In this document: piece after piece, positions 1 through 64,000 of the stretch
Layout: each line of letters starts with the position of its first letter
How positions within the stretch are numbered: position 1 is the first letter of the stretch
NCBI RefSeq assembly: GCF_015732155.1
Contig: NZ_WIQK01000001.1
Coordinates: 1,622,001-1,686,000, forward strand
Length of the DNA: 64,000 bases
Origin: Pectinatus sottacetonis
GTDB lineage: Bacteria; Bacillota; Negativicutes; Selenomonadales; Selenomonadaceae
Reading direction: 5' to 3'
Notes under the pieces: generated by a model
What the model was told of the DNA's origin: nothing
The model's database searches: none
Seen by the model: only the letters and a program-made list of their open reading frames with translations
Program-made: the position numbers and the translations under genes

Positions 1-191
1 GAACGATAAACTGTTATATTATTTTTTTGTGCCAGGGAATAAACGGAATCGAACCAGATTTCTTCATCAGGAGCATCTATATGAGTAAAGACAATAGAAA
101 TATTAGCTTTGAGTTTAATCAGTTCTTCAAGACAGGCAAATCCTGGCTGGCTGTATGCGAATAAAGCTATACGGGGCCGCTGGTTAGTCAT
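1..191 (-). CDS. arnA: ArnA-type formyltransferase, N-terminal part (cut by window edge)
   Basis: The reading frame opens with ATG at 191 and runs off the left edge after 63 codons. The protein starts MTNQRPRIALFAYSQPGF and continues with THIDAPDEEIWFDSV, which resembles the N-terminal 10-formyl-THF-dependent formyltransferase domain of ArnA. In the Arn pathway this domain formylates UDP-4-amino-4-deoxy-L-arabinose. Its start overlaps the arnC stop by 8 bases (ATGACTAA), so the two are translationally coupled. It cannot be seen whether the C-terminal decarboxylase domain of two-domain ArnA is present; many diderm Firmicutes could carry a formyltransferase-only form. Confidence 0.8.
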   Translation of the reverse strand, partial: MTNQRPRIALFAYSQPGFACLEELIKLKANISIVFTHIDAPDEEIWFDSVYSLAQKNNITVYR

Positions 192-1137
192 TTTTATCAC
201 CGGAATCCTTTTTTTCCCAGATGTCTTTTATTACAAAACGCGGGCGTTTTTGTATTTGTTTGTAAATACGGCCGATATATTCACCAATAATACCAAGACT
301 CATTATGGAAATACCAGTAAGAAAGAATTGAATTGCCATTAAAGTAAAAAGACCATCTGCTTCAGAACCGATTATAAAACGGCGGATAAGCATATAAGCA
401 ACTAGGATAAAACTTAATATGCTTATGCCCATACCGCTCATAGTGACCCACTGGAGCGGTGACAGAGAAAAGCTGGTCATAAGATCAAAGTTAAGCCTTA
501 TAAGACGAAACATACTGTATTTTGAAGTACCAAATTCGCGTTCACGATGGTTGACAGGAATCTCGATAGGATTTACAGCATATTTCTGTCCTAAAGCAGG
601 AATAAATGTTGTTGATTCGTTACTATGGGCTATTATATCAACAATCCTTCGACTGTATCCACGCAGCATACAGCCATAATCATTAATATGAAGACCGGTT
701 ATATTATTAGTTATTTTATTTACTACTTTTGATGCTGCTTTACGAAATACAGGATCATGACGGTTCTGCCGATAGGTACCAACAACATCATGGCCGGCAT
801 CCATTTGTTGTACTAATTTTGGTATTTCTGCCGGAGGATTCTGCAGATCAGCATCTAGTGTGATAATATATTTGCCTCGTACATGTAGAAAGGCGGCCAT
901 AATTGCCATATGCTGACCAAAATTACCATTAAAATCAATAAACCGGACTGTTTCAAGATGCTTTTTTTGAAAATCATATAAAAGGGAAAATGATTTATCA
1001 TGGCTGCCGTCATTGACAAAAATAATTTCGTAACTTCTATCTAGTTTATCCATGACAGGATATAATTCGTCAAATAAACGTGGCAGAGATTCCTCTTCAT
1101 TGTATACAGGGATTACTATTGAAATTTCAGGAGACAT
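184..1137 (-). CDS. arnC: ArnC-type undecaprenyl-phosphate glycosyltransferase
   Basis: This is a family 2 glycosyltransferase of 317 aa. The N-terminal GT-A domain has ISIVIPVYNEEESL and the metal/donor motif TLDADLQNPP; two membrane segments follow near the C-terminus (about residues 225-300). It resembles ArnC/PmrF, which moves 4-deoxy-4-formamido-L-arabinose from UDP to undecaprenyl phosphate at the inner face of the cytoplasmic membrane. An in-frame start 10 codons upstream (1167) would overlap arnB. ATG at 1137 is preferred because GAAAGGTGA lies just before it and the gap to arnB becomes 20 bases. Its position between arnB and arnA supports the pathway assignment over a DPM1/GtrB-like role. 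Confidence 0.85.
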   Translation of the reverse strand: MSPEISIVIPVYNEEESLPRLFDELYPVMDKLDRSYEIIFVNDGSHDKSFSLLYDFQKKHLETVRFIDFNGNFGQHMAIMAAFLHVRGKYIITLDADLQNPPAEIPKLVQQMDAGHDVVGTYRQNRHDPVFRKAASKVVNKITNNITGLHINDYGCMLRGYSRRIVDIIAHSNESTTFIPALGQKYAVNPIEIPVNHREREFGTSKYSMFRLIRLNFDLMTSFSLSPLQWVTMSGMGISILSFILVAYMLIRRFIIGSEADGLFTLMAIQFFLTGISIMSLGIIGEYIGRIYKQIQKRPRFVIKDIWEKKDSGDKND

Positions 1138-1157
1138 TGTTTCACCTTTCAGAAAGT

Positions 1158-2315
1158 TTATTTGCAAATATTTGTAACAGCTTCGATTACGTCGGTGATA
1201 TCTTCATTTGTCATTGCCGGGAATAATGGCAGGGATACTATTTTTTCCCCAATTTCCTCGGCAACAGGCATATCACCTTTTTTTAGACCGGTTATTTTAG
1301 CATAACCGCTGAATAAATGCAGTGCCTGATAATGATATGCTGTACCTATATTATATTCTTTCATTTTTTCCATAAATTCATCGCGGGTAAAACCAAGCTT
1401 TTTACTATCAAGCAGAGGGGTATATATGTGCCAGGAGTGAACACAGCCTTTTTCTATTGGTGCAGGCAGGGTAAGTCCATCTATACCGGCAAATGCTGTA
1501 TTATATTTTTCTATTATTTCAGTACGCCGCTTGTTAAACTTTTCCAAATATTTTAATTGATCGCGGCCGATAGCTGCCTGTATATCCATCATCTGATATT
1601 TTAGTCCAGGAATAAAAATGTCGTAATGGCTTTTCCCTTTTGCGCCAAAACGATTCCAAGCACCTTTGTCCATACCATTTTGACGCTGAACAGACATTTG
1701 ATCAGCAGCTTTTTCATCATCGGTAGTTATCATACCACCTTCACCAGTAGTGATGTTTTTGGTAGGATGGAAGCTGAATACAGCAATACGGCGAGGACCT
1801 TTTCCACTGCCGATTTTTTTCCCGTGATAGCTGGCACCTAGGGCATGGGCACTGTCTTCAATTATAGCAAGATTGTGTTCCTGGGCAATTTTTTCAATAG
1901 CATCCATGTTGCAGGGACGGCCAGCAAAATGTACAGGAATAACAGCCTTGGTTTTGGAGGTTATTTTTTCTGCTATTTTTTTAGGATCTATATTTAAAGT
2001 AACAGGATCAATGTCTGCCAATATAGGTACTGCTCCAGCGTAAATAATGGCATTTACGGTGCTGGCAAAAGTCATAGGAGTAGTAATTACTTCATCCCCT
2101 GGCTGTGTGACTGCCATAACTGCCAGATGGAGGCCAGCTGTAGCTGAGTTAACTGATATGGCAAATTTTGCTCCTGTATATTCGGCAAATTTCTTTTCAA
2201 AATCTACTGTTTTTGGTCCCATGGCGAGCCAGCCGGAACGAATAGAATCACAAACATCGGCAATTGCATCTTCACTTATAGTTGGTTTAGAAAAGGGCAG
2301 AAAATCTGTTCTCAT
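1158..2315 (-). CDS. arnB: ArnB-type UDP-4-keto-pentose aminotransferase (DegT family)
   Basis: The 385-aa protein is a PLP-dependent DegT/DnrJ/EryC1 sugar aminotransferase. The lysine expected to bind PLP is K186 in SFHPTKNITTGEGG, preceded by the cofactor-contact segment IIEDSAHALGA. ArnB converts UDP-4-keto-pentose to UDP-4-amino-4-deoxy-L-arabinose with glutamate as amino donor. Length matches the family (about 380 aa). It lies between arnT and arnC in one minus-strand operon. DegT enzymes act on many nucleotide sugars, so the substrate is inferred from its neighbours. Confidence 0.87.
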   Translation of the reverse strand: MRTDFLPFSKPTISEDAIADVCDSIRSGWLAMGPKTVDFEKKFAEYTGAKFAISVNSATAGLHLAVMAVTQPGDEVITTPMTFASTVNAIIYAGAVPILADIDPVTLNIDPKKIAEKITSKTKAVIPVHFAGRPCNMDAIEKIAQEHNLAIIEDSAHALGASYHGKKIGSGKGPRRIAVFSFHPTKNITTGEGGMITTDDEKAADQMSVQRQNGMDKGAWNRFGAKGKSHYDIFIPGLKYQMMDIQAAIGRDQLKYLEKFNKRRTEIIEKYNTAFAGIDGLTLPAPIEKGCVHSWHIYTPLLDSKKLGFTRDEFMEKMKEYNIGTAYHYQALHLFSGYAKITGLKKGDMPVAEEIGEKIVSLPLFPAMTNEDITDVIEAVTNICK

Positions 2316-2344
2316 TAATATTAACTCCTTTAATTAAAATATGT

Positions 2345-4003
2345 TTATGGTTTATTTACGATAAAATAATATCCACCGCGAGGATGTATTATCTTAGAAG
2401 GCGGTTTGATAAGTTTTTCGATGGAAGCCTGTTTGCCCTTATCAAATACGATAAATACACGTTTGTTACTATGCCATAAAGCGGCTAATTGCTGATCATT
2501 GATGAACCATCCTTGTCCATCAGGATGAGCTGCGCCAAATTCAAGTTCACCTAGATAAGATGCAACTATGATGCGTTTCTTCAAATAAAAGGGTAATCCC
2601 TGAATATAATCTCCGTAAGAAACAATTACATCATTTGGCTGCTGCATAGTATTGATGGACTGGGCAACGTATTTAGCAGTACGCTGAACAGCAACTTGTC
2701 CGTGTATTGATTGCAGACCACAGGCGAAGAGAAAAGAAACTAAAGCCAGGGCAGAAACTGTGCAGCGTATCTGTTTTGTCCTTTTCCAAACTAATATTAT
2801 GCCAATCAATCCTACGGACAGTGAAGCAAAAATGAGCCAGCCTTTGCGGAATATCTGCCAGGCACTTAAATAGTCAGCATGCAGAGAATACCAGATCAGG
2901 GCAGCTGTGAAAAGGAACCATCCAATACAATTTAAAATTAAACCATTGCCTATCCAACGGTTCTGCTGGGCGGAGCGACGTATAGAAGCTGCCAGTAAAA
3001 TGGCAATAGGGGAAAAACATGGCATGATATATGGGACAAGTTTGGAATCGGAAAAAGAATAGAATATAAAAATAACTAAAAACCATGCTAAGAGAAAAAT
3101 AATATTATGCTTGTTTTGTTCGGAATCAAATTTAAATAGTACACCTTTTTTGCTGAATAATGAGGGAATGAAACCCATCCACGGAAATGTTCCTAGTATA
3201 ATCATAGGGATGAAAAACCAAAATGGTTTGTATCTGTGTTCAATTTTCGTGGCAAAGCGAAGAAAATGTTCACGTATAAAAAAGAAATAAAAAAAATCAT
3301 GATTATCCCGGCATACAAGATAAAACCAGGGGATACTGATGATAAAAAATAACAAAATTCCCGGCCAGTAGATAATGTCGCGGATAATAGACCATTGTTT
3401 GGTAAAAACCATATACCAAAAAATAACACCTAAAGGGAGGATAATACCGATAAGTCCTTTGCTTAAAAGACCAAGTGCCATAGCTGCATAGAAAAGCAGG
3501 TACCAGTATCTGTTCTGAGTCTGCCGGGCCTTATAAAATGAAACAAGTGATAAAGTTATAAACATTGTTATAAGCATGTCAAGAATATTTATAGATCCAA
3601 CAACTATATGAAGCGTGGAAGTGGCGAGAATGATAGCGGACAGTAATGCCGTACGGTTTGTAAACATAAGACGGGCGGCATAAGCTGTGAGTAAAATATT
3701 AATTATGGCGGCAAGTGCGGGGACAACGCGGGAAGCTCCCTCATTTTGCCCCAAAATAGTCATAGAAAAAGCTGTAAGCCAATATTGTAGGGCAGGTTTT
3801 TCAAAATATTCGACACCATTTAGCCGTGGTGTTATAAAATTGTCTGTGGCAAGCATCTCCCGAGGAATTTCTGAGTAGCGTCCCTCATCAGGATCCATTA
3901 GCGGATAGTCGCCAATATGGACAAGATATAAAGCAATGATAGAGATAATAACGGCGATAACAGCAAGTCGTTTTTGCCGGGCATTTAAAATATGCACGAA
4001 CAT
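2345..4003 (-). CDS. arnT: ArnT-type lipid A aminoarabinose transferase (GT39-like membrane protein)
   Basis: This 552-aa polytopic membrane protein has about 12 hydrophobic segments and a C-terminal soluble part. The first external loop carries MDPDEGRYSEIPREML (residues 36-51), the acidic motif of ArnT/PMT glycosyltransferases, followed by FEKPALQYW. ArnT transfers 4-amino-4-deoxy-L-arabinose from undecaprenyl phosphate to lipid A on the periplasmic side, lowering negative charge and polymyxin binding. It is the first gene of the minus-strand arn operon and is divergent from a two-component system. The assignment as lipid A transferase rather than another GT39/GT83 enzyme rests on the arnB-arnC-arnA context. 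Confidence 0.85.
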   Translation of the reverse strand: MFVHILNARQKRLAVIAVIISIIALYLVHIGDYPLMDPDEGRYSEIPREMLATDNFITPRLNGVEYFEKPALQYWLTAFSMTILGQNEGASRVVPALAAIINILLTAYAARLMFTNRTALLSAIILATSTLHIVVGSINILDMLITMFITLSLVSFYKARQTQNRYWYLLFYAAMALGLLSKGLIGIILPLGVIFWYMVFTKQWSIIRDIIYWPGILLFFIISIPWFYLVCRDNHDFFYFFFIREHFLRFATKIEHRYKPFWFFIPMIILGTFPWMGFIPSLFSKKGVLFKFDSEQNKHNIIFLLAWFLVIFIFYSFSDSKLVPYIMPCFSPIAILLAASIRRSAQQNRWIGNGLILNCIGWFLFTAALIWYSLHADYLSAWQIFRKGWLIFASLSVGLIGIILVWKRTKQIRCTVSALALVSFLFACGLQSIHGQVAVQRTAKYVAQSINTMQQPNDVIVSYGDYIQGLPFYLKKRIIVASYLGELEFGAAHPDGQGWFINDQQLAALWHSNKRVFIVFDKGKQASIEKLIKPPSKIIHPRGGYYFIVNKP

Positions 4004-4049
4004 GCTCCCTTCTTCATATACAACTAAAATTATTATATCATTATACCGG

Positions 4050-4066
4050 CTTTACGCAAGGTAAAG
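4050..4066. promoter_or_regulatory. Palindrome between arnT and the response regulator gene
   Basis: A perfect inverted repeat CTTTAC-GCAAG-GTAAAG lies about 47 bases upstream of the arnT start in the 287-bp divergent intergenic region. It is a plausible operator for the adjacent response regulator, but nothing beyond position and symmetry supports this. OmpR-family regulators more often bind direct repeats, so it may instead serve another factor. Confidence 0.35.
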
Positions 4067-4290
4067 AAAGTTTTGCTAAAATATGTGATAACCGATATAT
4101 TTCTCATAAATAGTTTACCTGATAGAAATGAAATATTTATGAAAAAGTATATTTTATATGTATTTTTAAGATATCATGTGGTATTTTATTCAGAAAAAAA
4201 TCAGAAAAATATCCTAAAATAATTTTATATAGATTTATAATATAGTTGTTAAATTGATTTAAATTGATAATGCAAATAGTGGAGAATAAG

Positions 4291-4965
4291 ATGAAAATAT
4301 TACTGGCAGAAGACGATAATAAACTTTCTAAGATGTTGGCATTCCTTTTGCGAAAAGAAGGTTATAGTGTTGATACTGTGGATAATGGTGAAGATGCCAT
4401 TAATTATGCGGATGTTGTTGATTATGACATAGTATTGCTGGACTGGATGATGCCGCAGCAAAGTGGGCTGGATGTATGTGCCAGCATACGAAATAAGGGC
4501 AAAAACTGTGGAGTTATAATGCTTACAGCAAAAGATACACTTGACGATAAAATAGCAGGATTAGAAAATGGTGCAGATGATTATGTAGTAAAACCTTTTG
4601 AATTTCCTGAGTTACTGGCACGCATAAGAGCCGTAATGCGCCGGCAGAATAAAAAATATGAAAATGATATTGTATATTTTTCTGAGGGATTGGCTATTGA
4701 TAGGGGAACATATACAGCATATTTTAATGACAATGATCTGCAATTGACAAAAAAAGAATTCCAGCTACTTAATATCCTTTTACAGCACAAAGGAACAACA
4801 CTGCCGCGTGAGCAGATTATAGATTATATCTGGAGCAGTGAAAAGGGAATAACATCTAATGCCCTTGATGCTTTGATAAAATTGCTGCGCAAAAAATTAG
4901 CAGATGCCGGGGTAGAAAATATAATAAAGACTGTTCACGGGATTGGTTATAGAATAGAGGGATAA
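4291..4965 (+). CDS. OmpR/PhoB-family response regulator
   Basis: A 224-aa protein with a receiver domain (residues 1-115) and a winged-helix DNA-binding domain (about 128-222). The acidic pocket is in LLAEDD, the phospho-acceptor is D51 in VLLDWMMP, and K101 in VVKPFEF is conserved. A TTG frame extends upstream to 4264, but ATG at 4291 is chosen because GTGGAGAATAAG provides a ribosome binding site. The sensor kinase gene follows after 2 bases. Its divergent position next to arnT suggests PmrA-like control of lipid A modification; that regulatory link is inference. Confidence 0.93.
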   Translation: MKILLAEDDNKLSKMLAFLLRKEGYSVDTVDNGEDAINYADVVDYDIVLLDWMMPQQSGLDVCASIRNKGKNCGVIMLTAKDTLDDKIAGLENGADDYVVKPFEFPELLARIRAVMRRQNKKYENDIVYFSEGLAIDRGTYTAYFNDNDLQLTKKEFQLLNILLQHKGTTLPREQIIDYIWSSEKGITSNALDALIKLLRKKLADAGVENIIKTVHGIGYRIEG

Positions 4966-4967
4966 AT

Positions 4968-6260
4968 GTGAAAATATTTTCACAGTTTCGCCAGCGGCTG
5001 GTTCATCGTTATATACGGCTTACGGGAATAATAATATTTGTCTTATTAGTACTGGTATATGGCTTTGCTTGTTCACTAGTATATAATAATGCAGTTAGTC
5101 AGGCGCATTTGCTGGCAACAGAAGAAGCAGAGGAACTCAGTTACATTATAAATAATGGGCAGCCACTGTTGGGAATTACGACAAACAGCATTCAAAGCCA
5201 AAAATACTTGGATAAAGTATTTTACTATATGTATGATAAAAATGGCAAAATTGTTAAAATGGATAACAAAATAAAATGGAGCAGGACACTTGTTGAGCGG
5301 TTAATAAATGAAGATTTATTGATAAACGGTGAGACAAAATTTCATTTTGTCATTACGCCGAAATATGAATTACGATTTTTTACTATTTCGCGTGAGGCAG
5401 CCTATTATAACAATATATATGTAGGAAAAGTATACGTGGGTATTGATATAAGTAAGGACTTTATGTTTTTGGGAAGATTATTGCTATGGATAATAATCCT
5501 TTGGGGAATAGCACTACTGGGAGTTAACAAGGCAGCTAAATATATGGCTAATAAGGCTATGCAACCAATAATAGAATCTTTTGAAAAACAGATACTTTTT
5601 GCTGCTAATGCATCACATGAACTGCGCACACCGCTGAGTGTTTTATTATCAGGACTGGATGTTTTAAAAGATGATACGGATAATAAACTTACGGTGTTTT
5701 CCCAAGAAATCATGGGCGATATGAAAAGTGAAATATTAAAAATGAAAATGCTTATTGGAAATTTATTACTGCTGGCAAGATGTGATAGCAGTGCTATAGG
5801 TATAAAAAAACAGAAAATCATCATAAATGATGTTGTAAATGGTGTAGCAGTACGATTTTTATCTATTGCTGAGGATAAGAATATAAAAATAGTAATAGTA
5901 AATAAAAATGATCAGATAAAAACCTATTTTGACAGAAGTCATTTACAACAGATTTTGACAATACTTATTGATAATGCGGTTAAGTATACGCCTAAAAATG
6001 GGCATATTACATTGAGCATAGATAAAGAAACTATACCAGTAGTATCAGTCGTAAATACAGGCTGTGGTATTTCAGCGGAAGATTTACCCCATATATTTGA
6101 AAGGTTCTATCGTTCAATTACGGTACAGAAGTATGATGGGAGCGGGCTGGGGTTATCAATAGCTAAAGCCTTAGCTGAAAAGAATGGTGGCAGGTTAGCA
6201 GCAGAGAGCAGAGAAAATGTTGATACGACTTTTTTCTTGTATCTTCCTCCAACAGAATAA
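4968..6260 (+). CDS. Membrane sensor histidine kinase
   Basis: This 430-aa kinase partners the preceding regulator. One membrane helix lies near residues 15-40, a periplasmic sensor region follows, and a second helix lies near residues 165-185. HisKA has the phospho-acceptor H217 in NASHELRTPLS. The ATPase domain shows DNAVKYTPKNG (N box), GCGISAEDLPHIFERFYR (G1 and F boxes) and GSGLGLSIAK (G2). The start is GTG behind AGAGGGATAAAT. The periplasmic part has no recognisable PmrB or PhoQ acidic patch, so the stimulus cannot be named. Confidence 0.93.
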   Translation: MKIFSQFRQRLVHRYIRLTGIIIFVLLVLVYGFACSLVYNNAVSQAHLLATEEAEELSYIINNGQPLLGITTNSIQSQKYLDKVFYYMYDKNGKIVKMDNKIKWSRTLVERLINEDLLINGETKFHFVITPKYELRFFTISREAAYYNNIYVGKVYVGIDISKDFMFLGRLLLWIIILWGIALLGVNKAAKYMANKAMQPIIESFEKQILFAANASHELRTPLSVLLSGLDVLKDDTDNKLTVFSQEIMGDMKSEILKMKMLIGNLLLLARCDSSAIGIKKQKIIINDVVNGVAVRFLSIAEDKNIKIVIVNKNDQIKTYFDRSHLQQILTILIDNAVKYTPKNGHITLSIDKETIPVVSVVNTGCGISAEDLPHIFERFYRSITVQKYDGSGLGLSIAKALAEKNGGRLAAESRENVDTTFFLYLPPTE

Positions 6261-6536
6261 ACAGACATATATGCAAGAACTTTAACTATACTGGTTTACA
6301 TTTTGCCCGACACAGGTTATCATATTATAGTGTCAATAAGTTAATGGATGTGTGTTTAATCAAATATTATGTACTATTAATTTATTACATTCCGATGAGA
6401 ATGATTTTAGTACAGTCTTTGTTATCTGGATATTAGCCGGCATTATCTATAGAACTTAAATATTTTTCAGGCAGTAAATATTATGGGAGCAGGGATATTA
6501 TTAGTCGTCGGATAAAATTACAGTAGGAGGATTTTT

Positions 6537-8576
6537 ATGAAAGAATCAATTGATGTTATGGCTCATGAGGTGAATCTGCCCGAGCTGACTTTTCGCGGTA
6601 TGTTTTTAGGTATGATTCTAACGGGTATTTTTACTGCATCTAATGTGTATCTGGGTCTGAAGGTAGGACTAACTTTTTCGTCATCAATACCGGCGGCAGT
6701 TATTTCAATGGCTATTTTGCGGATGTTTGCTAACTCAAATATTTTGGAAAATAATATGGTGCAGACACAAGTATCAGTAGCAGGTACGTTATCAGCAGTT
6801 ATTTTTATAATTCCGGGATTATTGATGAGCGGCTATTGGACAGAATTTCCTTTATGGCAGACGTTTATGATCTGCCTATGCGGCGGAGCACTTGGAGTAT
6901 TGTTTACGATACCATTGCGTCGGGTAATGGTGGTACATAGTGATTTGACTTATCCAGAGGGTAGGGCAGCTGCAGAAATATTACGGGCTGGCAGTATTTC
7001 CCACGATAGTACAACTAAGGAAGAAAACACAGATAATGGGATTAAAGAAATAGGAATAGGCGGAATACTAGCAGCAGTGGTAAGCTTATGTACTAGTGGT
7101 TTTAGATTTTTCTCCGGGGAAATAAGCTGGGCTTTTTCTATAGGCAAGGCAGTCTTCAGTGCTACACTGGGACTTTCTCTGGCTCTTTTCGGTGCAGGAT
7201 ATCTTATAGGTCTTGCCGGTGGTATTGCTATGTTGGTAGGAATGTTTCTTGCATGGGGTGTTTTTACACCGTATTTTACAACTTTGTTAGAACCTAAAAC
7301 TGGTATGGATTTAGTAGCTTTTGCTACTTCAGTATGGTCGGCTAAAGTTCGTTTTATTGGTACAGGTACTATCGGTATTGCTGCTTTATGGACACTACTC
7401 ACACTTATGAGACCGGTTATTTCCGGCATGAAAGAACTGTTGCATACTAATGATATAGAAAAAACTACGCATCGTACGGATACAGACATGTCACCACGCT
7501 CAATGGGTATTTTACTAATTTTAATAATAATCGGTATGATAATAACAATATATTCATTCATTGCAGCTGCTGGTTTTACCGGAAGTACTTTATGGTGTTT
7601 TACTATTTTAGGTACAGTAGCAGTTTTGATTATAGGTTTTTTGGTGGCAGCAGCCTGTGGCTATATGGCCGGGTTGGTTGGTTCATCGTCAAGTCCTATT
7701 TCGGGAATAGGGCTTATTGGTATAATAATATCTTCAATATTGATTTTATTGGTGGGTACTTCCCAAGGAATATTTGCAGATCCTATGGGGAAAAAATTTG
7801 CTATAGCATTTGCTATTTTTATTACGAGTTTAATATTTTCAACGGCAACGATTTCTAATGATAACCTGCAGGATTTGAAAACAGGCCAGCTGGTTGGAGC
7901 TACGCCATGGAAACAGCAGGTAGCATTATTAATTGGTTGTGTATTTGGCGCGATTATTATTGCGCCAATATTAAATCTTTTATATCAGGCGTATGGTTTT
8001 GTAGGTGCTATGCCGCGTGCTGGTATGGATACTTCACAGGCTATGGCAGCACCACAGGCAAATTTGATGACTACGATAGCCCAGGGAATATTTAATCATA
8101 ATGTTGATTGGACACTTATTGGCTTAGGAGTCATTGTAGGAATAGTAGTCATTATAGTAGATATTTTTCTGAAGAAAATGAATCCAGCATTAACATTGCC
8201 ACCATTAGCTGTTGGTATGGGCATATATTTACCACCGTCTGCTGATGAACCATTGGTTGTAGGGGCCGTAGCAGCATATTTTATTCATAAATATTTGAAG
8301 AAAAGGGCAGAAAAAAAACAGGTTGCTGATGTTAAAAAAGTTGTTGAACAGCACGAACGCCGTGGGGTATTGTTTGCATCAGGATTAATAGTTGGTGAAA
8401 GTCTCATGGGAGTTATTGTTGCGGTTATCATTGTTATGTCTGTAACGACTGGTGGCAGTGGTAATCCTCTGGCACTTGTCGGTCCGGGGTTTGCTCCAAC
8501 AGCACGTATTTTAGGGTTTGTCGTATGTGTTTTAGCAATGCTGTATTTTGTCCGTAGAGTGATCAGCAGTAAATAA
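6537..8576 (+). CDS. OPT family oligopeptide transporter
   Basis: This 679-aa, highly hydrophobic protein has about 15 membrane segments. The N-terminal part VNLPELTFRGMFLGMILTG and the following NVYLGLKVGLTFSSSIPA are typical of the OPT family, whose prokaryotic members are proton-coupled importers of peptides or metal chelates. ATG follows AGTAGGAGGATTTTT, a strong ribosome binding site. It is flanked by a long upstream non-coding stretch and a terminator, so it is probably monocistronic. The substrate cannot be deduced. Confidence 0.93.
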   Translation: MKESIDVMAHEVNLPELTFRGMFLGMILTGIFTASNVYLGLKVGLTFSSSIPAAVISMAILRMFANSNILENNMVQTQVSVAGTLSAVIFIIPGLLMSGYWTEFPLWQTFMICLCGGALGVLFTIPLRRVMVVHSDLTYPEGRAAAEILRAGSISHDSTTKEENTDNGIKEIGIGGILAAVVSLCTSGFRFFSGEISWAFSIGKAVFSATLGLSLALFGAGYLIGLAGGIAMLVGMFLAWGVFTPYFTTLLEPKTGMDLVAFATSVWSAKVRFIGTGTIGIAALWTLLTLMRPVISGMKELLHTNDIEKTTHRTDTDMSPRSMGILLILIIIGMIITIYSFIAAAGFTGSTLWCFTILGTVAVLIIGFLVAAACGYMAGLVGSSSSPISGIGLIGIIISSILILLVGTSQGIFADPMGKKFAIAFAIFITSLIFSTATISNDNLQDLKTGQLVGATPWKQQVALLIGCVFGAIIIAPILNLLYQAYGFVGAMPRAGMDTSQAMAAPQANLMTTIAQGIFNHNVDWTLIGLGVIVGIVVIIVDIFLKKMNPALTLPPLAVGMGIYLPPSADEPLVVGAVAAYFIHKYLKKRAEKKQVADVKKVVEQHERRGVLFASGLIVGESLMGVIVAVIIVMSVTTGGSGNPLALVGPGFAPTARILGFVVCVLAMLYFVRRVISSK

Positions 8577-8613
8577 GCTGCCTTGTAAAAAAGTATAGCA
8601 ATAGAAAGTGAGG

Positions 8614-8662
8614 CACTTGGTATTGAACAATGATAAGGTATTGTTTAATATCAGGTGTTTTT
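8614..8662 (+). terminator. Rho-independent terminator after the OPT gene
   Basis: Arms 8614-8631 and 8640-8657 pair over 18 positions with a few G-U pairs and are followed by a T run. It lies 37 bases after the OPT transporter stop. Confidence 0.7.
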
Positions 8663-8876
8663 ATTTATATTGTTAAGTTAGCTCGTATACTTGCAGAGAA
8701 GAGCTTTTTTGCGTAAAATAAAGCAAGACTGAAAATTGTTTATAGCACATGAGCTGTTTTAAATAGTTTATTATAATTTCACAGTTGGAGTAAGGATGAT
8801 GAAATTTATTATTAATAATAGGTTTATTAGTGTAAGAATGGAATAAAATTTCAAGTAGAGAAAAGTGGGGATGGCA

Positions 8877-9326
8877 ATGTATGCTTTAAAATTGGCAAAA
8901 ACACCGAAGTTATGGCGTATAGCAGCAATATTGATTCATGAATTAGCAGAATATGAGGACCTTACCAGTATTTGTCGAAGTACCCAAAATGATATAGAAC
9001 AGCTTTTTAAAGAAAATTTGCTGCATGCAATAATAGCTTTTGATAAAAATGGTGAACCAGCAGGTCTTTTGACATATTTTTATATGATATCAACATTTTA
9101 TGGAAAAAAAATTGCTTATATGGATGATCTTTTTTTACGGGAAAAAAATAGAGAAAAAGGTTTGGGGAAGAATTTATTAACTGAGTTTGAAAAAATAGCC
9201 CATATCGAAAATTGCTGTAAGTTAGAATGGAAATGCTTGACATGGAATAAACAGGCACAAGGATTTTATGAAGCTTTTGGTGGTAAAAAAGATGATGAAA
9301 ATATGACATATTATAAAGTGCTTTAA
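8877..9326 (+). CDS. GNAT-family N-acetyltransferase (diamine acetyltransferase-like)
   Basis: This is a compact GNAT fold of about 149 aa. IAAILIHELAEYEDL near the N-terminus and the C-terminal CLTWNKQAQGFYEAFGGK match spermidine/spermine acetyltransferase-like proteins. The acetyl-CoA loop is represented by REKNREKGLGKNLL. Possible starts are GTG 8865, ATG 8871 and ATG 8877; the last is favoured because GGGGA sits 4-9 bases before it and MYALKLAK aligns with the usual family start. The acyl acceptor (polyamine, amino acid or protein) is unknown. Confidence 0.85.
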   Translation: MYALKLAKTPKLWRIAAILIHELAEYEDLTSICRSTQNDIEQLFKENLLHAIIAFDKNGEPAGLLTYFYMISTFYGKKIAYMDDLFLREKNREKGLGKNLLTEFEKIAHIENCCKLEWKCLTWNKQAQGFYEAFGGKKDDENMTYYKVL

Positions 9327-9345
9327 AATAGAAGGAGGATATGCT

Positions 9346-9813
9346 TTGAAATGGGTAAATCATATGTTGGTTACGGGAGCAATAGTTTATGCAGTAACGG
9401 CTGATCCACTGCTTGCTCTTTATAGTGTTGCCGGAAGTGTGCTGCCTGATAGATTAGAAGGCAGACCACCGAAAAATAAAAAAGCATATTGGAAATGGCG
9501 GCAGAACCATCGGACATGGACACATTGGACCGTACCATATCTACTGATTATAACAGTTATCCTTCTTTTAAGACATTTAAAGATAATAACACCTGTCTTT
9601 TGGCCGGTAATGCTTATTGTACTATTCTTTTTTACTGGGGCATTGCTGCATATAGTGGAAGATTTTTTATGTGGCAAAGTGCCATTAATAAATTATAAAA
9701 AGAAAATAGGGATAAAATTATTTACTGTTGATTCTTGGGGAGAATATTTTTTTTCGATAATGCTGACAGTATTGCTGCTGTTGTATCGGGGCAGTGAATA
9801 TTTTAACAAATGA
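9346..9813 (+). CDS. YdjM-like membrane protein (putative metal-dependent hydrolase)
   Basis: The 155-aa protein has conserved His/Asp positions in the first part (MKWVNHMLVTG, SVLPDRLEG, QNHRTWTHW) and three or four membrane helices. This is the pattern of the YdjM/DUF457 group, annotated as membrane-bound metal-dependent hydrolases; in E. coli YdjM is LexA-regulated. The start is TTG, placed 7 bases after AAGGAGG, and gives MKWVNH, the expected family start. Function in this organism is unknown. Confidence 0.8.
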   Translation: MKWVNHMLVTGAIVYAVTADPLLALYSVAGSVLPDRLEGRPPKNKKAYWKWRQNHRTWTHWTVPYLLIITVILLLRHLKIITPVFWPVMLIVLFFFTGALLHIVEDFLCGKVPLINYKKKIGIKLFTVDSWGEYFFSIMLTVLLLLYRGSEYFNK

Positions 9814-9878
9814 TTTTTATGATAGCAGAGATTATTTTGCTGATAAATTTAGAAATATAATGAATAGAAGGTTTATCT

Positions 9879-10241
9879 ATGAATTTAATATTGATTTTAA
9901 TAGGTGTTTTATTAAATGCCATTGCGCAATTGGTTTTAAAAAAAGGAATGTCACTTATTGGAGTAGTACAGGTTGATGTTTCTTCAATACTGGCTATGAT
10001 ATTCAAAGCAGCAACGAATGTATATATTTATTTAGGACTTTTATGTTATATATTGAGTTTTGTTGTATGGCTGATGGTTTTATCACGTACGGAGGTTAGT
10101 TATGCATATCCATTTTTAAGCATAGGCTATGTTATCGCTGCTTTTGTAGGATATTTTTATTTTGGAGAAAGTATGACATTTTATAAAGTCGGTGGAATAG
10201 CACTTATATGTGCCGGTGTGTTTTTACTATATCGTTCATGA
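9879..10241 (+). CDS. SMR/EamA small transporter, ArnE/ArnF-like flippase candidate
   Basis: A 120-aa protein with four membrane helices. It starts MNLILILIGVLLNAIAQLVL and contains RTEVSYAYPFLSIGYV, which closely resembles ArnE/ArnF subunits and other small multidrug resistance relatives. ArnEF flips undecaprenyl-phosphate-aminoarabinose across the inner membrane before ArnT uses it. The rest of the arn set is at 1-4003, about 6 kb away on the other strand. Only one such subunit is seen here, so a homodimer or a partner outside the window would be needed. A general SMR exporter remains possible. Confidence 0.75.
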   Translation: MNLILILIGVLLNAIAQLVLKKGMSLIGVVQVDVSSILAMIFKAATNVYIYLGLLCYILSFVVWLMVLSRTEVSYAYPFLSIGYVIAAFVGYFYFGESMTFYKVGGIALICAGVFLLYRS

Positions 10242-10310
10242 GTATATACTTCATAGTAAAACGAATGCTATAGTTCGTAGCTCATTTGTAAGCTGGGGAG
10301 GTATATAGCG

Positions 10311-10997
10311 GTGAATGATAAAAGACGATGGTGGTATGCTGTTGCGATTTCAATTATTATGCATGTAATTATTTTAATATTTATTATGTATCAGATAAGT
10401 ATATGGAGCCCTTCTAGAAAAATAAATCTGCCGGTACCGCCGGAAGAAGTGTTTATTGCTGACGAAGTGCCCGATGACAGTTTATCAACAGATGAAGGAG
10501 AAGAAAATACTGATGCAGCGCTTGATAATGGGGTAGATAAGGATGCTGTAACTGTACCGACTAAAAATTCTCTGCATGATTCGCAGGAAGAGAAAGCAGA
10601 TAAGAGTAGTAAAGTGATGTCTGTGCCAGAAACTGAAAGAAATAACAAGGTCGCTGCCAAGAAAAAACGGCCGAGAAGATATCATATTGCTTCATTGAAA
10701 GGGGTAAACCTGGCGGATAGAATAGATCTATCTAATATACCAGCAAAGCCGCAGCGTATTGCGGGTAAAAAATTTGTTTTACCCGCAGCTTTGCAGTCGC
10801 AGGGACATTCAATAACTGTAACAGTTATATATATAATAAAAGCTGATGGAACAGTAGAAGCTGATATAGAAAAATCTTCTGGTAATGAAGCAATAGATGA
10901 TGCGGCAATAGCTGCGATTAACAGTTGGCAATTTAAACCAATGAATAAAGATTATCCAGTACCGATTGAACATGTATTTACATGGCCTGATAAATAA
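10311..10997 (+). CDS. tonB: TonB-type energy transducer
   Basis: The 228-aa protein has an N-terminal membrane anchor (about residues 8-30), a long acidic and lysine-rich linker, and a C-terminal TonB domain (about 140-228) with KADGTVEADIEKSSGNEAID and AAINSWQFKP. TonB connects the inner-membrane proton motive force to outer-membrane receptors such as the BtuB-type protein at 38830. The start is GTG behind GGGGAGGTATATAGCG. The linker is acidic rather than the classic Pro-Glu/Pro-Lys repeat. No exbB or exbD is adjacent. Confidence 0.88.
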   Translation: MNDKRRWWYAVAISIIMHVIILIFIMYQISIWSPSRKINLPVPPEEVFIADEVPDDSLSTDEGEENTDAALDNGVDKDAVTVPTKNSLHDSQEEKADKSSKVMSVPETERNNKVAAKKKRPRRYHIASLKGVNLADRIDLSNIPAKPQRIAGKKFVLPAALQSQGHSITVTVIYIIKADGTVEADIEKSSGNEAIDDAAIAAINSWQFKPMNKDYPVPIEHVFTWPDK

Positions 10998-11070
10998 AAC
11001 TTGGATTATTGCCGTGTGACAAAATGGAATCATTAAGAGAAATTTGATATGAACAAAAGGAGGTCTGGTG

Positions 11071-13071
11071 GTGCCAAGTAATAAGGAAAAAAATGATATA
11101 GGCCCACAGAAAACTCAGTCAAGAATTATCATAATAGTAATGGTTCTGGTTATGGCGTTTGTTGTTTTGGCATTACGCTATGCATGGGTTCAGACAGTTC
11201 TGCATCCAGGACTTTTAGCAAGAGTGGAATATCAGGCAAGGGAACATTATATCATTCATTTACCACGTGGTACTATTTATGATAGAAACGGGCGTGAAAT
11301 GGCAATAAGCAATATGACTAAGTCGTTATTTGTCGATCCTAAGCATGTCAAAGATCCGGAGCAACTTGCAGCAGACTTAGCACCGTTGCTGAATATGTCT
11401 CAACAGGAAATTTTAGCAAAAATATCATTGGGTGGTGGTTTTGTATGGCTGAAAAGGCAAATGGAACCATCTATGGCTGCAGCAGTAAAGACATTGATAA
11501 AAAAGAAATCTTATGGTGTATGTCTGGGTTTTCGTGATGAAAGTAAAAGATATTATCCTAATAAGATGCTTGCTGCTAATGTTCTGGGATTTGTAGGTAC
11601 TGATGATAAAGGACTAGATGGTATAGAACAGTCAATGGATCAGGTTATCAGGGGACAAATAATAAAAAAATCTATATTTACTGATACGTTGGCACGACCT
11701 ATTTTAGGTTCAGTATTAAATGATGTTATGCCACAAGGAAATGAATGTAAAAATGTATATCTTACTATAGATAGTACAATACAGTTCATTACAGAACAGG
11801 CACTTGATAAGGCAATGGGAAAATACGCACCAGCAACGGCAACTGCTATAGTAATGAATCCTAAAACGGGAGAAGTACTGGCGATGGCATCAAGACCGTC
11901 CTATGATCCCAATAATTTTGCAAAGTATTCTTCACTGGACTGGAAAAATAAAGCAGTATCATTTGTTTATGAGCCGGGATCAACATTTAAAGCAGTTGTT
12001 GCAGCAGCAGCGTTGCAGGAAAATGTAGTAAGACCAAATGATATTTTTGTTGATCCTGGTTATTTAATGATTGATGGGCGGCGGATACAAAACTGGAGCG
12101 GTGGCAGTTTTGGCACAGTTACTTTTACTAAAATAATAGAGGAATCTATAAATACGGGTTTTGTTCATATTGGTTTAAAACTTGGCGCGGATAAGCTTAT
12201 AGGATATGCAAAAAAGTTTGGTTTTGGTAAAAAAACGGGTATTGAACTGCCGGGAGAAGAACGTGGTATATTGTTCGATCCTAAGCATATGACAGCGATA
12301 AATGTTGCTACAACTTCAATCGGACAGGGGATTGCTGTAACACCGCTGCAGATAGTAACTGCTATGTCAGCTATTGCCAATGGTGGAATATTGATGCATC
12401 CGCATATAATAAAAGATATATATAATCCTGATGGAAGTTTATATGAGGCCACTAAACCACAGCAGATACGGCAAACTATAAGCGGGCAGACGGATAAAGT
12501 TCTGGTTTCTCTACTGGAAAAAGTTGTTTCTGAAGGCGGTGGAAAAAAAGCAGCCGTTCCTGGTTATCGCATTGCAGGGAAAACAGGGACGGCACAGAAA
12601 GTGGATACTGTACATGGCGGATATCTGCCTGGACGGTATGTTGCTTCTTTCTGCGGTTTTGCTCCGGTAGAAAATCCGCAGTTTGTGGTTTTGGTTATAA
12701 TTGATGATCCAAGCAGAATAAATTATTATGGTGGACAGATTGCTGCCCCGATAGCACAGGATATTTTTTCTAAAATATTTCGGTATTGTCATATAGAACC
12801 ATCTGTTTCAGTAAAAAACGATGATGAAGTTAAGGCGCAAATGCAGGTAAAAAAACAACATAAAAGTACTTATCCAGTTGGTAAATTACCAGCTGGAATG
12901 GTAATGGTGCCTGATCTGCGGGGAAAAACAATAAGAGAAGTAACTGCCGAATTAGCGGAATTAAAACTGGATATCGGTATTTCAGGAAGCGGTGTTTGTG
13001 ATGGACAAAGTCCGGTGCCAAATACACCAGTTGCGGCCAATAGTAAAATTAATGTACATTTTTCACCATAA
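11071..13071 (+). CDS. Penicillin-binding protein 2/SpoVD-type transpeptidase with PASTA domain
   Basis: A class B penicillin-binding protein of about 666 aa: cytoplasmic tail, one membrane helix (about residues 16-36), dimerisation domain, transpeptidase domain, one C-terminal PASTA repeat (MVPDLRGKTIREVTAEL). Active-site motifs are S304-T-F-K in EPGSTFK, SIN in EESINTG and KTGTAQK. It crosslinks peptidoglycan, probably at the septum as in FtsI/SpoVD. GTG codons at 11068 and 11071 are both possible; 11071 has the better spacing (7 bases) to AAAGGAGG. It lies outside any division-cell-wall cluster. A SpoVD role cannot be told from an FtsI role here. Confidence 0.92.
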   Translation: MPSNKEKNDIGPQKTQSRIIIIVMVLVMAFVVLALRYAWVQTVLHPGLLARVEYQAREHYIIHLPRGTIYDRNGREMAISNMTKSLFVDPKHVKDPEQLAADLAPLLNMSQQEILAKISLGGGFVWLKRQMEPSMAAAVKTLIKKKSYGVCLGFRDESKRYYPNKMLAANVLGFVGTDDKGLDGIEQSMDQVIRGQIIKKSIFTDTLARPILGSVLNDVMPQGNECKNVYLTIDSTIQFITEQALDKAMGKYAPATATAIVMNPKTGEVLAMASRPSYDPNNFAKYSSLDWKNKAVSFVYEPGSTFKAVVAAAALQENVVRPNDIFVDPGYLMIDGRRIQNWSGGSFGTVTFTKIIEESINTGFVHIGLKLGADKLIGYAKKFGFGKKTGIELPGEERGILFDPKHMTAINVATTSIGQGIAVTPLQIVTAMSAIANGGILMHPHIIKDIYNPDGSLYEATKPQQIRQTISGQTDKVLVSLLEKVVSEGGGKKAAVPGYRIAGKTGTAQKVDTVHGGYLPGRYVASFCGFAPVENPQFVVLVIIDDPSRINYYGGQIAAPIAQDIFSKIFRYCHIEPSVSVKNDDEVKAQMQVKKQHKSTYPVGKLPAGMVMVPDLRGKTIREVTAELAELKLDIGISGSGVCDGQSPVPNTPVAANSKINVHFSP

Positions 13072-13277
13072 ATATGATAAAATAAAGCATAAACCCGTAT
13101 AAAATATGGTTGTAGCATAAAATCAATTATCTGCAATATACAAAAAATAATTTTACTGGAACGGTGATATCCATGTTTTATTACTGCCGGAGATTTATCC
13201 GTTCTTAATTGAAGAGTATAAGTTTTCGTATAATGCAGTGTCAGAAAAATTTAGATAGATAAAAACTATTTACATAA

Positions 13278-14564
<1,287 letters not shown>

Positions 14565-14605
14565 CATAGTAGGCATTTTGTTATACTGGAATTAGTATTT
14601 TATTT

Positions 14606-14628
14606 ATACTGATTTCAGTATTTTTTTC
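14606..14628 (+). terminator. Terminator after serS
   Basis: A short hairpin ATACTGA-TT-TCAGTAT runs directly into a T run (TTTTTTT), 42 bases after the serS stop. Confidence 0.75.
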
Positions 14629-14939
14629 CACATAGTATTAAATTGTTTAAATCTATAAAGTTTCTATAAAAAACATATATAATGGTAGCTAGAATTGTAG
14701 TGGTATTTGCCATATCAGTTTATGCTAACCTTATATAGTTATTATTGTTAAAGTACAATAATAGTAGTAAAATTATCTGTGGCGGCAATATGAAAATAAA
14801 TGGGAATGTTTGCAAATAGGATATTTATTTGCACAGACTTTATTTAGCATAAAATTTGTTGGTAATACAAGTTGGTTTATTAATTCAGAAATTTCCATTA
14901 ATTATATAAATGAAAATTTTATATTTATGAGGGATGATT
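14629..14939. other. Intergenic region upstream of the split lysozyme gene
   Basis: No gene is visible in these 311 bases. The region is AT-rich, contains a TATAAT-like hexamer near 14677 and an imperfect palindrome TTATTGT-TAAAGT-ACAATAA near 14743-14762. It ends in a GAGGG ribosome binding site for the lysozyme ATG at 14940. It probably holds the lysozyme promoter. Confidence 0.5.
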
Positions 14940-14957
14940 ATGATAAAAGGAATTGAT
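14940..14957 (+). CDS. GH25 lysozyme, exon 1 (interrupted by the IStron)
   Basis: Six codons, MIKGID, follow a GAGGG ribosome binding site at about 14929-14933. They are followed directly by TAA of the inserted element, so unspliced RNA would give only a hexapeptide. GH25 lysozymes typically begin with a short strand ending in G-x-D, where the Asp (here D6) is part of the active site. Joining GAT at 14955-14957 to ATA at 17157-17159 gives MIKGIDISENNGSIDW, a canonical GH25 start. ATG at 14934 in the same frame is an alternative start with poorer spacing. Confidence 0.88.
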
Positions 14958-15420
14958 TAAATGGGAGCCGCACACTCGTGACTTCAGTCAGAGTTAGGCG
15001 ACCAAACTAGTCAGTATGTATAGAAATATGCATATAGAGATTGGCAAAGACCAATACAATACTGCCTGAAATGCTGGAAACTCCTAAAGACAGTATGGCC
15101 ACAACGCTAAGATGAAATAAGCTCAAACGTGACGGCAACGAAAGTAGAAAAAATATGCTGTATGGTGCAAGGTTAAACCCTAAACACTAAGAAAATGGAC
15201 AATCAGCAGGAAAGCTCCGAACAGGAGAATCCCCAACGACTATTCCTCTTGAGGGAAGTACAGCCAAGCGGCTGGAAGTGGGCAGACCTTAACGGATAAT
15301 GCCGAAGGACAAGATATAGTCTGTGCTTTATGGAAACATAAAGGAGTTCATAAGAGAACCGCATGGGAAGTAACAAGCCCGTGTGAACGACACCTCCCCA
15401 ATACGACTAAAAAAGAACTT
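14958..15420 (+). ncRNA. Group I self-splicing intron, catalytic core (3' splice site at 17156)
   Basis: Recognisable group I elements are visible. P7 is formed by GACTAT (15238-15243) and ATAGTC (15316-15321); the second strand sits in AAGATATAGTC, the conserved S element. P9 is CTTTATG-GAAA-CATAAAG (15326-15343). A joining segment with AATCAGCAGGAAAGCTCC lies near 15201-15218. Exon 1 ends in U, and the internal guide GTCAG (14987-14991) can pair with TTGAT of exon 1 including the U-G pair of P1. The intron ends in G at 17156 (TTCAG), the omega-G. Subgroup was not determined, and helices other than P1, P7 and P9 were not modelled. Confidence 0.88.
14979..14990. repeat. Left-end subterminal hairpin of the IStron
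   Basis: TGAC-TTCA-GTCA forms a perfect 4-bp stem with a 4-base loop, 21 bases inside the left end. Y1 transposases recognise such hairpins in single-stranded DNA. It overlaps the proposed internal guide sequence of the ribozyme (14987-14991). Confidence 0.6.
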
Positions 15421-15442
15421 ACGGTTCTTACATATGTTATTA
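15421..15442. repeat. Left arm of the inverted repeat bracketing tnpA-tnpB
   Basis: This 22-base segment is complementary at 21 of 22 positions to 17035-17056. In the intron RNA the arms would form a stem that loops out the whole tnpA-tnpB coding region and brings the 5' ribozyme core next to the 3' splice-site region. Confidence 0.7.
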
Positions 15443-15518
15443 ATAAAATGCCATTAATTACTTATTAATAATTGCTTTAATAAAATACATATGTTATTAT
15501 TATATGAGAGGTGATCAT

Positions 15519-15920
15519 ATGAAAGTAACATATGGTAGAGGATATGCTTTTTCGTTACAATATCATATTGTTTGGTGTGTGAAATACCGTAGAAAAGTAT
15601 TAACGCAAGAAATAGAAACAAGTCTTATGGAAATTATAGATAAGATAGCAAAAGACAACAATTTCCAAATTCTTGAAGCAAACACAGATGAAGATCATAT
15701 CCATTTGCTTGTTAACTGTACTCCTCAACATTATATTCCCAATATCATAAAAGCTCTGAAAGGTGTTTCTGCAAGGCTTTTAATGAAAAAACATGGGAAT
15801 TTTTTAAAACCAAAATTGTGGGGTGAACATCTCTGGAATCCAAGTTATTTTATAGCTACAGTTTCAGAGAATACAGAAAAGCAAGTTCGAGAATACATTT
15901 TAAAGCAAAAAGAAAAGTGA
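15519..15920 (+). CDS. tnpA: IS200/IS605-type Y1 transposase TnpA
   Basis: The 133-aa protein is a single-domain HUH transposase. The HUH motif is HIHLLV in EDHIHLLVNC, and the candidate nucleophilic tyrosine is in VREYILKQ near the C-terminus. TnpA cuts and rejoins single-stranded DNA at the hairpin-marked ends. An upstream in-frame ATG at 15504 exists, but ATG at 15519 follows GAGAGGTGATCAT, where AGGTGA is the ribosome binding site, and gives the usual MKVTYGRGYAFSLQYH start. tnpB follows after 7 bases. It appears full length and undamaged. Confidence 0.93.
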   Translation: MKVTYGRGYAFSLQYHIVWCVKYRRKVLTQEIETSLMEIIDKIAKDNNFQILEANTDEDHIHLLVNCTPQHYIPNIIKALKGVSARLLMKKHGNFLKPKLWGEHLWNPSYFIATVSENTEKQVREYILKQKEK

Positions 15921-15927
15921 GTAATTA

Positions 15928-17037
15928 ATGGAAAAAGCCTTCAAATTTAGGATATATCCCAACAAAACACAAGAAATACTGATACAAAAAACATTTGGTT
16001 GTGTAAGATATGTTTATAATTATTATCTCAATATGCGAATTAAAGCATATAAGGACGATAATACAACACTTACATATTCTAAGTGTTCAAGAAATTTAAC
16101 GCAATTGAAGAAAGAAAACATCTGGCTAAAAGAGCCGGATAAATGTTCTTTGCAAAATTCGTTAAAAGACCTCGATACTGCCTATCAGAATTTCTTTAAA
16201 CGTAAAAATGTTGGCTTTCCTAAATTCAAGTCCAAAAAGAACAGGCATAAATCTTACAAGACAAACTTTACCAATGGTAATATTGAGTTTTTAGGCACAA
16301 AGATAAAGCTGCCTAAGCTGGGTAAGGTAAAAATAAGAGATAAACAAATACCACAGGGCAGAATCTTAAATGCTGTAATATCGCAAACACCCGATGGTAA
16401 ATACTTTGTATCTCTATGTTGTACAGAAATAGAAAAACCTGTTTTTAATCGTACTGACAACTATGTTGGTATCGATCTTGGCTTAAAAGAATTTGCAATT
16501 ACCTCCGATGGCGATAAAGAACCCCATCACAAATACCTCGAGCAGTCATTAAATAAACTTGCAAAACTGCAAAGAAACTCATCCCGAAAAACAAAGGACA
16601 GCTCAAACAGGAACAAAGCAAGAATCAAAGTGGCAAGGCTGCAGGCACGTATTGCAAATCAGCGAAAAGATATGCTGCATAAACTATCTCATAGACTTAT
16701 AGAAAATTACGATGTTATCTGCTTAGAGGATTTGCAAGTAAATAACATGCTGAAAAACCACAAACTAGCTCGCAGTATTATAGATGCCAGCTGGTCAGAA
16801 TTTACGCGTCAGCTAAAATATAAAGCTCAGTGGTATGGCAAAGAAATAGTACAAATAGACAAATTCTATCCATCAAGCCAGCTGTGCCATAATTGTGGTT
16901 ACCGGAACAAAGAAATAAAAGACCTTACTATAAGACAGTGGGAATGTCCTAACTGTAAAGCCCAGCATGACAGAGATATAAATGCCGCCATAAACATTCG
17001 CAATGAAGGACTAAGAATATTAAAGATAACAGCGTAA
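15928..17037 (+). CDS. tnpB: TnpB RNA-guided nuclease of the IStron
   Basis: The 369-aa protein belongs to the TnpB family, ancestors of Cas12. The RuvC triad appears intact: D183 in VGIDLGLKEF, E267 in CLEDLQVNN and D350 in HDRDINAAINI. A zinc finger lies between the last two (CHNCGYR and CPNC). The N-terminal helix-turn-helix and OB/WED region begins KAFKFRIYPNKTQEILIQ. TnpB cuts DNA next to a target-adjacent motif that equals the insertion pentamer, here TTGAT, guided by an omega-RNA from the element's right end. This promotes retention of the element after TnpA excision. Confidence 0.93.
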   Translation: MEKAFKFRIYPNKTQEILIQKTFGCVRYVYNYYLNMRIKAYKDDNTTLTYSKCSRNLTQLKKENIWLKEPDKCSLQNSLKDLDTAYQNFFKRKNVGFPKFKSKKNRHKSYKTNFTNGNIEFLGTKIKLPKLGKVKIRDKQIPQGRILNAVISQTPDGKYFVSLCCTEIEKPVFNRTDNYVGIDLGLKEFAITSDGDKEPHHKYLEQSLNKLAKLQRNSSRKTKDSSNRNKARIKVARLQARIANQRKDMLHKLSHRLIENYDVICLEDLQVNNMLKNHKLARSIIDASWSEFTRQLKYKAQWYGKEIVQIDKFYPSSQLCHNCGYRNKEIKDLTIRQWECPNCKAQHDRDINAAINIRNEGLRILKITA

Positions 17038-17056
17038 TAACATATATAAGAACCGT
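17035..17056. repeat. Right arm of the inverted repeat bracketing tnpA-tnpB
   Basis: It is complementary at 21 of 22 positions to 15421-15442 and begins at the tnpB stop codon. It is followed by and overlaps a second hairpin, CCGTAG-GAA-CTACGG (17053-17067), so the two structures compete for bases 17053-17056. Confidence 0.7.
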
Positions 17057-17132
17057 AGGAACTACGGGGATAGCCTGTGGAGATAATGTAAGACGTGAAT
17101 TTTGCGCAACTATCTGTGAAGCAGGAACCCTG

Positions 17133-17144
17133 CGACTTTAGTCG
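17133..17144. repeat. Right-end subterminal hairpin of the IStron
   Basis: CGAC-TTTA-GTCG, a perfect 4-bp stem ending 12 bases before the right boundary, mirrors the left-end hairpin at 14979-14990. It is a likely TnpA recognition site and also part of the omega-RNA and of the intron 3' end. Confidence 0.6.
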
Positions 17145-17156
17145 TGGGAGGTTCAG

Positions 17157-17714
17157 ATAAGTGAGAATAATGGTAGTATTGACTGGCTGGCAGTTGCAGC
17201 AGCGGGAATAAAATTCGCTATTGTACGCTGCAGTATGGGACGATTTGAACAAGATGATTTATTTGTCTCTAATGTAGATAAGGCACATGCTGCTGGATTA
17301 AAAGTAGGGGCATATCATTATTCTTATGCGCTAGATGCGCAGCAGGCTTTGGAAGAAGTTCAAAATTGTTGTAAAACGATAAAAGACAGCGGGCTGTCGT
17401 TGGAGTTACCAGTATTTTATGATATGGAAGATGCTGATGGCTGGAAAGCCAGGCATAATTTTGTTTTTAATAAAAACCATATTACGGAAATGTGTCACGT
17501 GTTTGTGAAGAATATGGGGGTGGATTGCGGGGTATATGCATCTTATTATTGGCTGTGCAATTATATAGACTGGCAGTCTCTGCAGTGTCCCATATGGAAT
17601 GCCCAGTGGGGAAATACAGATGATTTGCGGGGATATATGTGGCAGTATACAGATAAACTGAAAATAGGCAGAAATTTTTTTGATGGCGATTTTTTTTATA
17701 ATTCTGTAACCTGA
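17157..17714 (+). CDS. GH25 lysozyme, exon 2
   Basis: The frame from ATA at 17157 reads ISENNGSIDWLAVAAAGIKF and continues to TGA at 17714. Spliced to exon 1 it gives 191 aa, the size of a single GH25 (Lyc) domain. Active-site residues are D6 (exon 1), D95 and E97 in PVFYDMEDADG, with YHYSYA and GVYASYYWL as further family motifs. GH25 enzymes hydrolyse the beta-1,4 bond between N-acetylmuramic acid and N-acetylglucosamine. There is no signal peptide and no SH3 or cell-wall repeat, so export or a phage-like lysis role is unclear. Translation from internal ATG 17235 alone would lack D6. Confidence 0.88.
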   Translation: MSENNGSIDWLAVAAAGIKFAIVRCSMGRFEQDDLFVSNVDKAHAAGLKVGAYHYSYALDAQQALEEVQNCCKTIKDSGLSLELPVFYDMEDADGWKARHNFVFNKNHITEMCHVFVKNMGVDCGVYASYYWLCNYIDWQSLQCPIWNAQWGNTDDLRGYMWQYTDKLKIGRNFFDGDFFYNSVT

Positions 17715-18015
17715 GCATATAGAAAAAATTTTGTTTCTATTGAATTTAGCAGAATGTAATGCAGATAACAAATAACATGATCTGTGAGGACTTTTTTATT
17801 CCTTAGATGAGTGATGAAAGCTAGTCTGGCAAATTTACTGTGAGAAACTGGTTTCCCGTTATAATTGTTATAGTTGGCTTTTAAAGTATTTTTTTATGTT
17901 TTTCTTATGGTACATAGATGATATAATGCTAATGATTGTATTTTATTAAGGATTAATTTCTTGAATATAGTCACTGGAAAATATTTGCAGCAGGTAATCG
18001 AGTGGGAGCAATGAT
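17715..18015. other. Intergenic region before the FetAB-type genes
   Basis: No gene is visible. A TATAAT hexamer at 17922-17927 with only a T-rich -35 region may be the promoter of the downstream ABC genes. GGGAGCAATGAT before ATG 18016 is the ribosome binding site. Confidence 0.45.
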
Positions 18016-18708
18016 ATGAAAATTATGCGGTTTGAGCATGTAGGACTTATAAAAAAAGAACATGTTATTTTACGAGATATTTCACTGGCGATTGAACCAG
18101 GCTCTATTGTAGGGATAGCAGGACCGTCTGGGTCGGGTAAATCATCTTTACTGCGGTTGATGAATTTATTAGAAAGTCCGACAGAGGGGACTATTCTGTA
18201 TAAAGATAAGAATATTATGGAATATGATCCGATGGAATTGCGCAGCCAGGTAGGCTATGTTTTACAAAAACCATATATTTTCGCAGGAACAGTAGAGGAT
18301 AATTTAGTATATGCGTATAATTTGCGGAATTTGAAACCAGATAAGACCGAGATTCTGAAATTTATGGAAAAATTAAATTTGACACCAGATTTTTTAAATA
18401 AAAAGCGCAGTGAAATGTCAGGGGGAGAACAGCAAAGGATAGCTTTAATAAGGTCACTTTTAATAAAACCCCAGGTAGTATTGCTTGACGAAATAACAGC
18501 TGCTTTAGATGAAAATAATACTATGATATTAGAAAATTTTATAAAAAATTTAAATCAGACTTTAGGCATAACAGTCATATTTGTGACTCATAATCCAGGA
18601 CAATTAAAACGGCTGTCACAAAAGGTTATTTATATAAAAAATGGGGAAGTAGAATTTTGTGATTCGGCTGATAAATATTTTTCCCGGGAGGAACAAATTA
18701 ATGGATAA
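18016..18708 (+). CDS. fetA: ABC transporter ATPase, FetA/YbbL-like
   Basis: A 230-aa ATPase with Walker A GPSGSGKSS, Q-loop VLQKPYIF, signature MSGGEQQRIAL, Walker B VVLLDEITAALD and switch His in FVTHNPGQ. It overlaps the next gene, a UPF0014 permease, by 8 bases. The pair matches E. coli FetAB (YbbLM), proposed to export iron and to help with oxidative stress. The substrate is inferred by homology only. Confidence 0.88.
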   Translation: MKIMRFEHVGLIKKEHVILRDISLAIEPGSIVGIAGPSGSGKSSLLRLMNLLESPTEGTILYKDKNIMEYDPMELRSQVGYVLQKPYIFAGTVEDNLVYAYNLRNLKPDKTEILKFMEKLNLTPDFLNKKRSEMSGGEQQRIALIRSLLIKPQVVLLDEITAALDENNTMILENFIKNLNQTLGITVIFVTHNPGQLKRLSQKVIYIKNGEVEFCDSADKYFSREEQING

Positions 18709-19450
18709 TTGGGCATTGATACTGACATATATTTTACCAGCAATAGCATTGATAATTTCCTATCGGGAGAAATTAGATTTAGGAAGAGACATAATAATCG
18801 GCAGCATAAGGGCTGTGGTTCAATTGATTATTATTGGGCTGGCGCTTAAATTTATATTTGGCCTGGATAATGTTTTTGTTACAGGGTTGATATTGCTTAT
18901 CATGGTTTATAATGCTACCGTAGTTGCTGCACAAAGAGGTGAGGGGATTGAACGGGTAAAAATGATTTCTTTTATCTCAATTTTGCTGGCATTGGTAATA
19001 ACTCTGGGAATTTTGATTGCATTTGGGGCAATCTCGTATGTACCTAGCCAGGCTATTCCCATAAGCGGCATGGTTGTGGGAAATTCAATGGTGGCATTAG
19101 GGGTATTGTACAGAAATCTTTTAACAAATTTCACGGACAGGCGTGATGAGGTAGAAGTTAAATTATGTATGGGAGCTAAGCCGCGTGAAGCAGCCAGAAG
19201 TTTAATAAGAAACAGTATAAAAACGGCGATGGTTCCTACTATTGATTCGATGAAAACATTGGGAATAGTACAGCTGCCAGGCATGATGACAGGTCTTATT
19301 TTGGCAGGAGTTGCACCGGAAACAGCAATAAAGTATCAAATAATGGTGGCGTTTATGTTGACAGGTGCTGTTACAATATCTGGTTTTACTGCCAGCTATT
19401 GGGCTTATCGCAGTTTTTTTAATAGTAGAGCGCAGTTAAAAGATTTTTAA
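18701..19450 (+). CDS. fetB: UPF0014 family ABC permease, FetB/YbbM-like
   Basis: The 249-aa permease starts MDNWALILTYILPAIALI and has about seven membrane helices. Conserved family segments include RAVVQLIIIGLALKFIF and MKTLGIVQLPGMMTGLILAG. ATG 18701 (ATGGATAA, overlapping the fetA stop) is chosen over the upstream in-frame ATG at 18659 because GGGAGGAAC lies before it and the family starts here. It forms a transporter with the preceding ATPase. Confidence 0.9.
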   Translation: MDNWALILTYILPAIALIISYREKLDLGRDIIIGSIRAVVQLIIIGLALKFIFGLDNVFVTGLILLIMVYNATVVAAQRGEGIERVKMISFISILLALVITLGILIAFGAISYVPSQAIPISGMVVGNSMVALGVLYRNLLTNFTDRRDEVEVKLCMGAKPREAARSLIRNSIKTAMVPTIDSMKTLGIVQLPGMMTGLILAGVAPETAIKYQIMVAFMLTGAVTISGFTASYWAYRSFFNSRAQLKDF

Positions 19451-19470
19451 GATAGGGTAAAATAAAAGGG

Positions 19471-19517
19471 CTGTCCAGGTGATATAATCAAATAAATATC
19501 ATCTGGACAGTCTTTTT
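19471..19517. terminator. Bidirectional terminator between fetB and thiE
   Basis: Arms 19471-19485 and 19496-19510 pair over 15 bases with one G-U pair, with A-rich and T-rich flanks. The convergent genes fetB and thiE probably share it. Confidence 0.85.
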
Positions 19518-19553
19518 ATAAATTTATTTATTTAAAAAATAATCGTAGAAATA

Positions 19554-20207
19554 TTAATGGCTAAATACCTTATCCCGTAAGGTTTCAACTTTAGCTGTTA
19601 TATCAGCGGCACTTACAATATCGCTTACTACAGCAATTGTTTTAGCACCGGACTGAACAATTTCATCAATATTGTTTTCGTTTATACCACCAATTGCTAC
19701 GAAAGGCAGCTGGGCATTTTTTACAGCATAATCGAGATATTTGAGGCCGACTGGTTGAGCATTTTTTTTCGTAGCAGTAGCATGAATAGGACCTATACCG
19801 ACGTAATCAATATATTTTTTTAGTTCGTTGGCACGATCCAGCTGTTCAGGACTATGAGTAGATAACCCAATTATTTTTTCGTTACCAAGGATTTTTCTTA
19901 CAATATGCGGAGGTAAATCTGTTTGACCTATGTGTACACCGTCGGCATCAACAGCCATTGCCAAATCAATAAAATCATCAATAATGAAAGTACCGCCGGA
20001 TTGTTTTATCATATCACGCAAAATAAGACATTCTTCATAACGAGAAAGAGCATCCTTTTCTTTTTCACGGTATTGGATAAATTTTATGCCGCCGTCAAGC
20101 ATATCACGGACTACCTCAATATTATCCCGTGCGTTTGATATATTTTCAGCAGTTATTCCATAAATGCCTGTATTGAAAAAAGAGTCCATACCTGCTCGTA
20201 AATTCAT
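19554..20207 (-). CDS. thiE: Thiamine phosphate synthase
   Basis: The 217-aa TIM-barrel enzyme joins hydroxymethylpyrimidine diphosphate with the thiazole phosphate. Motifs are IQYREKEKD near residue 40, DDFIDLAMAVDADGVHIGQ in the middle, GIGPIHATATKK (phosphate loop) and FVAIGGINENN. Length matches the family. ATG follows AGGAGGATATTT. It is the last gene of the thiSGHE operon, separated from thiH by 105 bases that contain a hairpin. Confidence 0.95.
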   Translation of the reverse strand: MNLRAGMDSFFNTGIYGITAENISNARDNIEVVRDMLDGGIKFIQYREKEKDALSRYEECLILRDMIKQSGGTFIIDDFIDLAMAVDADGVHIGQTDLPPHIVRKILGNEKIIGLSTHSPEQLDRANELKKYIDYVGIGPIHATATKKNAQPVGLKYLDYAVKNAQLPFVAIGGINENNIDEIVQSGAKTIAVVSDIVSAADITAKVETLRDKVFSH

Positions 20208-20240
20208 AAATATCCTCCTATGCGATTATATTTACAATAA

Positions 20241-20267
20241 TTAAATGATATTTTGTATATCATTTAA
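20241..20267. repeat. Hairpin between thiE and thiH
   Basis: A perfect 11-bp inverted repeat TTAAATGATAT-TTTGT-ATATCATTTAA lies within the thi operon. No T run follows on the minus strand, so it is more likely an mRNA-stabilising or attenuating structure than a strong terminator. Confidence 0.45.
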
Positions 20268-20312
20268 CAAATTCGTGCATAGGTGAAATATTCCTGCAAA
20301 TATTTTTATTTA

Positions 20313-21425
20313 TTATATGAGAGTCTGCCAATCTTTATAAACAGGTTGGTATCCTTCGTTGTAGAGCATTTGTGCCATTTGCCCGATTGAACGCTGGTCG
20401 GATATTTCGAATTGACCACCGTCATCGCCCTTGGTATGTCCGCCGACAGCAACCGTTACACCACCGGATATTTTAGTTATGCCTATTTTTACTAAATGAT
20501 TACGCATGTCTGGTTTTTCCCGTGTTGATAAGGTTATTCCGGCACGTGGCATAAAGATTCTTAGCGCAGTTATATATTGAACAAGATCAATGTCATTAAC
20601 TATTGATTTAGGAGCATAGCCGGCAGAGCAGGGCCTTATTCTGGGAGTAGATATGGCAATTTCGACTTCTTTATATTTATGTTGCAGATAATCAGCATGG
20701 ACGCCAGTGAAAAAGGCTTCCTCCCGCCATTCATTAAGACCAAGCAATGCACCGACATTCACATTTCTCATCCCGGCTTTACAGGCTCGTTCAGGTGCGT
20801 CAAGCCGGTATTCATAATTTGCTTTGGGACCGCCTGGATGAAGTGTTTTGTAAATATCCTTATTATAACATTCCTGGAACATAGTCATTCCGTCGACACC
20901 CGCTTTTACAGCACGTATGTAATCTTCAAGGGAAAAGGAGTATACTTCAATGGAAACACTATCGAAATATTCACGCAAAACTTTAACAGCAGATAAAATA
21001 TAATTAACAGGGCTGTATTTTTTTGATTCACCAGTGAGAACAAGAATGTTTTTTAAGCCTGTTTGTGATATGGCGGCGGCCTCTTTTTTTATTTCCTCCA
21101 TATTTAGACAGCGACGGTTGATGTTATTATTATGGTTAAAACCGCAGTAAACACAAAGATTATCACAATAATCAGCTATATACATGGGAGTAAACAGTTG
21201 CATTGTATAGCCAAAGTTTTTTATTGTTTCCTCACGTGAACGTCGAGCCATTGCTTCCAAATGTTTTTGAGCAGCAGGTGCCAGTAAAGTTAGAAAATCC
21301 ATACGAGTTAAATGCGGCGTATTCAAAACACGTAATACATCAGTAGATGTTATTCCCGCAAAAAAGCTTTTGAAATCAAGCTGAGTATATTTTTGTTTTT
21401 CTTCTAAAAAAGATGCGGTGGTCAA
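20313..21425 (-). CDS. thiH: 2-iminoacetate synthase
   Basis: This 370-aa radical SAM enzyme cleaves tyrosine to dehydroglycine for thiazole formation. The cluster motif CX3CX2C is seen in DNLCVYCGFNHNN. LVLTGESKKYSP and GGHTKGDDGGQFEISDQRS are typical of ThiH. Translation begins at TTG 21425, immediately after the thiG stop, with AAGGAGG 8 bases upstream. The presence of ThiH rather than ThiO fits an anaerobe. Confidence 0.95.
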   Translation of the reverse strand: MTTASFLEEKQKYTQLDFKSFFAGITSTDVLRVLNTPHLTRMDFLTLLAPAAQKHLEAMARRSREETIKNFGYTMQLFTPMYIADYCDNLCVYCGFNHNNNINRRCLNMEEIKKEAAAISQTGLKNILVLTGESKKYSPVNYILSAVKVLREYFDSVSIEVYSFSLEDYIRAVKAGVDGMTMFQECYNKDIYKTLHPGGPKANYEYRLDAPERACKAGMRNVNVGALLGLNEWREEAFFTGVHADYLQHKYKEVEIAISTPRIRPCSAGYAPKSIVNDIDLVQYITALRIFMPRAGITLSTREKPDMRNHLVKIGITKISGGVTVAVGGHTKGDDGGQFEISDQRSIGQMAQMLYNEGYQPVYKDWQTLI

Positions 21426-22226
21426 TTATGCTTCCTCCTTATGTAAAAAACCGGTAAGTGGAGAGGAAGCACTGGCACTGATTGTTCCCAGTACGCGGCC
21501 TATTCCAGCCAGATAAGCTGTCCGTCCGGCATCGACAGCTTTAGAAAAGGCTTGAGCCATTTTCAAAGGATCTTTGGCAGTGGCTACTGCTGTATTGACA
21601 AGTACAGCTGCAGCACCCATTTCCATACATTCAGCAGCTTCTGAAGGTTTGCCTATACCAGCATCAACAACTACAGGCAGGTCAATTTCATCGATTAATA
21701 TTTGAACCAATTCTTTTGTACGCAGGCCTCTGTTAGAACCAATAGGGGCAGCAAAAGGCATTACAGCAGCAACTCCAGTGTCGCAAAGGCGTTTTGCTGT
21801 CATTAAGTCAGGGCTGATATAGGGAAGTACAGTGAACCCTTCTTTTACAAGAGTTTCAGAAGCTTTTAAAGTTTCCATATTGTCAGGCAGTAAATATCTG
21901 TTATCGGATATTACTTCTATTTTTATCCAGCTGCCACAGCCCATAGCTTTAGATAAATGGGCAATACGTATAGCTTCATCGGCGGTGCGTGCACCTGATG
22001 TATTGGGCATAAGTATTACATCATCAGGAATATAATCGAGAATGTTTTCTTCATGGGAACCTTGATTGGCACGCCGCAATGCTACTGTTACTACAGATGC
22101 ATTTGCGGCATGGATGACATCAGGCATATTTCGGTTGTTAGAAAATTTACCTGTACCAATAAAAAACCGGCTTTTTAAAATTTTACCATTAATTTGTAAA
22201 TTGTCATTAGTATTACTTTTTATCAT
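21426..22226 (-). CDS. thiG: Thiazole synthase
   Basis: The 266-aa protein forms thiazole phosphate from deoxyxylulose phosphate, dehydroglycine and ThiS thiocarboxylate. Family segments include [12 protein letters not shown], the Schiff-base lysine region WIKIEVISD and [20 protein letters not shown]. Its ATG overlaps the thiS stop (ATGA), and the ribosome binding site AGGAGGCGG lies inside the Gly-Gly codons of thiS. Confidence 0.95.
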
Positions 22227-22429
22227 TTGGAACCGCCTCCTACAAAAGTGATTATTTCTATTGAGTCATTTTCGCTAAGAAAAATATCAGGCCAAGCATG
22301 TTTGTTTGTGATCTGCTCGTTGAGCTCTGCCACAGCATGGCCGGCAGTCATATTTTTCTGTTCCATTAGTTCTTGCAAAGTTGTTTTTGCAGGAACGACA
22401 GTTTTTTCCCCATTTACAATTACTTGCAA
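22223..22429 (-). CDS. thiS: Sulfur carrier protein ThiS with a C-terminal extension
   Basis: A 68-aa ubiquitin-like carrier that brings sulfur to ThiG as a C-terminal thiocarboxylate. It begins [16 protein letters not shown] and ends VGGGSK. Standard ThiS ends in Gly-Gly, whose carboxylate is adenylated by ThiF; here two residues (Ser-Lys) follow. Start is TTG 22429 behind AAGGAGTTGATGTT. It is the first gene of the operon, right after the TPP riboswitch terminator. No thiF is seen in the window. Confidence 0.88.
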
Positions 22430-22454
22430 AACATCAACTCCTTAAAATAAAAAA

Positions 22455-22480
22455 ACGTCTATCCTGATCAGGATAGACGT
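22455..22480 (-). terminator. Expression-platform terminator of the TPP riboswitch
   Basis: A perfect 26-base palindrome (11-bp arms around GATC) followed on the minus strand by TTTTTTTATTTT. It lies between the TPP aptamer and thiS, so thiamine pyrophosphate binding probably favours termination here. Confidence 0.88.
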
Positions 22481-22497
22481 AAACTTCTATTACCAAT

Positions 22498-22580
22498 ACT
22501 TCCTACGCAGGCATTATCCCGATCAGGTCAAAGGTCAGGTGCTTACAGCCCTTTCTCAGCCTATAACATAGGCTCCCTTG
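22498..22580 (-). promoter_or_regulatory. TPP riboswitch (THI element)
   Basis: Read on the minus strand the region contains GGGAGCC, GGCTGAGAAAGGGC, ACCTTTGACCTGATC and AATGCCTGCGTAGGAAGT in the order and spacing of the TPP aptamer. It precedes an intrinsic terminator and thiSGHE, so it should repress thiazole and thiamine phosphate synthesis when thiamine pyrophosphate is plentiful. Confidence 0.96.
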
Positions 22581-22656
22581 TAAAAATATTTATTTTATAT
22601 ATGCTATTTTATGCCGATAAAGTAAATTTGTCAAATCATTAAAAAATAATATCATA

Positions 22657-24066
22657 TTACCAATTGATTCCATTGCCGGAAATGATATTATCTTGGGGGG
22701 CGTTGGACAGCTGTAAGTTCATCATTACAGGCATATTGGCTTCGGCTGTTATCCACTTTTGCAGTTTTGCGGCATCCTTTGGCTGCATTGCTTCTTTTAC
22801 GAAAACAATAACAAAAAATTTTTTAAATACTATATTGCCTTTATCGTCTGTAGAAGAAATAGAAGCACCTTCAATATTTTCTACTTGGGGAAATAGGATG
22901 CTGGCACTTTTGTTTAGAGAAGTAAGGAGCTTTTTATCATCATTGAGCCGAAGATAAGCGGGATAATAGGAAACACTGAGAGTTTTATATTTTTTTAGTT
23001 CAGCTTCTTTAGTTGAAAGCAGGTTATTGTTGTTTGATTCATTAAGCTTATTTTCAATAAGGCTCTGGACATCATCTTTGCTTATAGCGCGTGAATAATT
23101 GTTTTGAATGATTTTTAAGCGAAAATCGCGTAATTGGTTATATTTTTTTAACGATGTAGTTAAAGAGGCAATTTCATGTTCTTGTAAAGGTTGTCCTATT
23201 AAAATAATTTCCAGGAGTTTGTCATTTGGAAGCATTTTGTAAGATATTACCTGCGAGTTGTCAAAGATGAAATTATCTGCTATATATGTTTTCATTTCAG
23301 TAGTTTCCAAATTAAGTTTTACACTTTTATAGGCCATATATATACTGGGAATTATAGTTAAAATTCCTATTATTACCAGATATGTACGCTGACGGTTAAA
23401 TATTCGCCGCGAAATATAAGCTTTGCTGGGAATACGTATCATTTTTAAAAAGATAAAACTAGCCAGGCAGATAAAAAAGCTATTGATGAAAAAAAGATAT
23501 AATGCCCCCAGAAAAAATTTTGCTGAATGTATAGATAATCCATAACCGGCTGTGCATAATGGAGGCATGAGAGCTGTAGCAATGGCAACACCAGGAATCA
23601 CGTTGCTTTTTTCTTTGCGGGTTATTCCAATAATACCGGCAAGACCGCCAAATATAGCAATTAATACATCCCATATGGTAGGTTCAGTGCGGGCTAGTAA
23701 TTCGGAAGACGCTGTTGATATAGGAGAAAGCTGAAAATATATAGCAGATGCAAGGACTGATAATGATACCTGAAACATAAGTTTAAAAAAAGATTTCTTA
23801 ACATAGTTTGTGTCGTACGAGGCCATGCCATAACCTATACCCATTATAACGCCCATTAAGGGCGATATAAGCATAGCCCCAATCACAACGGCAGTGCTAT
23901 TCATATTGAGACCAATAGAGGCAATAAAAATAGCTAGAATAAGTATGCACATATTAGTCCCTTTTATTGTGCTGCCACTATTTATTCGCTGGGTTATTTC
24001 GGGAATATCAGCACGGTCTTCACTTAAGATAAACAGGTCAGTAAATAATTTTTTTATGGGTTCCAT
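22657..24066 (-). CDS. DUF389 family membrane protein
   Basis: A 469-aa protein with about six membrane helices in the first half (for example STAVVIGAMLISPLMGVIMG) and a soluble C-terminal half. The helices match the DUF389 (TIGR00341) family of unknown function. It is separated from the thi operon by the riboswitch region. No partner gene is adjacent and no specific role can be given. Confidence 0.85.
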   Translation of the reverse strand: MEPIKKLFTDLFILSEDRADIPEITQRINSGSTIKGTNMCILILAIFIASIGLNMNSTAVVIGAMLISPLMGVIMGIGYGMASYDTNYVKKSFFKLMFQVSLSVLASAIYFQLSPISTASSELLARTEPTIWDVLIAIFGGLAGIIGITRKEKSNVIPGVAIATALMPPLCTAGYGLSIHSAKFFLGALYLFFINSFFICLASFIFLKMIRIPSKAYISRRIFNRQRTYLVIIGILTIIPSIYMAYKSVKLNLETTEMKTYIADNFIFDNSQVISYKMLPNDKLLEIILIGQPLQEHEIASLTTSLKKYNQLRDFRLKIIQNNYSRAISKDDVQSLIENKLNESNNNNLLSTKEAELKKYKTLSVSYYPAYLRLNDDKKLLTSLNKSASILFPQVENIEGASISSTDDKGNIVFKKFFVIVFVKEAMQPKDAAKLQKWITAEANMPVMMNLQLSNAPQDNIISGNGINW

Positions 24067-24266
24067 TGAGTGTCATCCTTTCATTAAATATGTCAAAATA
24101 TTCATGGTATTATTATGACTGTGCTGTAATAATAGATAATATAAACATAATGCTGTCGTTGAAAAATATACTGGGCTATCCTTTTTTAGCATGGAGTAAA
24201 AATTTCATATATTTTTTTATTATTTTTCGCATTGTGCTAGCTGGTAATAATTAACTTTACAAAAAA

Positions 24267-24326
24267 GGTTCAACAGACTATCCTTCTAAGTATCTAAGCC
24301 CAAAGAAGTGTAGCAAATGTTGAACC
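24267..24326. repeat. 60-nt structured inverted repeat
   Basis: Outer arms GGTTCAACA (24267-24275) and TGTTGAACC (24318-24326) are perfect. Inner segments CTA...CTTCT and AGAAG...TAG also pair, giving an interrupted hairpin. No T run follows. It may be a mobile-element end, a MITE fragment or a small structured RNA; only the symmetry is certain. Confidence 0.5.
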
Positions 24327-24353
24327 AATTTAAGTATAGACAAAGTAACTTAA

Positions 24354-24482
24354 AATTACAATCATATTTATCAAATTGGTAGTGAAATTTATTGGTATTG
24401 TATAAATAACAAACCTTTGCGTAATTTCAATTCAAAAATTTTAAAGAATTATGCAGATATTGAATATATTTCAACTATATAA
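24354..24482 (+). pseudogene. Short coding-like remnant of unknown origin
   Basis: An open frame of 42 codons without a start codon reads NYNHIYQIGSEIYWYCINN and continues to TAA at 24482. The composition looks protein-like (aromatics, charged residues), but no family is recognised. It may be the tail of a lost transposase or other gene, or it may be chance. Confidence 0.25.
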
Positions 24483-24510
24483 TATCTTCATTTTTATTCA
24501 TTAGCATAAT

Positions 24511-24765
24511 ATGATTACTATAGCACTTGATCCTGAAATGGTGGGAGAAGTGCTTAAGGTAATGCGATCTTTGGCTGATTCAGGAATGACGATGGTTGTT
24601 GTCACACATGAAATGAATTTTGCCAGAGAGGTTGCTAATAGGGTTATTTTTATGGCTGACGGACATATTGTAGAAGAAGACCGCCCAGAAAAACTTTTTA
24701 CAGCACCTGAAAATAAAAGAACACAGGCATTTTTGAGTTCGGTTTTAAAACCGTTGGATAGTTAA
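24511..24765 (+). pseudogene. Truncated polar amino acid ABC ATPase (GlnQ C-terminal fragment)
   Basis: From about 24526 the frame reads [20 protein letters not shown], then [17 protein letters not shown] and a normal C-terminus. These are the end of the D-loop, the switch histidine and the tail of GlnQ/HisP-like ATPases. Walker A, Q-loop, signature and most of Walker B are missing, so the 84-residue remnant cannot hydrolyse ATP. The break falls inside the usual DEPTSALDPEM motif. No permease or binding-protein gene remains nearby. Confidence 0.85.
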
Positions 24766-24910
24766 TTATGCAGAAGGAGTTTGTTGTATAGCAAAACAGT
24801 TATACTGATGGCAATTGCAATAAACAAGAAATAAGCAGCGGCTATTGCATTAAATAAAAGAATGCTTTAATATTATTATTATTTTGTATATTGAGGAGCA
24901 TTAATATTTA

Positions 24911-25789
24911 ATGAATAACCGCTTAAAAGGTTTTTTGCTGATTATTGCAGGAACTAGTTTTTGGGGAGCATCAGGTGTTGTGGTACAGTACTTGCTGCAT
25001 GATAAAATGTTTAACGCCCAGTGGCTGACTTGCATCAGGCTTACAGGGGCTGGAATTATCTTGCTAGTAATGGATAAAGTTTGCTATAGAAGCCGATTAT
25101 TATCTATATGGAATCGCTCAAGTGCGAAGGATATTATCGCTTTTAGTATGTTGGGGATGCTTGGAACGCAGCTTACCTATATTTTAACTATTTTAAACAG
25201 TAATGCAGCAACAGCAACTATTTTGCAGTATCTTATGCCAGCATTTGTCTTGGTATATATGCTGGCTGCTGAAAAGCGCGGGCCTATGGTAAAAGAAGGA
25301 ATTTGTCTTTTTATGGCGATTTCTGGAACGTTTCTGCTTGTTACAAAAGGACAGCTTAATACACTGGCAATTTCTCTGCCGGCATTAATTTGGGGATTGA
25401 TATCGGCACTGGCGGCAGCCTTCTATACATTGCAGCCAAGAAAAATGCTGAGATGCTATCATTCATCACTGATTGTGGGCTGGGGAATGTTTACTGGCGG
25501 GGTAATATTATCATTGTTTAAATCCCCTTTTGATTTTACTGGTACTTTAGATTTATATTCAATAGTGGCATTGTTATTTGTTGTAATTTTCGGGACAGTT
25601 TTGTCTTTTTGGACTTATATTGAAAGTACGAAGTATTTGTATCCTACTGAAGTGGGGGCAATGGCATCAATAGAGCCATTGGTGTCGGTCGTTTTATCCG
25701 TAGTTTTTATGAATGTGGCATTTGGTATTCCTGAAATATGTGGTAGTATATTAATTGTTGGAACAGTGTTTGTTTTGGCGAAAAAGTAA
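24911..25789 (+). CDS. EamA/DMT family transporter
   Basis: The 292-aa protein has ten predicted membrane helices in two EamA repeats. It starts MNNRLKGFLLIIAGTSFWGA; the second repeat includes YPTEVGAMASIEPLVSVVLS. Family members export amino acids, nucleosides or other metabolites. It has no operon partner, and a hairpin terminator follows. Confidence 0.88.
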   Translation: MNNRLKGFLLIIAGTSFWGASGVVVQYLLHDKMFNAQWLTCIRLTGAGIILLVMDKVCYRSRLLSIWNRSSAKDIIAFSMLGMLGTQLTYILTILNSNAATATILQYLMPAFVLVYMLAAEKRGPMVKEGICLFMAISGTFLLVTKGQLNTLAISLPALIWGLISALAAAFYTLQPRKMLRCYHSSLIVGWGMFTGGVILSLFKSPFDFTGTLDLYSIVALLFVVIFGTVLSFWTYIESTKYLYPTEVGAMASIEPLVSVVLSVVFMNVAFGIPEICGSILIVGTVFVLAKK

Positions 25790-25808
25790 AAAAACTTGAA
25801 CATTTTTC

Positions 25809-25851
25809 AAACAGGGTACAGTAATATAATTTTCTTTGCTGGACCCTGTTT
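25809..25851 (+). terminator. Terminator after the EamA gene
   Basis: Arms AAACAGGGT (25809-25817) and ACCCTGTTT (25843-25851) pair perfectly across a 25-base loop. The T tract is short, so efficiency may be moderate. Confidence 0.6.
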
Positions 25852-26109
25852 ATTAACGCAAAAAAACATATAAATTTATTATTATGTAGATTTTTTTTTG
25901 ATATTATTGTAAAATCATATATTAAACAGACTGCTAATGATGAAAAATGTTGCATATGAATAAATCGAAAGTGTTACTTTATATCAATATGCATACAAAT
26001 CAGAATATTCATTGAGCAGACGGCAGCAAAAAAATTATATAATTTTTTAATATTATGGAAAAGCAGATTTTTTTGCTGGAAAATCCAGCTATGAAGAGGT
26101 GATTTATTT

Positions 26110-26640
26110 ATGAAACATGCCCTTTCTGTTTTGGTGAATAATAAACCAGGGGTTTTATTGCGTGTAGTGGGAATGATTTCCCGCCGCTCGTTTAATATTG
26201 ATAGCTTGTCAGTGGGAGTAACACAGCCGCCTGAATATTCACGTATTACTATTTTTTTTAAAGGTGAGGCATATATAGTTGACCAAATGATAAAGCAGAT
26301 TGGTAAGATTCCCGATGTTACAGCAGTACAGCTGCATAACCCTAAAGATGCAGTATACAGAGGAATGACATTAGTAAAGGTAAGAACTGATGATGATAAT
26401 AGATTAGATGTATTAAAAATTGCAGAATTGTTTAGGGCACATGCTGTCGATGTACAGACAACGACACTTATTTTTGAAATAACAGGACAGGATGAAAAAG
26501 TGGAGGCATTTACAAGGTTGCTTGCCCCATATGGAATACTGGAAATAATAAGAACAGGGCAGATAGCAATGGAACGGGGAGAAAAAACTATTAATAATTA
26601 TGCAGAAAAAAAAGAATTTTATGGGAAAAGTGTGATTTGA
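26110..26640 (+). CDS. ilvN: Acetolactate synthase small (regulatory) subunit, copy 1
   Basis: A 176-aa regulatory subunit with an N-terminal ACT domain, MKHALSVLVNNKPGVLLRV, and the small-subunit C-terminal domain, including GQDEKVEAFTRLLAPYGI. Such subunits confer feedback inhibition by valine and stimulate the catalytic subunit. Here the small subunit comes first, 21 bases before its large subunit, reversing the usual order and that of copy 2. No T-box or branched-chain-rich leader peptide was found upstream. Confidence 0.92.
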   Translation: MKHALSVLVNNKPGVLLRVVGMISRRSFNIDSLSVGVTQPPEYSRITIFFKGEAYIVDQMIKQIGKIPDVTAVQLHNPKDAVYRGMTLVKVRTDDDNRLDVLKIAELFRAHAVDVQTTTLIFEITGQDEKVEAFTRLLAPYGILEIIRTGQIAMERGEKTINNYAEKKEFYGKSVI

Positions 26641-26661
26641 TATGTTATTGGAGTAGATAAA

Positions 26662-28323
26662 ATGAGAGGATCAGAAGCAGTTGTAAAATGTTTGAAGGCA
26701 CATGATGTAGATACGATATTTGGTTATCCCGGTGGAATGATTCTACCACTTTTTGAGGCACTGCGGAAAGAAAAAGATATCAATTTTGTATTAACTACAC
26801 ATGAACAGTCAGCGGCACATGCTGCTGACGGGTATGCCCGTGCCAGTGGCAAGCCGGGAGTCTGCATAGCAACGTCAGGTCCAGGGGCGACTAATCTTGT
26901 TACTGGTATAGCTACGGCTTTTATGGATTCGGTGCCGATGGTGGTTATAACAGGACAAGTACCTAGTACATTATTGGGGCGGGATTCATTTCAGGAAACG
27001 GATATTTTTGGTATAACTATGCCAATTACGAAATACAGTTTTAAGCTGGATAGAGCAGAAGATTTACTGCCAGCAGTTCAAGAGGCATTTGAAATAGCTT
27101 CAAGTGGTCGGGAAGGGCCAGTATTAATAGATATTCCCAAAGATTTTTTTTATGCAGATGTAAAGTATAAGGAAAAAAAAGTTGAAAAAAAAATAGATAA
27201 AAGGCCGGATGCTGATTTTTTGATATATGCGGCAGAAGCAATTGATAAAATAATGCAGGCTGAAAGACCAATAGTTATTGCTGGCGGTGGTGTGATTTTA
27301 GGACAGGCACAGGAAGAACTGATAAGTTTTGCAGAAAAATATGATCTGCCGGTTGTATCTACTCTGATGGGGATAGGGGTATTTCCTAATAATCATCCGC
27401 TATATATGGGATTTGCCGGATTGCATGGACGTAAAGCAGCTAATAATGCAGTAGCAGAAGCTGATTTGATCATAGCAGCTGGCAGCAGGTTTGGCGACCG
27501 CCAAACGGGAAATTTGGATAAATATGTTCATAATAAAAGTTTTATCCATATAGATATTGATCCGGCAGAGATAGATAAAAATGTACACAGCAGCATTGGA
27601 TTGGCCGGAAACATGAAGACGATTCTTCAGCTGTTGATGCAGAGAACACCGGTAAATAATGTAAAAACATGGTGGACAATGCTGAAAAATTGGCAGAAAA
27701 AATATATGTATAATTATGATGGCAGCTATGATGTTCCCAATGTAATGCACTATATTTCGCAGACCATAAATAAAAAAAATGCAGATTTTGCTGTTGTTAC
27801 TGATGTGGGGCAGCATCAGATGTGGGCAGCCCAGCATATAAAAAGATATAAACCGCGGACATGGTTTACTTCCGGCGGACTTGGAACTATGGGGTTTGGG
27901 CTTCCGGCATCCATAGGAGTACAACTTTATTATAAAAATAAGCGAAGAGTTGTTCACATTGCAGGTGATGGCAGTATAAAAATGACTGGTAGTGAATATT
28001 ATACAATGGCGGCGTTAAATCTGCCGATAATTTCTGTTATTATAAATAATGAATCATTAGGGATGATTCGTCAGCTGCAAAAAGTGTTCTATGGAGAGAA
28101 ATATTTTTCCAGTGAATTTGCATATAAGATGGACTATGCTAAATATGCGAAAAGTTTTGGGATTACAGCATATAATGTATATAGTATGGACGATTTTATC
28201 GAAGTATTTAGTAATGCCATTGAACAAAATAAACCACAGGTGATAATTGTCAATATTAGCAAAGGATTTGTTGAGCCTATGACTAGAACAGACAGTGGAA
28301 TAAATACATTTGTTGATTTTTAA
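26662..28323 (+). CDS. ilvB: Acetolactate synthase large (catalytic) subunit, copy 1
   Basis: The 553-aa ThDP enzyme condenses two pyruvates, or pyruvate with 2-oxobutyrate, in valine and isoleucine synthesis. The ThDP-activating glutamate is in THEQSAAHAADGYARA; the ThDP-Mg motif is GDGSIKMTGSEYYTM. FAD-region segments such as GQVPSTLLGRDSFQETD are conserved, pointing to the biosynthetic rather than the catabolic (AlsS) type. It differs clearly in sequence from copy 2 at 29582. Confidence 0.93.
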   Translation: MRGSEAVVKCLKAHDVDTIFGYPGGMILPLFEALRKEKDINFVLTTHEQSAAHAADGYARASGKPGVCIATSGPGATNLVTGIATAFMDSVPMVVITGQVPSTLLGRDSFQETDIFGITMPITKYSFKLDRAEDLLPAVQEAFEIASSGREGPVLIDIPKDFFYADVKYKEKKVEKKIDKRPDADFLIYAAEAIDKIMQAERPIVIAGGGVILGQAQEELISFAEKYDLPVVSTLMGIGVFPNNHPLYMGFAGLHGRKAANNAVAEADLIIAAGSRFGDRQTGNLDKYVHNKSFIHIDIDPAEIDKNVHSSIGLAGNMKTILQLLMQRTPVNNVKTWWTMLKNWQKKYMYNYDGSYDVPNVMHYISQTINKKNADFAVVTDVGQHQMWAAQHIKRYKPRTWFTSGGLGTMGFGLPASIGVQLYYKNKRRVVHIAGDGSIKMTGSEYYTMAALNLPIISVIINNESLGMIRQLQKVFYGEKYFSSEFAYKMDYAKYAKSFGITAYNVYSMDDFIEVFSNAIEQNKPQVIIVNISKGFVEPMTRTDSGINTFVDF

Positions 28324-28358
28324 AATGTGTAATTGTGTAAATTTTTTAGTGAATTCTA

Positions 28359-28387
28359 TTGACAAATTTATTCTTAAAGTGTATCCT
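28359..28387 (+). promoter_or_regulatory. Promoter of ilvC
   Basis: TTGACA (28359-28364) and TATCCT (28382-28387) are separated by 17 bases, a good sigma-70-type promoter in the 152-base gap between ilvB copy 1 and ilvC. It would allow ilvC to be expressed apart from the upstream genes. Confidence 0.7.
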
Positions 28388-28390
28388 GTA

Positions 28391-28450
28391 TACAATGTTC
28401 GCATGTAACATTGTAAATAAACAACATTGGCTATAAAATCTATGGCCAAT
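28391..28450 (+). promoter_or_regulatory. Two inverted repeats in the ilvC leader
   Basis: TACAATGTT-N7-AACATTGTA (28391-28415) lies immediately after the -10 box, and ATTGGC-N13-GCCAAT (28426-28450) lies between it and the ribosome binding site. The first is placed like a repressor operator or a 5' UTR stem. No known regulator motif is recognised. Confidence 0.5.
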
Positions 28451-28460
28451 TTAAATTTAG

Positions 28461-29483
<1,023 letters not shown>

Positions 29484-29502
29484 GCATAAAAGCAGTAATT
29501 GG

Positions 29503-29548
29503 AAGCGGCAAAGCAGGCTGATGGGGTCTGCTTTACCGCTTTTATTTT
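29503..29548 (+). terminator. Terminator after ilvC
   Basis: Arms 29503-29516 and 29528-29541 pair over 14 bases with one mismatch, followed by TTATTTTT. Confidence 0.85.
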
Positions 29549-29581
29549 TGTAGTAATGTTTTTTATAAAGGAGGATAAATT

Positions 29582-31285
29582 GTGCGTATAAATGGAGCAA
29601 GAGCCGTTATTGAAAGTTTAAAAAATGAGGATGTAGAGATTGTATTTGGGTATCCTGGCGGAGCTGTACTGACTTTATATGATGAAATATATAAGACAAA
29701 ATTTCCTCATATCCTTACGAAGCATGAACAGGGGGCTGTTCATGCTGCCGATGGATATGCGAGGGCCACGGGAAAAATAGGTGTGTGCATAGCAACTTCG
29801 GGACCAGGAGCAACAAATTTAATAACGGGAATAGCAACAGCAAATATTGATTCGATTCCCTTGGTATGTATAACCGGTCAGGTAGCAACACCATTTATTG
29901 GCAGAGATTCATTTCAGGAAGCTGATGTATGCGGCATAACTTCACCGATAACAAAGCATAATTATCTTGTACGAGATGTCAGGGAATTGTCACGGGTTTT
30001 AAAAGAAGCTTTTTTTATTGCCGGTACAGGCCGTCCCGGGCCGGTGGTAATAGATATAGCAAAAGATGTTTTTGCGGCAGAAGTTGATTATGAGTATCCT
30101 GCAGAAGTGAATTTACGTGGTTATAGTGGAAAATATATTGGCAATGAAAAAGATTTGGATAAAGCAGTAAAACTGTTGAAACAGGCAGAAAAACCATTGG
30201 TTTTTGTAGGTGGTGGTGTAGTTTCTTCTGGTACATATATCAGTTTTCGTGAATTTATAAATATGCTCGGCATTCCTGTTACCAGTACATTGATGGGACT
30301 GGGGTGTGTTGAGCCTGAGCAGAAAGGAAATCTAGGAATGGCCGGGATGCATGGTTCATATGCGGCTAATATGGCTATTATGCAGTGTGATCTTCTTATA
30401 GGAATAGGTGTTCGATTCGATGACCGTGTAACAGGAATTATGAAAGAATTTGCCCCGAAGGCAAAAATAATTCAGTTCGACATAGATTATGCTGAAGTAA
30501 ACAAAAATGTTGTATCATATTTAAGTGTAATAGGCGATTTAAGATGGTCATTGCCCTTGTTATGTAAAAAAACCAAAATATATGCGGAAAAAATTAAAAA
30601 GAATAGTGCTCAATGGATTGATTATGTGATAAAAATGCATAAAAATAATCCGTTTTCGTATAAAAAGAGTGATAATCATATAATGGCTCAGGAAATTATT
30701 GAAAAAACTGCCGAGTTGACGGAGAATGACACTATTGCAGTTACAGATGTAGGGCAGCATCAAATGTGGGCGGCACAATTTTTTAAGGTTTATGGACCCC
30801 GTCACTTTATTACCTCAGGCGGATTGGGAACGATGGGGTATGGACTTCCGGCAGCAATGGGAGCCAAAATAGGTTGCCCGGATAAAGCTGTGGTCCTGTT
30901 TACCGGTGATGGCAGTATAATGATGAACTGTCAGGAAATGGCTACGCTGGCTGATTATGATATTAATGTTAAGATAATAGTTATACATAATCATGTTTTG
31001 GGAATGGTAACGCAATGGCAGAGAATGTTTTATGGAAAACGATATTCACAGTCAATTTTAAATAGTAAGGCTGATATCGTGAAAATTGCGCAGGCCATGG
31101 GAATAAAAGGAATTCGTATAGATGAAAAGACGGATTTAATTAAAATACTGAAACAAACTTTAGCGCAGCAAGGTCCTGCTCTTATTGATGTTAACGTACC
31201 CGATACTGAAGATGTTCTTCCGATGGTACCAGGAGGAAAGCGGCTTGATCAGATGATAATGGAAAGTGAGGCAGCTAATAAATGA
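29582..31285 (+). CDS. ilvB: Acetolactate synthase large (catalytic) subunit, copy 2
   Basis: This 567-aa second catalytic subunit has the ThDP glutamate in TKHEQGAVHAADGYARATG, the FAD region VATPFIGRDSFQEAD and the ThDP-Mg motif GDGSIMMNCQEMATLADY. The C-terminus DVLPMVPGGKRLDQMI is typical of IlvB/IlvI and absent from copy 1. Start is GTG 29582 behind AAGGAGGATAAATT. It overlaps its small subunit by 4 bases (ATGA), the usual ilvB-ilvN order. Confidence 0.95.
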   Translation: MRINGARAVIESLKNEDVEIVFGYPGGAVLTLYDEIYKTKFPHILTKHEQGAVHAADGYARATGKIGVCIATSGPGATNLITGIATANIDSIPLVCITGQVATPFIGRDSFQEADVCGITSPITKHNYLVRDVRELSRVLKEAFFIAGTGRPGPVVIDIAKDVFAAEVDYEYPAEVNLRGYSGKYIGNEKDLDKAVKLLKQAEKPLVFVGGGVVSSGTYISFREFINMLGIPVTSTLMGLGCVEPEQKGNLGMAGMHGSYAANMAIMQCDLLIGIGVRFDDRVTGIMKEFAPKAKIIQFDIDYAEVNKNVVSYLSVIGDLRWSLPLLCKKTKIYAEKIKKNSAQWIDYVIKMHKNNPFSYKKSDNHIMAQEIIEKTAELTENDTIAVTDVGQHQMWAAQFFKVYGPRHFITSGGLGTMGYGLPAAMGAKIGCPDKAVVLFTGDGSIMMNCQEMATLADYDINVKIIVIHNHVLGMVTQWQRMFYGKRYSQSILNSKADIVKIAQAMGIKGIRIDEKTDLIKILKQTLAQQGPALIDVNVPDTEDVLPMVPGGKRLDQMIMESEAANK

Positions 31286-31782
31286 AATATCAAATAGCCA
31301 TTCTCGTGGAAAATAAGCCAGGGGTATTGACCCATGTATCGGGCTTGATAAGCCGCCGAGCATTTAATATTGAAACAATAAATGCTGGATATACTGAAGA
31401 AGATGATGTTACACGAATAAATATTGTGGTCAATGCATCTGATAATATGGAATTGAATAAAGTAATACACCAGATGGCGAAACTTATCGATGTTATAAAA
31501 ATTGTTAATATCAGTGAGCTGCCGTCTATAAGCAGAGAATTGATACTAGTAAAGGTAAAAGCAGATTCACCTGGAGTGAGAGCAGATATTGTAAATATTG
31601 CAAATATATTTCGGGCGCATATAGTTGATGTGGGGCATCAGAACGTAGTTATTGAACTTACTGGTGAACAAGATAAACTGGCGGCACTAGTTGATATGCT
31701 TGGCTGTTATGAGGTTTTGGAAATAGCCCGTACTGGTCCTGTTGCATTGTCTCGTGGCATTACACCCATAAAAAATATGTAA
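31282..31782 (+). CDS. ilvN: Acetolactate synthase small (regulatory) subunit, copy 2
   Basis: The 166-aa protein has an ACT domain, MKYQIAILVENKPGVLTHVS, and GLISRRAFNIETINAG, then the C-terminal small-subunit domain. Length is the family norm. It is coupled to the upstream catalytic subunit by an ATGA overlap. Its stop codon lies within the left arm of the long terminator at 31773-31830. Confidence 0.95.
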   Translation: MKYQIAILVENKPGVLTHVSGLISRRAFNIETINAGYTEEDDVTRINIVVNASDNMELNKVIHQMAKLIDVIKIVNISELPSISRELILVKVKADSPGVRADIVNIANIFRAHIVDVGHQNVVIELTGEQDKLAALVDMLGCYEVLEIARTGPVALSRGITPIKNM

Positions 31783-31830
31783 CTATAAAAACAGGCATTG
31801 TTAAATGCCTGTTTTTATAGTTACATATTT
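31773..31830. terminator. 27-bp perfect inverted repeat, terminator after ilvN copy 2
   Basis: Arms 31773-31799 and 31804-31830 are perfectly complementary around the loop GTTA. The core AAAAACAGGCATT / AATGCCTGTTTTT provides A and T tracts for both directions. The left arm includes the last codons and stop of ilvN. The same core recurs at 43400-43466. Confidence 0.9.
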
Positions 31831-32089
31831 CCTCAATCCTGCCATGTAATATCTGTAGGTATTGAAGAGAGTTTTTATTTAATATAGTTAATTAATGGAC
31901 ATAACCTGTATTTTGCGGATAATAAAACATTAGAAATGTTTTTTAATGCTTAGGCTATTACTTAAATAACGGATAATAATTATATTTTAGTCAAAATAAA
32001 TATATTTAACTAAAAATACGGGGCAAAAATAGTTTCATGAAAATGGGATAGCCAATTGCGTTATAAAGATTAAGATATTAACAAATCAA
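31831..32089. other. Intergenic region between ilvN copy 2 and the LptA-like gene
   Basis: AT-rich sequence between convergent genes; no gene, RNA motif or second terminator was recognised after the long hairpin. Confidence 0.5.
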
Positions 32090-32590
32090 TTATTGGATAA
32101 ATTCTTTTTTTATTACATTATATTTTATTTCGTTGTATTTTTCTATTTGTCCATCCTTTTTTACGATGACACTACCAGAAAAATCAGCAATTTTTGTTTC
32201 CCAGTTAAATGACGTTTGATCTGCGGTTATTGTCATGTTTTCGTATTCAAAGGTTGTGCCACCCTTAACAGTTATCGTTTTATCAGGCCAGGCACCATAT
32301 AGATCATCACCGGTAAAATTGATTAAAGTACCATCTTCTTTACGACCATAAGTACATTTTATGTTTTTTTGCGCCCATACTTCAAATGAAGTAAGATTTA
32401 CCTGGGCATGATCGGCAGTCACGGTGAATTTACTGGTTTCTACACGAACATTTCCATCTAATCTGTATGTTCCTGACAAAATGTCAAAGGTTGTTTTATC
32501 TGCTGTGATTTTAGGCGATGCGAATACACTGCTGTATGAAGATACAAGCAACAAGACTAATAAAAGAAAAGAGATTTTTAATACACGCAT
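32090..32590 (-). CDS. LptA/OstA-like periplasmic protein
   Basis: A 166-aa protein with a signal peptide (MRVLKISFLLLVLLLVSSYS, cleavage near SVFA-SPKI) and beta-rich OstA/LptA-type repeats: ADKTTFDILSGTYRLDGNVR, then TVTADHAQVNL. LptA family members bridge lipopolysaccharide across the periplasm. This one is a lone gene without lptB, lptC or kdsC, so it may be a paralogue of the transport LptA. Start is behind AAGGAGGCTTTTT. The family supports a diderm envelope. Confidence 0.78.
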   Translation of the reverse strand: MRVLKISFLLLVLLLVSSYSSVFASPKITADKTTFDILSGTYRLDGNVRVETSKFTVTADHAQVNLTSFEVWAQKNIKCTYGRKEDGTLINFTGDDLYGAWPDKTITVKGGTTFEYENMTITADQTSFNWETKIADFSGSVIVKKDGQIEKYNEIKYNVIKKEFIQ

Positions 32591-32889
32591 AAAAAGCCTC
32601 CTTAGTATATCTCTGAATTCTTATTCTTCTATTATTATAGCATAATTTAAGAAAGAAAAAATATACTTTGTTACCATGAATTTATGAAATATATATCTTG
32701 ACAGTTAAGTACATTATAAAATGTATTGGGAAGGATTATCGGATTATTTAGTGTAATATACAATTATATATAATTTTATTATTCTGTTAGAAATAATGGC
32801 TTTATTTGTGAATAAAAAAGTCATGGTTTTTAGCAGTAGAATTTACTTGGAGATAATGTGAAGTTTATCTATAATTTAGGTGGCATAAA
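32591..32889. other. Divergent intergenic region between the LptA-like gene and dgt
   Basis: About 300 AT-rich bases between divergent genes. It must hold both promoters, but no hexamer pair stands out and no RNA element was recognised. Confidence 0.4.
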
Positions 32890-33897
32890 ATGAATATTAG
32901 AGAAAAAACAGAGGAACTTGAATATGAAATACTTTCACCTGATGCGGCTAAGAGCCGTGATGCAAAGCGTAGTAAGGATGAAACAATGTGTCCGTTTCGG
33001 ACAGCTTATCAAAGGGATCGCGACAGGATATTACATTCTAAATCTTTTCGGCGGCTTAAACATAAGACGCAGGTTTATATAACAGCGGGAGATCATTACA
33101 GGACAAGGATGACGCATAGCCTTGAAGTAGCACAAATATCACGTACCATAGCGCGTGGCCTTCGCTTGAATGAAGATCTTACAGAAGCTATTGCGCTGGG
33201 GCATGATGTTGGACATACACCGTTTAGTCATGTTGGGGAAGAAGTAATGAATGCTTTAGCAGGTCACTTTTATCATAATGAACAAAGTCTGAGAATGGTC
33301 GAGTATTTGGAAAAAAATGGAAAAGGTCTTAACTTGACTATTGCAGTAAAAGACGGTATTTTAAATCATACGGGAAAGGTAGTACCTAAAACACTGGAAG
33401 GTAGAATAGTAAAGACAGCTGACAGAATAGCATATCTTTGTCATGATTACGATGACAGTTTACGTTCTGGATTGCTTAATAAAATTGATTTACCTGATAT
33501 CGTAGTTGGCAGCTTGGGTAGTGACTATTCAACAATGATAACGGGCATGGTCAGTGATATGATATTGTCATCTTCTGATAAACATGATATTTTATTATCA
33601 GATCATATGGTTAAAGTAATGAATGTATTCCGTACTTTTATGTTTGAGAAAATATATCATTCTAAAGTATTGGAAAAGGAAAGGAAACAGGCCGGATTTA
33701 TAGTTGAACAGCTTTTTAAATATTATATGAAAAATCCCGATAAAATGCCGCGGGAATTTTGGGTGAGAGAGAAGAAATGGGGAAAACAACAAGTCGTTGT
33801 TGATTATATAGCTGGACTTACTGACAGTTATGCAGTAGCTAAATTCAATGAAATATTTGTACCACCAGTTTGGAATCAATGGCTAAAGGTTTATTAA
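32890..33897 (+). CDS. dgt: dGTPase-like HD-domain triphosphohydrolase
   Basis: The 335-aa protein matches deoxyguanosinetriphosphate triphosphohydrolase-like proteins, which release tripolyphosphate from dNTPs. HD-domain metal ligands lie in RMTHSLEVAQISRTIARGL and GHDVGHTPFSHVGE; the aspartate is in VKTADRIAYLCHDYDD. The N-terminus has FRTAYQRDRDRILHSKSFRR. It is the short type 2 form. ATG follows AGGTGGCATAAA. It is followed directly by aroC. Confidence 0.93.
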   Translation: MNIREKTEELEYEILSPDAAKSRDAKRSKDETMCPFRTAYQRDRDRILHSKSFRRLKHKTQVYITAGDHYRTRMTHSLEVAQISRTIARGLRLNEDLTEAIALGHDVGHTPFSHVGEEVMNALAGHFYHNEQSLRMVEYLEKNGKGLNLTIAVKDGILNHTGKVVPKTLEGRIVKTADRIAYLCHDYDDSLRSGLLNKIDLPDIVVGSLGSDYSTMITGMVSDMILSSSDKHDILLSDHMVKVMNVFRTFMFEKIYHSKVLEKERKQAGFIVEQLFKYYMKNPDKMPREFWVREKKWGKQQVVVDYIAGLTDSYAVAKFNEIFVPPVWNQWLKVY

Positions 33898-33929
33898 ATT
33901 TATGTGTTAAGGAAGGATTGATTGTTATT

Positions 33930-35078
33930 ATGTTGCGGTTTTTAACAGCTGGCGAGTCTCATGGACAATGTCTGACATCTATATTGGAAGGAGTTCCAGC
34001 CGGACTTAAAATTGATATTGAAAAAATAAATAAAAACATGATCCGCCGCCAAATGGGATACGGACGTGGCGGTCGAATGAAAATAGAAACAGATAAAGTA
34101 GATATTCTATCTGGTATCCGATTTGGGGAAACAATTGGTAGTCCTATTACTATGCAGGTAAAAAATAATGATTGGCAGAATTGGCAGCGAAAAATGTCTA
34201 TAACTGGGCAGCCTTTTGGAGATAAAGTAACTGCAGCAAGGCCGGGACATGCTGATTGGGTGGGCATAAACAAATACAATAGAAGCGATATACGGGATAT
34301 TTTAGAACGTGCCAGTGCGAGAGAAACGGCAGCCAGAGTAGCTGTTGGATCTGTCTGCCAGCAGTTTTTGGAAGATTTGGGCATAAAAATAGTAGCACAT
34401 GTTGTAAATATTGGCGGAGTACGGATAGATAGAAAAAAAATAGATTATAAAAATATGGGACAAAATATTTCTGAACTTAATTGTATGGAAGCTGATGCAG
34501 AACAAAAAATGCGTGAAAAAATACGTGAAGCAAGTCAGGCGGGTGATACGCTGGGTGGTACATTCGAAGTAATAGTAAGTGGGGTTCCAATGGGTATGGG
34601 AACTCATATTCAGTGGGACAAGCGGCTTGATGGAAAATTAGCGCAGGCATTGATGTCTATACAGGCTATTAAGGCAGTTGAAATTGGTGATGGTGTTAAA
34701 TATGCAGATTATCCTGGCAGTAAAATGCACGATGAAATGTTTTATGATGAACATAAAAAGGTTTATCGTAAAAGTAATCATGCTGGTGGACTGGAAGGCG
34801 GCATGACAAATGGAGAAAATATTATCGTCCGTGCAGTAATGAAACCAATTCCTACATTGATGAAACCACTCCATTCTATTGATATTGCAAGTAGGCAGGA
34901 AGTGTTAGCATCAAAAGAACGAAGTGATATTTGTGCCGTTCCGGCTGCTTCAGTGGTTGGAGCCGCTATGACAGCCTTTACAATTGCCGATGCAGTTTTG
35001 GAACAATTTGCCGGGAACAATATGATTGATGTAAAAAATGCTATTAAAAGTTATAATAATAGATTGGACGAAAGATGA
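33930..35078 (+). CDS. aroC: Chorismate synthase
   Basis: A 382-aa enzyme that makes chorismate from EPSP with reduced FMN. Signature segments are LRFLTAGESHGQCLTSILEG at the N-terminus, QMGYGRGGRMKIE, RPGHADWVG and GGLEGGMTNGE. The open frame extends upstream to 33870, inside dgt, but the family start is ATG 33930, with AAGGAAGGA 12 or more bases before it. It overlaps aroK by 4 bases. Confidence 0.96.
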   Translation: MLRFLTAGESHGQCLTSILEGVPAGLKIDIEKINKNMIRRQMGYGRGGRMKIETDKVDILSGIRFGETIGSPITMQVKNNDWQNWQRKMSITGQPFGDKVTAARPGHADWVGINKYNRSDIRDILERASARETAARVAVGSVCQQFLEDLGIKIVAHVVNIGGVRIDRKKIDYKNMGQNISELNCMEADAEQKMREKIREASQAGDTLGGTFEVIVSGVPMGMGTHIQWDKRLDGKLAQALMSIQAIKAVEIGDGVKYADYPGSKMHDEMFYDEHKKVYRKSNHAGGLEGGMTNGENIIVRAVMKPIPTLMKPLHSIDIASRQEVLASKERSDICAVPAASVVGAAMTAFTIADAVLEQFAGNNMIDVKNAIKSYNNRLDER

Positions 35079-35581
35079 AGAATGTAGTTTTTATAGGATT
35101 TATGGGAACGGGCAAAAGCTGTGTCGGCCGTCTGCTGGCAGAGAAAATAAGTTTTTCTTTTGCGGATACAGACATTCTTGTAGAACAAAACTGTGGAATG
35201 AGTATACCAGAGATTTTTGCTCAATATGGGGAAAAATATTTTCGTAGTGAGGAAAAAAAAGCTGTAAAAGAAGCAGCGGCATGTTCTAATATTGTTATTT
35301 CTACTGGCGGAGGAGTTCCAACATTTGAAGAAAATATGGCTGTGTTGAAGAAAAACAGTATTATTATTTGCCTTTGTGCCAGTGTTAATACTATACTTCA
35401 GCGAACTAAAGGACGTAATAACCGGCCGCTTCTTAATTCTGACAAAGATAAAGTTCAGCAGCTTCTAGACAAAAGGCAGCCAGTATATAAAAAAGCTGAC
35501 TTTATAATTGACACGGATGATTTATCCCCGCTTCAGATTGTTAATGAGATAATGCTGTATTTAAAAAGGAGAAAAAATTGA
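35075..35581 (+). CDS. aroK: Shikimate kinase
   Basis: The 168-aa P-loop kinase phosphorylates shikimate. Walker A is GFMGTGKSCVGRLL, the shikimate-binding D is in FADTDILVE, STGGGVPT is the Walker B region and the lid is in RTKGRNNRPLL. ATGA overlaps the aroC stop. Confidence 0.96.
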   Translation: MKNVVFIGFMGTGKSCVGRLLAEKISFSFADTDILVEQNCGMSIPEIFAQYGEKYFRSEEKKAVKEAAACSNIVISTGGGVPTFEENMAVLKKNSIIICLCASVNTILQRTKGRNNRPLLNSDKDKVQQLLDKRQPVYKKADFIIDTDDLSPLQIVNEIMLYLKRRKN

Positions 35582-36663
35582 AAAATGTACGGGTAGATTT
35601 AAAGGAAAACAGCTATGATATTTGGATAGGAAATAATTTGGATGAGAAAATAAAGCAGTTTTTTACTGAAGCTGGTTTTTCCCGCAGGGTTTTTATTATT
35701 TCAGATACCAATGTCGGGCCGCTATATAAAAATGATATAATAAAATTATTGCAAGCAGTGGGATATAGTGTATCCGTTGAGCTGATAAAGGCCGGTGAAC
35801 CATCAAAATCATGGGATACAGCACAGCTCCTTTACACAAAAGTGATCGAGGCTGGTTTGGATAGAAATTCACCGATCATAGCATTAGGCGGTGGTGTTGT
35901 TGGGGATATAGCCGGATTTATAGCAGCAACGTATATGAGGGGAGTTCCTTTTATACAGATGCCCACTAGTCTGTTAGCACATGTGGATTCTTCTGTTGGT
36001 GGGAAAGTAGCAATAAATCATCCCATGGGGAAAAATCTGATAGGAGCTTTTTATCAGCCTAAAGCAGTATTTATAGATCTTGATATGTTAAAAACTTTAC
36101 CACCGCGGGAAATATCAGCAGGATTGGCTGAAATAATAAAATACGGACTTATTTATGATAAAGAATTTTTTTCTTATATAGAAAAAAATTCTTCGATGGT
36201 ATTTAGGTTTAATAATGAAGTATTGCAAAACATTATTGCCAGGTCATGTGAAATTAAAGCATCTGTTGTAAGTAAAGATGAACGGGAGAATGGTCTGCGG
36301 GCAATATTGAATTTTGGGCATACATTAGGACATGCAGTGGAACGGGAAACACAATATAAAAAATATAATCATGGTGAAGCAATAGCAATTGGGATGATGG
36401 GAGCGGTTTTTATAAGTGTGGAACTGGGACTTATAGATAAGTCACTCATAGAAATACTGCGCCAAATTTTAGCTGAATGCAATTTACCGCAGAAAGCGGA
36501 TGCATGTGATAAAGAAAAGCTCTACAAAGATCTTTTCCATGATAAAAAAACTGTTGATGGTAAAATTAAATGGGTGTTATTGGATAGAATTGGGCAAGTT
36601 CATTTAGATAATAATGTGGCTGAAAAAATAGTAAAAAAAGCAATTGATTTTATTATAAAATGA
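35578..36663 (+). CDS. aroB: 3-dehydroquinate synthase
   Basis: The 361-aa NAD- and metal-dependent enzyme closes the ring in the second shikimate-pathway step. GGGVVGDIAGFIAATYMRG and HVDSSVGGKVAINHPMGKN are the NAD and phosphate motifs; metal ligands include the His in ILNFGHTLGHAVE. Start is TTG 35578, overlapping the aroK stop (TTGA) with AAAAGGAGAAAAA upstream. The aroC-aroK-aroB order is tightly coupled. Confidence 0.96.
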   Translation: MKNVRVDLKENSYDIWIGNNLDEKIKQFFTEAGFSRRVFIISDTNVGPLYKNDIIKLLQAVGYSVSVELIKAGEPSKSWDTAQLLYTKVIEAGLDRNSPIIALGGGVVGDIAGFIAATYMRGVPFIQMPTSLLAHVDSSVGGKVAINHPMGKNLIGAFYQPKAVFIDLDMLKTLPPREISAGLAEIIKYGLIYDKEFFSYIEKNSSMVFRFNNEVLQNIIARSCEIKASVVSKDERENGLRAILNFGHTLGHAVERETQYKKYNHGEAIAIGMMGAVFISVELGLIDKSLIEILRQILAECNLPQKADACDKEKLYKDLFHDKKTVDGKIKWVLLDRIGQVHLDNNVAEKIVKKAIDFIIK

Positions 36664-36688
36664 AAAACTTTACATATAAAAAAATAAT

Positions 36689-36712
36689 AAGCCGATGAAA
36701 TGTTTCATCGAC
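36689..36712. terminator. Terminator between aroB and the DUF1858 gene
   Basis: AAGCCGATGAAA-TG-TTTCATCGACTT pairs along nearly its whole length with one mismatch and is flanked by A- and T-rich tracts. It serves convergent genes, though the T runs are modest. Confidence 0.6.
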
Positions 36713-36739
36713 TTACTATTAGATAAACTGGCTAATATT

Positions 36740-36949
36740 TTATTGCTGAGGCTGCGCTTCAGCAACTTCATTAAGGTCTGCCATTAATTTTTCAATATCA
36801 ATGCCATGCGCTAAAGCGCCTTGTTCGATATTTTCAAAATGAGCAGCAGCACAACCAATGCAGCCCATACCAGACATCGCAAATACGTCAACAGTTTCTG
36901 GGTATTTTTGAACAACTTCCATAATCCCCATGTCTTTAGTAATTGTCAT
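36740..36949 (-). CDS. DUF1858 redox-disulfide protein
   Basis: A small protein of about 69 aa beginning MTITKDMGIMEVVQKYPETV, with the CxxC pair in GMGCIGCAAAHFENI. This is the DUF1858 or hybrid-cluster-protein-associated disulfide family. ATG 36949 is preferred to ATG 36955 because AGGAGG lies 8 bases before the former and only 2 before the latter. Members often sit beside hcp; here hcp is about 19 kb away (55759). The role is probably in thiol redox chemistry but is unproven. Confidence 0.85.
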   Translation of the reverse strand: MTITKDMGIMEVVQKYPETVDVFAMSGMGCIGCAAAHFENIEQGALAHGIDIEKLMADLNEVAEAQPQQ

Positions 36950-37096
36950 ATTCATTACCTCCTTAATAAGTAATAAACTACTATAATGTTATTATAGCAC
37001 ATTTATGAAAATTGTTTGCTAATTTTTTATATTAGAGTTAAAATGATAAAATGGTTGTTTATATTACTGGAGAAGGGTGGTTGTAGGGTTATTACT

Positions 37097-37897
37097 ATGT
37101 GGGAAATAGGAACTATTCATATATATTGGTATGGAATTACAGTTAGTTTTTCAATAATTGTAGGAATGGTTATAACATGGCTTAATGTGGTAAAAAGAAA
37201 GGAAAATTTTTCAGTAATAATTGACATGTTGCTTTGTACTATACCAGCAGGGATTGTTTGCAGCAGAGTAATATATGTGTTTTTTCACTGGCCAGAGTTT
37301 TCCTATAATATTTATAATATAGTCATGCTTAATAAGGGTGGGATGTCTGTATATGGGGCTTTTGCCGGATTATTGCTGGGGACATTAGTATATACATATG
37401 TGTCAGACAGGGATTTTTGGTTTTGGCTGGATGTATTGACACCAGGAATGATTGCCGGGCTTATGGTTAATCAAATCGGTAATTTTTGCATGCAGAATAC
37501 AATCGGCAGTCCTTTTCCCATAAGTGTAAGCAGCAATCATGCTTTAGCAGTATATCTTCAATTTAAGCAAAGACCAGCTGGTTTTGAAAACTATTTGTAT
37601 TACAGACCAGTGGCATTATATCAGGCTGGGGCTTTAGGAATAATTTTGCTATATTCAATAGCATTGACATATATGCAGGTCATTTATAATAAAATATCTT
37701 ATGGTACCATTTTTTTGTCAGCAATCATTTTAGCGACGGGATGCAGATTTTATTTTGGTTTTATGTATTTATCAACCCATATAGATATAAGCCTGCATAC
37801 TGGACAATATATTGCTTTATTAATAATGGCAGCTTGCGGCATTATTTATTATTATCGGAAGAAAAAAATTAGAAATAAAAATACATATCATTACTAA
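37097..37897 (+). CDS. Divergent Lgt-like prolipoprotein diacylglyceryl transferase homologue
   Basis: A membrane protein of 266 aa from ATG 37097 (MWEIGTIHIYWYGITVSFSI) with about seven helices, recognisable as the Lgt fold. Lgt adds diacylglycerol to lipobox cysteines. Usual catalytic motifs are altered: GGMS-F-H-GG reads GGMSVYGAFAG, GR-x-GNF-x-NGE reads NQIGNFCMQN. The late arginine in TGCRFYFGFMY is kept. The frame reaches 37016, but the family starts at MWEIG. It may be a paralogue with another function, or inactive; a second lgt would be expected elsewhere. Confidence 0.75.
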   Translation: MWEIGTIHIYWYGITVSFSIIVGMVITWLNVVKRKENFSVIIDMLLCTIPAGIVCSRVIYVFFHWPEFSYNIYNIVMLNKGGMSVYGAFAGLLLGTLVYTYVSDRDFWFWLDVLTPGMIAGLMVNQIGNFCMQNTIGSPFPISVSSNHALAVYLQFKQRPAGFENYLYYRPVALYQAGALGIILLYSIALTYMQVIYNKISYGTIFLSAIILATGCRFYFGFMYLSTHIDISLHTGQYIALLIMAACGIIYYYRKKKIRNKNTYHY

Positions 37898-38047
37898 ATA
37901 TATAATATAATATGTATATATAAGACGTTTTATAAGATACGGAGCTAACAGTATGAAGCCGTTTCTCCGTAAGAGATAGTATTTACTGTTGACAACAGAT
38001 AAAAATATATTTTGGGGTTTTATCCTGAGAGAGAAGAGGTAATTCTT

Positions 38048-38392
38048 ATGATGGCATTAAATTTTCAGGCACCTAAACATGAAAAATTATTGATGATTCG
38101 TCAAAAAAATTGTACAGTGCGTTTGGGGGATGTGAGTAAACACTTTCCAGAAAGTTCATTAGTATGGATCACTACAGGTGGTAAATTTCAACCTAAGAAA
38201 AAACTTTTTATTGCTTTTTTGGATAAGGTACAGGTTAAAACGATGGCTGAATTGACATCAGAAGATCTTGATCATCAGAACCCGGAGATAAACACACGGG
38301 AAGATCTAGTACGCGATTTTGAAAATATTTATAAAAAAAGAATAACATTGGAAGATACTGTAACTGTAATCTATTTTTCCGAAGTTTTATAA
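38048..38392 (+). CDS. Small ASCH-like protein
   Basis: The protein of about 114 aa has QKNCTVRLGDVSKHFPESSL, ELTSEDLDHQNPEINTREDL and VTVIYFSEV, a pattern like ASCH/PUA-type domains, which often bind RNA or modified nucleosides. ATG codons at 38048 and 38051 are both preceded by AGAAGAGGTAATTCTT. No partner gene is adjacent; the cobalamin promoter begins four bases after the stop. Function unknown. Confidence 0.7.
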   Translation: MMALNFQAPKHEKLLMIRQKNCTVRLGDVSKHFPESSLVWITTGGKFQPKKKLFIAFLDKVQVKTMAELTSEDLDHQNPEINTREDLVRDFENIYKKRITLEDTVTVIYFSEVL

Positions 38393-38395
38393 GTA

Positions 38396-38424
38396 TTAAC
38401 AATAAATAATATCTATGCTATAAT
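38396..38424 (+). promoter_or_regulatory. Promoter of the cobalamin-riboswitch transcript
   Basis: TTAACA (38396-38401) and TATAAT (38419-38424) with a 17-base spacer, 36 bases upstream of the riboswitch. Confidence 0.75.
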
Positions 38425-38459
38425 ATTATCTGTACATGAACTGAAAATTGAATATAATG

Positions 38460-38612
38460 AACCAGGTGCCTTAAAGGCTCAATAGAGAAGCCGGTAAAAG
38501 CCGGCACGGTCCCGCCACTGTAACAGGGAGCAATTTTACAAAATGTCACTGAGTAATTATCTTGGGAAGGCGTAAAAGAGCGAAGATCTGAAGTCAGGAG
38601 AACTGCCTGGTT
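38460..38612 (+). promoter_or_regulatory. Cobalamin riboswitch
   Basis: Conserved blocks appear in order: AGGTGCC, AAGCCGGCACGGTCCCGCC, ACTGTAACAGGGAG, TGTCACTG, TTGGGAAGGCG, CGAAGATCTGAAGTCAGGAG and ACTGCCTGG. The closing helix is AACCAGG (38460-38466) with CCTGGTT (38606-38612). It lies upstream of a terminator and the BtuB-type receptor, so adenosylcobalamin or another cobalamin should switch off receptor synthesis. Confidence 0.95.
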
Positions 38613-38702
38613 AACAAATCACGGTTATGACCTACGAGCGATGGGAAATGGGATTTATTGTAATTGTATATTAAGCACCGATAGGGGTTTATAATGTACA
38701 CT

Positions 38703-38735
38703 AAGCTTTCGCGTCTATGGCGAAGGCTTTTTTTG
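38703..38735 (+). terminator. Expression-platform terminator of the cobalamin riboswitch
   Basis: AAGCTTTCGC (38703-38712) pairs with GCGAAGGCTT (38720-38729) with one G-U pair and is followed by a T run. It lies between the aptamer and the receptor gene. Confidence 0.88.
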
Positions 38736-38829
38736 TGTCAATTATAAAATTTTATCAACGTATTCCAAGGGCAGGCTCAAATGTGTTGTCCGCCATAGAA
38801 TAAATAATATATTATATAAGGAGATTTTT

Positions 38830-40827
38830 ATGAAAAGACTGAAAAAAATAATATTTTTAACTGCTGTTTGTACAGCAACAATCCCGGGAAACATTACTGC
38901 TGCCCAGCAAGCAGTGAATGCCAGTGTTGATGGAAAGGATGGACAGTCTGCAGAGTATAATATTGACAATACGATAGTCACAGCCACGCGTAGTAAGAAA
39001 AAAAATATTGAAGTGCCTGAGTCTGTAGAAGTAATTACTGCTGAACAAATAAAAAACAGCGGTGCGACAAACGCTGCTGAAGCTTTAGCGAAAGTAAATG
39101 GGTTTACTTATAAATCATTTGGACCTGCCGGAGCTTCACGAGGAGCTATGAATAATGAATTAATAATACGCGGTGTAGGTAATGGAACTTTGGTTTTATT
39201 AAATGGCAATCCTATTTCCTGGCGGGGAAAGTATGATATAGACGAAATACCGGCTGAAAGTATTGAGCGCATTGAAATAGTAAAAGGAAGTGGCTCAATT
39301 TTATATGGCAGTGAAGCAATGGGTGGTGTGGTCAACATCATAACAAAAAAAACAGCCCAAAATACAGTGACTGCTGGTATAGGAAATTATGGCAGGAAAT
39401 TTTATAATATCAATGCTGGAACTGATAAAATAACAATCAATTACAATCGTGATAAATGGGGAACTGTATCTGACCTCAGTGAAAAATATATTAATTTACA
39501 TAAGCTTAAAGGAATTGCCCAGACCGATGTGAAAGATGTGCAGAAAGAAAGTGCCGCAGTAAATTATAAGATAAATAATAATTGGAATGCATTTTATGGA
39601 TATTATCATACCAAAGCTATTTATGATTATTTTATGAGCAGCGTTGATGAGTCAACCGAGGGCATTACATCAGGTATGACATATAATATTCATAAAGCGG
39701 TCACTACGCAGCGCATTGGACAATTATCTTATCACGATAATAATGTTAAAGGCAATTTTTATTATAATACGGGAATAATAAAATACAGCGGTCCGACATT
39801 TATAGACCGTATGGGAAATCAGGTAAATGATTTTTATAATACGCGTGAACGTAATACATCCTACGGAATTGACGGTCAAAGGACCTGGCATATTGGGGAA
39901 AAAACCAATATAATAAGCGGTTTGGATTTGCAAAGAGAAAAATATGAACCACTATTAACAGGTCATGGGGAAAGTGGAAGAAATCGGTCAAGAAATAACT
40001 GGGGTGTATTTACGCAGTGGGAACAGCAATTTGACAAGAAAAATACAGGTACTATTGGTATGAGAGAAACATGGACCACTGATGCGGATAACGACCAGAA
40101 TTACAGTAATTTCAGCATGGCAGGCAGTATTTTACATAAAATGGATAATGAAAATAACATATATTTAAATATTAACCAGTCCTTTATTATGCCGACATTT
40201 GCACAGATGTATGGTTCAAGCGATAAGGCAGTGCCTAATCCCGGGCTGAAACCGCAGACAGGGATAAATTACGAGCTGGGCTGGAAGAAAAATAGTGGTA
40301 GACATAATTGGAAAGCAGCTGTTTTTCATACTGTCATAAAAGATAATATCACAGCAAAATTAAACAATGCCAAGACCGAATATACATATTTGAATGAAGA
40401 TTTCAGAAATACTGGGATAGAATTATCATGTGATATTGCTGATAAGGCAGACAATTTTACTTATAAATGGGGAATCACTTATCAAAATCCTCGCGTTAAA
40501 AGTACCAATAAAGATTATTGGGATGAAAAATATGGACGTTTGCAGCTAATGAGCGGGCTTACTTATAAATACAGAAAACTAAATTCTACTATTAGTGCTT
40601 CATATTTGTGTGATAGAGTGGAAGCTCTTGACAATGAACATTCTACGAAAGTAAAACCTTATCTGCTAACTACATGGAATACGATTTATCAGCCTGATGC
40701 TAATAACGAAATTGCGCTGACAATAGATAACCTGCTAGATCGCAGAGATAATGTAATGCAATCTTCAACAAATTATAATATTATAACTCCGGTAAATTAC
40801 TTATTGACATTTACGCATAAGTTTTAA
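38830..40827 (+). CDS. btuB: TonB-dependent vitamin B12 receptor (BtuB-type)
   Basis: A 665-aa outer-membrane receptor: signal peptide (to about residue 25), TonB box NTIVTATRS (residues 47-55), plug domain with NELIIRGVGNGTLVLLNGNP and GSGSILYGSEAMGGVVNI, and a 22-strand barrel ending in YLLTFTHKF with the terminal Phe. BtuB imports cobalamin with energy from TonB. The upstream cobalamin riboswitch supports the substrate. Transport genes btuCDF are not in the window. Confidence 0.93.
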   Translation: MKRLKKIIFLTAVCTATIPGNITAAQQAVNASVDGKDGQSAEYNIDNTIVTATRSKKKNIEVPESVEVITAEQIKNSGATNAAEALAKVNGFTYKSFGPAGASRGAMNNELIIRGVGNGTLVLLNGNPISWRGKYDIDEIPAESIERIEIVKGSGSILYGSEAMGGVVNIITKKTAQNTVTAGIGNYGRKFYNINAGTDKITINYNRDKWGTVSDLSEKYINLHKLKGIAQTDVKDVQKESAAVNYKINNNWNAFYGYYHTKAIYDYFMSSVDESTEGITSGMTYNIHKAVTTQRIGQLSYHDNNVKGNFYYNTGIIKYSGPTFIDRMGNQVNDFYNTRERNTSYGIDGQRTWHIGEKTNIISGLDLQREKYEPLLTGHGESGRNRSRNNWGVFTQWEQQFDKKNTGTIGMRETWTTDADNDQNYSNFSMAGSILHKMDNENNIYLNINQSFIMPTFAQMYGSSDKAVPNPGLKPQTGINYELGWKKNSGRHNWKAAVFHTVIKDNITAKLNNAKTEYTYLNEDFRNTGIELSCDIADKADNFTYKWGITYQNPRVKSTNKDYWDEKYGRLQLMSGLTYKYRKLNSTISASYLCDRVEALDNEHSTKVKPYLLTTWNTIYQPDANNEIALTIDNLLDRRDNVMQSSTNYNIITPVNYLLTFTHKF

Positions 40828-40978
40828 TCAAAAACAGGCTGCCGCATAAGGATATTGACATCATAAAATGCAGTTTATTACCGCTGTGCTGTTAAGAACA
40901 GACAAGGTAAATATACACATTTGTGAATGAAAATTTCTGTGCGCGGCAGTCTAGTTATATTAAGCCAAAACAAAAAAA

Positions 40979-41230
40979 TTATTCTAAATCTTTTTTTATA
41001 CGGTGGAATTCTTCACTGGTTATTTCTCCGCGGGCATAACGCTGTTTTAATATATCAAGTGCGGTATCCTGATGCTGAAGTGAATGGGTGCTACCATGAA
41101 AAATTGTCCTGTAAAACCAGATAGCAGCCATAATGATAAGAACAGTAGAGGCTACATGAGTGATTATACTAAAGCCTGTACCAAACCAATTGAAAGGACC
41201 ATTGTATCCACTATATCCATATCCCATCAT
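40979..41230 (-). CDS. SHOCT-domain small membrane protein
   Basis: The 83-aa protein has a Gly/Tyr-rich N-terminus, one membrane helix (about residues 22-42) and a C-terminal SHOCT motif, ALDILKQRYARGEITSEEFH. SHOCT segments mediate oligomerisation. ATG follows AGGAAGGTAATAATT. The role is unknown. Confidence 0.85.
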   Translation of the reverse strand: MMGYGYSGYNGPFNWFGTGFSIITHVASTVLIIMAAIWFYRTIFHGSTHSLQHQDTALDILKQRYARGEITSEEFHRIKKDLE

Positions 41231-41293
41231 AATTATTACCTTCCTTATTAGTAATATAAAATTAGTTAATAAAAAATATTAAGAAAAATATTT

Positions 41294-41341
41294 TACTTAT
41301 TCTTTTTATGCATATAGAATTATGCATAAAAAGAATAAGTA
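41294..41341. terminator. Terminator downstream of rodA
   Basis: Perfect arms of 21 bp (41294-41314 and 41321-41341) around TAGAAT. It is placed to end minus-strand rodA transcripts. Confidence 0.85.
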
Positions 41342-41354
41342 TTTATAAAAATAT

Positions 41355-42464
41355 TTAAAATATAAGTTGTTGACGATTATTATAAATATTAAGCAGCAGG
41401 CCCATTGATAATATATTAGTAATAAGCGAGCTTACGCCATAACTTATAAATGGGAGTGGAATGCCTGTTACAGGCATTATTCCTATTGTCATGCCTACAT
41501 TTACTAATACATGGAAAGCCAGCATGGAATTAACACCGACAGCTAGTAGTATTCCAAAATTATCGCTGGCTTCCCGAGCAATTCGCATACCACGCCATAA
41601 AAGAAATAAAAATATTAAAAGAACTATTGCTGTGCCGATAAAACCCGTTTCTTCACCAATAACAGCAAAGATAAAATCAGTATGATTTTCTGGAAGAAAA
41701 TTTAGCTGACTTTGTGTTCCTTGAAATAGACCCTTACCAAATAGAAGACCCGAACCAATAGCTATTTTTGATTGTATTATATGGTATCCTGAACCTAAAG
41801 GATCTATATTAGGATTAATAAAAACCATGATACGCATTTTCTGGTAATCTTTTAAAAAATGCCAAAAAATAGGCAGTAAGGACAGACCAAAACCAAAAAG
41901 AATAGCAATTAATCTCATGTTAACGCCGGCAGCAAAAATCATGCCAAAAAATATAGCCAGAAAGACAAGTGCTGTACCTAAATCAGGTTGAGTAACAACT
42001 AAACAGAAAGGAACAATGAGGTATAAAGCAACTGGCAGCAGGTCTTTAAATGTATTTAACTTGCCTACTCTGTTTTCAAGTAGAGCAGCTAGAGAAATTA
42101 TCATTATTAATTTAGAAAACTCTGATGGTTGAAAACTGATTGGTCCTATTTGTATCCAGCGTTGTGCGCCTAAGGCAGAATGACCGGCAATATCAACTGC
42201 TAGCAGCAAAATAGCATTAAATATATATAGCTTATTTCCAAGCGGCTGTAGCATACGGTAATCAAATTTCATCATTATAAATACTAGTGCAGCGCCTATT
42301 AAAGCAAAGATACTTTGGCGCTGTACGTACCAATACCGTTCATTACCCGGGGTGTTTACGTGTGTTGCACTGCCGATTATAACAATACCAATCAGAATTA
42401 AAATAGCAACTGCAATTATTAATGGCAGGTCTATACGGCGTAAAAATCTACTGTTGTTGAACAT
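41355..42464 (-). CDS. rodA: Rod shape-determining SEDS protein RodA
   Basis: A SEDS-family polytopic protein of 369 aa with about ten helices. Landmarks are PSEFSKLIMIISLA, VTQPDLGTALVFLAIF (catalytic aspartate region) and GIPLPFISYGVSSLITN. RodA polymerises glycan during elongation with a class B PBP. RodA is favoured over FtsW by length and the N-terminus. The best partner PBP in the window is far away (11071). The start ATG has AGGA 5 bases upstream and AGGAGG further away. Confidence 0.92.
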   Translation of the reverse strand: MFNNSRFLRRIDLPLIIAVAILILIGIVIIGSATHVNTPGNERYWYVQRQSIFALIGAALVFIMMKFDYRMLQPLGNKLYIFNAILLLAVDIAGHSALGAQRWIQIGPISFQPSEFSKLIMIISLAALLENRVGKLNTFKDLLPVALYLIVPFCLVVTQPDLGTALVFLAIFFGMIFAAGVNMRLIAILFGFGLSLLPIFWHFLKDYQKMRIMVFINPNIDPLGSGYHIIQSKIAIGSGLLFGKGLFQGTQSQLNFLPENHTDFIFAVIGEETGFIGTAIVLLIFLFLLWRGMRIAREASDNFGILLAVGVNSMLAFHVLVNVGMTIGIMPVTGIPLPFISYGVSSLITNILSMGLLLNIYNNRQQLIF

Positions 42465-42502
42465 ATTGTCCTGAGGGACCTCCTATTTTATTAGTGAATT
42501 GT

Positions 42503-43060
42503 TTATCGCTTGAGTGACATAATAATTTCTCCTGAATCAATGTCAATTATTTCAATTTCTTTATCTGTAAGAATTGCGGCAGTTTGTTTTTTATCAGTTC
42601 TTTTACTTAATGATGGTGATCCGGGATTTAGAAAAATTGTTTTCCCACGTTTTTCCAGCACATTAATATGGACATGCCCGCTTATAAAGATATCGGCCTT
42701 AAGATGTGCCGCCATAGTATCCTTTTCTTTATCGGACATTACATGATGACCGTGGGTTGTTATAATTTTCAGTCCATTCACAACTACATACGTATATGGT
42801 GCTTGTATGGGGGTATTTAAAACGAGCTGGTCTACCTCACTGTCGCAATTGCCTTTAGCAATAATTATAGGCATAGGGAGGCTGTTTATTTTTTCTGCTA
42901 GTTTTGCAGGATTATAGTCAGGCAGCATAGGATTCCTTGGACCATGATAGAGAACATCTCCGGCGTGAATTATCATATCTGAATCCTTAAATAGTTTTTC
43001 ATATGCAAGAGAAAAACGATCCACACAGCCATGTGTATCACTTATTATTCCTATTTTCAT
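42503..43060 (-). CDS. yfcE: YfcE/MJ0936-type metallophosphodiesterase
   Basis: The 185-aa calcineurin-like phosphodiesterase has the metal-site motifs SDTHGC, GDVLYHG, AKGNCDSEVD, TTHGHH and GHVHIN. YfcE-type enzymes cleave phosphodiesters in vitro; the cell substrate is not known. It lies upstream of rodA on the same strand with a 38-base gap. Confidence 0.92.
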   Translation of the reverse strand: MKIGIISDTHGCVDRFSLAYEKLFKDSDMIIHAGDVLYHGPRNPMLPDYNPAKLAEKINSLPMPIIIAKGNCDSEVDQLVLNTPIQAPYTYVVVNGLKIITTHGHHVMSDKEKDTMAAHLKADIFISGHVHINVLEKRGKTIFLNPGSPSLSKRTDKKQTAAILTDKEIEIIDIDSGEIIMSLKR

Positions 43061-43399
43061 AGAATTAACACTCCTTTTAGATGTTTTAATGATTGTGTGA
43101 CGATACCACAGTGAAATTTATATTAATTGAAGCTATATAGATATCCATATAGTTTAAGCTGAAATTGAGTATGGTAAGTTTGTACTGTTTAATTTTATAA
43201 AAATAATACATAATAAAAAAATGATAGTCTTTTAGCTAAATTATACTTATAAGTGTAATAAAATTCAACAGCAATGGAAAAAATTAAATCAGATTTGCTC
43301 ATTAAAATAGTATTAATAGGGCGGCCGGCAGTCTGGTCTGGATTATATTTGTGGCTATATATACTGTTCAAAGTATGGCGAATTTATATTATTTTGCCA
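43061..43399. other. Intergenic region between yfcE and argR
   Basis: No gene is visible in this AT-rich stretch. Part of it should contain the yfcE promoter, but no clear hexamer pair stands out. Confidence 0.4.
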
Positions 43400-43466
43400 A
43401 AAATTCAAATAAAAACAGGCATTATTGTATTTTCTATATAATAATGCCTGTTTTTATTTGAATTTT
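43400..43466. terminator. 27-bp perfect inverted repeat, terminator of argR
   Basis: Arms 43400-43426 and 43440-43466 are perfectly complementary with a 13-base loop. The core AAAAACAGGCATT / AATGCCTGTTTTT is the same as in the terminator at 31773-31830. It ends argR transcripts. Confidence 0.88.
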
Positions 43467-43479
43467 GTCAGATCGTTTT

Positions 43480-43956
43480 TTAGAGACAGGTTTTGTGGAT
43501 GGACATCTTTAACAGTGTTTGTAATTTTTTTAGAACAGTAGTGGTTATTATATTTGATTTTATAATTATTAGTAAAGTATTATCTCCTGCCAATGTTCCA
43601 AGTATCTCGGGAAATTTGATATAGTCAATAAAAAAAGCAACAGCTTCAGCTGAGCCGGGCAAAGTGTGCATAACAATAATATTTTCACTAAAATCCATTG
43701 ATAATACAGAGTCCTGGAAGATACGTAAATGGCCCTTGATTGAATAACTATGTGATGAATCGGTTCTACAGGCATATCGGTAACGTCCCGTACCAGTTGG
43801 AATTTTCATTAGCATTAAACGATTTATATCACGCGAAACAGTGGCTTGTGTAACATTAAATCCTTCTTTTTGCAGTATGGTTAAAAGCTCATTTTGTGTA
43901 TTGACCTCGTGCGTTGTGATAATTTGTTTAATTTTCTCAAGTCGTAAATTTTTCAT
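43480..43956 (-). CDS. argR: Arginine repressor ArgR/AhrC
   Basis: A protein of about 158 aa with an N-terminal winged helix (LRLEKIKQIITTHEVNTQNE; VTQATVSRDINRLM recognition helix) and a C-terminal oligomerisation and arginine-binding domain with GTLAGDNTLLII. ArgR hexamers bind ARG boxes in response to arginine. ATG 43956 is preferred to GTG 43965 because GAGAAGTG is well spaced from it. It is divergent from the arginine deiminase operon, which it probably controls. Confidence 0.92.
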   Translation of the reverse strand: MKNLRLEKIKQIITTHEVNTQNELLTILQKEGFNVTQATVSRDINRLMLMKIPTGTGRYRYACRTDSSHSYSIKGHLRIFQDSVLSMDFSENIIVMHTLPGSAEAVAFFIDYIKFPEILGTLAGDNTLLIIIKSNIITTTVLKKLQTLLKMSIHKTCL

Positions 43957-43965
43957 AAAATTCAC

Positions 43966-44237
43966 TTCTCTTTCCTTAGTTTTTATAAATTAAAAATAAA
44001 CAGCATTATTTTTTATAATATATCCCTTAATGTGTTTTAGTCAATTAATTTACATACTTATAATAGATGTAATACTTATTAAAGGTTAAAAAAATAAAAT
44101 GAATATTTATAAAAAAATAATTAAGAAAAAACTGATTACTTAAATAAATCCTTAATATACAATGAAATAAAATACAAAGTAAAGTTTATTTTTATTCCAA
44201 ATGAATATAATATTATAAAAAATAGTTATTATTGTGT
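43966..44237. promoter_or_regulatory. argR-arcA divergent regulatory region, upstream part
   Basis: No gene is present. AATGAATATTTATAA (near 44098-44112) and ATTCCAAATGAATATAA (near 44196-44212) resemble ARG-box half sites (consensus TGAAT-N4-ATTCA). They are candidates for ArgR binding, but the strong AT bias makes chance matches likely. Confidence 0.4.
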
Positions 44238-44266
44238 TTGACAAAACCTTTATAATTTAATATACT
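44238..44266 (+). promoter_or_regulatory. Promoter of the arc operon
   Basis: TTGACA (44238-44243) and TATACT (44261-44266) with a 17-base spacer, close to consensus, 120 bases upstream of arcA. Confidence 0.8.
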
Positions 44267-44277
44267 TCAATCATAGT

Positions 44278-44293
44278 AACCACCTAGGTAGTT
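44278..44293. promoter_or_regulatory. Operator-like palindrome in the arc leader
   Basis: AACCACCTAGGTAGTT is a 16-base palindrome with one mismatched pair, 12 bases after the -10 box. It is more GC-rich than its surroundings. Its position suits a repressor site; the TrmB-type regulator at 49442 or ArgR could bind, but the sequence is unlike ARG boxes. Confidence 0.5.
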
Positions 44294-44385
44294 AATAGAT
44301 AATAAACAGAAAGAAGTGTTTGCAGAAATTATAAACTGGCAATAGAAAATAGTATTGATAATTAATTGTAACATAGGAGAAAACT

Positions 44386-45672
44386 ATGGAAAGTACATTA
44401 TTAAGAAAACCTATAAATAAAACTGATAAGATAATTGATCCGAATAAAGTGTTAAATGTCACATCAGAAATTGGTAGATTGAAAACGGTACTGCTTCATA
44501 GGCCCGGCCAGGAAATTGAAAATTTAACGCCGGATCTTTTAGGCAGATTACTATTCGATGATATTCCGTATCTTAAGATTGCACAGGAAGAACATGATTG
44601 TTTTGCTGATATTTTGCGGAAGAACGGGGTAAAAGTTTTATATCTGGAAGAACTTGCGGTAGAAACAATTTCAGATGAAGAAGTTAAACAAAAATTTATC
44701 AGGCAATTCATTGATGAAGCTTCGGTTTCCGGTGAAAGTTTGCAAAAAACATTGATAGAATATTTTGGCAGTCTTCCCAATAAAACTTTGATCAATAAAA
44801 TGATGTCTGGTGTGCGAAAAGAAGAAATAGACAAAAAACATTGTAAATCGCTTTGTGGGCAGATAGATGATAATTATCCATTTATCTGTGATCCAATGCC
44901 AAATTTGTATTTTACCAGGGATCCCTTTGCGGTCGTTGGTAATGGTATTAGCTTAAATCATATGCGTACACAGACAAGAAACAGGGAAACAATTTTTGCT
45001 AAGTATATTTTTGCTAATCATCCATATTTTAAAGATGCTGAAATACCGTTTTGGTTTGATCGGGATGAAAAAACATCTATTGAAGGTGGAGATATTCTGG
45101 TACTGAACAATACGACTTTGGCTATTGGTATATCACAAAGGACAGATGCTGCTTCTATTGATAAGATATGTAAAAGGTTATTTTTGAATAATACGAATTT
45201 TAAAACTGTTCTTGCTTTTAATATTCCGGTGTCAAGAGCGTTCATGCATTTAGATACAGTTTTTACTATGGTTGATCGTGATAAATTTACGATACATTCA
45301 GGAATAGAAGGGCCATTGACTGTTTATGAAATAACAAAACAGGGAGATCAGAATCATTTAGAAATAAATATAGAAAAACAGAACGCTAAATTAGAGGATA
45401 TTCTGCAAAAACATTTAGGCTGTGAAATAACACTTATTCGTTGTGGGAACGGGGATAAAATCGCCGGAGCACGCGAACAATGGAATGATGGAGCTAACAC
45501 ACTGGCAATCGCACCAAGAGAAGTTGTGGTTTATTCCCGCAATTATGTTACAAACAAAATACTTTCAGAAAAATATGGGATTAAGCTTCATATTATTCCT
45601 TCATCTGAATTATCGCGTGGCCGAGGTGGTCCAAGGTGTATGAGTATGCCGCTTTATCGAGAAGATTTATAA
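44386..45672 (+). CDS. arcA: Arginine deiminase
   Basis: A 428-aa enzyme converting arginine to citrulline and ammonia, the first step of the fermentative arginine deiminase route. Motifs are [38 protein letters not shown] (catalytic His) and the C-terminal Cys in [15 protein letters not shown]. It is slightly longer than usual at the N-terminus. ATG follows AGGAGAAAACT. It is the first gene of arcABDC. Confidence 0.96.
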
Positions 45673-45691
45673 CAAAAAGGAGATTGTTGAT

Positions 45692-46690
45692 ATGGGTTTC
45701 AATTTAAAAAATCGTAGTTTTTTGACATTGTTAGATTTTTCACCTAAGGAAATAAATTATATGCTTGATTTAGCAAAGAATTTGAAACAAGCAAAATATA
45801 CAGGAAATGAACAGCAGAAACTCAGAGGGAAAAATATAGTAATCCTTTTTGAAAAAGATTCTACAAGAACCAGATGTTCTTTTGAAGTTGGAGCATATGA
45901 TCAAGGGGCAGGAGTTACTTATTTAGGCCCTACAGGTAGTCAGATTGGGAAAAAGGAATCTATTGCCGATACAGCTCGTGTATTAGGACGCATGTATGAT
46001 GGAATTGAATATCGCGGTTTTGATCAGAAAATTGTTGAAAAATTGGCAAAATATTCAGGGGTACCAGTATGGAACGGACTTACTGATGCTGATCATCCTA
46101 CGCAGGTTTTAGCTGATTTTTTAACAGCAAAAGAACATTTGAATAAACCATATGAAAAAATGGTTTTTGCTTTTTTGGGCGATGGCAGGAATAATGTTGC
46201 TAATGCCTTAATGATAGGTGCAGCTAAAATGGGAATGGATTTTCGTATTGCAGCACCTAAAGAGTTGTGGCCGGAAAATGAATTATTGGAAAAATGCCGC
46301 TCAATTGCTGGATATACTGGTGGAAGAATAACTATTACTGAAGATGTTGCGGCAGGAGTTAAACACGCAGATGTTTTATATACGGATGTTTGGGTTTCTA
46401 TGGGAGAAGCAGATGAAATATGGGCACAGAGAATAAAATTGCTGACGCCATATAGAATAACTTCACAGGTATTGAGAATGACTGAAAATGATAAAGTCAT
46501 TTTTGAGCATTGCCTGCCGGCATTTCATAATACTGAAACTAAAGTTGGGAAAAAGATTTTTGAAAAATTTGGTTTAAAGGAAATGGAAGTTAGTAATGAA
46601 GTATTTGAAGGAAAACATTCAGTTGTTTTTGACGAAGCGGAAAATAGAATGCATACAATAAAGGCTGTTATGGTCGCTGCTTTAAGCTGA
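45692..46690 (+). CDS. arcB: Ornithine carbamoyltransferase (catabolic)
   Basis: The 332-aa enzyme splits citrulline to ornithine and carbamoyl phosphate in the deiminase pathway. The carbamoyl phosphate site is [16 protein letters not shown]; others are [15 protein letters not shown] and [10 protein letters not shown]. Context (arcA upstream, arcD and arcC downstream) indicates the catabolic role over anabolic ArgF. A terminator separates it from arcD. Confidence 0.95.
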
Positions 46691-46698
46691 GTGATGGC

Positions 46699-46739
46699 AA
46701 AATGCTGTTCAGCAGAGAAGGGCAGCTGAACAGCATTTT
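46699..46739 (+). terminator. Terminator inside the arc operon, after arcB
   Basis: AAAATGCTGTTCAGC (46699-46713) pairs perfectly with 46725-46739. It may lower transcription of arcD and arcC relative to arcAB. Confidence 0.8.
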
Positions 46740-46781
46740 ATAAAATTAAATAATATTATCAATAATAAAGAGGTGTTATCC

Positions 46782-48203
46782 TTGGAAAAAGACAATAAAT
46801 TAGGTATTTTTGCTTTAGGAGCTATGGTAGTAGGTTCTATGATTGGCGGAGGTGCTTTTGCTTTACCAACGGATATGGCTAAAGGAGCTGGCGCTGGTGC
46901 GATCTTAATAGCGTGGGTCATTACAGGTATAGGAATGATTGCTTTAGCCTTAGTATATCAGACACTTTCCGTAAGAAAACCGGAATTAAGTGGTGGCATA
47001 TATAGTTATGCCAAGGCTGGTTTTGGTGATTATGTAGGTTTCGTTTCGGCATGGGGATATTGGTTTAGTGCTTTACTCGGAAATGTATCATACAGTGTCA
47101 TGCTGTTTGGGGCTTTGGGATATTTTTTCCCTGTTTTTGGTCAGGGGAATAATGTGGTTTCCATAATTTGCGCGTCAATACTTATTTGGGGCATACAAGC
47201 TTTGATTTTAAGGGGTGTAAAGCAGGCCGTATATATCAATGTAATAACGACTATAGCTAAATTGGTTCCCATTTTTTTATTTATTATTGTTTGCATTATA
47301 TTTTTTAAGGTTGATATATTTTCATTTGATATATGGGGAAGTAATAATCCTTCTTTAGGGAGTGTTATGGATCAAGTAAAAAGTACAATGCTTGTTACAT
47401 TGTGGGTGTTTATCGGTGTAGAAGGTGCTGTTGTATTTTCCGGCAGGGCACGTAAAAAAAGTGATGTAGGTAAAGCCACTGTAATTGGATTGGTAGGAAC
47501 ACTGCTCATATATGTTTTGATTTCTCTGTTATCATTGGGTGTCATGACGCAACAACAGTTATCACAGCAGGCTACACCATCTATGGCTTATGTGCTTGAA
47601 GCTGTAATAGGGCCAACTGGTGCGGCTATAATTAATGCAGGTCTGGTTGTATCATTGCTGGGAGCACTTTTAGGGTGGTCACTATTATCAGCAGAAGTAC
47701 CATTTGTAGCGGCAAAAGATGGAGTTTTCCCAAAAATTTTTACGAAAGAAAATAAAAATGGAGCGCCAATTATTTCTTTAACAGCTACAAATATCATAGT
47801 ACAAATTGCATTATTATTGACGTTATTTGCCAGTAGTACGTACCAAGCGTTATATTCCATAGCCAGTTCTGCAATTTTAGTACCATATTTATTAAGTGCT
47901 TTATACGGACTAAAAATAGTAATTACACGGGAAACGTATGATGTTAATTCACATAATAGTATGAGGGATATGATTTGCGGAATGGTATCAACTATATATG
48001 CAGCATGGCTTATTTATGCTGCCGGGCTGCAATATCTTTTGCTTATTACGATATTATATGCTGCTGGTGTGATTGTCTTTGTAAAAGCTAAAAAAGAAAA
48101 AAAACAACAAGTTTTTACACGGTATGAAGCTGCTTTGGCAGTGTTATTTATAATATTTGGAATTGTGGCTTTGAAATTGATGTATAGTGGATTGTTGACG
48201 TAA
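46782..48203 (+). CDS. arcD: Arginine/ornithine antiporter (APC family)
   Basis: A protein of 473 aa with 12 or 13 helices, starting [20 protein letters not shown] and containing the APC motif [12 protein letters not shown]. ArcD exchanges external arginine for ornithine without energy cost. TTG 46782 is chosen over GTG 46773 because AAAGAGG lies 8 bases upstream and overlaps the GTG. The substrate assignment relies on the arc operon. Confidence 0.93.
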
Positions 48204-48246
48204 AGATGATGTGTCTTTGGAAATAAATATATAAGGAGTCGGGAGT

Positions 48247-49185
48247 ATGCGGGCAATTATAGCATTGGGAGGCAATGCACTACAGGCCGAAGGAGTACCG
48301 GCTACGGCCGAATGTCAGTTGAAAACAATAAAAAATACAGCAGTTTATTTAGCTGATATGATTGAAAATGATATACAAATTGTTATAGTACATGGAAATG
48401 GACCACAGGTAGGCCGGATTGTAGTACAAAATGAGTATGCCAAAAGTTTAACCCCGCCAATGCCATTTGATATTTGTGGAGCGATGAGCCAAGGGATGAT
48501 AGGCTATCATATACAACAAGCATTGGGAGAAGAACTTCATAAGCGTCATATAGATAAACATGTTGTTACTGTCATAACCCAGACCATAGTTGATGAAAAT
48601 GATAAAGGATTTCAACATCCTACAAAGCCTATCGGTCCGTATTACAGTGAAGCTGAAGCCCAAAAACTTCATGTAGAAAAAGGATATTCAATTATGGAAG
48701 ATTCAGGGCGCGGTTACAGAAGAATAGTGGCATCGCCTGTTCCACAGAAAATAATAGAAATAGATACTATAAGAAAACTTGTCGATAATGGAGAAATAGT
48801 AATATCGGCAGGCGGTGGAGGTATCCCGGTAGTTAAACAGAGTGATGAATCATTACGAGGTGTAACGGCAGTTATTGACAAAGATCTTGCGGCAGCTGAA
48901 TTAGCAGATGCGTTATCGGCGGATCAGTTTATCATATTGACAGCTGTTGATAATGTTGCTATTAACTTTGGTAAAGCAGATCAGCAGGCTCTAAAACGGC
49001 TCACACTCAAAGAAGCAGAAAGATATATAAACGAGGGACAATTTGGTACAGGAAGTATGCTGCCTAAAATACAAGCAGCAATGAACTTTGTTGGTGCCAA
49101 CCCAGAGAAAAGGGCAATAGTAGCATCTTTAAAGAATGCTAAGGATGCGTTAAGAGGAAAATCAGGCACAATAATTGTAGCGTGA
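48247..49185 (+). CDS. arcC: Carbamate kinase
   Basis: The 312-aa kinase makes ATP from carbamoyl phosphate, the energy-yielding step of arginine fermentation. Motifs are RAIIALGGNALQ, IVHGNGPQVG, SAGGGGIPVV and VIDKDLAAAELA. ATG follows AAGGAGTCGGGAGT. It completes the arcABDC set and is followed by a strong terminator. Confidence 0.96.
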   Translation: MRAIIALGGNALQAEGVPATAECQLKTIKNTAVYLADMIENDIQIVIVHGNGPQVGRIVVQNEYAKSLTPPMPFDICGAMSQGMIGYHIQQALGEELHKRHIDKHVVTVITQTIVDENDKGFQHPTKPIGPYYSEAEAQKLHVEKGYSIMEDSGRGYRRIVASPVPQKIIEIDTIRKLVDNGEIVISAGGGGIPVVKQSDESLRGVTAVIDKDLAAAELADALSADQFIILTAVDNVAINFGKADQQALKRLTLKEAERYINEGQFGTGSMLPKIQAAMNFVGANPEKRAIVASLKNAKDALRGKSGTIIVA

Positions 49186-49208
49186 ATTTATTAGTTTCAT
49201 ATAATAGA

Positions 49209-49248
49209 AAAGCAACTTGAAGTATTTTGAAAATCAAGTTGCTTTTTT
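49209..49248 (+). terminator. Terminator after arcC
   Basis: AAAAGCAACTTGA pairs with TCAAGTTGCTTTT across a 13-base loop and runs into Ts. Confidence 0.85.
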
Positions 49249-49441
49249 ATTTTGTAAAAAAATATATAATGAGAAGCTGTTTTTATTGATATTTATACAT
49301 ACTTATTTGCATTTATTTTCATAAAATCATATAATATTATACTATATAAGTCATAATTTATAGTTGTATTTATGGATATATTCATAAAATTTAAATAGAT
49401 TTATTAATGAAAGGGTTATTACTAAGGAAAGAAGGTTTAAA

Positions 49442-50251
49442 ATGAATGACAAACAAAGTAATGTTGTCAATGAATTAATGAAAATAGGTCTTACTAAGTA
49501 TGAAGCTTCTGTTTACGTTACACTATTAGAAAATCCGCGCATTACGGCCTATGAAATTAGTAAGAGATCAAGTGTGCCTCAATCTAAGATTTATTCAATA
49601 GTTAAAGAATTAGTTAATAAGAATTTTCTTAATTTGGTAGATCAGATATCTCCTAAAAAATATGTGGCTATACCATTAGATGATCTTTTGGAAAATTATA
49701 AAAAAGAGACGGATTCGCGTATTAAGTATATTAAGGAAAATGCTAAAAACATGAATACAGGAAGGGAATATGATTATTTCCTTCATTTTTATGGTACTGA
49801 AAAAATATTCAATAAACTCCATGAAATGGTGCAGAGAGCTACAGAAAGTTTGTATCTGGATATTTGGGCAGAAGATTATGAAAAATTATATGATGATTTG
49901 TTTGCAGCACAAAAAAGAGGTGTAAAAATAGTCTGTGTTGTTTACGGACCTGTTAAGTGTGAGCTGGGAAAAATGTATTATCATGAAATGGAAGGGATGA
50001 TTGATGATGCAGCCCAAAATGGTCGTTGGTTATCATTAGTGTCAGATTATTCACAATGCCTGTTTGCTATATTGAAACCATTGGACAGCTGTGGATTTTG
50101 GACACAAAATAAAGCGTTTATGCTTGTTACGGAGTGCTTTATCACGCATGATATTTTAATTGCTGAAATTTATGGTAAATTCAGGCCGATGCTTGTAAAA
50201 GAATTTGGGCCAAATCTTGAAAAGATAAGAAAAAACCTGAAGATTGGATAA
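49442..50251 (+). CDS. TrmB-type transcriptional regulator
   Basis: A 269-aa protein with an N-terminal TrmB winged helix (LMKIGLTKYEASVYVTLLEN; EISKRSSVPQSKIYSIVKEL) and a C-terminal effector domain related to phospholipase-D-like TrmB domains (HFYGTEKIFNKLHEMVQ). TrmB regulators usually sense sugars or other small molecules. Position after the arc operon suggests, without proof, a role in arginine catabolism. It has its own ribosome binding site (AAGAAGGTTTAAA). Confidence 0.88.
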   Translation: MNDKQSNVVNELMKIGLTKYEASVYVTLLENPRITAYEISKRSSVPQSKIYSIVKELVNKNFLNLVDQISPKKYVAIPLDDLLENYKKETDSRIKYIKENAKNMNTGREYDYFLHFYGTEKIFNKLHEMVQRATESLYLDIWAEDYEKLYDDLFAAQKRGVKIVCVVYGPVKCELGKMYYHEMEGMIDDAAQNGRWLSLVSDYSQCLFAILKPLDSCGFWTQNKAFMLVTECFITHDILIAEIYGKFRPMLVKEFGPNLEKIRKNLKIG

Positions 50252-50293
50252 AATTTTTATAATGGATAAGACTTTTTTAGTTTTGAAGTTATT

Positions 50294-50337
50294 TTGCAGA
50301 GCAGGAACCATGTACTAAAGGCTGCTCTGTTTTTTTA
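50294..50337 (+). terminator. Terminator after the TrmB-type gene
   Basis: CAGAGCAG and CTGCTCTG pair and are followed by a run of seven Ts. Confidence 0.75.
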
Positions 50338-50388
50338 TATTAAAAATATTGAATGGTACTAAGTGCATATCTCTATGTCAATCTTTAA

Positions 50389-50446
50389 AATAATCAATAT
50401 ATGGTAGATAAATATTGATTATTGTCATTAAATAACTATATATAGT
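50389..50446. promoter_or_regulatory. Inverted repeat and NrdR-box-like palindrome upstream of nrdJ
   Basis: A perfect 12-bp inverted repeat (50389-50400 and 50412-50423) is followed by ACTATATATAGT (50435-50446), which resembles NrdR boxes (core CACTATATATAGTG). A second weak NrdR-like match lies in the first repeat, about 42 bases away. NrdR represses ribonucleotide reductase genes, so the location fits, but in AT-rich DNA the match is weak evidence. Confidence 0.4.
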
Positions 50447-50580
50447 ATACTGGGTATCATTTTAAAATTGCATGGAAAGAAAATATAAATTATAATAAAT
50501 AAGCTTAGATATGCAATATCAGATAAGAATGTTTTCTGACTTTAGTAATAAGATATTTAATTTTAGAAGGAGAGAGCTTT

Positions 50581-52830
50581 TTGGAAAAGTGGTACGAAAA
50601 TGATATAGGCAAAGGTATTTTGCAATCAAAATATTATCATATTGGGGAAAATGATCCACAAAAATTTATTAATCGTGTTACTTCTATATTTTCGCCAGAA
50701 ATAAAAGCAGCTATGCATAAATATTTGGAAGATGGGGCTGTTTGTCCGGCAGGCAGGACTTTATATGCAACTGGAGCAAAAGGCAAATTTAAGGCTAGTT
50801 TGAGCAACTGTTATATATTGCCATCACCAGAAGATAATATCGAATCAATATTCAAGGTCAATGCGGAAATAGCAAGAATATTTTCTTATGGCGGGGGCAT
50901 AGGCGTAAACATTAGCAAACTGCGGCCAAAGGAAAGCCAGGTTAATAACGCAGCGCGTACTTCAACCGGCTCAGTATCCTTCTTGAAAATTTTCGATTCC
51001 ACGGGCGAAGTTATAAGCCAAAATGGACGTCGGGGGGCTATGATGGTAGGTCTTAACTGTGATCATCCTGATATATATGAATTCCTCCATATGAAACAAA
51101 ATAATGAAAAACTGGCTTCAATGAATATATCTATTTTATTTAAAGATGATTTTATGAAGGCTGTAGTAAATAACGAAGAATATGAGTTAAAATTTGATGT
51201 TGAAGCAACAGGACAAAAGATCAGAAAAAAAATTAATGCTGCAGAATTTTTTGCAGAATATTGCCAGACACAGTGGGACTGGGGAGATCCGGGAGCATTA
51301 TTTGTTGATAGGCTAAATGATTATACATTATTAAGCGGCTATGATGATTATAATATCGAAATAACTAATCCTTGTGGTGAATTTGGTGGAAATGCGTATA
51401 ATTCATGCAATCTTATGAGTATAAATCTTTATAATTTCATTAGTGATAAATTTACTGAAAAAGCGCAGCTTGATAAAGAAGAATTTGCAAAAGCCGTTAA
51501 TGTTGCGGTTCGTGCTTTGGATGAAGTATTGGATTACGGATATGAAACACAGCCCTTGGATGCTAATCGTAAATGTATAGATGATTGGCGTAGTATTGGA
51601 CTGGGACTTTTTGGCGTAGCCGATGCTCTTATTGCTATGAAATTAAAATATGGGGAAAAAGATGCTAATGATTTTGTAGCAGCAGTTATGCGGATAATGC
51701 TTATTGAGGCAGCTAAAGCATCATCCAAAATGGCCGAAGAAAAGGGCACTTTTGGTCGTTATGACTGGGAAAAAACAAAAAAATCACCGATAATTGCACT
51801 GCTCAGAAAAGAAGCACCAGATGTATACGAAAGAATAGAAACTTATGGACTTAGAAACGGAACTTTACTAGCAATTGCCCCGACAGGTACTATTTCCTTG
51901 TTAATGGGAGTATTCTCTGGCGGATGTGAACCTCTTTATAAAATAAGTTATATGCGGACAACGCATAAAATGGAGGGAGAAAAGAAAGCTTTTAAGGTCT
52001 ATGCCCATTCTGTAAAGGATTTGTTAGATTATCATAAATTGAGCTATGATACTTCTGATGAAGAAATAAAAAAATATTTTCCCTGGATTATCGAAAGTCA
52101 TGATGTGCCATATTTGAATCGTGTCAAGCTGCAGGCAGCAATGCAAAAGTATGTTGATAATTCAATATCATCAACAGTAAATCTGCGGCATGATGCTACA
52201 GCAAAGGATATAAAAAACATTTATATCGAAGCATGGCAGGCTAGGTGCAAAGGGATAACTGTATTTCGCGATGGTTGCAAACGCGGTAATATACTAGGCG
52301 TGACAAATAAGAAATCAAAAATAGAATATGATACTATTACGCCGATAAAACGCGATAATATAGAACGCTTGGATGGATGTACTTTAGTGCGTCATACTTC
52401 ATGTGTCGATAAAATGTACATTACAATTAATAAAACAATGGATGGACAAGTGTTTGAAGTATTTACAAATGCTTCAGGTGGCTGTGCCAGTAATATTGCC
52501 ACAATTACTCGACTTACATCACTGGCATTAAGGTCAGGGATAAGTGTAAAACATATAATAAAACAGCTTGCTGTCAGCAAATGTTCAGCTTGCCAAGCTC
52601 TTATACGCGGGGGTAAGAAGAATATATCACTTTCATGTGGTAATGCTATAGCATCAGCTTTGGCAGAAATATATAATGAAGCTCAGCAGAAGAAAAATAA
52701 TGAAAAATATGTTGATGAAAGTGAAGATGCTTCAATAAATAAAAAATGTCCAGAATGTGGTCATTATACATTAAAGCCGGAAGGCAACTGTGTTACATGC
52801 ACATATTGCGGTTGGTCTAAATGTGAGTAG
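50581..52830 (+). CDS. nrdJ: Adenosylcobalamin-dependent (class II) ribonucleotide reductase
   Basis: A 749-aa enzyme that makes deoxyribonucleotides with adenosylcobalamin as radical source. Conserved parts are LSNCYILPSPEDN, FSYGGGIGVNISKLRP, the active-site ITNPCGEFGGNAYNSCNLMS, GLGLFGVADALIAMKLKYG and APTGTISLLMGV. The C-terminus has a zinc ribbon (CPECGHYTLK and CTYCGWSKC) with further cysteines upstream. Start is TTG 50581 behind AAGGAGAGAGCTTT. No separate radical-generating gene is near, as expected for class II. It explains part of the cell's B12 need. Confidence 0.95.
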   Translation: MEKWYENDIGKGILQSKYYHIGENDPQKFINRVTSIFSPEIKAAMHKYLEDGAVCPAGRTLYATGAKGKFKASLSNCYILPSPEDNIESIFKVNAEIARIFSYGGGIGVNISKLRPKESQVNNAARTSTGSVSFLKIFDSTGEVISQNGRRGAMMVGLNCDHPDIYEFLHMKQNNEKLASMNISILFKDDFMKAVVNNEEYELKFDVEATGQKIRKKINAAEFFAEYCQTQWDWGDPGALFVDRLNDYTLLSGYDDYNIEITNPCGEFGGNAYNSCNLMSINLYNFISDKFTEKAQLDKEEFAKAVNVAVRALDEVLDYGYETQPLDANRKCIDDWRSIGLGLFGVADALIAMKLKYGEKDANDFVAAVMRIMLIEAAKASSKMAEEKGTFGRYDWEKTKKSPIIALLRKEAPDVYERIETYGLRNGTLLAIAPTGTISLLMGVFSGGCEPLYKISYMRTTHKMEGEKKAFKVYAHSVKDLLDYHKLSYDTSDEEIKKYFPWIIESHDVPYLNRVKLQAAMQKYVDNSISSTVNLRHDATAKDIKNIYIEAWQARCKGITVFRDGCKRGNILGVTNKKSKIEYDTITPIKRDNIERLDGCTLVRHTSCVDKMYITINKTMDGQVFEVFTNASGGCASNIATITRLTSLALRSGISVKHIIKQLAVSKCSACQALIRGGKKNISLSCGNAIASALAEIYNEAQQKKNNEKYVDESEDASINKKCPECGHYTLKPEGNCVTCTYCGWSKCE

Positions 52831-52845
52831 TATAAATTAAATGAA

Positions 52846-52903
52846 TATTTTGGGATAAAAGGGGCTGTAACTTAGGAGTTACAGCCCCTTTTATCCCAAA
52901 ATA
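52846..52903. terminator. 27-bp perfect inverted repeat, terminator after nrdJ
   Basis: Arms 52846-52872 and 52877-52903 are perfectly complementary around TAGG. The GC core GGGGCTGTAACT is flanked by A/T tracts, so it may act in both directions. Confidence 0.92.
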
Positions 52904-53002
52904 TAATAAGAACTAATAATTATGGCAGGAAAATATTAAAATTTATTGAAGTAAACTATTAGGCAGCAATAAATGATAAAAAAAAATAAAAGGGGAAGTA
53001 GT

Positions 53003-54715
53003 ATGGAAAAATTAAATAATGTTAAAATTGTCTATAAAGCGGCAGTTATGATTGTTATTGGTGTATTAGGTATGATAACTGTTGGATATACTGGTTATTC
53101 TTATCTGAGCGGGGCTCAAAAAGCTATGGATAATATATATTTTCAGAATATGCAGTCAATACAGCATCTTAATAAAACCATAATTGATACACGAATATTA
53201 CAAAGTCGGACTATACAGACAATAATAGAAACAGATCCGGCAAAATTGGAACAACGTAAAGCCGATTTTGTTAAATTTAGTAATAACTATGAACAAGAAT
53301 GGCAGGAATATGAGAAAACAGCATCACCAGCTGGAAAAAGTCAGCTGGCGGAGACTGATAATTATTGGAAAATTTATAAAAATACTCTGAATAATATAAT
53401 GGAACTGGCTATTCAAGGGAAAAAGGCGGAAGCAGCCGATTTATATGAGCACCAGGGTGCTGCCTCTATGATAAAAATACGGGATAAGCTGAATGATTTG
53501 CAAAAAGTAGAAAACGATGCTGCCAAAAAAATAAATCAAAGCAATGAATCAGCGGTCCAGAGTGCTTTACATAATATAATTATAAAAACTATTGTTGTGT
53601 TTTTAATTTTGGCTGTTTTTTGTTTTTGGTTTGTAAAACAAATCATCACTCCATTGAGCCAGATGATAGAAATATGTCGAAAACTGCGTGATGGGGATTA
53701 CAGCGAAACAAAACGTCAAATTGAAAGAAAAGATGAGTTTGGTGATATGGCAGATATGCTTTTTAATATGCGCAATGAAGTAGCTGCCCTCATGAAACAA
53801 ATAAATAGTTCTATAGAACAAGTAGCTGCGTCTTCAGAAGAATTAACAGCTAGTTCTATGCAGTCAGCTCAGACGGCTACTGAAGTGGCAAAATCGGCAA
53901 CGAATGCCTCATCTGTAGTGGAAAAACATAAAGAAGCAGTAAAAAGAGGAAAAGAAGCAGTAGAGCAGGTAACAGTGTCTATTGAAAACATCAGGACTGA
54001 ATCAGATAAGGTAGCGCAGCACGCTTCAAATGTGTCACAGCATGTCACTGAAGGGAATAAGACAATAGATAAGTCTGTCGCAAAAATTAAAAATGTGGAG
54101 GAAACAGTACAATCATCAGCCAAAATTGTTGAAAAATTAGGACAGAGTTCACAAGAAATAGGACAGATAATTGATACAATTTCCGATATTGCCGGACAGA
54201 CAAATCTTTTGGCACTTAATGCTGCTATTGAAGCAGCCCGGGCTGGAGAACATGGTAAAGGATTTGCTGTTGTAGCGGAAGAAGTAAGAAAACTTGCTGA
54301 ACAGTCTCGGGAAGCAGCAGAAAAAATAGCATCACTTATAGGAAAGATACAAAATGATACTGATGATGCTGTTTCAGCTATGCAGCAAGGACGGACAGAA
54401 GTAGTAGAAGGGGCAGATTCTGTACAGGGACTGCGCCATATGTTTGAACAAATTAATGAGCTGGTAAATAAAGTTTCCAGACAAATGGGGAAAATGGCTG
54501 GAGCTGTTGACCAAGTGACTGATAGTGCCCGGAATATTGCCAATGAAGTGGAAACTATAGATAAACATGGCGATAAGGTATCGGAAGAAATGCAGTCGGT
54601 GTCAGCGGCAACACAGCAGCAGTCGGCTTCTTCGGAAGAAATTGCTTCAGCTAGTGAAGCTCTGGCAAAACTGGCGCAGAAATCACAAGAAATGCTGCAT
54701 AAATTTAAGTTTTAA
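53003..54715 (+). CDS. Methyl-accepting chemotaxis protein
   Basis: A 570-aa receptor. Helix 1 lies near residues 11-33, a four-helix-bundle sensor domain follows, helix 2 lies near 190-212, then HAMP (about 213-265) and the signalling domain with [20 protein letters not shown] and [15 protein letters not shown]. It relays ligand signals to CheA/CheW. ATG 53003 is preferred over ATG 52973 because AGGGGAAGTAGT precedes it. No methylation or che genes are nearby. Confidence 0.95.
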
Positions 54716-54740
54716 ATTGCGTTTGAAGTAAAGTAAAATG

Positions 54741-54782
54741 AAAATGCCGGGTAAGCAGCTATTACTGCTTACCCGGCATTTT
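54741..54782. terminator. Terminator after the chemotaxis receptor gene
   Basis: Arms 54741-54758 and 54765-54782, 18 bp perfect, loop CTATTA, with A and T tracts at the ends. The following 250 bases to the tRNA gene show no gene. Confidence 0.9.
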
Positions 54783-55033
54783 CTGTGTGGAGGATATTTT
54801 ATTAGAGGAAAGATAATTTATATAAATGATATTAATTATCAATTACATAATAACATACTGTATTAAATTAGTCAAACGCAATAAAAAAAACTGCCTACAG
54901 AAAAATTTATTTTAAAATACAGCGAACTTATTATCTGTGCTTAAAGCAGAATAATAGATTACTATATCTTGTAAAGTAAATATAGACAGTATAACAGTTT
55001 ATTTATTATAAATTATATTATATTTTTATTATC

Positions 55034-55117
55034 TGGTGCGGAAGACAGGACTTGAACCTGCACTCACGGGGAACTAGATCCTAAGTCTAGCGCGTCTGCC
55101 AATTCCGCCACTTCCGC
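55034..55117 (-). tRNA. tRNA-Leu (anticodon TAG)
   Basis: The minus strand reads GCGGAAGTGGCGGAATTGGC from the 5' end and closes with CTTCCGC, discriminator A and encoded CCA. The anticodon arm is CTAGA-CTTAGGA-TCTAG (anticodon TAG), a variable arm is present and the T-loop region reads GGTTCAAGTCC. It decodes CUN leucine codons. Confidence 0.95.
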
Positions 55118-55173
55118 ATCGCAAATAATTATACTTTTTTTTTAGTAAATAGTCAATAAGTATTTTAAAATAT

Positions 55174-55722
55174 TTATTGAGAATAATATTTTTCTTTTAA
55201 AAAAAGTTTTCTCTTCATGGTTTTAACAAATAAAGCAGCTTCTTTTAAATCGTTTGAGTCAGGATGTAACAAGGCCATTTTCCAACGTTTTTCATTTAAT
55301 TTATTAGCTGCATGGGGATTGTCGGAAGATACAGACCGCCTTTTTTCCAGAAGAACTGGATTTATTTTTCCCTGGCAGGAAAATGTACCGATGATATTGC
55401 AGTTAAGACCAAGGCAGCTGGCTGCGCGAGCAAATGCAGTAATGGAATGTTCACTGCACTTTTCTGCACCGTGGGTTTGAAATAATATTATATTTTTATT
55501 AGTAAATTTGCTTAAAAGTTTTTTGACAGCATTATCAGGACCGCCACGTATCAGCCAATAGCCGACCATAATAACATCATAATCAGAAAAACAAAAATCA
55601 GCAGGTATTTCCTGAAGGGGATATATATCCCCTTCACCGCAGCTTAAGGTATTGTACATGGCAGTAGCAATTTGCTTTGTGTTTCCGGTGTTACTGGAAT
55701 AAATTATGAGCCATTTTTTCAT
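55174..55722 (-). CDS. Flavodoxin-family protein
   Basis: A 182-aa flavodoxin-like protein. The FMN phosphate loop is IIYSSNTGNTKQIA, followed by VIMVGYWLIRGGPDN and FQTHGAEKCSEHS. The C-terminus is longer than a minimal flavodoxin. It lies just downstream of hcp on the same strand (36 bases), so it may donate electrons in the same redox module. Exact partner unknown; similar proteins are also found with anaerobic reductases. Confidence 0.85.
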   Translation of the reverse strand: MKKWLIIYSSNTGNTKQIATAMYNTLSCGEGDIYPLQEIPADFCFSDYDVIMVGYWLIRGGPDNAVKKLLSKFTNKNIILFQTHGAEKCSEHSITAFARAASCLGLNCNIIGTFSCQGKINPVLLEKRRSVSSDNPHAANKLNEKRWKMALLHPDSNDLKEAALFVKTMKRKLFLKEKYYSQ

Positions 55723-55758
55723 GGAGTAATTTCCTTTGGTAGTTAAAGATAATATTGT

Positions 55759-57318
55759 TTAGCCGAGAATTTTTTTTAAGTCTTTTTCTGGAGTGCTTAT
55801 TGGATGAATGTTAAAGTTTTCTACGAGATAATTGAGTACGTTAGGAGATATAAAAGCGGGCAGTGTGGGGCCTAAATAGATGTTTTTTATACCTAATGAT
55901 AATAGTGTCAATAGGATGCAGACAGCTTTTTGTTCATACCAGGACAGGACGAAAGATAAGGGCAGTTCATTTATATCACAGGCAAAAGCTTTAGCCAGAG
56001 CTGCTGCAATCTGGACAGCACTGTAAGCGTCATTGCATTGTCCAATGTCCATAATACGGGGGAAATCACCAATTTTACCCAAGTTGAGATCATTAAACCG
56101 GTATTTACCGCAAGCTAGTGTCAAAATCAAAGTATCTGCTGGTGTTTGCTTTACAAAATCTGTATAGTAATTACGGCCTGGTTTTGCACCGTCACAACCG
56201 CCAACAAGAAAAAAGTGTTTGATGGAACCCGTTTTTACAGCAGCTATTATTTTATCAGCAGCGGCTAGTACATTGCTGTGACCAAATCCGGTTATTAATT
56301 TGTGGCCTCCGTTTATTCCGTTAATGGTATGGTTTTCTGTATATCCGCCGAGTTCCAGGGATTTATTTATAATGGGAGAAAAGTCCTTATTCGCTCCTAT
56401 ATGGATAATATCGGGAAATTCAACAACTTCTGTTGTAAAGATACGATCTTTGTAAGATTCTTTAGGAGGCATTAGGCAGTTTGTTGTAAATAATACAGGT
56501 GCGGGTATATTAGAAAATTCATTGCGTTGATTTTGCCAGGCAGTACCAAAGTTACCTTTCAGGTGTTTATAAGCTTTTAGTTTAGGATAAGCATGGCATG
56601 GCAGCATCTCACCGTGGGTATAGATATTGATGCCTTTTCCTGCGGTCTGCTGCAATAAAAGTTCAAGATCTTTTAAGTCGTGGCCAGTGATAACAATGAA
56701 AGGGCCTTTTTCAATAGTCATAGTAACTTCTGTGGGTACAGGAGTGCCATAAGTGGTAGTATTAGCAGTATCCAAAAGTTCCATGCATTTTAAATTCATT
56801 TGCCCCAGCTGCATGATTAATGGCAGAAGTTCAGCCATTGTTTTTTCAGAACCGATGGCAGCTAAACCCGTATAGAAAAAATCCATTACTTTAGCATTTG
56901 TGTAGTTGAGAAGCAGGGCATGATAAGCATAGGCAGCCATGCCACGCAGGCCGAATAAAATAAGTGATTTTAAAGAACGGATATCTTCATCAGGTTCCTG
57001 CCAAAGCTGATTCATAGTATAATTCTTCATAGAGGCGGTATTAATCTGGTTGATTTTTTTTATATAAGTATTTACGCTGTTATTATCAAAGTTTACATTG
57101 GTAACAGTGGTAAATAATGATTCTAGAGTCAGTTTATTTATTTTTGGTGTAGGAATTTCATGGGAATTTTTCATATTCAGGGCCATAGTAATAAGTGAAC
57201 CGGTAAGCTTATCTTGTAAATTGGCTGTGGAAGCTGGCTTGCCGCAGACCCCTGTATTGTTTGTACAGGCTTTGCAGGCTGCTGTTTGTTCACATTGGAA
57301 ACAAAACATTTTATTCAT
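55759..57318 (-). CDS. hcp: Hydroxylamine reductase (hybrid cluster protein)
   Basis: A protein of 519 aa starting MNKMFCFQCEQTA; the N-terminal cysteines in CFQCEQTAACKACTNNTGVC bind the cubane cluster. Downstream Cys and His/Glu segments (GGCDGAKPGRNYY, LTLACGKYRFN, IGQCNDAYSAV) hold the hybrid 4Fe-2O-2S cluster. Hcp reduces hydroxylamine or NO and protects against nitrosative stress. ATG 57318 is chosen because AGGAGGTTTTACT precedes it. Neighbours are a ferredoxin-type protein, a Crp/Fnr regulator and a flavodoxin. Confidence 0.95.
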   Translation of the reverse strand: MNKMFCFQCEQTAACKACTNNTGVCGKPASTANLQDKLTGSLITMALNMKNSHEIPTPKINKLTLESLFTTVTNVNFDNNSVNTYIKKINQINTASMKNYTMNQLWQEPDEDIRSLKSLILFGLRGMAAYAYHALLLNYTNAKVMDFFYTGLAAIGSEKTMAELLPLIMQLGQMNLKCMELLDTANTTTYGTPVPTEVTMTIEKGPFIVITGHDLKDLELLLQQTAGKGINIYTHGEMLPCHAYPKLKAYKHLKGNFGTAWQNQRNEFSNIPAPVLFTTNCLMPPKESYKDRIFTTEVVEFPDIIHIGANKDFSPIINKSLELGGYTENHTINGINGGHKLITGFGHSNVLAAADKIIAAVKTGSIKHFFLVGGCDGAKPGRNYYTDFVKQTPADTLILTLACGKYRFNDLNLGKIGDFPRIMDIGQCNDAYSAVQIAAALAKAFACDINELPLSFVLSWYEQKAVCILLTLLSLGIKNIYLGPTLPAFISPNVLNYLVENFNIHPISTPEKDLKKILG

Positions 57319-57406
57319 AGTAAAACCTCCTAAAATATAAATAATAATAAACAAATTTAACCATTTATGGTGATAATTCTATTACTTTTAAGATAATGGA
57401 AGAATG

Positions 57407-58087
57407 TCATTCTGATATGATTTTGCCATCAGTTGAAATTATATTTATCTGCCAGGGAATAAATTTGCCACTTTGCTGCAGGGCTGCTTTAGCAGCATTT
57501 TCCAGACCACCGCAGCAGGGAACTTCCATGCGTACAATAGTAAGGTTTTTTATATTATTGTTTTTTAATATTGAAGTAAGTTTTTCTGTGTAATTGCCCT
57601 CATCAAGTTTAGGACAACCAATGAGAGTGATATTGCCCTTAATAAATTTATCGTGGAAACCAGCGTAAGCATAGGCTGTGCAGTCAGCAGCAATAAGAAG
57701 ATTGGCATTGTTGAAAAACGGCGCAGTTACAGGAACTAATTTTATCTGTACAGGCCATTGTCGCAACTGGCTGGTATTGGTGACAGGTTTTTCTTTTGCC
57801 GCAGGCGGTGTAAAAGATTTTATGGTGGAACCAGGACAGGATGTATTGTTTTGCCTTTGGGCTTTTTTTACAGCTGCCTCATCATAAGCTGGAGCTTCAC
57901 GTTCTTCAAAAGAGATAGCATTTTGCGGGCAGGTTGGAAGACAATCCCCTAATCCGTCACAATAATGTTCGTGCATGAGTTTCGCTTTATTGTTAACTAA
58001 AGCAATAGCACCTTCATGGCAGGCGTTTATACATATACCACATCCGTTACATTTGTCGGTATTTATTTTTATTATTTTTCTTATCAT
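57407..58087 (-). CDS. Ferredoxin-like 4Fe-4S protein associated with hcp
   Basis: A 226-aa protein. The first cluster motif is CNGCGICINACHEG. The second, YCDGLGDCLPTCPQNAI, lacks one of the usual four cysteines (Leu in its place). The C-terminal domain carries LIGCPKLDEGNY and VPCCGGLENAAKAA and an inner ADCTAYAYAG segment. Such proteins are often next to hcp and may be its electron donor. ATG follows GAAAGGACTATCCTT. The gap to hcp is about 90 bases. Confidence 0.85.
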   Translation of the reverse strand: MIRKIIKINTDKCNGCGICINACHEGAIALVNNKAKLMHEHYCDGLGDCLPTCPQNAISFEEREAPAYDEAAVKKAQRQNNTSCPGSTIKSFTPPAAKEKPVTNTSQLRQWPVQIKLVPVTAPFFNNANLLIAADCTAYAYAGFHDKFIKGNITLIGCPKLDEGNYTEKLTSILKNNNIKNLTIVRMEVPCCGGLENAAKAALQQSGKFIPWQINIISTDGKIISE

Positions 58088-58168
58088 AAGGATAGTCCTT
58101 TCTTTTTAAATGAAAACATGGGCTTGTGTTTATGAATATATTTTATTATAATATAATAAAAATATCTG

Positions 58169-58183
58169 TTGTAAATATAACAA
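58169..58183. promoter_or_regulatory. Crp/Fnr-type half-site pair near the regulator start
   Basis: TTGT-AAATATA-ACAA is an inverted pair between the divergent ferredoxin and regulator genes, 12 bases before the regulator ATG. It is similar in layout to Crp/Fnr or HcpR sites and could serve autoregulation. Evidence is only symmetry and position. Confidence 0.4.
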
Positions 58184-58195
58184 AAGGTGAATTAA

Positions 58196-58918
58196 ATGAA
58201 AAAAATTTTTTTATTTGAAAATAAAGCGCACGGACGATTGAAACAGGAATATATCAATGTAATAAAATCATCACCGCTGTTCATCGGAGCATCAGAGGGA
58301 GAAATTTATTCAATGCTTGGTTGTCTGGGTGGTATAGTAGCAAAATGCGATAAGGCGGAAAGTATTTTTCGGGCAAATGATAATATAACCGATATGGGAT
58401 TGGTTTTATCCGGCGGGTTGATACTGGAAAGAGAAGATTATTGGGGAAATCGGAGTATTCTGGCACATATCGGGATAGGTGAGCTTTTTGGTGAAGTGTA
58501 TGCATGTGAACCGCTACTGTCAACGAATATAAGTGCAAAAACTACAGAAGAAGCTGTAATATTATTTATGAATGTACAGCGAATAACAACATTATGCGAT
58601 TCTAACTGTATATATCATTCACAGCTTATTCATAATTTGTTGTCTGTTCTAGCAAAGAAAGCATATATGCTCACTTGTAAAATAAACCATGTTACTAAAC
58701 GCACAACCCGTGAAAAACTGCTTTCTTATTTTTCCGAACAGGCACTTTTATCAGGAAGTAATGAATTTACAATTCCCTTTACGCGTCAGGAACTGGCAGA
58801 TTTTTTATCGGTTAATCGCAGTGCTATGTCAGCAGAACTTTCTAAGATGCATGCAGAAGCAATACTGAATTTCAGTAAGAATAAATTTGAATTGCTCAAT
58901 ATAGAAAATCCATTATAA
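58196..58918 (+). CDS. Crp/Fnr family transcriptional regulator
   Basis: A 240-aa protein with an N-terminal cyclic-nucleotide-type sensor domain (VLSGGLILEREDYWGN; IGIGELFGEVYACEPL) and a C-terminal winged helix (FTRQELADFLSVNRSAMSAE). No N-terminal Cys cluster of the FNR kind is present. It is divergent from the ferredoxin-hcp genes, matching the layout of HcpR-like nitrosative-stress regulators. The target set is inferred. Confidence 0.9.
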   Translation: MKKIFLFENKAHGRLKQEYINVIKSSPLFIGASEGEIYSMLGCLGGIVAKCDKAESIFRANDNITDMGLVLSGGLILEREDYWGNRSILAHIGIGELFGEVYACEPLLSTNISAKTTEEAVILFMNVQRITTLCDSNCIYHSQLIHNLLSVLAKKAYMLTCKINHVTKRTTREKLLSYFSEQALLSGSNEFTIPFTRQELADFLSVNRSAMSAELSKMHAEAILNFSKNKFELLNIENPL

Positions 58919-58990
58919 TACTAATAATGGATTTTTCGTTATAAATATGGAGATTCCTTTATTATTAAAATAATAGTAAGTTAAATTTTT

Positions 58991-59042
58991 GTAATATAAA
59001 ACAGCCACTGTTCATTTCTTAACAGTGGCTGTTTTATATTAC
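58991..59042. terminator. Bidirectional terminator between the Crp/Fnr gene and the exonuclease gene
   Basis: Perfect 22-bp arms, 58991-59012 and 59021-59042, with an 8-base loop; the core is AACAGTGGCTGTTTT with A/T flanks. It serves convergent genes. Confidence 0.9.
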
Positions 59043-59057
59043 ATTTTCAGCTAGAAA

Positions 59058-59618
59058 TTAACATTTAAAAGGGCGTTTTTTTATGCCTATTTTGGCAATA
59101 AGTGTATCAAAATCAGAAGCACTTACAACACGTCCTGCGGCAAGCGGTATTTTAGCACAGACCTTAGCATCATCAAGAGCATCATGATGAGAAAAGTTTA
59201 TTTGAAAAAAATTACCGAGGGTATCTAATTTGTGATTAGTAAGTGAGGGCCATACTTTACGTGAGATTTGTACGGTACAGCAGGTATTAAATTTTATTTT
59301 GGGCAGATGGTACTGCCATATGCATGAACGCATAACGCCCATGTCAAATACAGCATTATGGGCAATTACAGTTTTATTTTCCAGCATTTGTCGCAGTTTA
59401 GGGAAAATATCGGCAAAAGTAGGTGCTGTTTTTACCATTTCTGTAGTTATGCCGTTTATTTCGATGTTTTTTGGATCGAAAAATTTTTGGGGTGGTTTTA
59501 TTAGTGTGTTGTAAGAATTGGTCATGCGCCCATTTTGAATTTCCACAACTGCAACGCTGCAGGCACTATTACGCTCGCTGGTGGCTGTTTCAAAATCTAT
59601 CGCGACAAAATTCATCAT
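59058..59618 (-). CDS. DEDDh 3'-5' exonuclease (DNA polymerase III epsilon-like)
   Basis: The 186-aa protein has Exo I FVAIDFETA, Exo II VIAHNAVFDMGVM and the Exo III region HHDALDDAKVCAKI, giving the DEDDh set. Stand-alone proteins of this type trim nucleic acids in repair or RNA turnover. It is shorter than DinG and not fused to a polymerase. Role not known. Confidence 0.9.
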   Translation of the reverse strand: MMNFVAIDFETATSERNSACSVAVVEIQNGRMTNSYNTLIKPPQKFFDPKNIEINGITTEMVKTAPTFADIFPKLRQMLENKTVIAHNAVFDMGVMRSCIWQYHLPKIKFNTCCTVQISRKVWPSLTNHKLDTLGNFFQINFSHHDALDDAKVCAKIPLAAGRVVSASDFDTLIAKIGIKKRPFKC

Positions 59619-59999
59619 AAGAAAATGATCCTTTCATAAATATCTAGTGTAAGTTTTAGTTAAAGCGTGTAATTATAGCATTTTCACATTGAGTAAATAT
59701 AATTATCTGATTCTTCGAATACAAATAAGTTTATCATTGTTTGTATAAACGTTCAAGTTAGGTGAATATGTAATTGTTGTTTCATTACTTATAATTATTT
59801 TGCTTGGTTTCTATTGAAAATCTTGAATAATTCAAAAAAAGAAAATACTGAAACGCAGATGTATTATGAATAATATTATTTAAAATAAGATTTCAAGGGG
59901 CTGTCGCATGAAGTGAGTATTTTACTTCAGCGGCAGCCCCTCTTTATATAGAAAATTATTTTATGGTACTGTTAATATTCTTCCGCAATAGGAGAAATA
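59619..59999. other. Intergenic region between the exonuclease gene and nfnB
   Basis: Apart from the hairpin at 59896-59941 this AT-rich stretch contains no recognisable gene or RNA. It should hold the exonuclease promoter. Confidence 0.5.
59896..59941. terminator. Terminator downstream of nfnB
   Basis: AGGGGCTGTCGCATGAAGT pairs with ACTTCAGCGGCAGCCCCT with one small bulge. It lies downstream of the minus-strand nfn genes. Confidence 0.75.
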
Positions 60000-61397
60000 T
60001 TATTTATTCTGTAAATACTCGTCTATAGCTTTGGCTGCTTTTTTCCCTGCACCCATTGCCAAAATGACGGTTGCGGCACCGGTGACAATATCTCCGCCGG
60101 CAAATACACCATCCTTGGTAGTGGAACCAGTCTTTTCATCAGCTATAATATTGCCGCGTTTATTTGTTTGCATGTCAGGAGTAGTAGATTGAATAAGTGG
60201 ATTTGGTCCCTGGCCGATGGACATAATCACTGTATCAACTGGTAAGGTAAATTCTGAACCTTCTATTGGTACAGGACGGCATCTGCCAGAAGCATCAGGT
60301 TCTCCTAGAGCCATTTTTATACAGCGCAATTGTGATACACTATTGTCTTCGTTTCCAATTATTTCGCAGGGATTGCTGAGAAGTTTGAAATCTATCCCTT
60401 CTGCTTTAGCATGGTGAACTTCTTCCAGACGGGCCGGCAGTTCTTTTTCACTGCGCCTGTATACGATATAAACATGTTCGGCCCCTAGGCGGAGGGAAGT
60501 GCGGGCTGCATCCATAGCTACATTGCCACCACCTATTACAGCGACTGTTTTTCCTACTTTTAAAGGTGTTTTATATTCAGGAAATTTATAAGCTTTCATT
60601 AAATTGCAGCGGGTAAGAAATTCATTTGCGGAATACACACCATTTAAATTTTCACCGGGGATGTGCATAAAACGTGGTAGACCAGCTCCTGTTGAAATAA
60701 ATACAGCAGCAAAACCTTCTTCATTCATAAGTTCATCTACTGTATACAATTTACCGACTACGGAATTGAGTTCAATTTTTACGCCAAGTTTTTTTAAGTT
60801 TTCGATTTCTACTTTTACGACTTTTTCTTTTGGCAGACGAAATTCCGGAATACCATAGGACAAGACGCCGCCAGCTTTATGTAATGCTTCAAAAATAGTT
60901 ACTCTGTAGCCAAATTTTGCAAGTTCACTGGCAGCTGATAAACCAGCCGGGCCGGATCCGATGACAGCAACTTTTTCTGCATGTTCATTACAGATGCTGG
61001 GTTTTGTTTCGGTATCAGCAGCCAGAGCACGGTCGGCAACAAATCTTTCCAGCCGCCCGATTCCCACTGGTTCTCCCTTTATTCCCATGACGCAGTATTT
61101 TTCACATTGACTTTCCTGCGGACAAACGCGTCCACATATAGCGGGCAGAGAATTAGTCTGCTTGATTATTTTAATAGAGGAAGCAAAATCGCCTGTTTTT
61201 ATTTTGGCAATAAAACCGGGAATATTTACTTGTACAGGACATCCCTGTATACAGCGGGGATTAGGACAGTTTAAGCAGCGGCAGGCTTCAGCAATAGCAG
61301 TCTTTTCATCATAGCCTAAAGCCACTTCGGAAAAATTATGAATACGTATTTCAGGATCCTGTTCCGGCATAGGATGTTTAGTCATTTGTAAAGCCAT
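60000..61397 (-). CDS. nfnB: NfnB/GltD-type NADPH-binding flavoprotein
   Basis: A 465-aa flavoprotein. The N-terminus carries two 4Fe-4S motifs (CRCLNCPNPRCIQGCP; CGRVCPQESQCEKYC), followed by FAD (IGSGPAGLSAASELAKFG) and NADPH (VIGGGNVAMDAARTSLRLGA) Rossmann folds. It is the large subunit of NADH-dependent reduced ferredoxin:NADP oxidoreductase, an electron-bifurcating complex with NfnA. Without NfnA it would be called glutamate synthase small subunit. ATG follows AGGAGGTCCTTTAAACT. Confidence 0.92.
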   Translation of the reverse strand: MALQMTKHPMPEQDPEIRIHNFSEVALGYDEKTAIAEACRCLNCPNPRCIQGCPVQVNIPGFIAKIKTGDFASSIKIIKQTNSLPAICGRVCPQESQCEKYCVMGIKGEPVGIGRLERFVADRALAADTETKPSICNEHAEKVAVIGSGPAGLSAASELAKFGYRVTIFEALHKAGGVLSYGIPEFRLPKEKVVKVEIENLKKLGVKIELNSVVGKLYTVDELMNEEGFAAVFISTGAGLPRFMHIPGENLNGVYSANEFLTRCNLMKAYKFPEYKTPLKVGKTVAVIGGGNVAMDAARTSLRLGAEHVYIVYRRSEKELPARLEEVHHAKAEGIDFKLLSNPCEIIGNEDNSVSQLRCIKMALGEPDASGRCRPVPIEGSEFTLPVDTVIMSIGQGPNPLIQSTTPDMQTNKRGNIIADEKTGSTTKDGVFAGGDIVTGAATVILAMGAGKKAAKAIDEYLQNK

Positions 61398-61400
61398 AGT

Positions 61401-62246
61401 TTAAAGGACCTCCTTGATTTTTGTCAGTCGGCAGACATGATTTGATTCTATTTTTTCTTTGTCAGTATACATGTGCTGGCGTGACATTAAGCCGTTAAAG
61501 TCCACAAGGTGTCCATCAAATTCAGGGCCGTCCACACAGGCAAATTTTACTTCACCACCTACCTGCACACGGCATCCGCCGCACATGCCGGTACCGTCGA
61601 CCATAATAGGATTTAAGCTTACGACAGTTTTTATTTTATAAGGACGTGTTGCTTCAGCTACGCTGCGCATCATTACGACCGGACCGATAGCAATGACTTC
61701 ATCAATTGTTTCGCCCCGATCGATTATCTGTTGCAGGGCTGTTGTAACGAAACCTTTTATACCGCATGAACCATCATCTGTAGTTATGAAGAGTTCATCA
61801 CTTACTGAGTGCATTTCTTTTTCTAAAATAAGCAGATCTTTATTTTTAGCACCCATTATAGAGATGACTTTATTCCCGGCCTGATGCATTCCTCTGGCAA
61901 TAGGATATATAGGAGCAACTCCAATACCACCGCCTATGCATACTACCGTACCCATTTTTTCAATATGGGTTTTTTTGCCAAGTGGTGCTACCAGATCAAG
62001 AATGCAGTCACCTTCATTAAGTTGCCCTAAAATACTTGTTCCAGCACCAACTTCCTGGAAAACAATGGATACTGATCCTTTTTCACGGTCAAAATCAGCA
62101 ATAGTCAGGGGCAGCCGTTCTCCTTTTTCATCTGTACGTATTATCAAAAATTGTCCGGGTTCCGCTTTTTTGGCAATGCGTGGTGCTTCAATGTCATAAA
62201 GCCATACTTTGGGGGAGAGAAGTTCTTTTTTTAAAATTTTAAACAT
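61401..62246 (-). CDS. nfnA: NfnA/SudB-type NADH and ferredoxin subunit
   Basis: The 281-aa protein has a ferredoxin-reductase-like FAD and NAD domain (VCIGGGIGVAPIYPIARG; IGPVVMMRSVAEATRP) and a 2Fe-2S site in GTGMCGGCRVQVGGEVKFAC. With nfnB, 3 bases downstream, it forms NfnAB, which couples NADH and ferredoxin oxidation to NADP reduction. Related SudAB and PyrK-like proteins exist, but the pairing supports Nfn. Confidence 0.92.
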   Translation of the reverse strand: MFKILKKELLSPKVWLYDIEAPRIAKKAEPGQFLIIRTDEKGERLPLTIADFDREKGSVSIVFQEVGAGTSILGQLNEGDCILDLVAPLGKKTHIEKMGTVVCIGGGIGVAPIYPIARGMHQAGNKVISIMGAKNKDLLILEKEMHSVSDELFITTDDGSCGIKGFVTTALQQIIDRGETIDEVIAIGPVVMMRSVAEATRPYKIKTVVSLNPIMVDGTGMCGGCRVQVGGEVKFACVDGPEFDGHLVDFNGLMSRQHMYTDKEKIESNHVCRLTKIKEVL

Positions 62247-62357
62247 TGTATTACCTCTTTACTAATTAGTATTATTACATTTTAGATTAAGACAGGCGAT
62301 GAAATATTTTATGTTAAATAAAATTTCATTGAGTGTAGTTAATGTCTGTAGTAAATT

Positions 62358-63098
62358 TTAGGAAAATATACCTGACATATATTTCTTAAGATCTGTTTTT
62401 ATAGGCATTATGTAAATATTCCCGCCATAGTTTTTTACTAAGGATATTACTTTACGGGCAAAGTTTATATTCCATTCCATGGTAGGCGTAAAATGCTTAG
62501 GGAAAACGACATTGTTTTTTGTTTCCCAGTAACTAACGGAACGTTCGGATAGAACGGGAGAAATTCCCCAGTAGACATTAATATCTTCAAGCATTTCTGC
62601 ATATATTTGAATATAACGCAGATCAAAAAAAGGCTGAGTGAAAAAACCTGATGCCCCTGCTTGGATTTTGCGGCGAATGTGGTAAAGTTCATGACGCATA
62701 CTGGATCTGTATTGGTCAATGCCGGCAAAAATTTTTATATCAGGCAGTTCATCACGAAATTTTCGGATTATATCGGTACTTATGGTAGGATATACTTTAT
62801 GGGACATATCCTGTGGAGGATCGCCTGTTATAACGAGAACTTTATTTAGTTTATTTTTTATAAAATACTCCTTCATGGGAAGTTCATATTCTAAATTGAT
62901 GTCAAGAGCCCGGACATGGGGCATTGCATCGAATGAATAACTTTTTGCAATACTGGCACCCTCCCAGCTGTGCATGTTAAAGCGCAGTAATTCAGGTATA
63001 TTAATCAAATTAACGGGTAATTTATTGTCTTTGAGTTCTTGTAATTCTTGACATAGAATATTTTTATCACGTGGCACAAGTTCAACCGAAACGGTCAT
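62358..63098 (-). CDS. Short methylenetetrahydrofolate reductase (MetF-like)
   Basis: The 246-aa protein keeps MetF motifs: the catalytic Glu in VSVELVPRD, LVITGDPPQD, FAGIDQYRSS, TQPFFDLRYIQ and GISPVLSERS. It is shorter than E. coli MetF (about 296 aa), mainly at the C-terminus. MetF reduces methylene-THF to methyl-THF. It lies upstream of nfnA on the same strand (111-base gap). ATG follows AGCAGGAGGTTTTCAA. Confidence 0.82.
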   Translation of the reverse strand: MTVSVELVPRDKNILCQELQELKDNKLPVNLINIPELLRFNMHSWEGASIAKSYSFDAMPHVRALDINLEYELPMKEYFIKNKLNKVLVITGDPPQDMSHKVYPTISTDIIRKFRDELPDIKIFAGIDQYRSSMRHELYHIRRKIQAGASGFFTQPFFDLRYIQIYAEMLEDINVYWGISPVLSERSVSYWETKNNVVFPKHFTPTMEWNINFARKVISLVKNYGGNIYIMPIKTDLKKYMSGIFS

Positions 63099-63279
63099 TT
63101 GAAAACCTCCTGCTTATTTTTCTAGTATATTGTAACGAAAAATCCTAACAAAGTCCAATCTATTTTAAGATTAAACTGTATAAAAGTTAACTTAATTTAT
63201 ATTTTACTATAATAAATTGTTTTCTATTAAAATATAGTAGATTATTATAGATAAATTTACAAAATTTATTTTTCGTAAA

Positions 63280-63308
63280 TTGCCCGGCCAAATCAATTTT
63301 GCTATAAT
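63280..63308 (+). promoter_or_regulatory. Promoter of cobM
   Basis: TTGCCC (63280-63285) and TATAAT (63303-63308) with a 17-base spacer, 54 bases before the cobM start. No cobalamin riboswitch is visible in this leader. Confidence 0.65.
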
Positions 63309-63362
63309 TAAATAAAGTTATATAAAATTTATTCTCAAGATTATGAAGGGAGTTCTTACATA

Positions 63363-64000
63363 ATGAAAAAAGTTTATATAGTTGGAGCCGGACCTGGTGA
63401 TCCTGAACTTATAACAATTAAAGGGCAGCGTCTGCTTAAGGAAGCCGATGTTATAATTTATGCTGGGTCATTAGTGAATCCGGCGCTGCTGGATTATGCA
63501 AAAGCTGACTGTACTATATATAATAGCGCCACAATGACATTGGACGAAGTAATAAAGGTTATAAGTGATGCTGTAGGGAGAAATTTAAAAGTGGTTCGCC
63601 TGCATACAGGGGATCCAGCTATTTACGGAGCCATCCAGGAACAAATGGATGCTCTTAAACGGCTCAATATAAATTTTTCAGTTGTTCCGGGAGTAAGTTC
63701 ATTTCTTGCTTCCGCAGCAGCTTTGAAGCAAGAGTATACACTGCCCAAAATATCACAGACGGTTATTATAACCAGAAATGCCGGTCGTACTCCTGTGCCG
63801 GAAAAAGAAAGTCTTAAGGCACTGGCTGCGCATAATGCCACAATGTGTATATTTCTTAGTGTACATATGCTGGATGAAGTGGTTAAAGAACTTATTGAAG
63901 GCGGTTATGCAGATGATACTCCTATTGCTATTGTGCAAAAAGCATCATGGCCGGAACAGAAAATTGTTCGTGGAACATTGAAGGATATAGCAGTCAAGGC
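63363..64000 (+). CDS. cobM: Precorrin-4/cobalt-precorrin-4 C11-methyltransferase (cut by window edge)
   Basis: The first 212 residues begin MKKVYIVGAGPGDPELITIK, the SAM-binding loop of tetrapyrrole methylases, then VVRLHTGDPAIYGAI and VPGVSSFLASAAALKQEYTL, characteristic of CobM/CbiF. It methylates C11 of the corrin ring. ATG follows AAGGGAGTTCTTACATA. The gene runs off the right edge; further cob/cbi genes are likely beyond. Confidence 0.93.
   Translation, partial: MKKVYIVGAGPGDPELITIKGQRLLKEADVIIYAGSLVNPALLDYAKADCTIYNSATMTLDEVIKVISDAVGRNLKVVRLHTGDPAIYGAIQEQMDALKRLNINFSVVPGVSSFLASAAALKQEYTLPKISQTVIITRNAGRTPVPEKESLKALAAHNATMCIFLSVHMLDEVVKELIEGGYADDTPIAIVQKASWPEQKIVRGTLKDIAVK

What the first reader, a model, noticed from the sequence alone, without database searches (positions are those of the whole stretch)
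15421..17056. 22-nt inverted repeat brackets the tnpA-tnpB coding block within the intron RNA
Bases 15421-15442 and 17035-17056 are complementary at 21 of 22 positions; the right arm starts at the tnpB stop. In RNA this would form a long stem looping out about 1.6 kb of coding sequence, bringing the ribozyme core close to the 3' splice site. It could help splicing despite the large insert, and it would also cover the region before the tnpA ribosome binding site. I do not know whether this is common to IStrons.
Basis: partly seen in the sequence, partly recalled or inferred. Interest (0 to 1): 0.65.

Follow-up and report, generated by a model that had tools for sequence, protein, structure and literature searches.

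The report
Intron stem overlapping a guide RNA
A bacterial jumping gene inside a self-splicing intron carries two matching arms around its genes; related elements keep the arms matched, and the stem they would form uses up a strand that the jumping gene's guide RNA also needs, so one transcript may have to choose between splicing and making guide RNA.

Summary
The inverted repeat is real: 22 of 23 positions (15420-15442 / 17035-17057), the longest in the element and beyond all 100 shuffles. The element is a group A IStron (14958-17156, target TTGAT, end TCAG) in a GH25 lysozyme gene of a Pectinatus genome.

Added here: (1) Across 34 distinct IStrons (23 TnpB clusters) the arms stay complementary while their sequences diverge; median 21.5 pairs, against 6-10 bp published for group A. 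(2) The right arm contains the 5' strand of what looks like stem 1 of the TnpB guide RNA (omegaRNA). In the commonest clade (25) predicted stem 1 probability falls from a mean of 0.64 to 0.03 when the left region is present, and where stem 1 changed, the left arm changed with it.

Best reading: an intron-folding stem that is also an anti-guide strand. The helix is well supported, loop-out of the genes likely, the splice-or-guide switch inferred (about 0.5). Covering the tnpA ribosome site is not supported. The 2024 Science paper on IStron splicing versus guide RNA could not be read.

The parts
14940..14957 (+). 5' exon: start of a GH25 lysozyme gene (MIKGID), ending in the target TTGAT
   Evidence: Exons 14940-14957 and 17157-17714 join in frame to 191 aa; Pfam GH25 match improves from 2e-16 (profile 32-177) for the 3' ORF alone to 1.3e-26 (profile 1-177 of 180) for the joined protein
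14958..17156 (+). whole IStron (group I intron plus IS200/IS605 element), begins UAA, ends TCAG
   Evidence: Boundaries from exon joining, from the shared ends of 11 copies in the genome and the published group A ends
14958..15391 (+). group I ribozyme core to the GAACG(A) motif after P9.2
   Evidence: Homologous to introns that pass Rfam RF00028 in 16 of 20 loci given; the window itself did not match RF00028 at gathering or at E up to 5
15392..15398 (+). 5' strand of terminal helix, ACCUCCC
   Evidence: Pairs with 17146-17152; helix of 5 or more pairs in 33 of 34 IStrons, mean 7.2 pairs against 4.68 for shuffled 5' strands (maximum 5.18 of 200)
15418..15442 (+). left arm of the IR stem
15472..15500 (+). 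possible internal promoter TTGCTT-17-TATTAT downstream of the left arm
   Evidence: Weak: not above shuffles in this copy (56 of 100) and not listed by the consensus scan; 7 of 34 elements exceed shuffles at 5%
15519..15920 (+). tnpA (Y1 transposase); ORF also open from 15504
   Evidence: Pfam Y1_Tnp 8.8e-41; only copy of this TnpA in the genome
15928..17037 (+). tnpB (RNA-guided nuclease), stop TAA inside the right arm
   Evidence: Pfam OrfB_IS605 8.9e-25 and Cas12f1-like_TNB 5.2e-26
17035..17059 (+). right arm of the IR stem
17053..17067 (+). omegaRNA stem 1: CCGUAG / CUACGG around loop GAA; its 5' strand is inside the right arm
   Evidence: 6 of 6 distinct sequence types fully paired, with two pairs changed on both sides; further compensated forms in intron-less IS605 relatives and in L106
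17059..17062 (+). stem 1 loop strand of the omegaRNA pseudoknot, with 17151-17154
   Evidence: 34/34, 33/34, 34/34 and 27/34 standard pairs at its four positions, with double changes A-U to C-G and C-G to U-A; matches the ISDra2 pseudoknot
17129..17148 (+). omegaRNA stem 4 / right-end palindrome around the UUUA loop
   Evidence: Sequence and RNAalifold on 4 sequences; UUUA tetraloop as in ISDra2
17146..17152 (+). 3' strand of terminal helix, just before the 3' splice site
17157..17714 (+). 3' exon of the GH25 gene; also the would-be guide of the omegaRNA
   Evidence: guide role inferred from IS605 TnpB biology

Best explanation
The inverted repeat is the IR stem of a group A IStron. In RNA read in from the host gene the two arms pair, close off the tnpA-tnpB insert and bring the 3' splice-site side back to the ribozyme (helix shown by covariation; effect on splicing inferred). 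Because the right arm contains the 5' strand of omegaRNA stem 1, the same pairing takes the guide RNA apart; the left arm is therefore also an anti-omegaRNA strand that biases intron-containing RNA to splicing, while RNA that lacks the left arm, such as RNA started inside the element, can fold as guide RNA (mutual exclusion computed; biological switch inferred).
For: 31 of 34 distinct elements have a left-right duplex that at most 1 of 200 shuffled left regions equals; 20 of 23 TnpB clusters do so with every member. The element's own right arm beats the mean of dissimilar right arms in 33 of 34, and beats every one of them in 23 of 34. Cells changed on both sides: 38 against 15.9 +/- 3.0 in shuffles, 0 of 500 reaching it; 82.3% paired against 36.8-45.9% for slid partners. 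Full pairing is more stable than shortened stem plus stem 1 in 23/25, 2/2 and 3/7 elements of the three stem 1 types. Stem 1 probability 0.64 to 0.03 (25 elements), 0.98 to 0.00 (2), 0.79 to 0.34 (7) without and with the left region. Left arm follows changed stem 1 strands: GCGGUAGG in L181 and L202, CCGCCGG in L106. 5 of 6 intron-less IS605 relatives with an equivalent stem 1 show no significant left partner.
Against: No splicing, structure-probing or RNA data. In the CCGAAGG (Enterococcus/Paenibacillus/Peptostreptococcus) clade the stem covers only the edge of stem 1 and exclusion is weak. In 7 of 25 CCGTAGG elements stem 1 is not above 0.5 even alone. L086, L111 and L135 are not significant at 1 in 200. 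Two covariation measures (number of pairs with double change, number of pair types) do not exceed shuffles over all elements (146 and 238 of 500 reach them). Within the stem-1 part the right side is nearly invariant, so most covariation comes from the A-U-rich half; left-side mismatches occur there (7 of 22 at one position). The internal promoter is weak (7 of 34). G-U against A-C counts did not favour RNA over DNA. L233 carries the arm though no intron was found. Compact ORF-less introns lack both arms, so the stem is not needed for every intron of this kind.
Confidence: 0.55

Rival explanations
1. Loop-out only: the stem merely shortens the distance from ribozyme to 3' splice site and stabilises the intron; overlap with omegaRNA stem 1 is a by-product of where the right end begins.
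For: Published model of an IR stem enclosing the ORFs in all IStrons. In the CCGAAGG clade the stem barely enters stem 1. Two ORF-shortened copies (L040, L049) keep both arms.
Against: In 23 of 25 CCGTAGG and 2 of 2 GCGGTAGG elements full invasion of stem 1 is predicted to be favoured, and the left arm follows compensated changes of stem 1 (L181, L202, L106). A pure loop-out stem would not need that strand.
Confidence: 0.28
2. DNA-level repeat: the arms serve recombination, excision of the ORF cassette or protein binding, and RNA pairing is incidental.
For: ORF-less BcISt1 derivatives excise at repeats beside the IR. G-U and A-C cells are about equally frequent, so wobble gives no sign of RNA.
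Against: The known TnpA substrates are the end palindromes, not these internal arms. 10 of the 11 whole copies compared share one organisation, no inverted cassette was seen among them (not searched systematically). Long ungapped A-U-rich complementarity is held while sequences diverge.
Confidence: 0.08
3. Relic: the left arm descends from a duplicated tnpA promoter or start motif (ACATATGTTAT also lies at 15488-15498 and, inverted, in the tnpA start and the right arm), and complementarity has no function.
For: Direct repeat D2 and inverted pairs I8, I11 in the window.
Against: Complementarity persists over 23 TnpB clusters with different sequences and tracks the element's own right arm.
Confidence: 0.04
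4. Translation control: the arms regulate tnpA or tnpB expression or 3' end stability from read-through RNA, as in fold-back control of other insertion sequences (recalled, not found in the library).
For: The tnpB stop lies in the right arm; a separate hairpin over the tnpA start is strong in this copy (0 of 200 shuffles).
Against: The left arm ends about 65 nt before the tnpA ribosome site; the tnpA start hairpin reached 0 of 200 only in the window copy among 11 starts tested, 6-8 of 200 in three others.
Confidence: 0.05

Closest known systems
IR stem of group A IStrons (CdISt1 type), Tourasse et al. 2014, PMC4227781 (sections 14 and 15, part 1 of section 20, and passages read)
   Same: Inverted repeats flanking the ORFs, placed after P9.2 and a GAACGA-type motif; IS200/IS605 ORFs; TTGAT target; TCAG end
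   Different: Published as 6-10 bp, balanced G-C/A-U, for group A; here 24 pairs with 1 mismatch and a median of 21.5 over 34 elements. The 2014 survey predates knowledge of TnpB guide RNAs and does not mention the overlap in the parts read
ISDra2 TnpB omegaRNA, Nakagawa et al. 2023, PMC10097598 (passages read)
   Same: 5' stem 1, pseudoknot between upstream GAA-type bases and the UUC just before the guide, UUUA loop in stem 4, TTGAT motif
   Different: Here the scaffold lies inside an intron and its stem 1 strand doubles as an intron arm; in this element the stem 1 loop is 3 nt, whereas the ISDra2 numbering implies a longer loop; mapping of stem 1 is by analogy
IStron splicing versus guide RNA conflict, Zedaveinyte et al. 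2024, Science 385:eadm8189 (title seen in a reference list; content recalled, not held)
   Same: Splicing and guide RNA production compete in one element (recalled)
   Different: That work is recalled as concerning an IS607-type element of Clostridium botulinum; whether it reports an arm-to-stem-1 conflict could not be checked

Membership tests
Group A IStron | group I intron ribozyme (class IA2) | tested here: inconclusive
   Core is 71-81% identical to introns in many loci; 16 of 20 loci given pass Rfam RF00028, but the window itself does not. Subclass IA2 not tested
[quoted passage not shown]
   TTGAT at 14953-14957; exon join restores a full GH25 protein
Group A IStron | 3' terminus TCAG | tested here: met
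   17153-17156
Group A IStron | IS200/IS605 ORFs downstream of P9.2 after a GAACGA-type motif | tested here: met
   GAACGA 15385-15390; Y1 TnpA and TnpB
[quoted passage not shown]
   longer than the published 6-10 bp
Group A IStron | RNA splices | not testable with these tools
   No RNA data
IS605-type omegaRNA (ISDra2 architecture) | pseudoknot between 5' hairpin region and the bases just before the guide | tested here: met
   34/34, 33/34, 34/34 pairs at the three ISDra2 positions, with double changes
IS605-type omegaRNA (ISDra2 architecture) | stem 1 | tested here: met
   CCGUAG/CUACGG conserved and compensated, also in intron-less IS605 relatives; equivalence to ISDra2 stem 1 by analogy
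IS605-type omegaRNA (ISDra2 architecture) | bound by TnpB and directs cleavage | not testable with these tools
   -
Riboswitch-like two-state RNA (anti-guide switch) | two mutually exclusive folds, both under selection | tested here: inconclusive
   Both helices show compensated changes and exclude each other in silico; no evidence that the choice is regulated

The most novel reading that the evidence does not exclude
IStrons carry a built-in decision strand. The left arm lies between the ribozyme and the transposase genes and is antisense to stem 1 of the guide RNA. RNA that comes from the host gene contains it, folds as intron and splices; RNA started inside the element lacks it and makes guide RNA. 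A second conflict at the 3' end (terminal helix 15392-15398/17146-17152 against omegaRNA stem 4 and pseudoknot) enforces the choice. Since the tnpB stop codon lies in or within about 30 nt of the right arm in the 34 elements compared, a ribosome finishing TnpB could open the stem and tie guide RNA release to TnpB synthesis.
Probability: 0.45. Interest if true: 0.8.

Novelty: new member of a known kind. Interest (0 to 1): 0.57.

Why it matters
IStrons must hide (by splicing) and also keep their place (TnpB with guide RNA). How one RNA balances the two is an open question that this makes directly testable: the stem, its competitor hairpin and the bases to change are named. If the switch is real, the left arm is a natural antisense off-switch for a TnpB guide RNA, and arm strength would tune splicing against guide production. 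Even if the stem only loops out the genes, the covariation turns a 2014 folding prediction into a supported helix and shows that it is much longer in group A than published.

Tried and rejected
A local hairpin in the left arm (AAGAAC / GUUCUU) looked like a third alternative fold but is paired no more than in shuffles (68.4% against 68.1%): dropped. RNAalifold on 4 sequences paired GAACC of the right arm with GGUUC at the 3' end; elements L181 and L202 lack that GAACC, and the loop-to-3'-end pseudoknot fits better. Wobble asymmetry as a sign of RNA rather than DNA: G-U and A-C cells about equal, no use. Internal promoter downstream of the left arm: only 7 of 34 beat shuffles at 5%, so kept as a weak point. 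Fold-back hairpin over the tnpA start: strong here, not general. Two first patterns: the pattern did not even fit the window and found nothing.

Rows dropped before counts: 217 pattern instances, 65 with a TnpB-like ORF; of these, identical left/right pairs were merged and L043 and L186 dropped for lack of the hairpin motif, leaving 34. L043 was later seen to have CCATAG/CUAUGG and a left partner (-25.9). An earlier run anchored the hairpin wrongly in several elements and was replaced. Of 10 IS605 records fetched as controls, L238, L239 and L240 were left out of the arm test because the right region printed showed no equivalent stem 1.

Full report
What is there. The window copy is an IStron, a group I intron fused to an IS200/IS605 transposon. 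It lies at 14958-17156, after TTGAT (14953-14957) and ending TCAG. Joining 14940-14957 to 17157-17714 gives a 191-residue GH25 lysozyme; the Pfam match rises from 2e-16 (profile 32-177) for the 3' ORF alone to 1.3e-26 (1-177 of 180) for the joined protein, and a same-genus genome, G067, has a 68% identical match across the insertion point (query 1-188, one TGA read through). tnpA and tnpB are identified by Pfam. The genus is Pectinatus: same-genus genome G054 is identical over 3341 bases to a Pectinatus brassicae record. The genome holds 11 copies with core end and right end; all keep both arms. Only the window copy has this TnpA.

The repeat. The arms 15420-15442 and 17035-17057 pair at 22 of 23 positions; with G-U, 24 pairs and one mismatch over 15418-15442 / 17035-17059. 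No shuffle of 100 reached more than 16. The right arm starts on the tnpB stop codon.

It is a known kind of feature. Tourasse et al. 2014 (PMC4227781; sections 14 and 15, part 1 of section 20 and passages read) state that in all IStrons the ORFs follow P9.2 and a GAACGA-type motif and are flanked by IR motifs predicted to form a stem, 6-10 bp in group A and 15-34 bp in group B. The window fits group A. Searches for later work found no held paper on IStrons and TnpB guide RNA together other than passing mentions; the 2024 Science paper on that subject is not held, so I cannot say that the overlap below is unpublished.

Homologues. A pattern for the intron core gave 80 loci in genome contigs and 62 in viral contigs, added to loci from this genome, its relatives and plasmids or phages. 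Among 232 loci there were 217 core instances, 65 with a TnpB-like ORF downstream. After merging identical left/right pairs and dropping two without the hairpin motif, 34 distinct elements remained, in 23 TnpB clusters at 90% identity.

Is the helix maintained? Left region (90 nt after P9.2) against right region (32 nt ending in the hairpin strand): 31 of 34 have a duplex that at most 1 of 200 dinucleotide-shuffled left regions equals; the exceptions are L086 (3), L111 (4) and L135 (11). Ungapped helices have a median of 21.5 pairs, range 11-28. Against right arms less than 85% identical, the element's own right arm is better than the mean in 33 of 34 and better than every one in 23 of 34. On alignments of left and right made separately, 82.3% of 688 cells pair (shuffles 76.6 +/- 0.7; slid partners 36.8-45.9%), and 38 cells changed on both sides (shuffles 15.9 +/- 3.0; 0 of 500 reach it). 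The number of pairs with any double change (10; 146 of 500 shuffles reach it) and the number of pair types (27; 238 of 500) are not above shuffles. In the CCGTAGG clade alone: 87.9% against 84.4%, 20 double-change cells against 8.1, 0 of 500 for both; 7 pairs against 4.5, 17 of 500; types not above. I take the helix as real. Relatedness inflates such tests, so the cross-pairing and the independent examples below carry most weight.

The right arm is guide RNA. Just after the arm's A-U half comes CCGUAG-GAA-CUACGG (17053-17067), then a scaffold ending in the UUUA hairpin and GUUCAG. This resembles the ISDra2 omegaRNA (PMC10097598, passages), in which bases -5 to -3 before the guide pair with -103 to -105 and stem 4 has a UUUA loop. 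Here the loop bases (17059-17062) and the end (17151-17154) pair in 34, 33, 34 and 27 of 34 elements, with double changes in the Enterococcus-type clade and in L123. Stem 1 itself is compensated in several ways: CGGUAG/CUACCG, CCGAA/UUCGG, CCGCCG/CGGCGG, and in intron-less IS605 elements CCGUGG/CCACGG. So stem 1 belongs to the guide RNA, with or without an intron.

The two folds exclude each other. The IR stem runs through the 5' strand of stem 1 in most elements of the CCGTAGG type. Full pairing is predicted more stable than a shortened IR stem plus stem 1 in 23 of 25 CCGTAGG, 2 of 2 GCGGTAGG and 3 of 7 CCGAAGG elements. With the left region as second strand, mean stem 1 probability falls from 0.64 to 0.03, 0.98 to 0.00 and 0.79 to 0.34 in the three types; it is below 0.5 in 24 of 25, 2 of 2 and 5 of 7. 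Alone it is above 0.5 in 18 of 25, 2 of 2 and 6 of 7. For the window copy: 0.75 alone, 0.00 with the left region. These are in-silico values for two strands, without ribozyme, protein or transcription order.

Does the left arm follow stem 1? Three lineages with a changed stem 1 strand have a changed, still complementary left arm: L202 and L181 (GCGGUAGG) and L106 (CCGCCGG, -34.7 kcal/mol). L101 shows the same for the A-U half. L101 and L106 have no intact TnpB ORF and are outside the 34. Against this, several CCGTAGG elements have left-side mismatches there (for example A opposite C in 7 of 22 at one pair).

Controls. Ten IS605 records without the intron core were fetched by TnpB similarity. 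Of the seven with an equivalent stem 1, five show no significant left partner (28 to 178 of 200 shuffles as good), L235 is at 4 of 200 with an interrupted pairing, and L233 (Fusobacterium) is at 0 of 200 although no intron was found beside it. L233 speaks against a strict link of arm and intron, or is an IStron that lost its intron.

The 3' end. Minimal ORF-less relatives (L128, L136, the second copy in L087, L155, L158) go from GAAC almost directly to GAGGUUCAG or a near form. This shows a terminal helix, here 15392-15398 with 17146-17152, of 5 or more pairs in 33 of 34 elements, mean 7.2 against 4.68 shuffled, with forms such as ACUCCAC/GUGGAGU and GCCUC/GAGGC. The IR stem sits inside it. 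L097 lost both arms and half of stem 1, L040 and L049 kept both. So compact introns can lack the IR stem; it goes with the insert. The terminal helix overlaps the pseudoknot strand and stem 4, a second point of conflict.

Mechanism. Shown: complementary arms, maintained complementarity, overlap with a conserved guide RNA hairpin, computed exclusion. Inferred: that the stem helps splicing, that it suppresses guide RNA in intron-containing RNA, that internal transcripts escape, that a terminating ribosome could open it. The internal promoter needed for escape is weak in sequence (7 of 34 above shuffles). I put the helix at about 0.95, a splicing or loop-out role at about 0.7, the anti-guide role at about 0.5.

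The observation and the general idea of a closing stem hold. The stem does not reach the tnpA ribosome site. In this copy another hairpin (15488-15507 / 15515-15534) does cover the tnpA start, but it is not general.

Noticed in passing
L041, L061, L064, L066, L087, L105, L132, L152, L161, L178: A further IStron type: same intron core and right-end hairpin, but a different TnpB of 413-434 aa (often starting MYLTVKQQ). Short left/right complementarity seems to involve the tnpB 3' coding end (GGACACGCC; L061 has GGGCACGCC with a matching left change). Duplexes over long windows gave 0-12 of 200 shuffles as good.
   Followed up: partly
window 17047-17118: Best sub-threshold Rfam hit is Ref70 (RF02841, 'Enterococcus sRNA 70', 26.1 bits, gathering 115, E 0.098), matching omegaRNA stem 1 and what follows; Ref70 may itself be a TnpB guide RNA.
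   Followed up: no
window 14958-15391: Rfam RF00028 does not find this intron even at E 5, while 16 of 20 related or co-fetched loci pass gathering.
   Followed up: no
genome G000, L023, L025, L027, L028, L029: Solitary right ends (omegaRNA region) without a full element in the same genome.
   Followed up: no
window 15504-15920 and G000: Only the window copy carries this tnpA; the other full copies are tnpB-only, so it may be the one driver of the family in this genome.
   Followed up: partly
L103, L111, L197, L224: A TATAAT box ends only about 6-8 nt before the tnpA ATG, suggesting leaderless tnpA mRNA in this clade.
   Followed up: no
L233 (Fusobacterium vincentii record): IS605 element with the arm-to-stem-1 complementarity but no intron core found nearby.
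   Followed up: partly
window 38447-38624 (+), 22483-22589 (-), 55037-55117 (-): Cobalamin riboswitch, TPP riboswitch and a tRNA gene.
   Followed up: no
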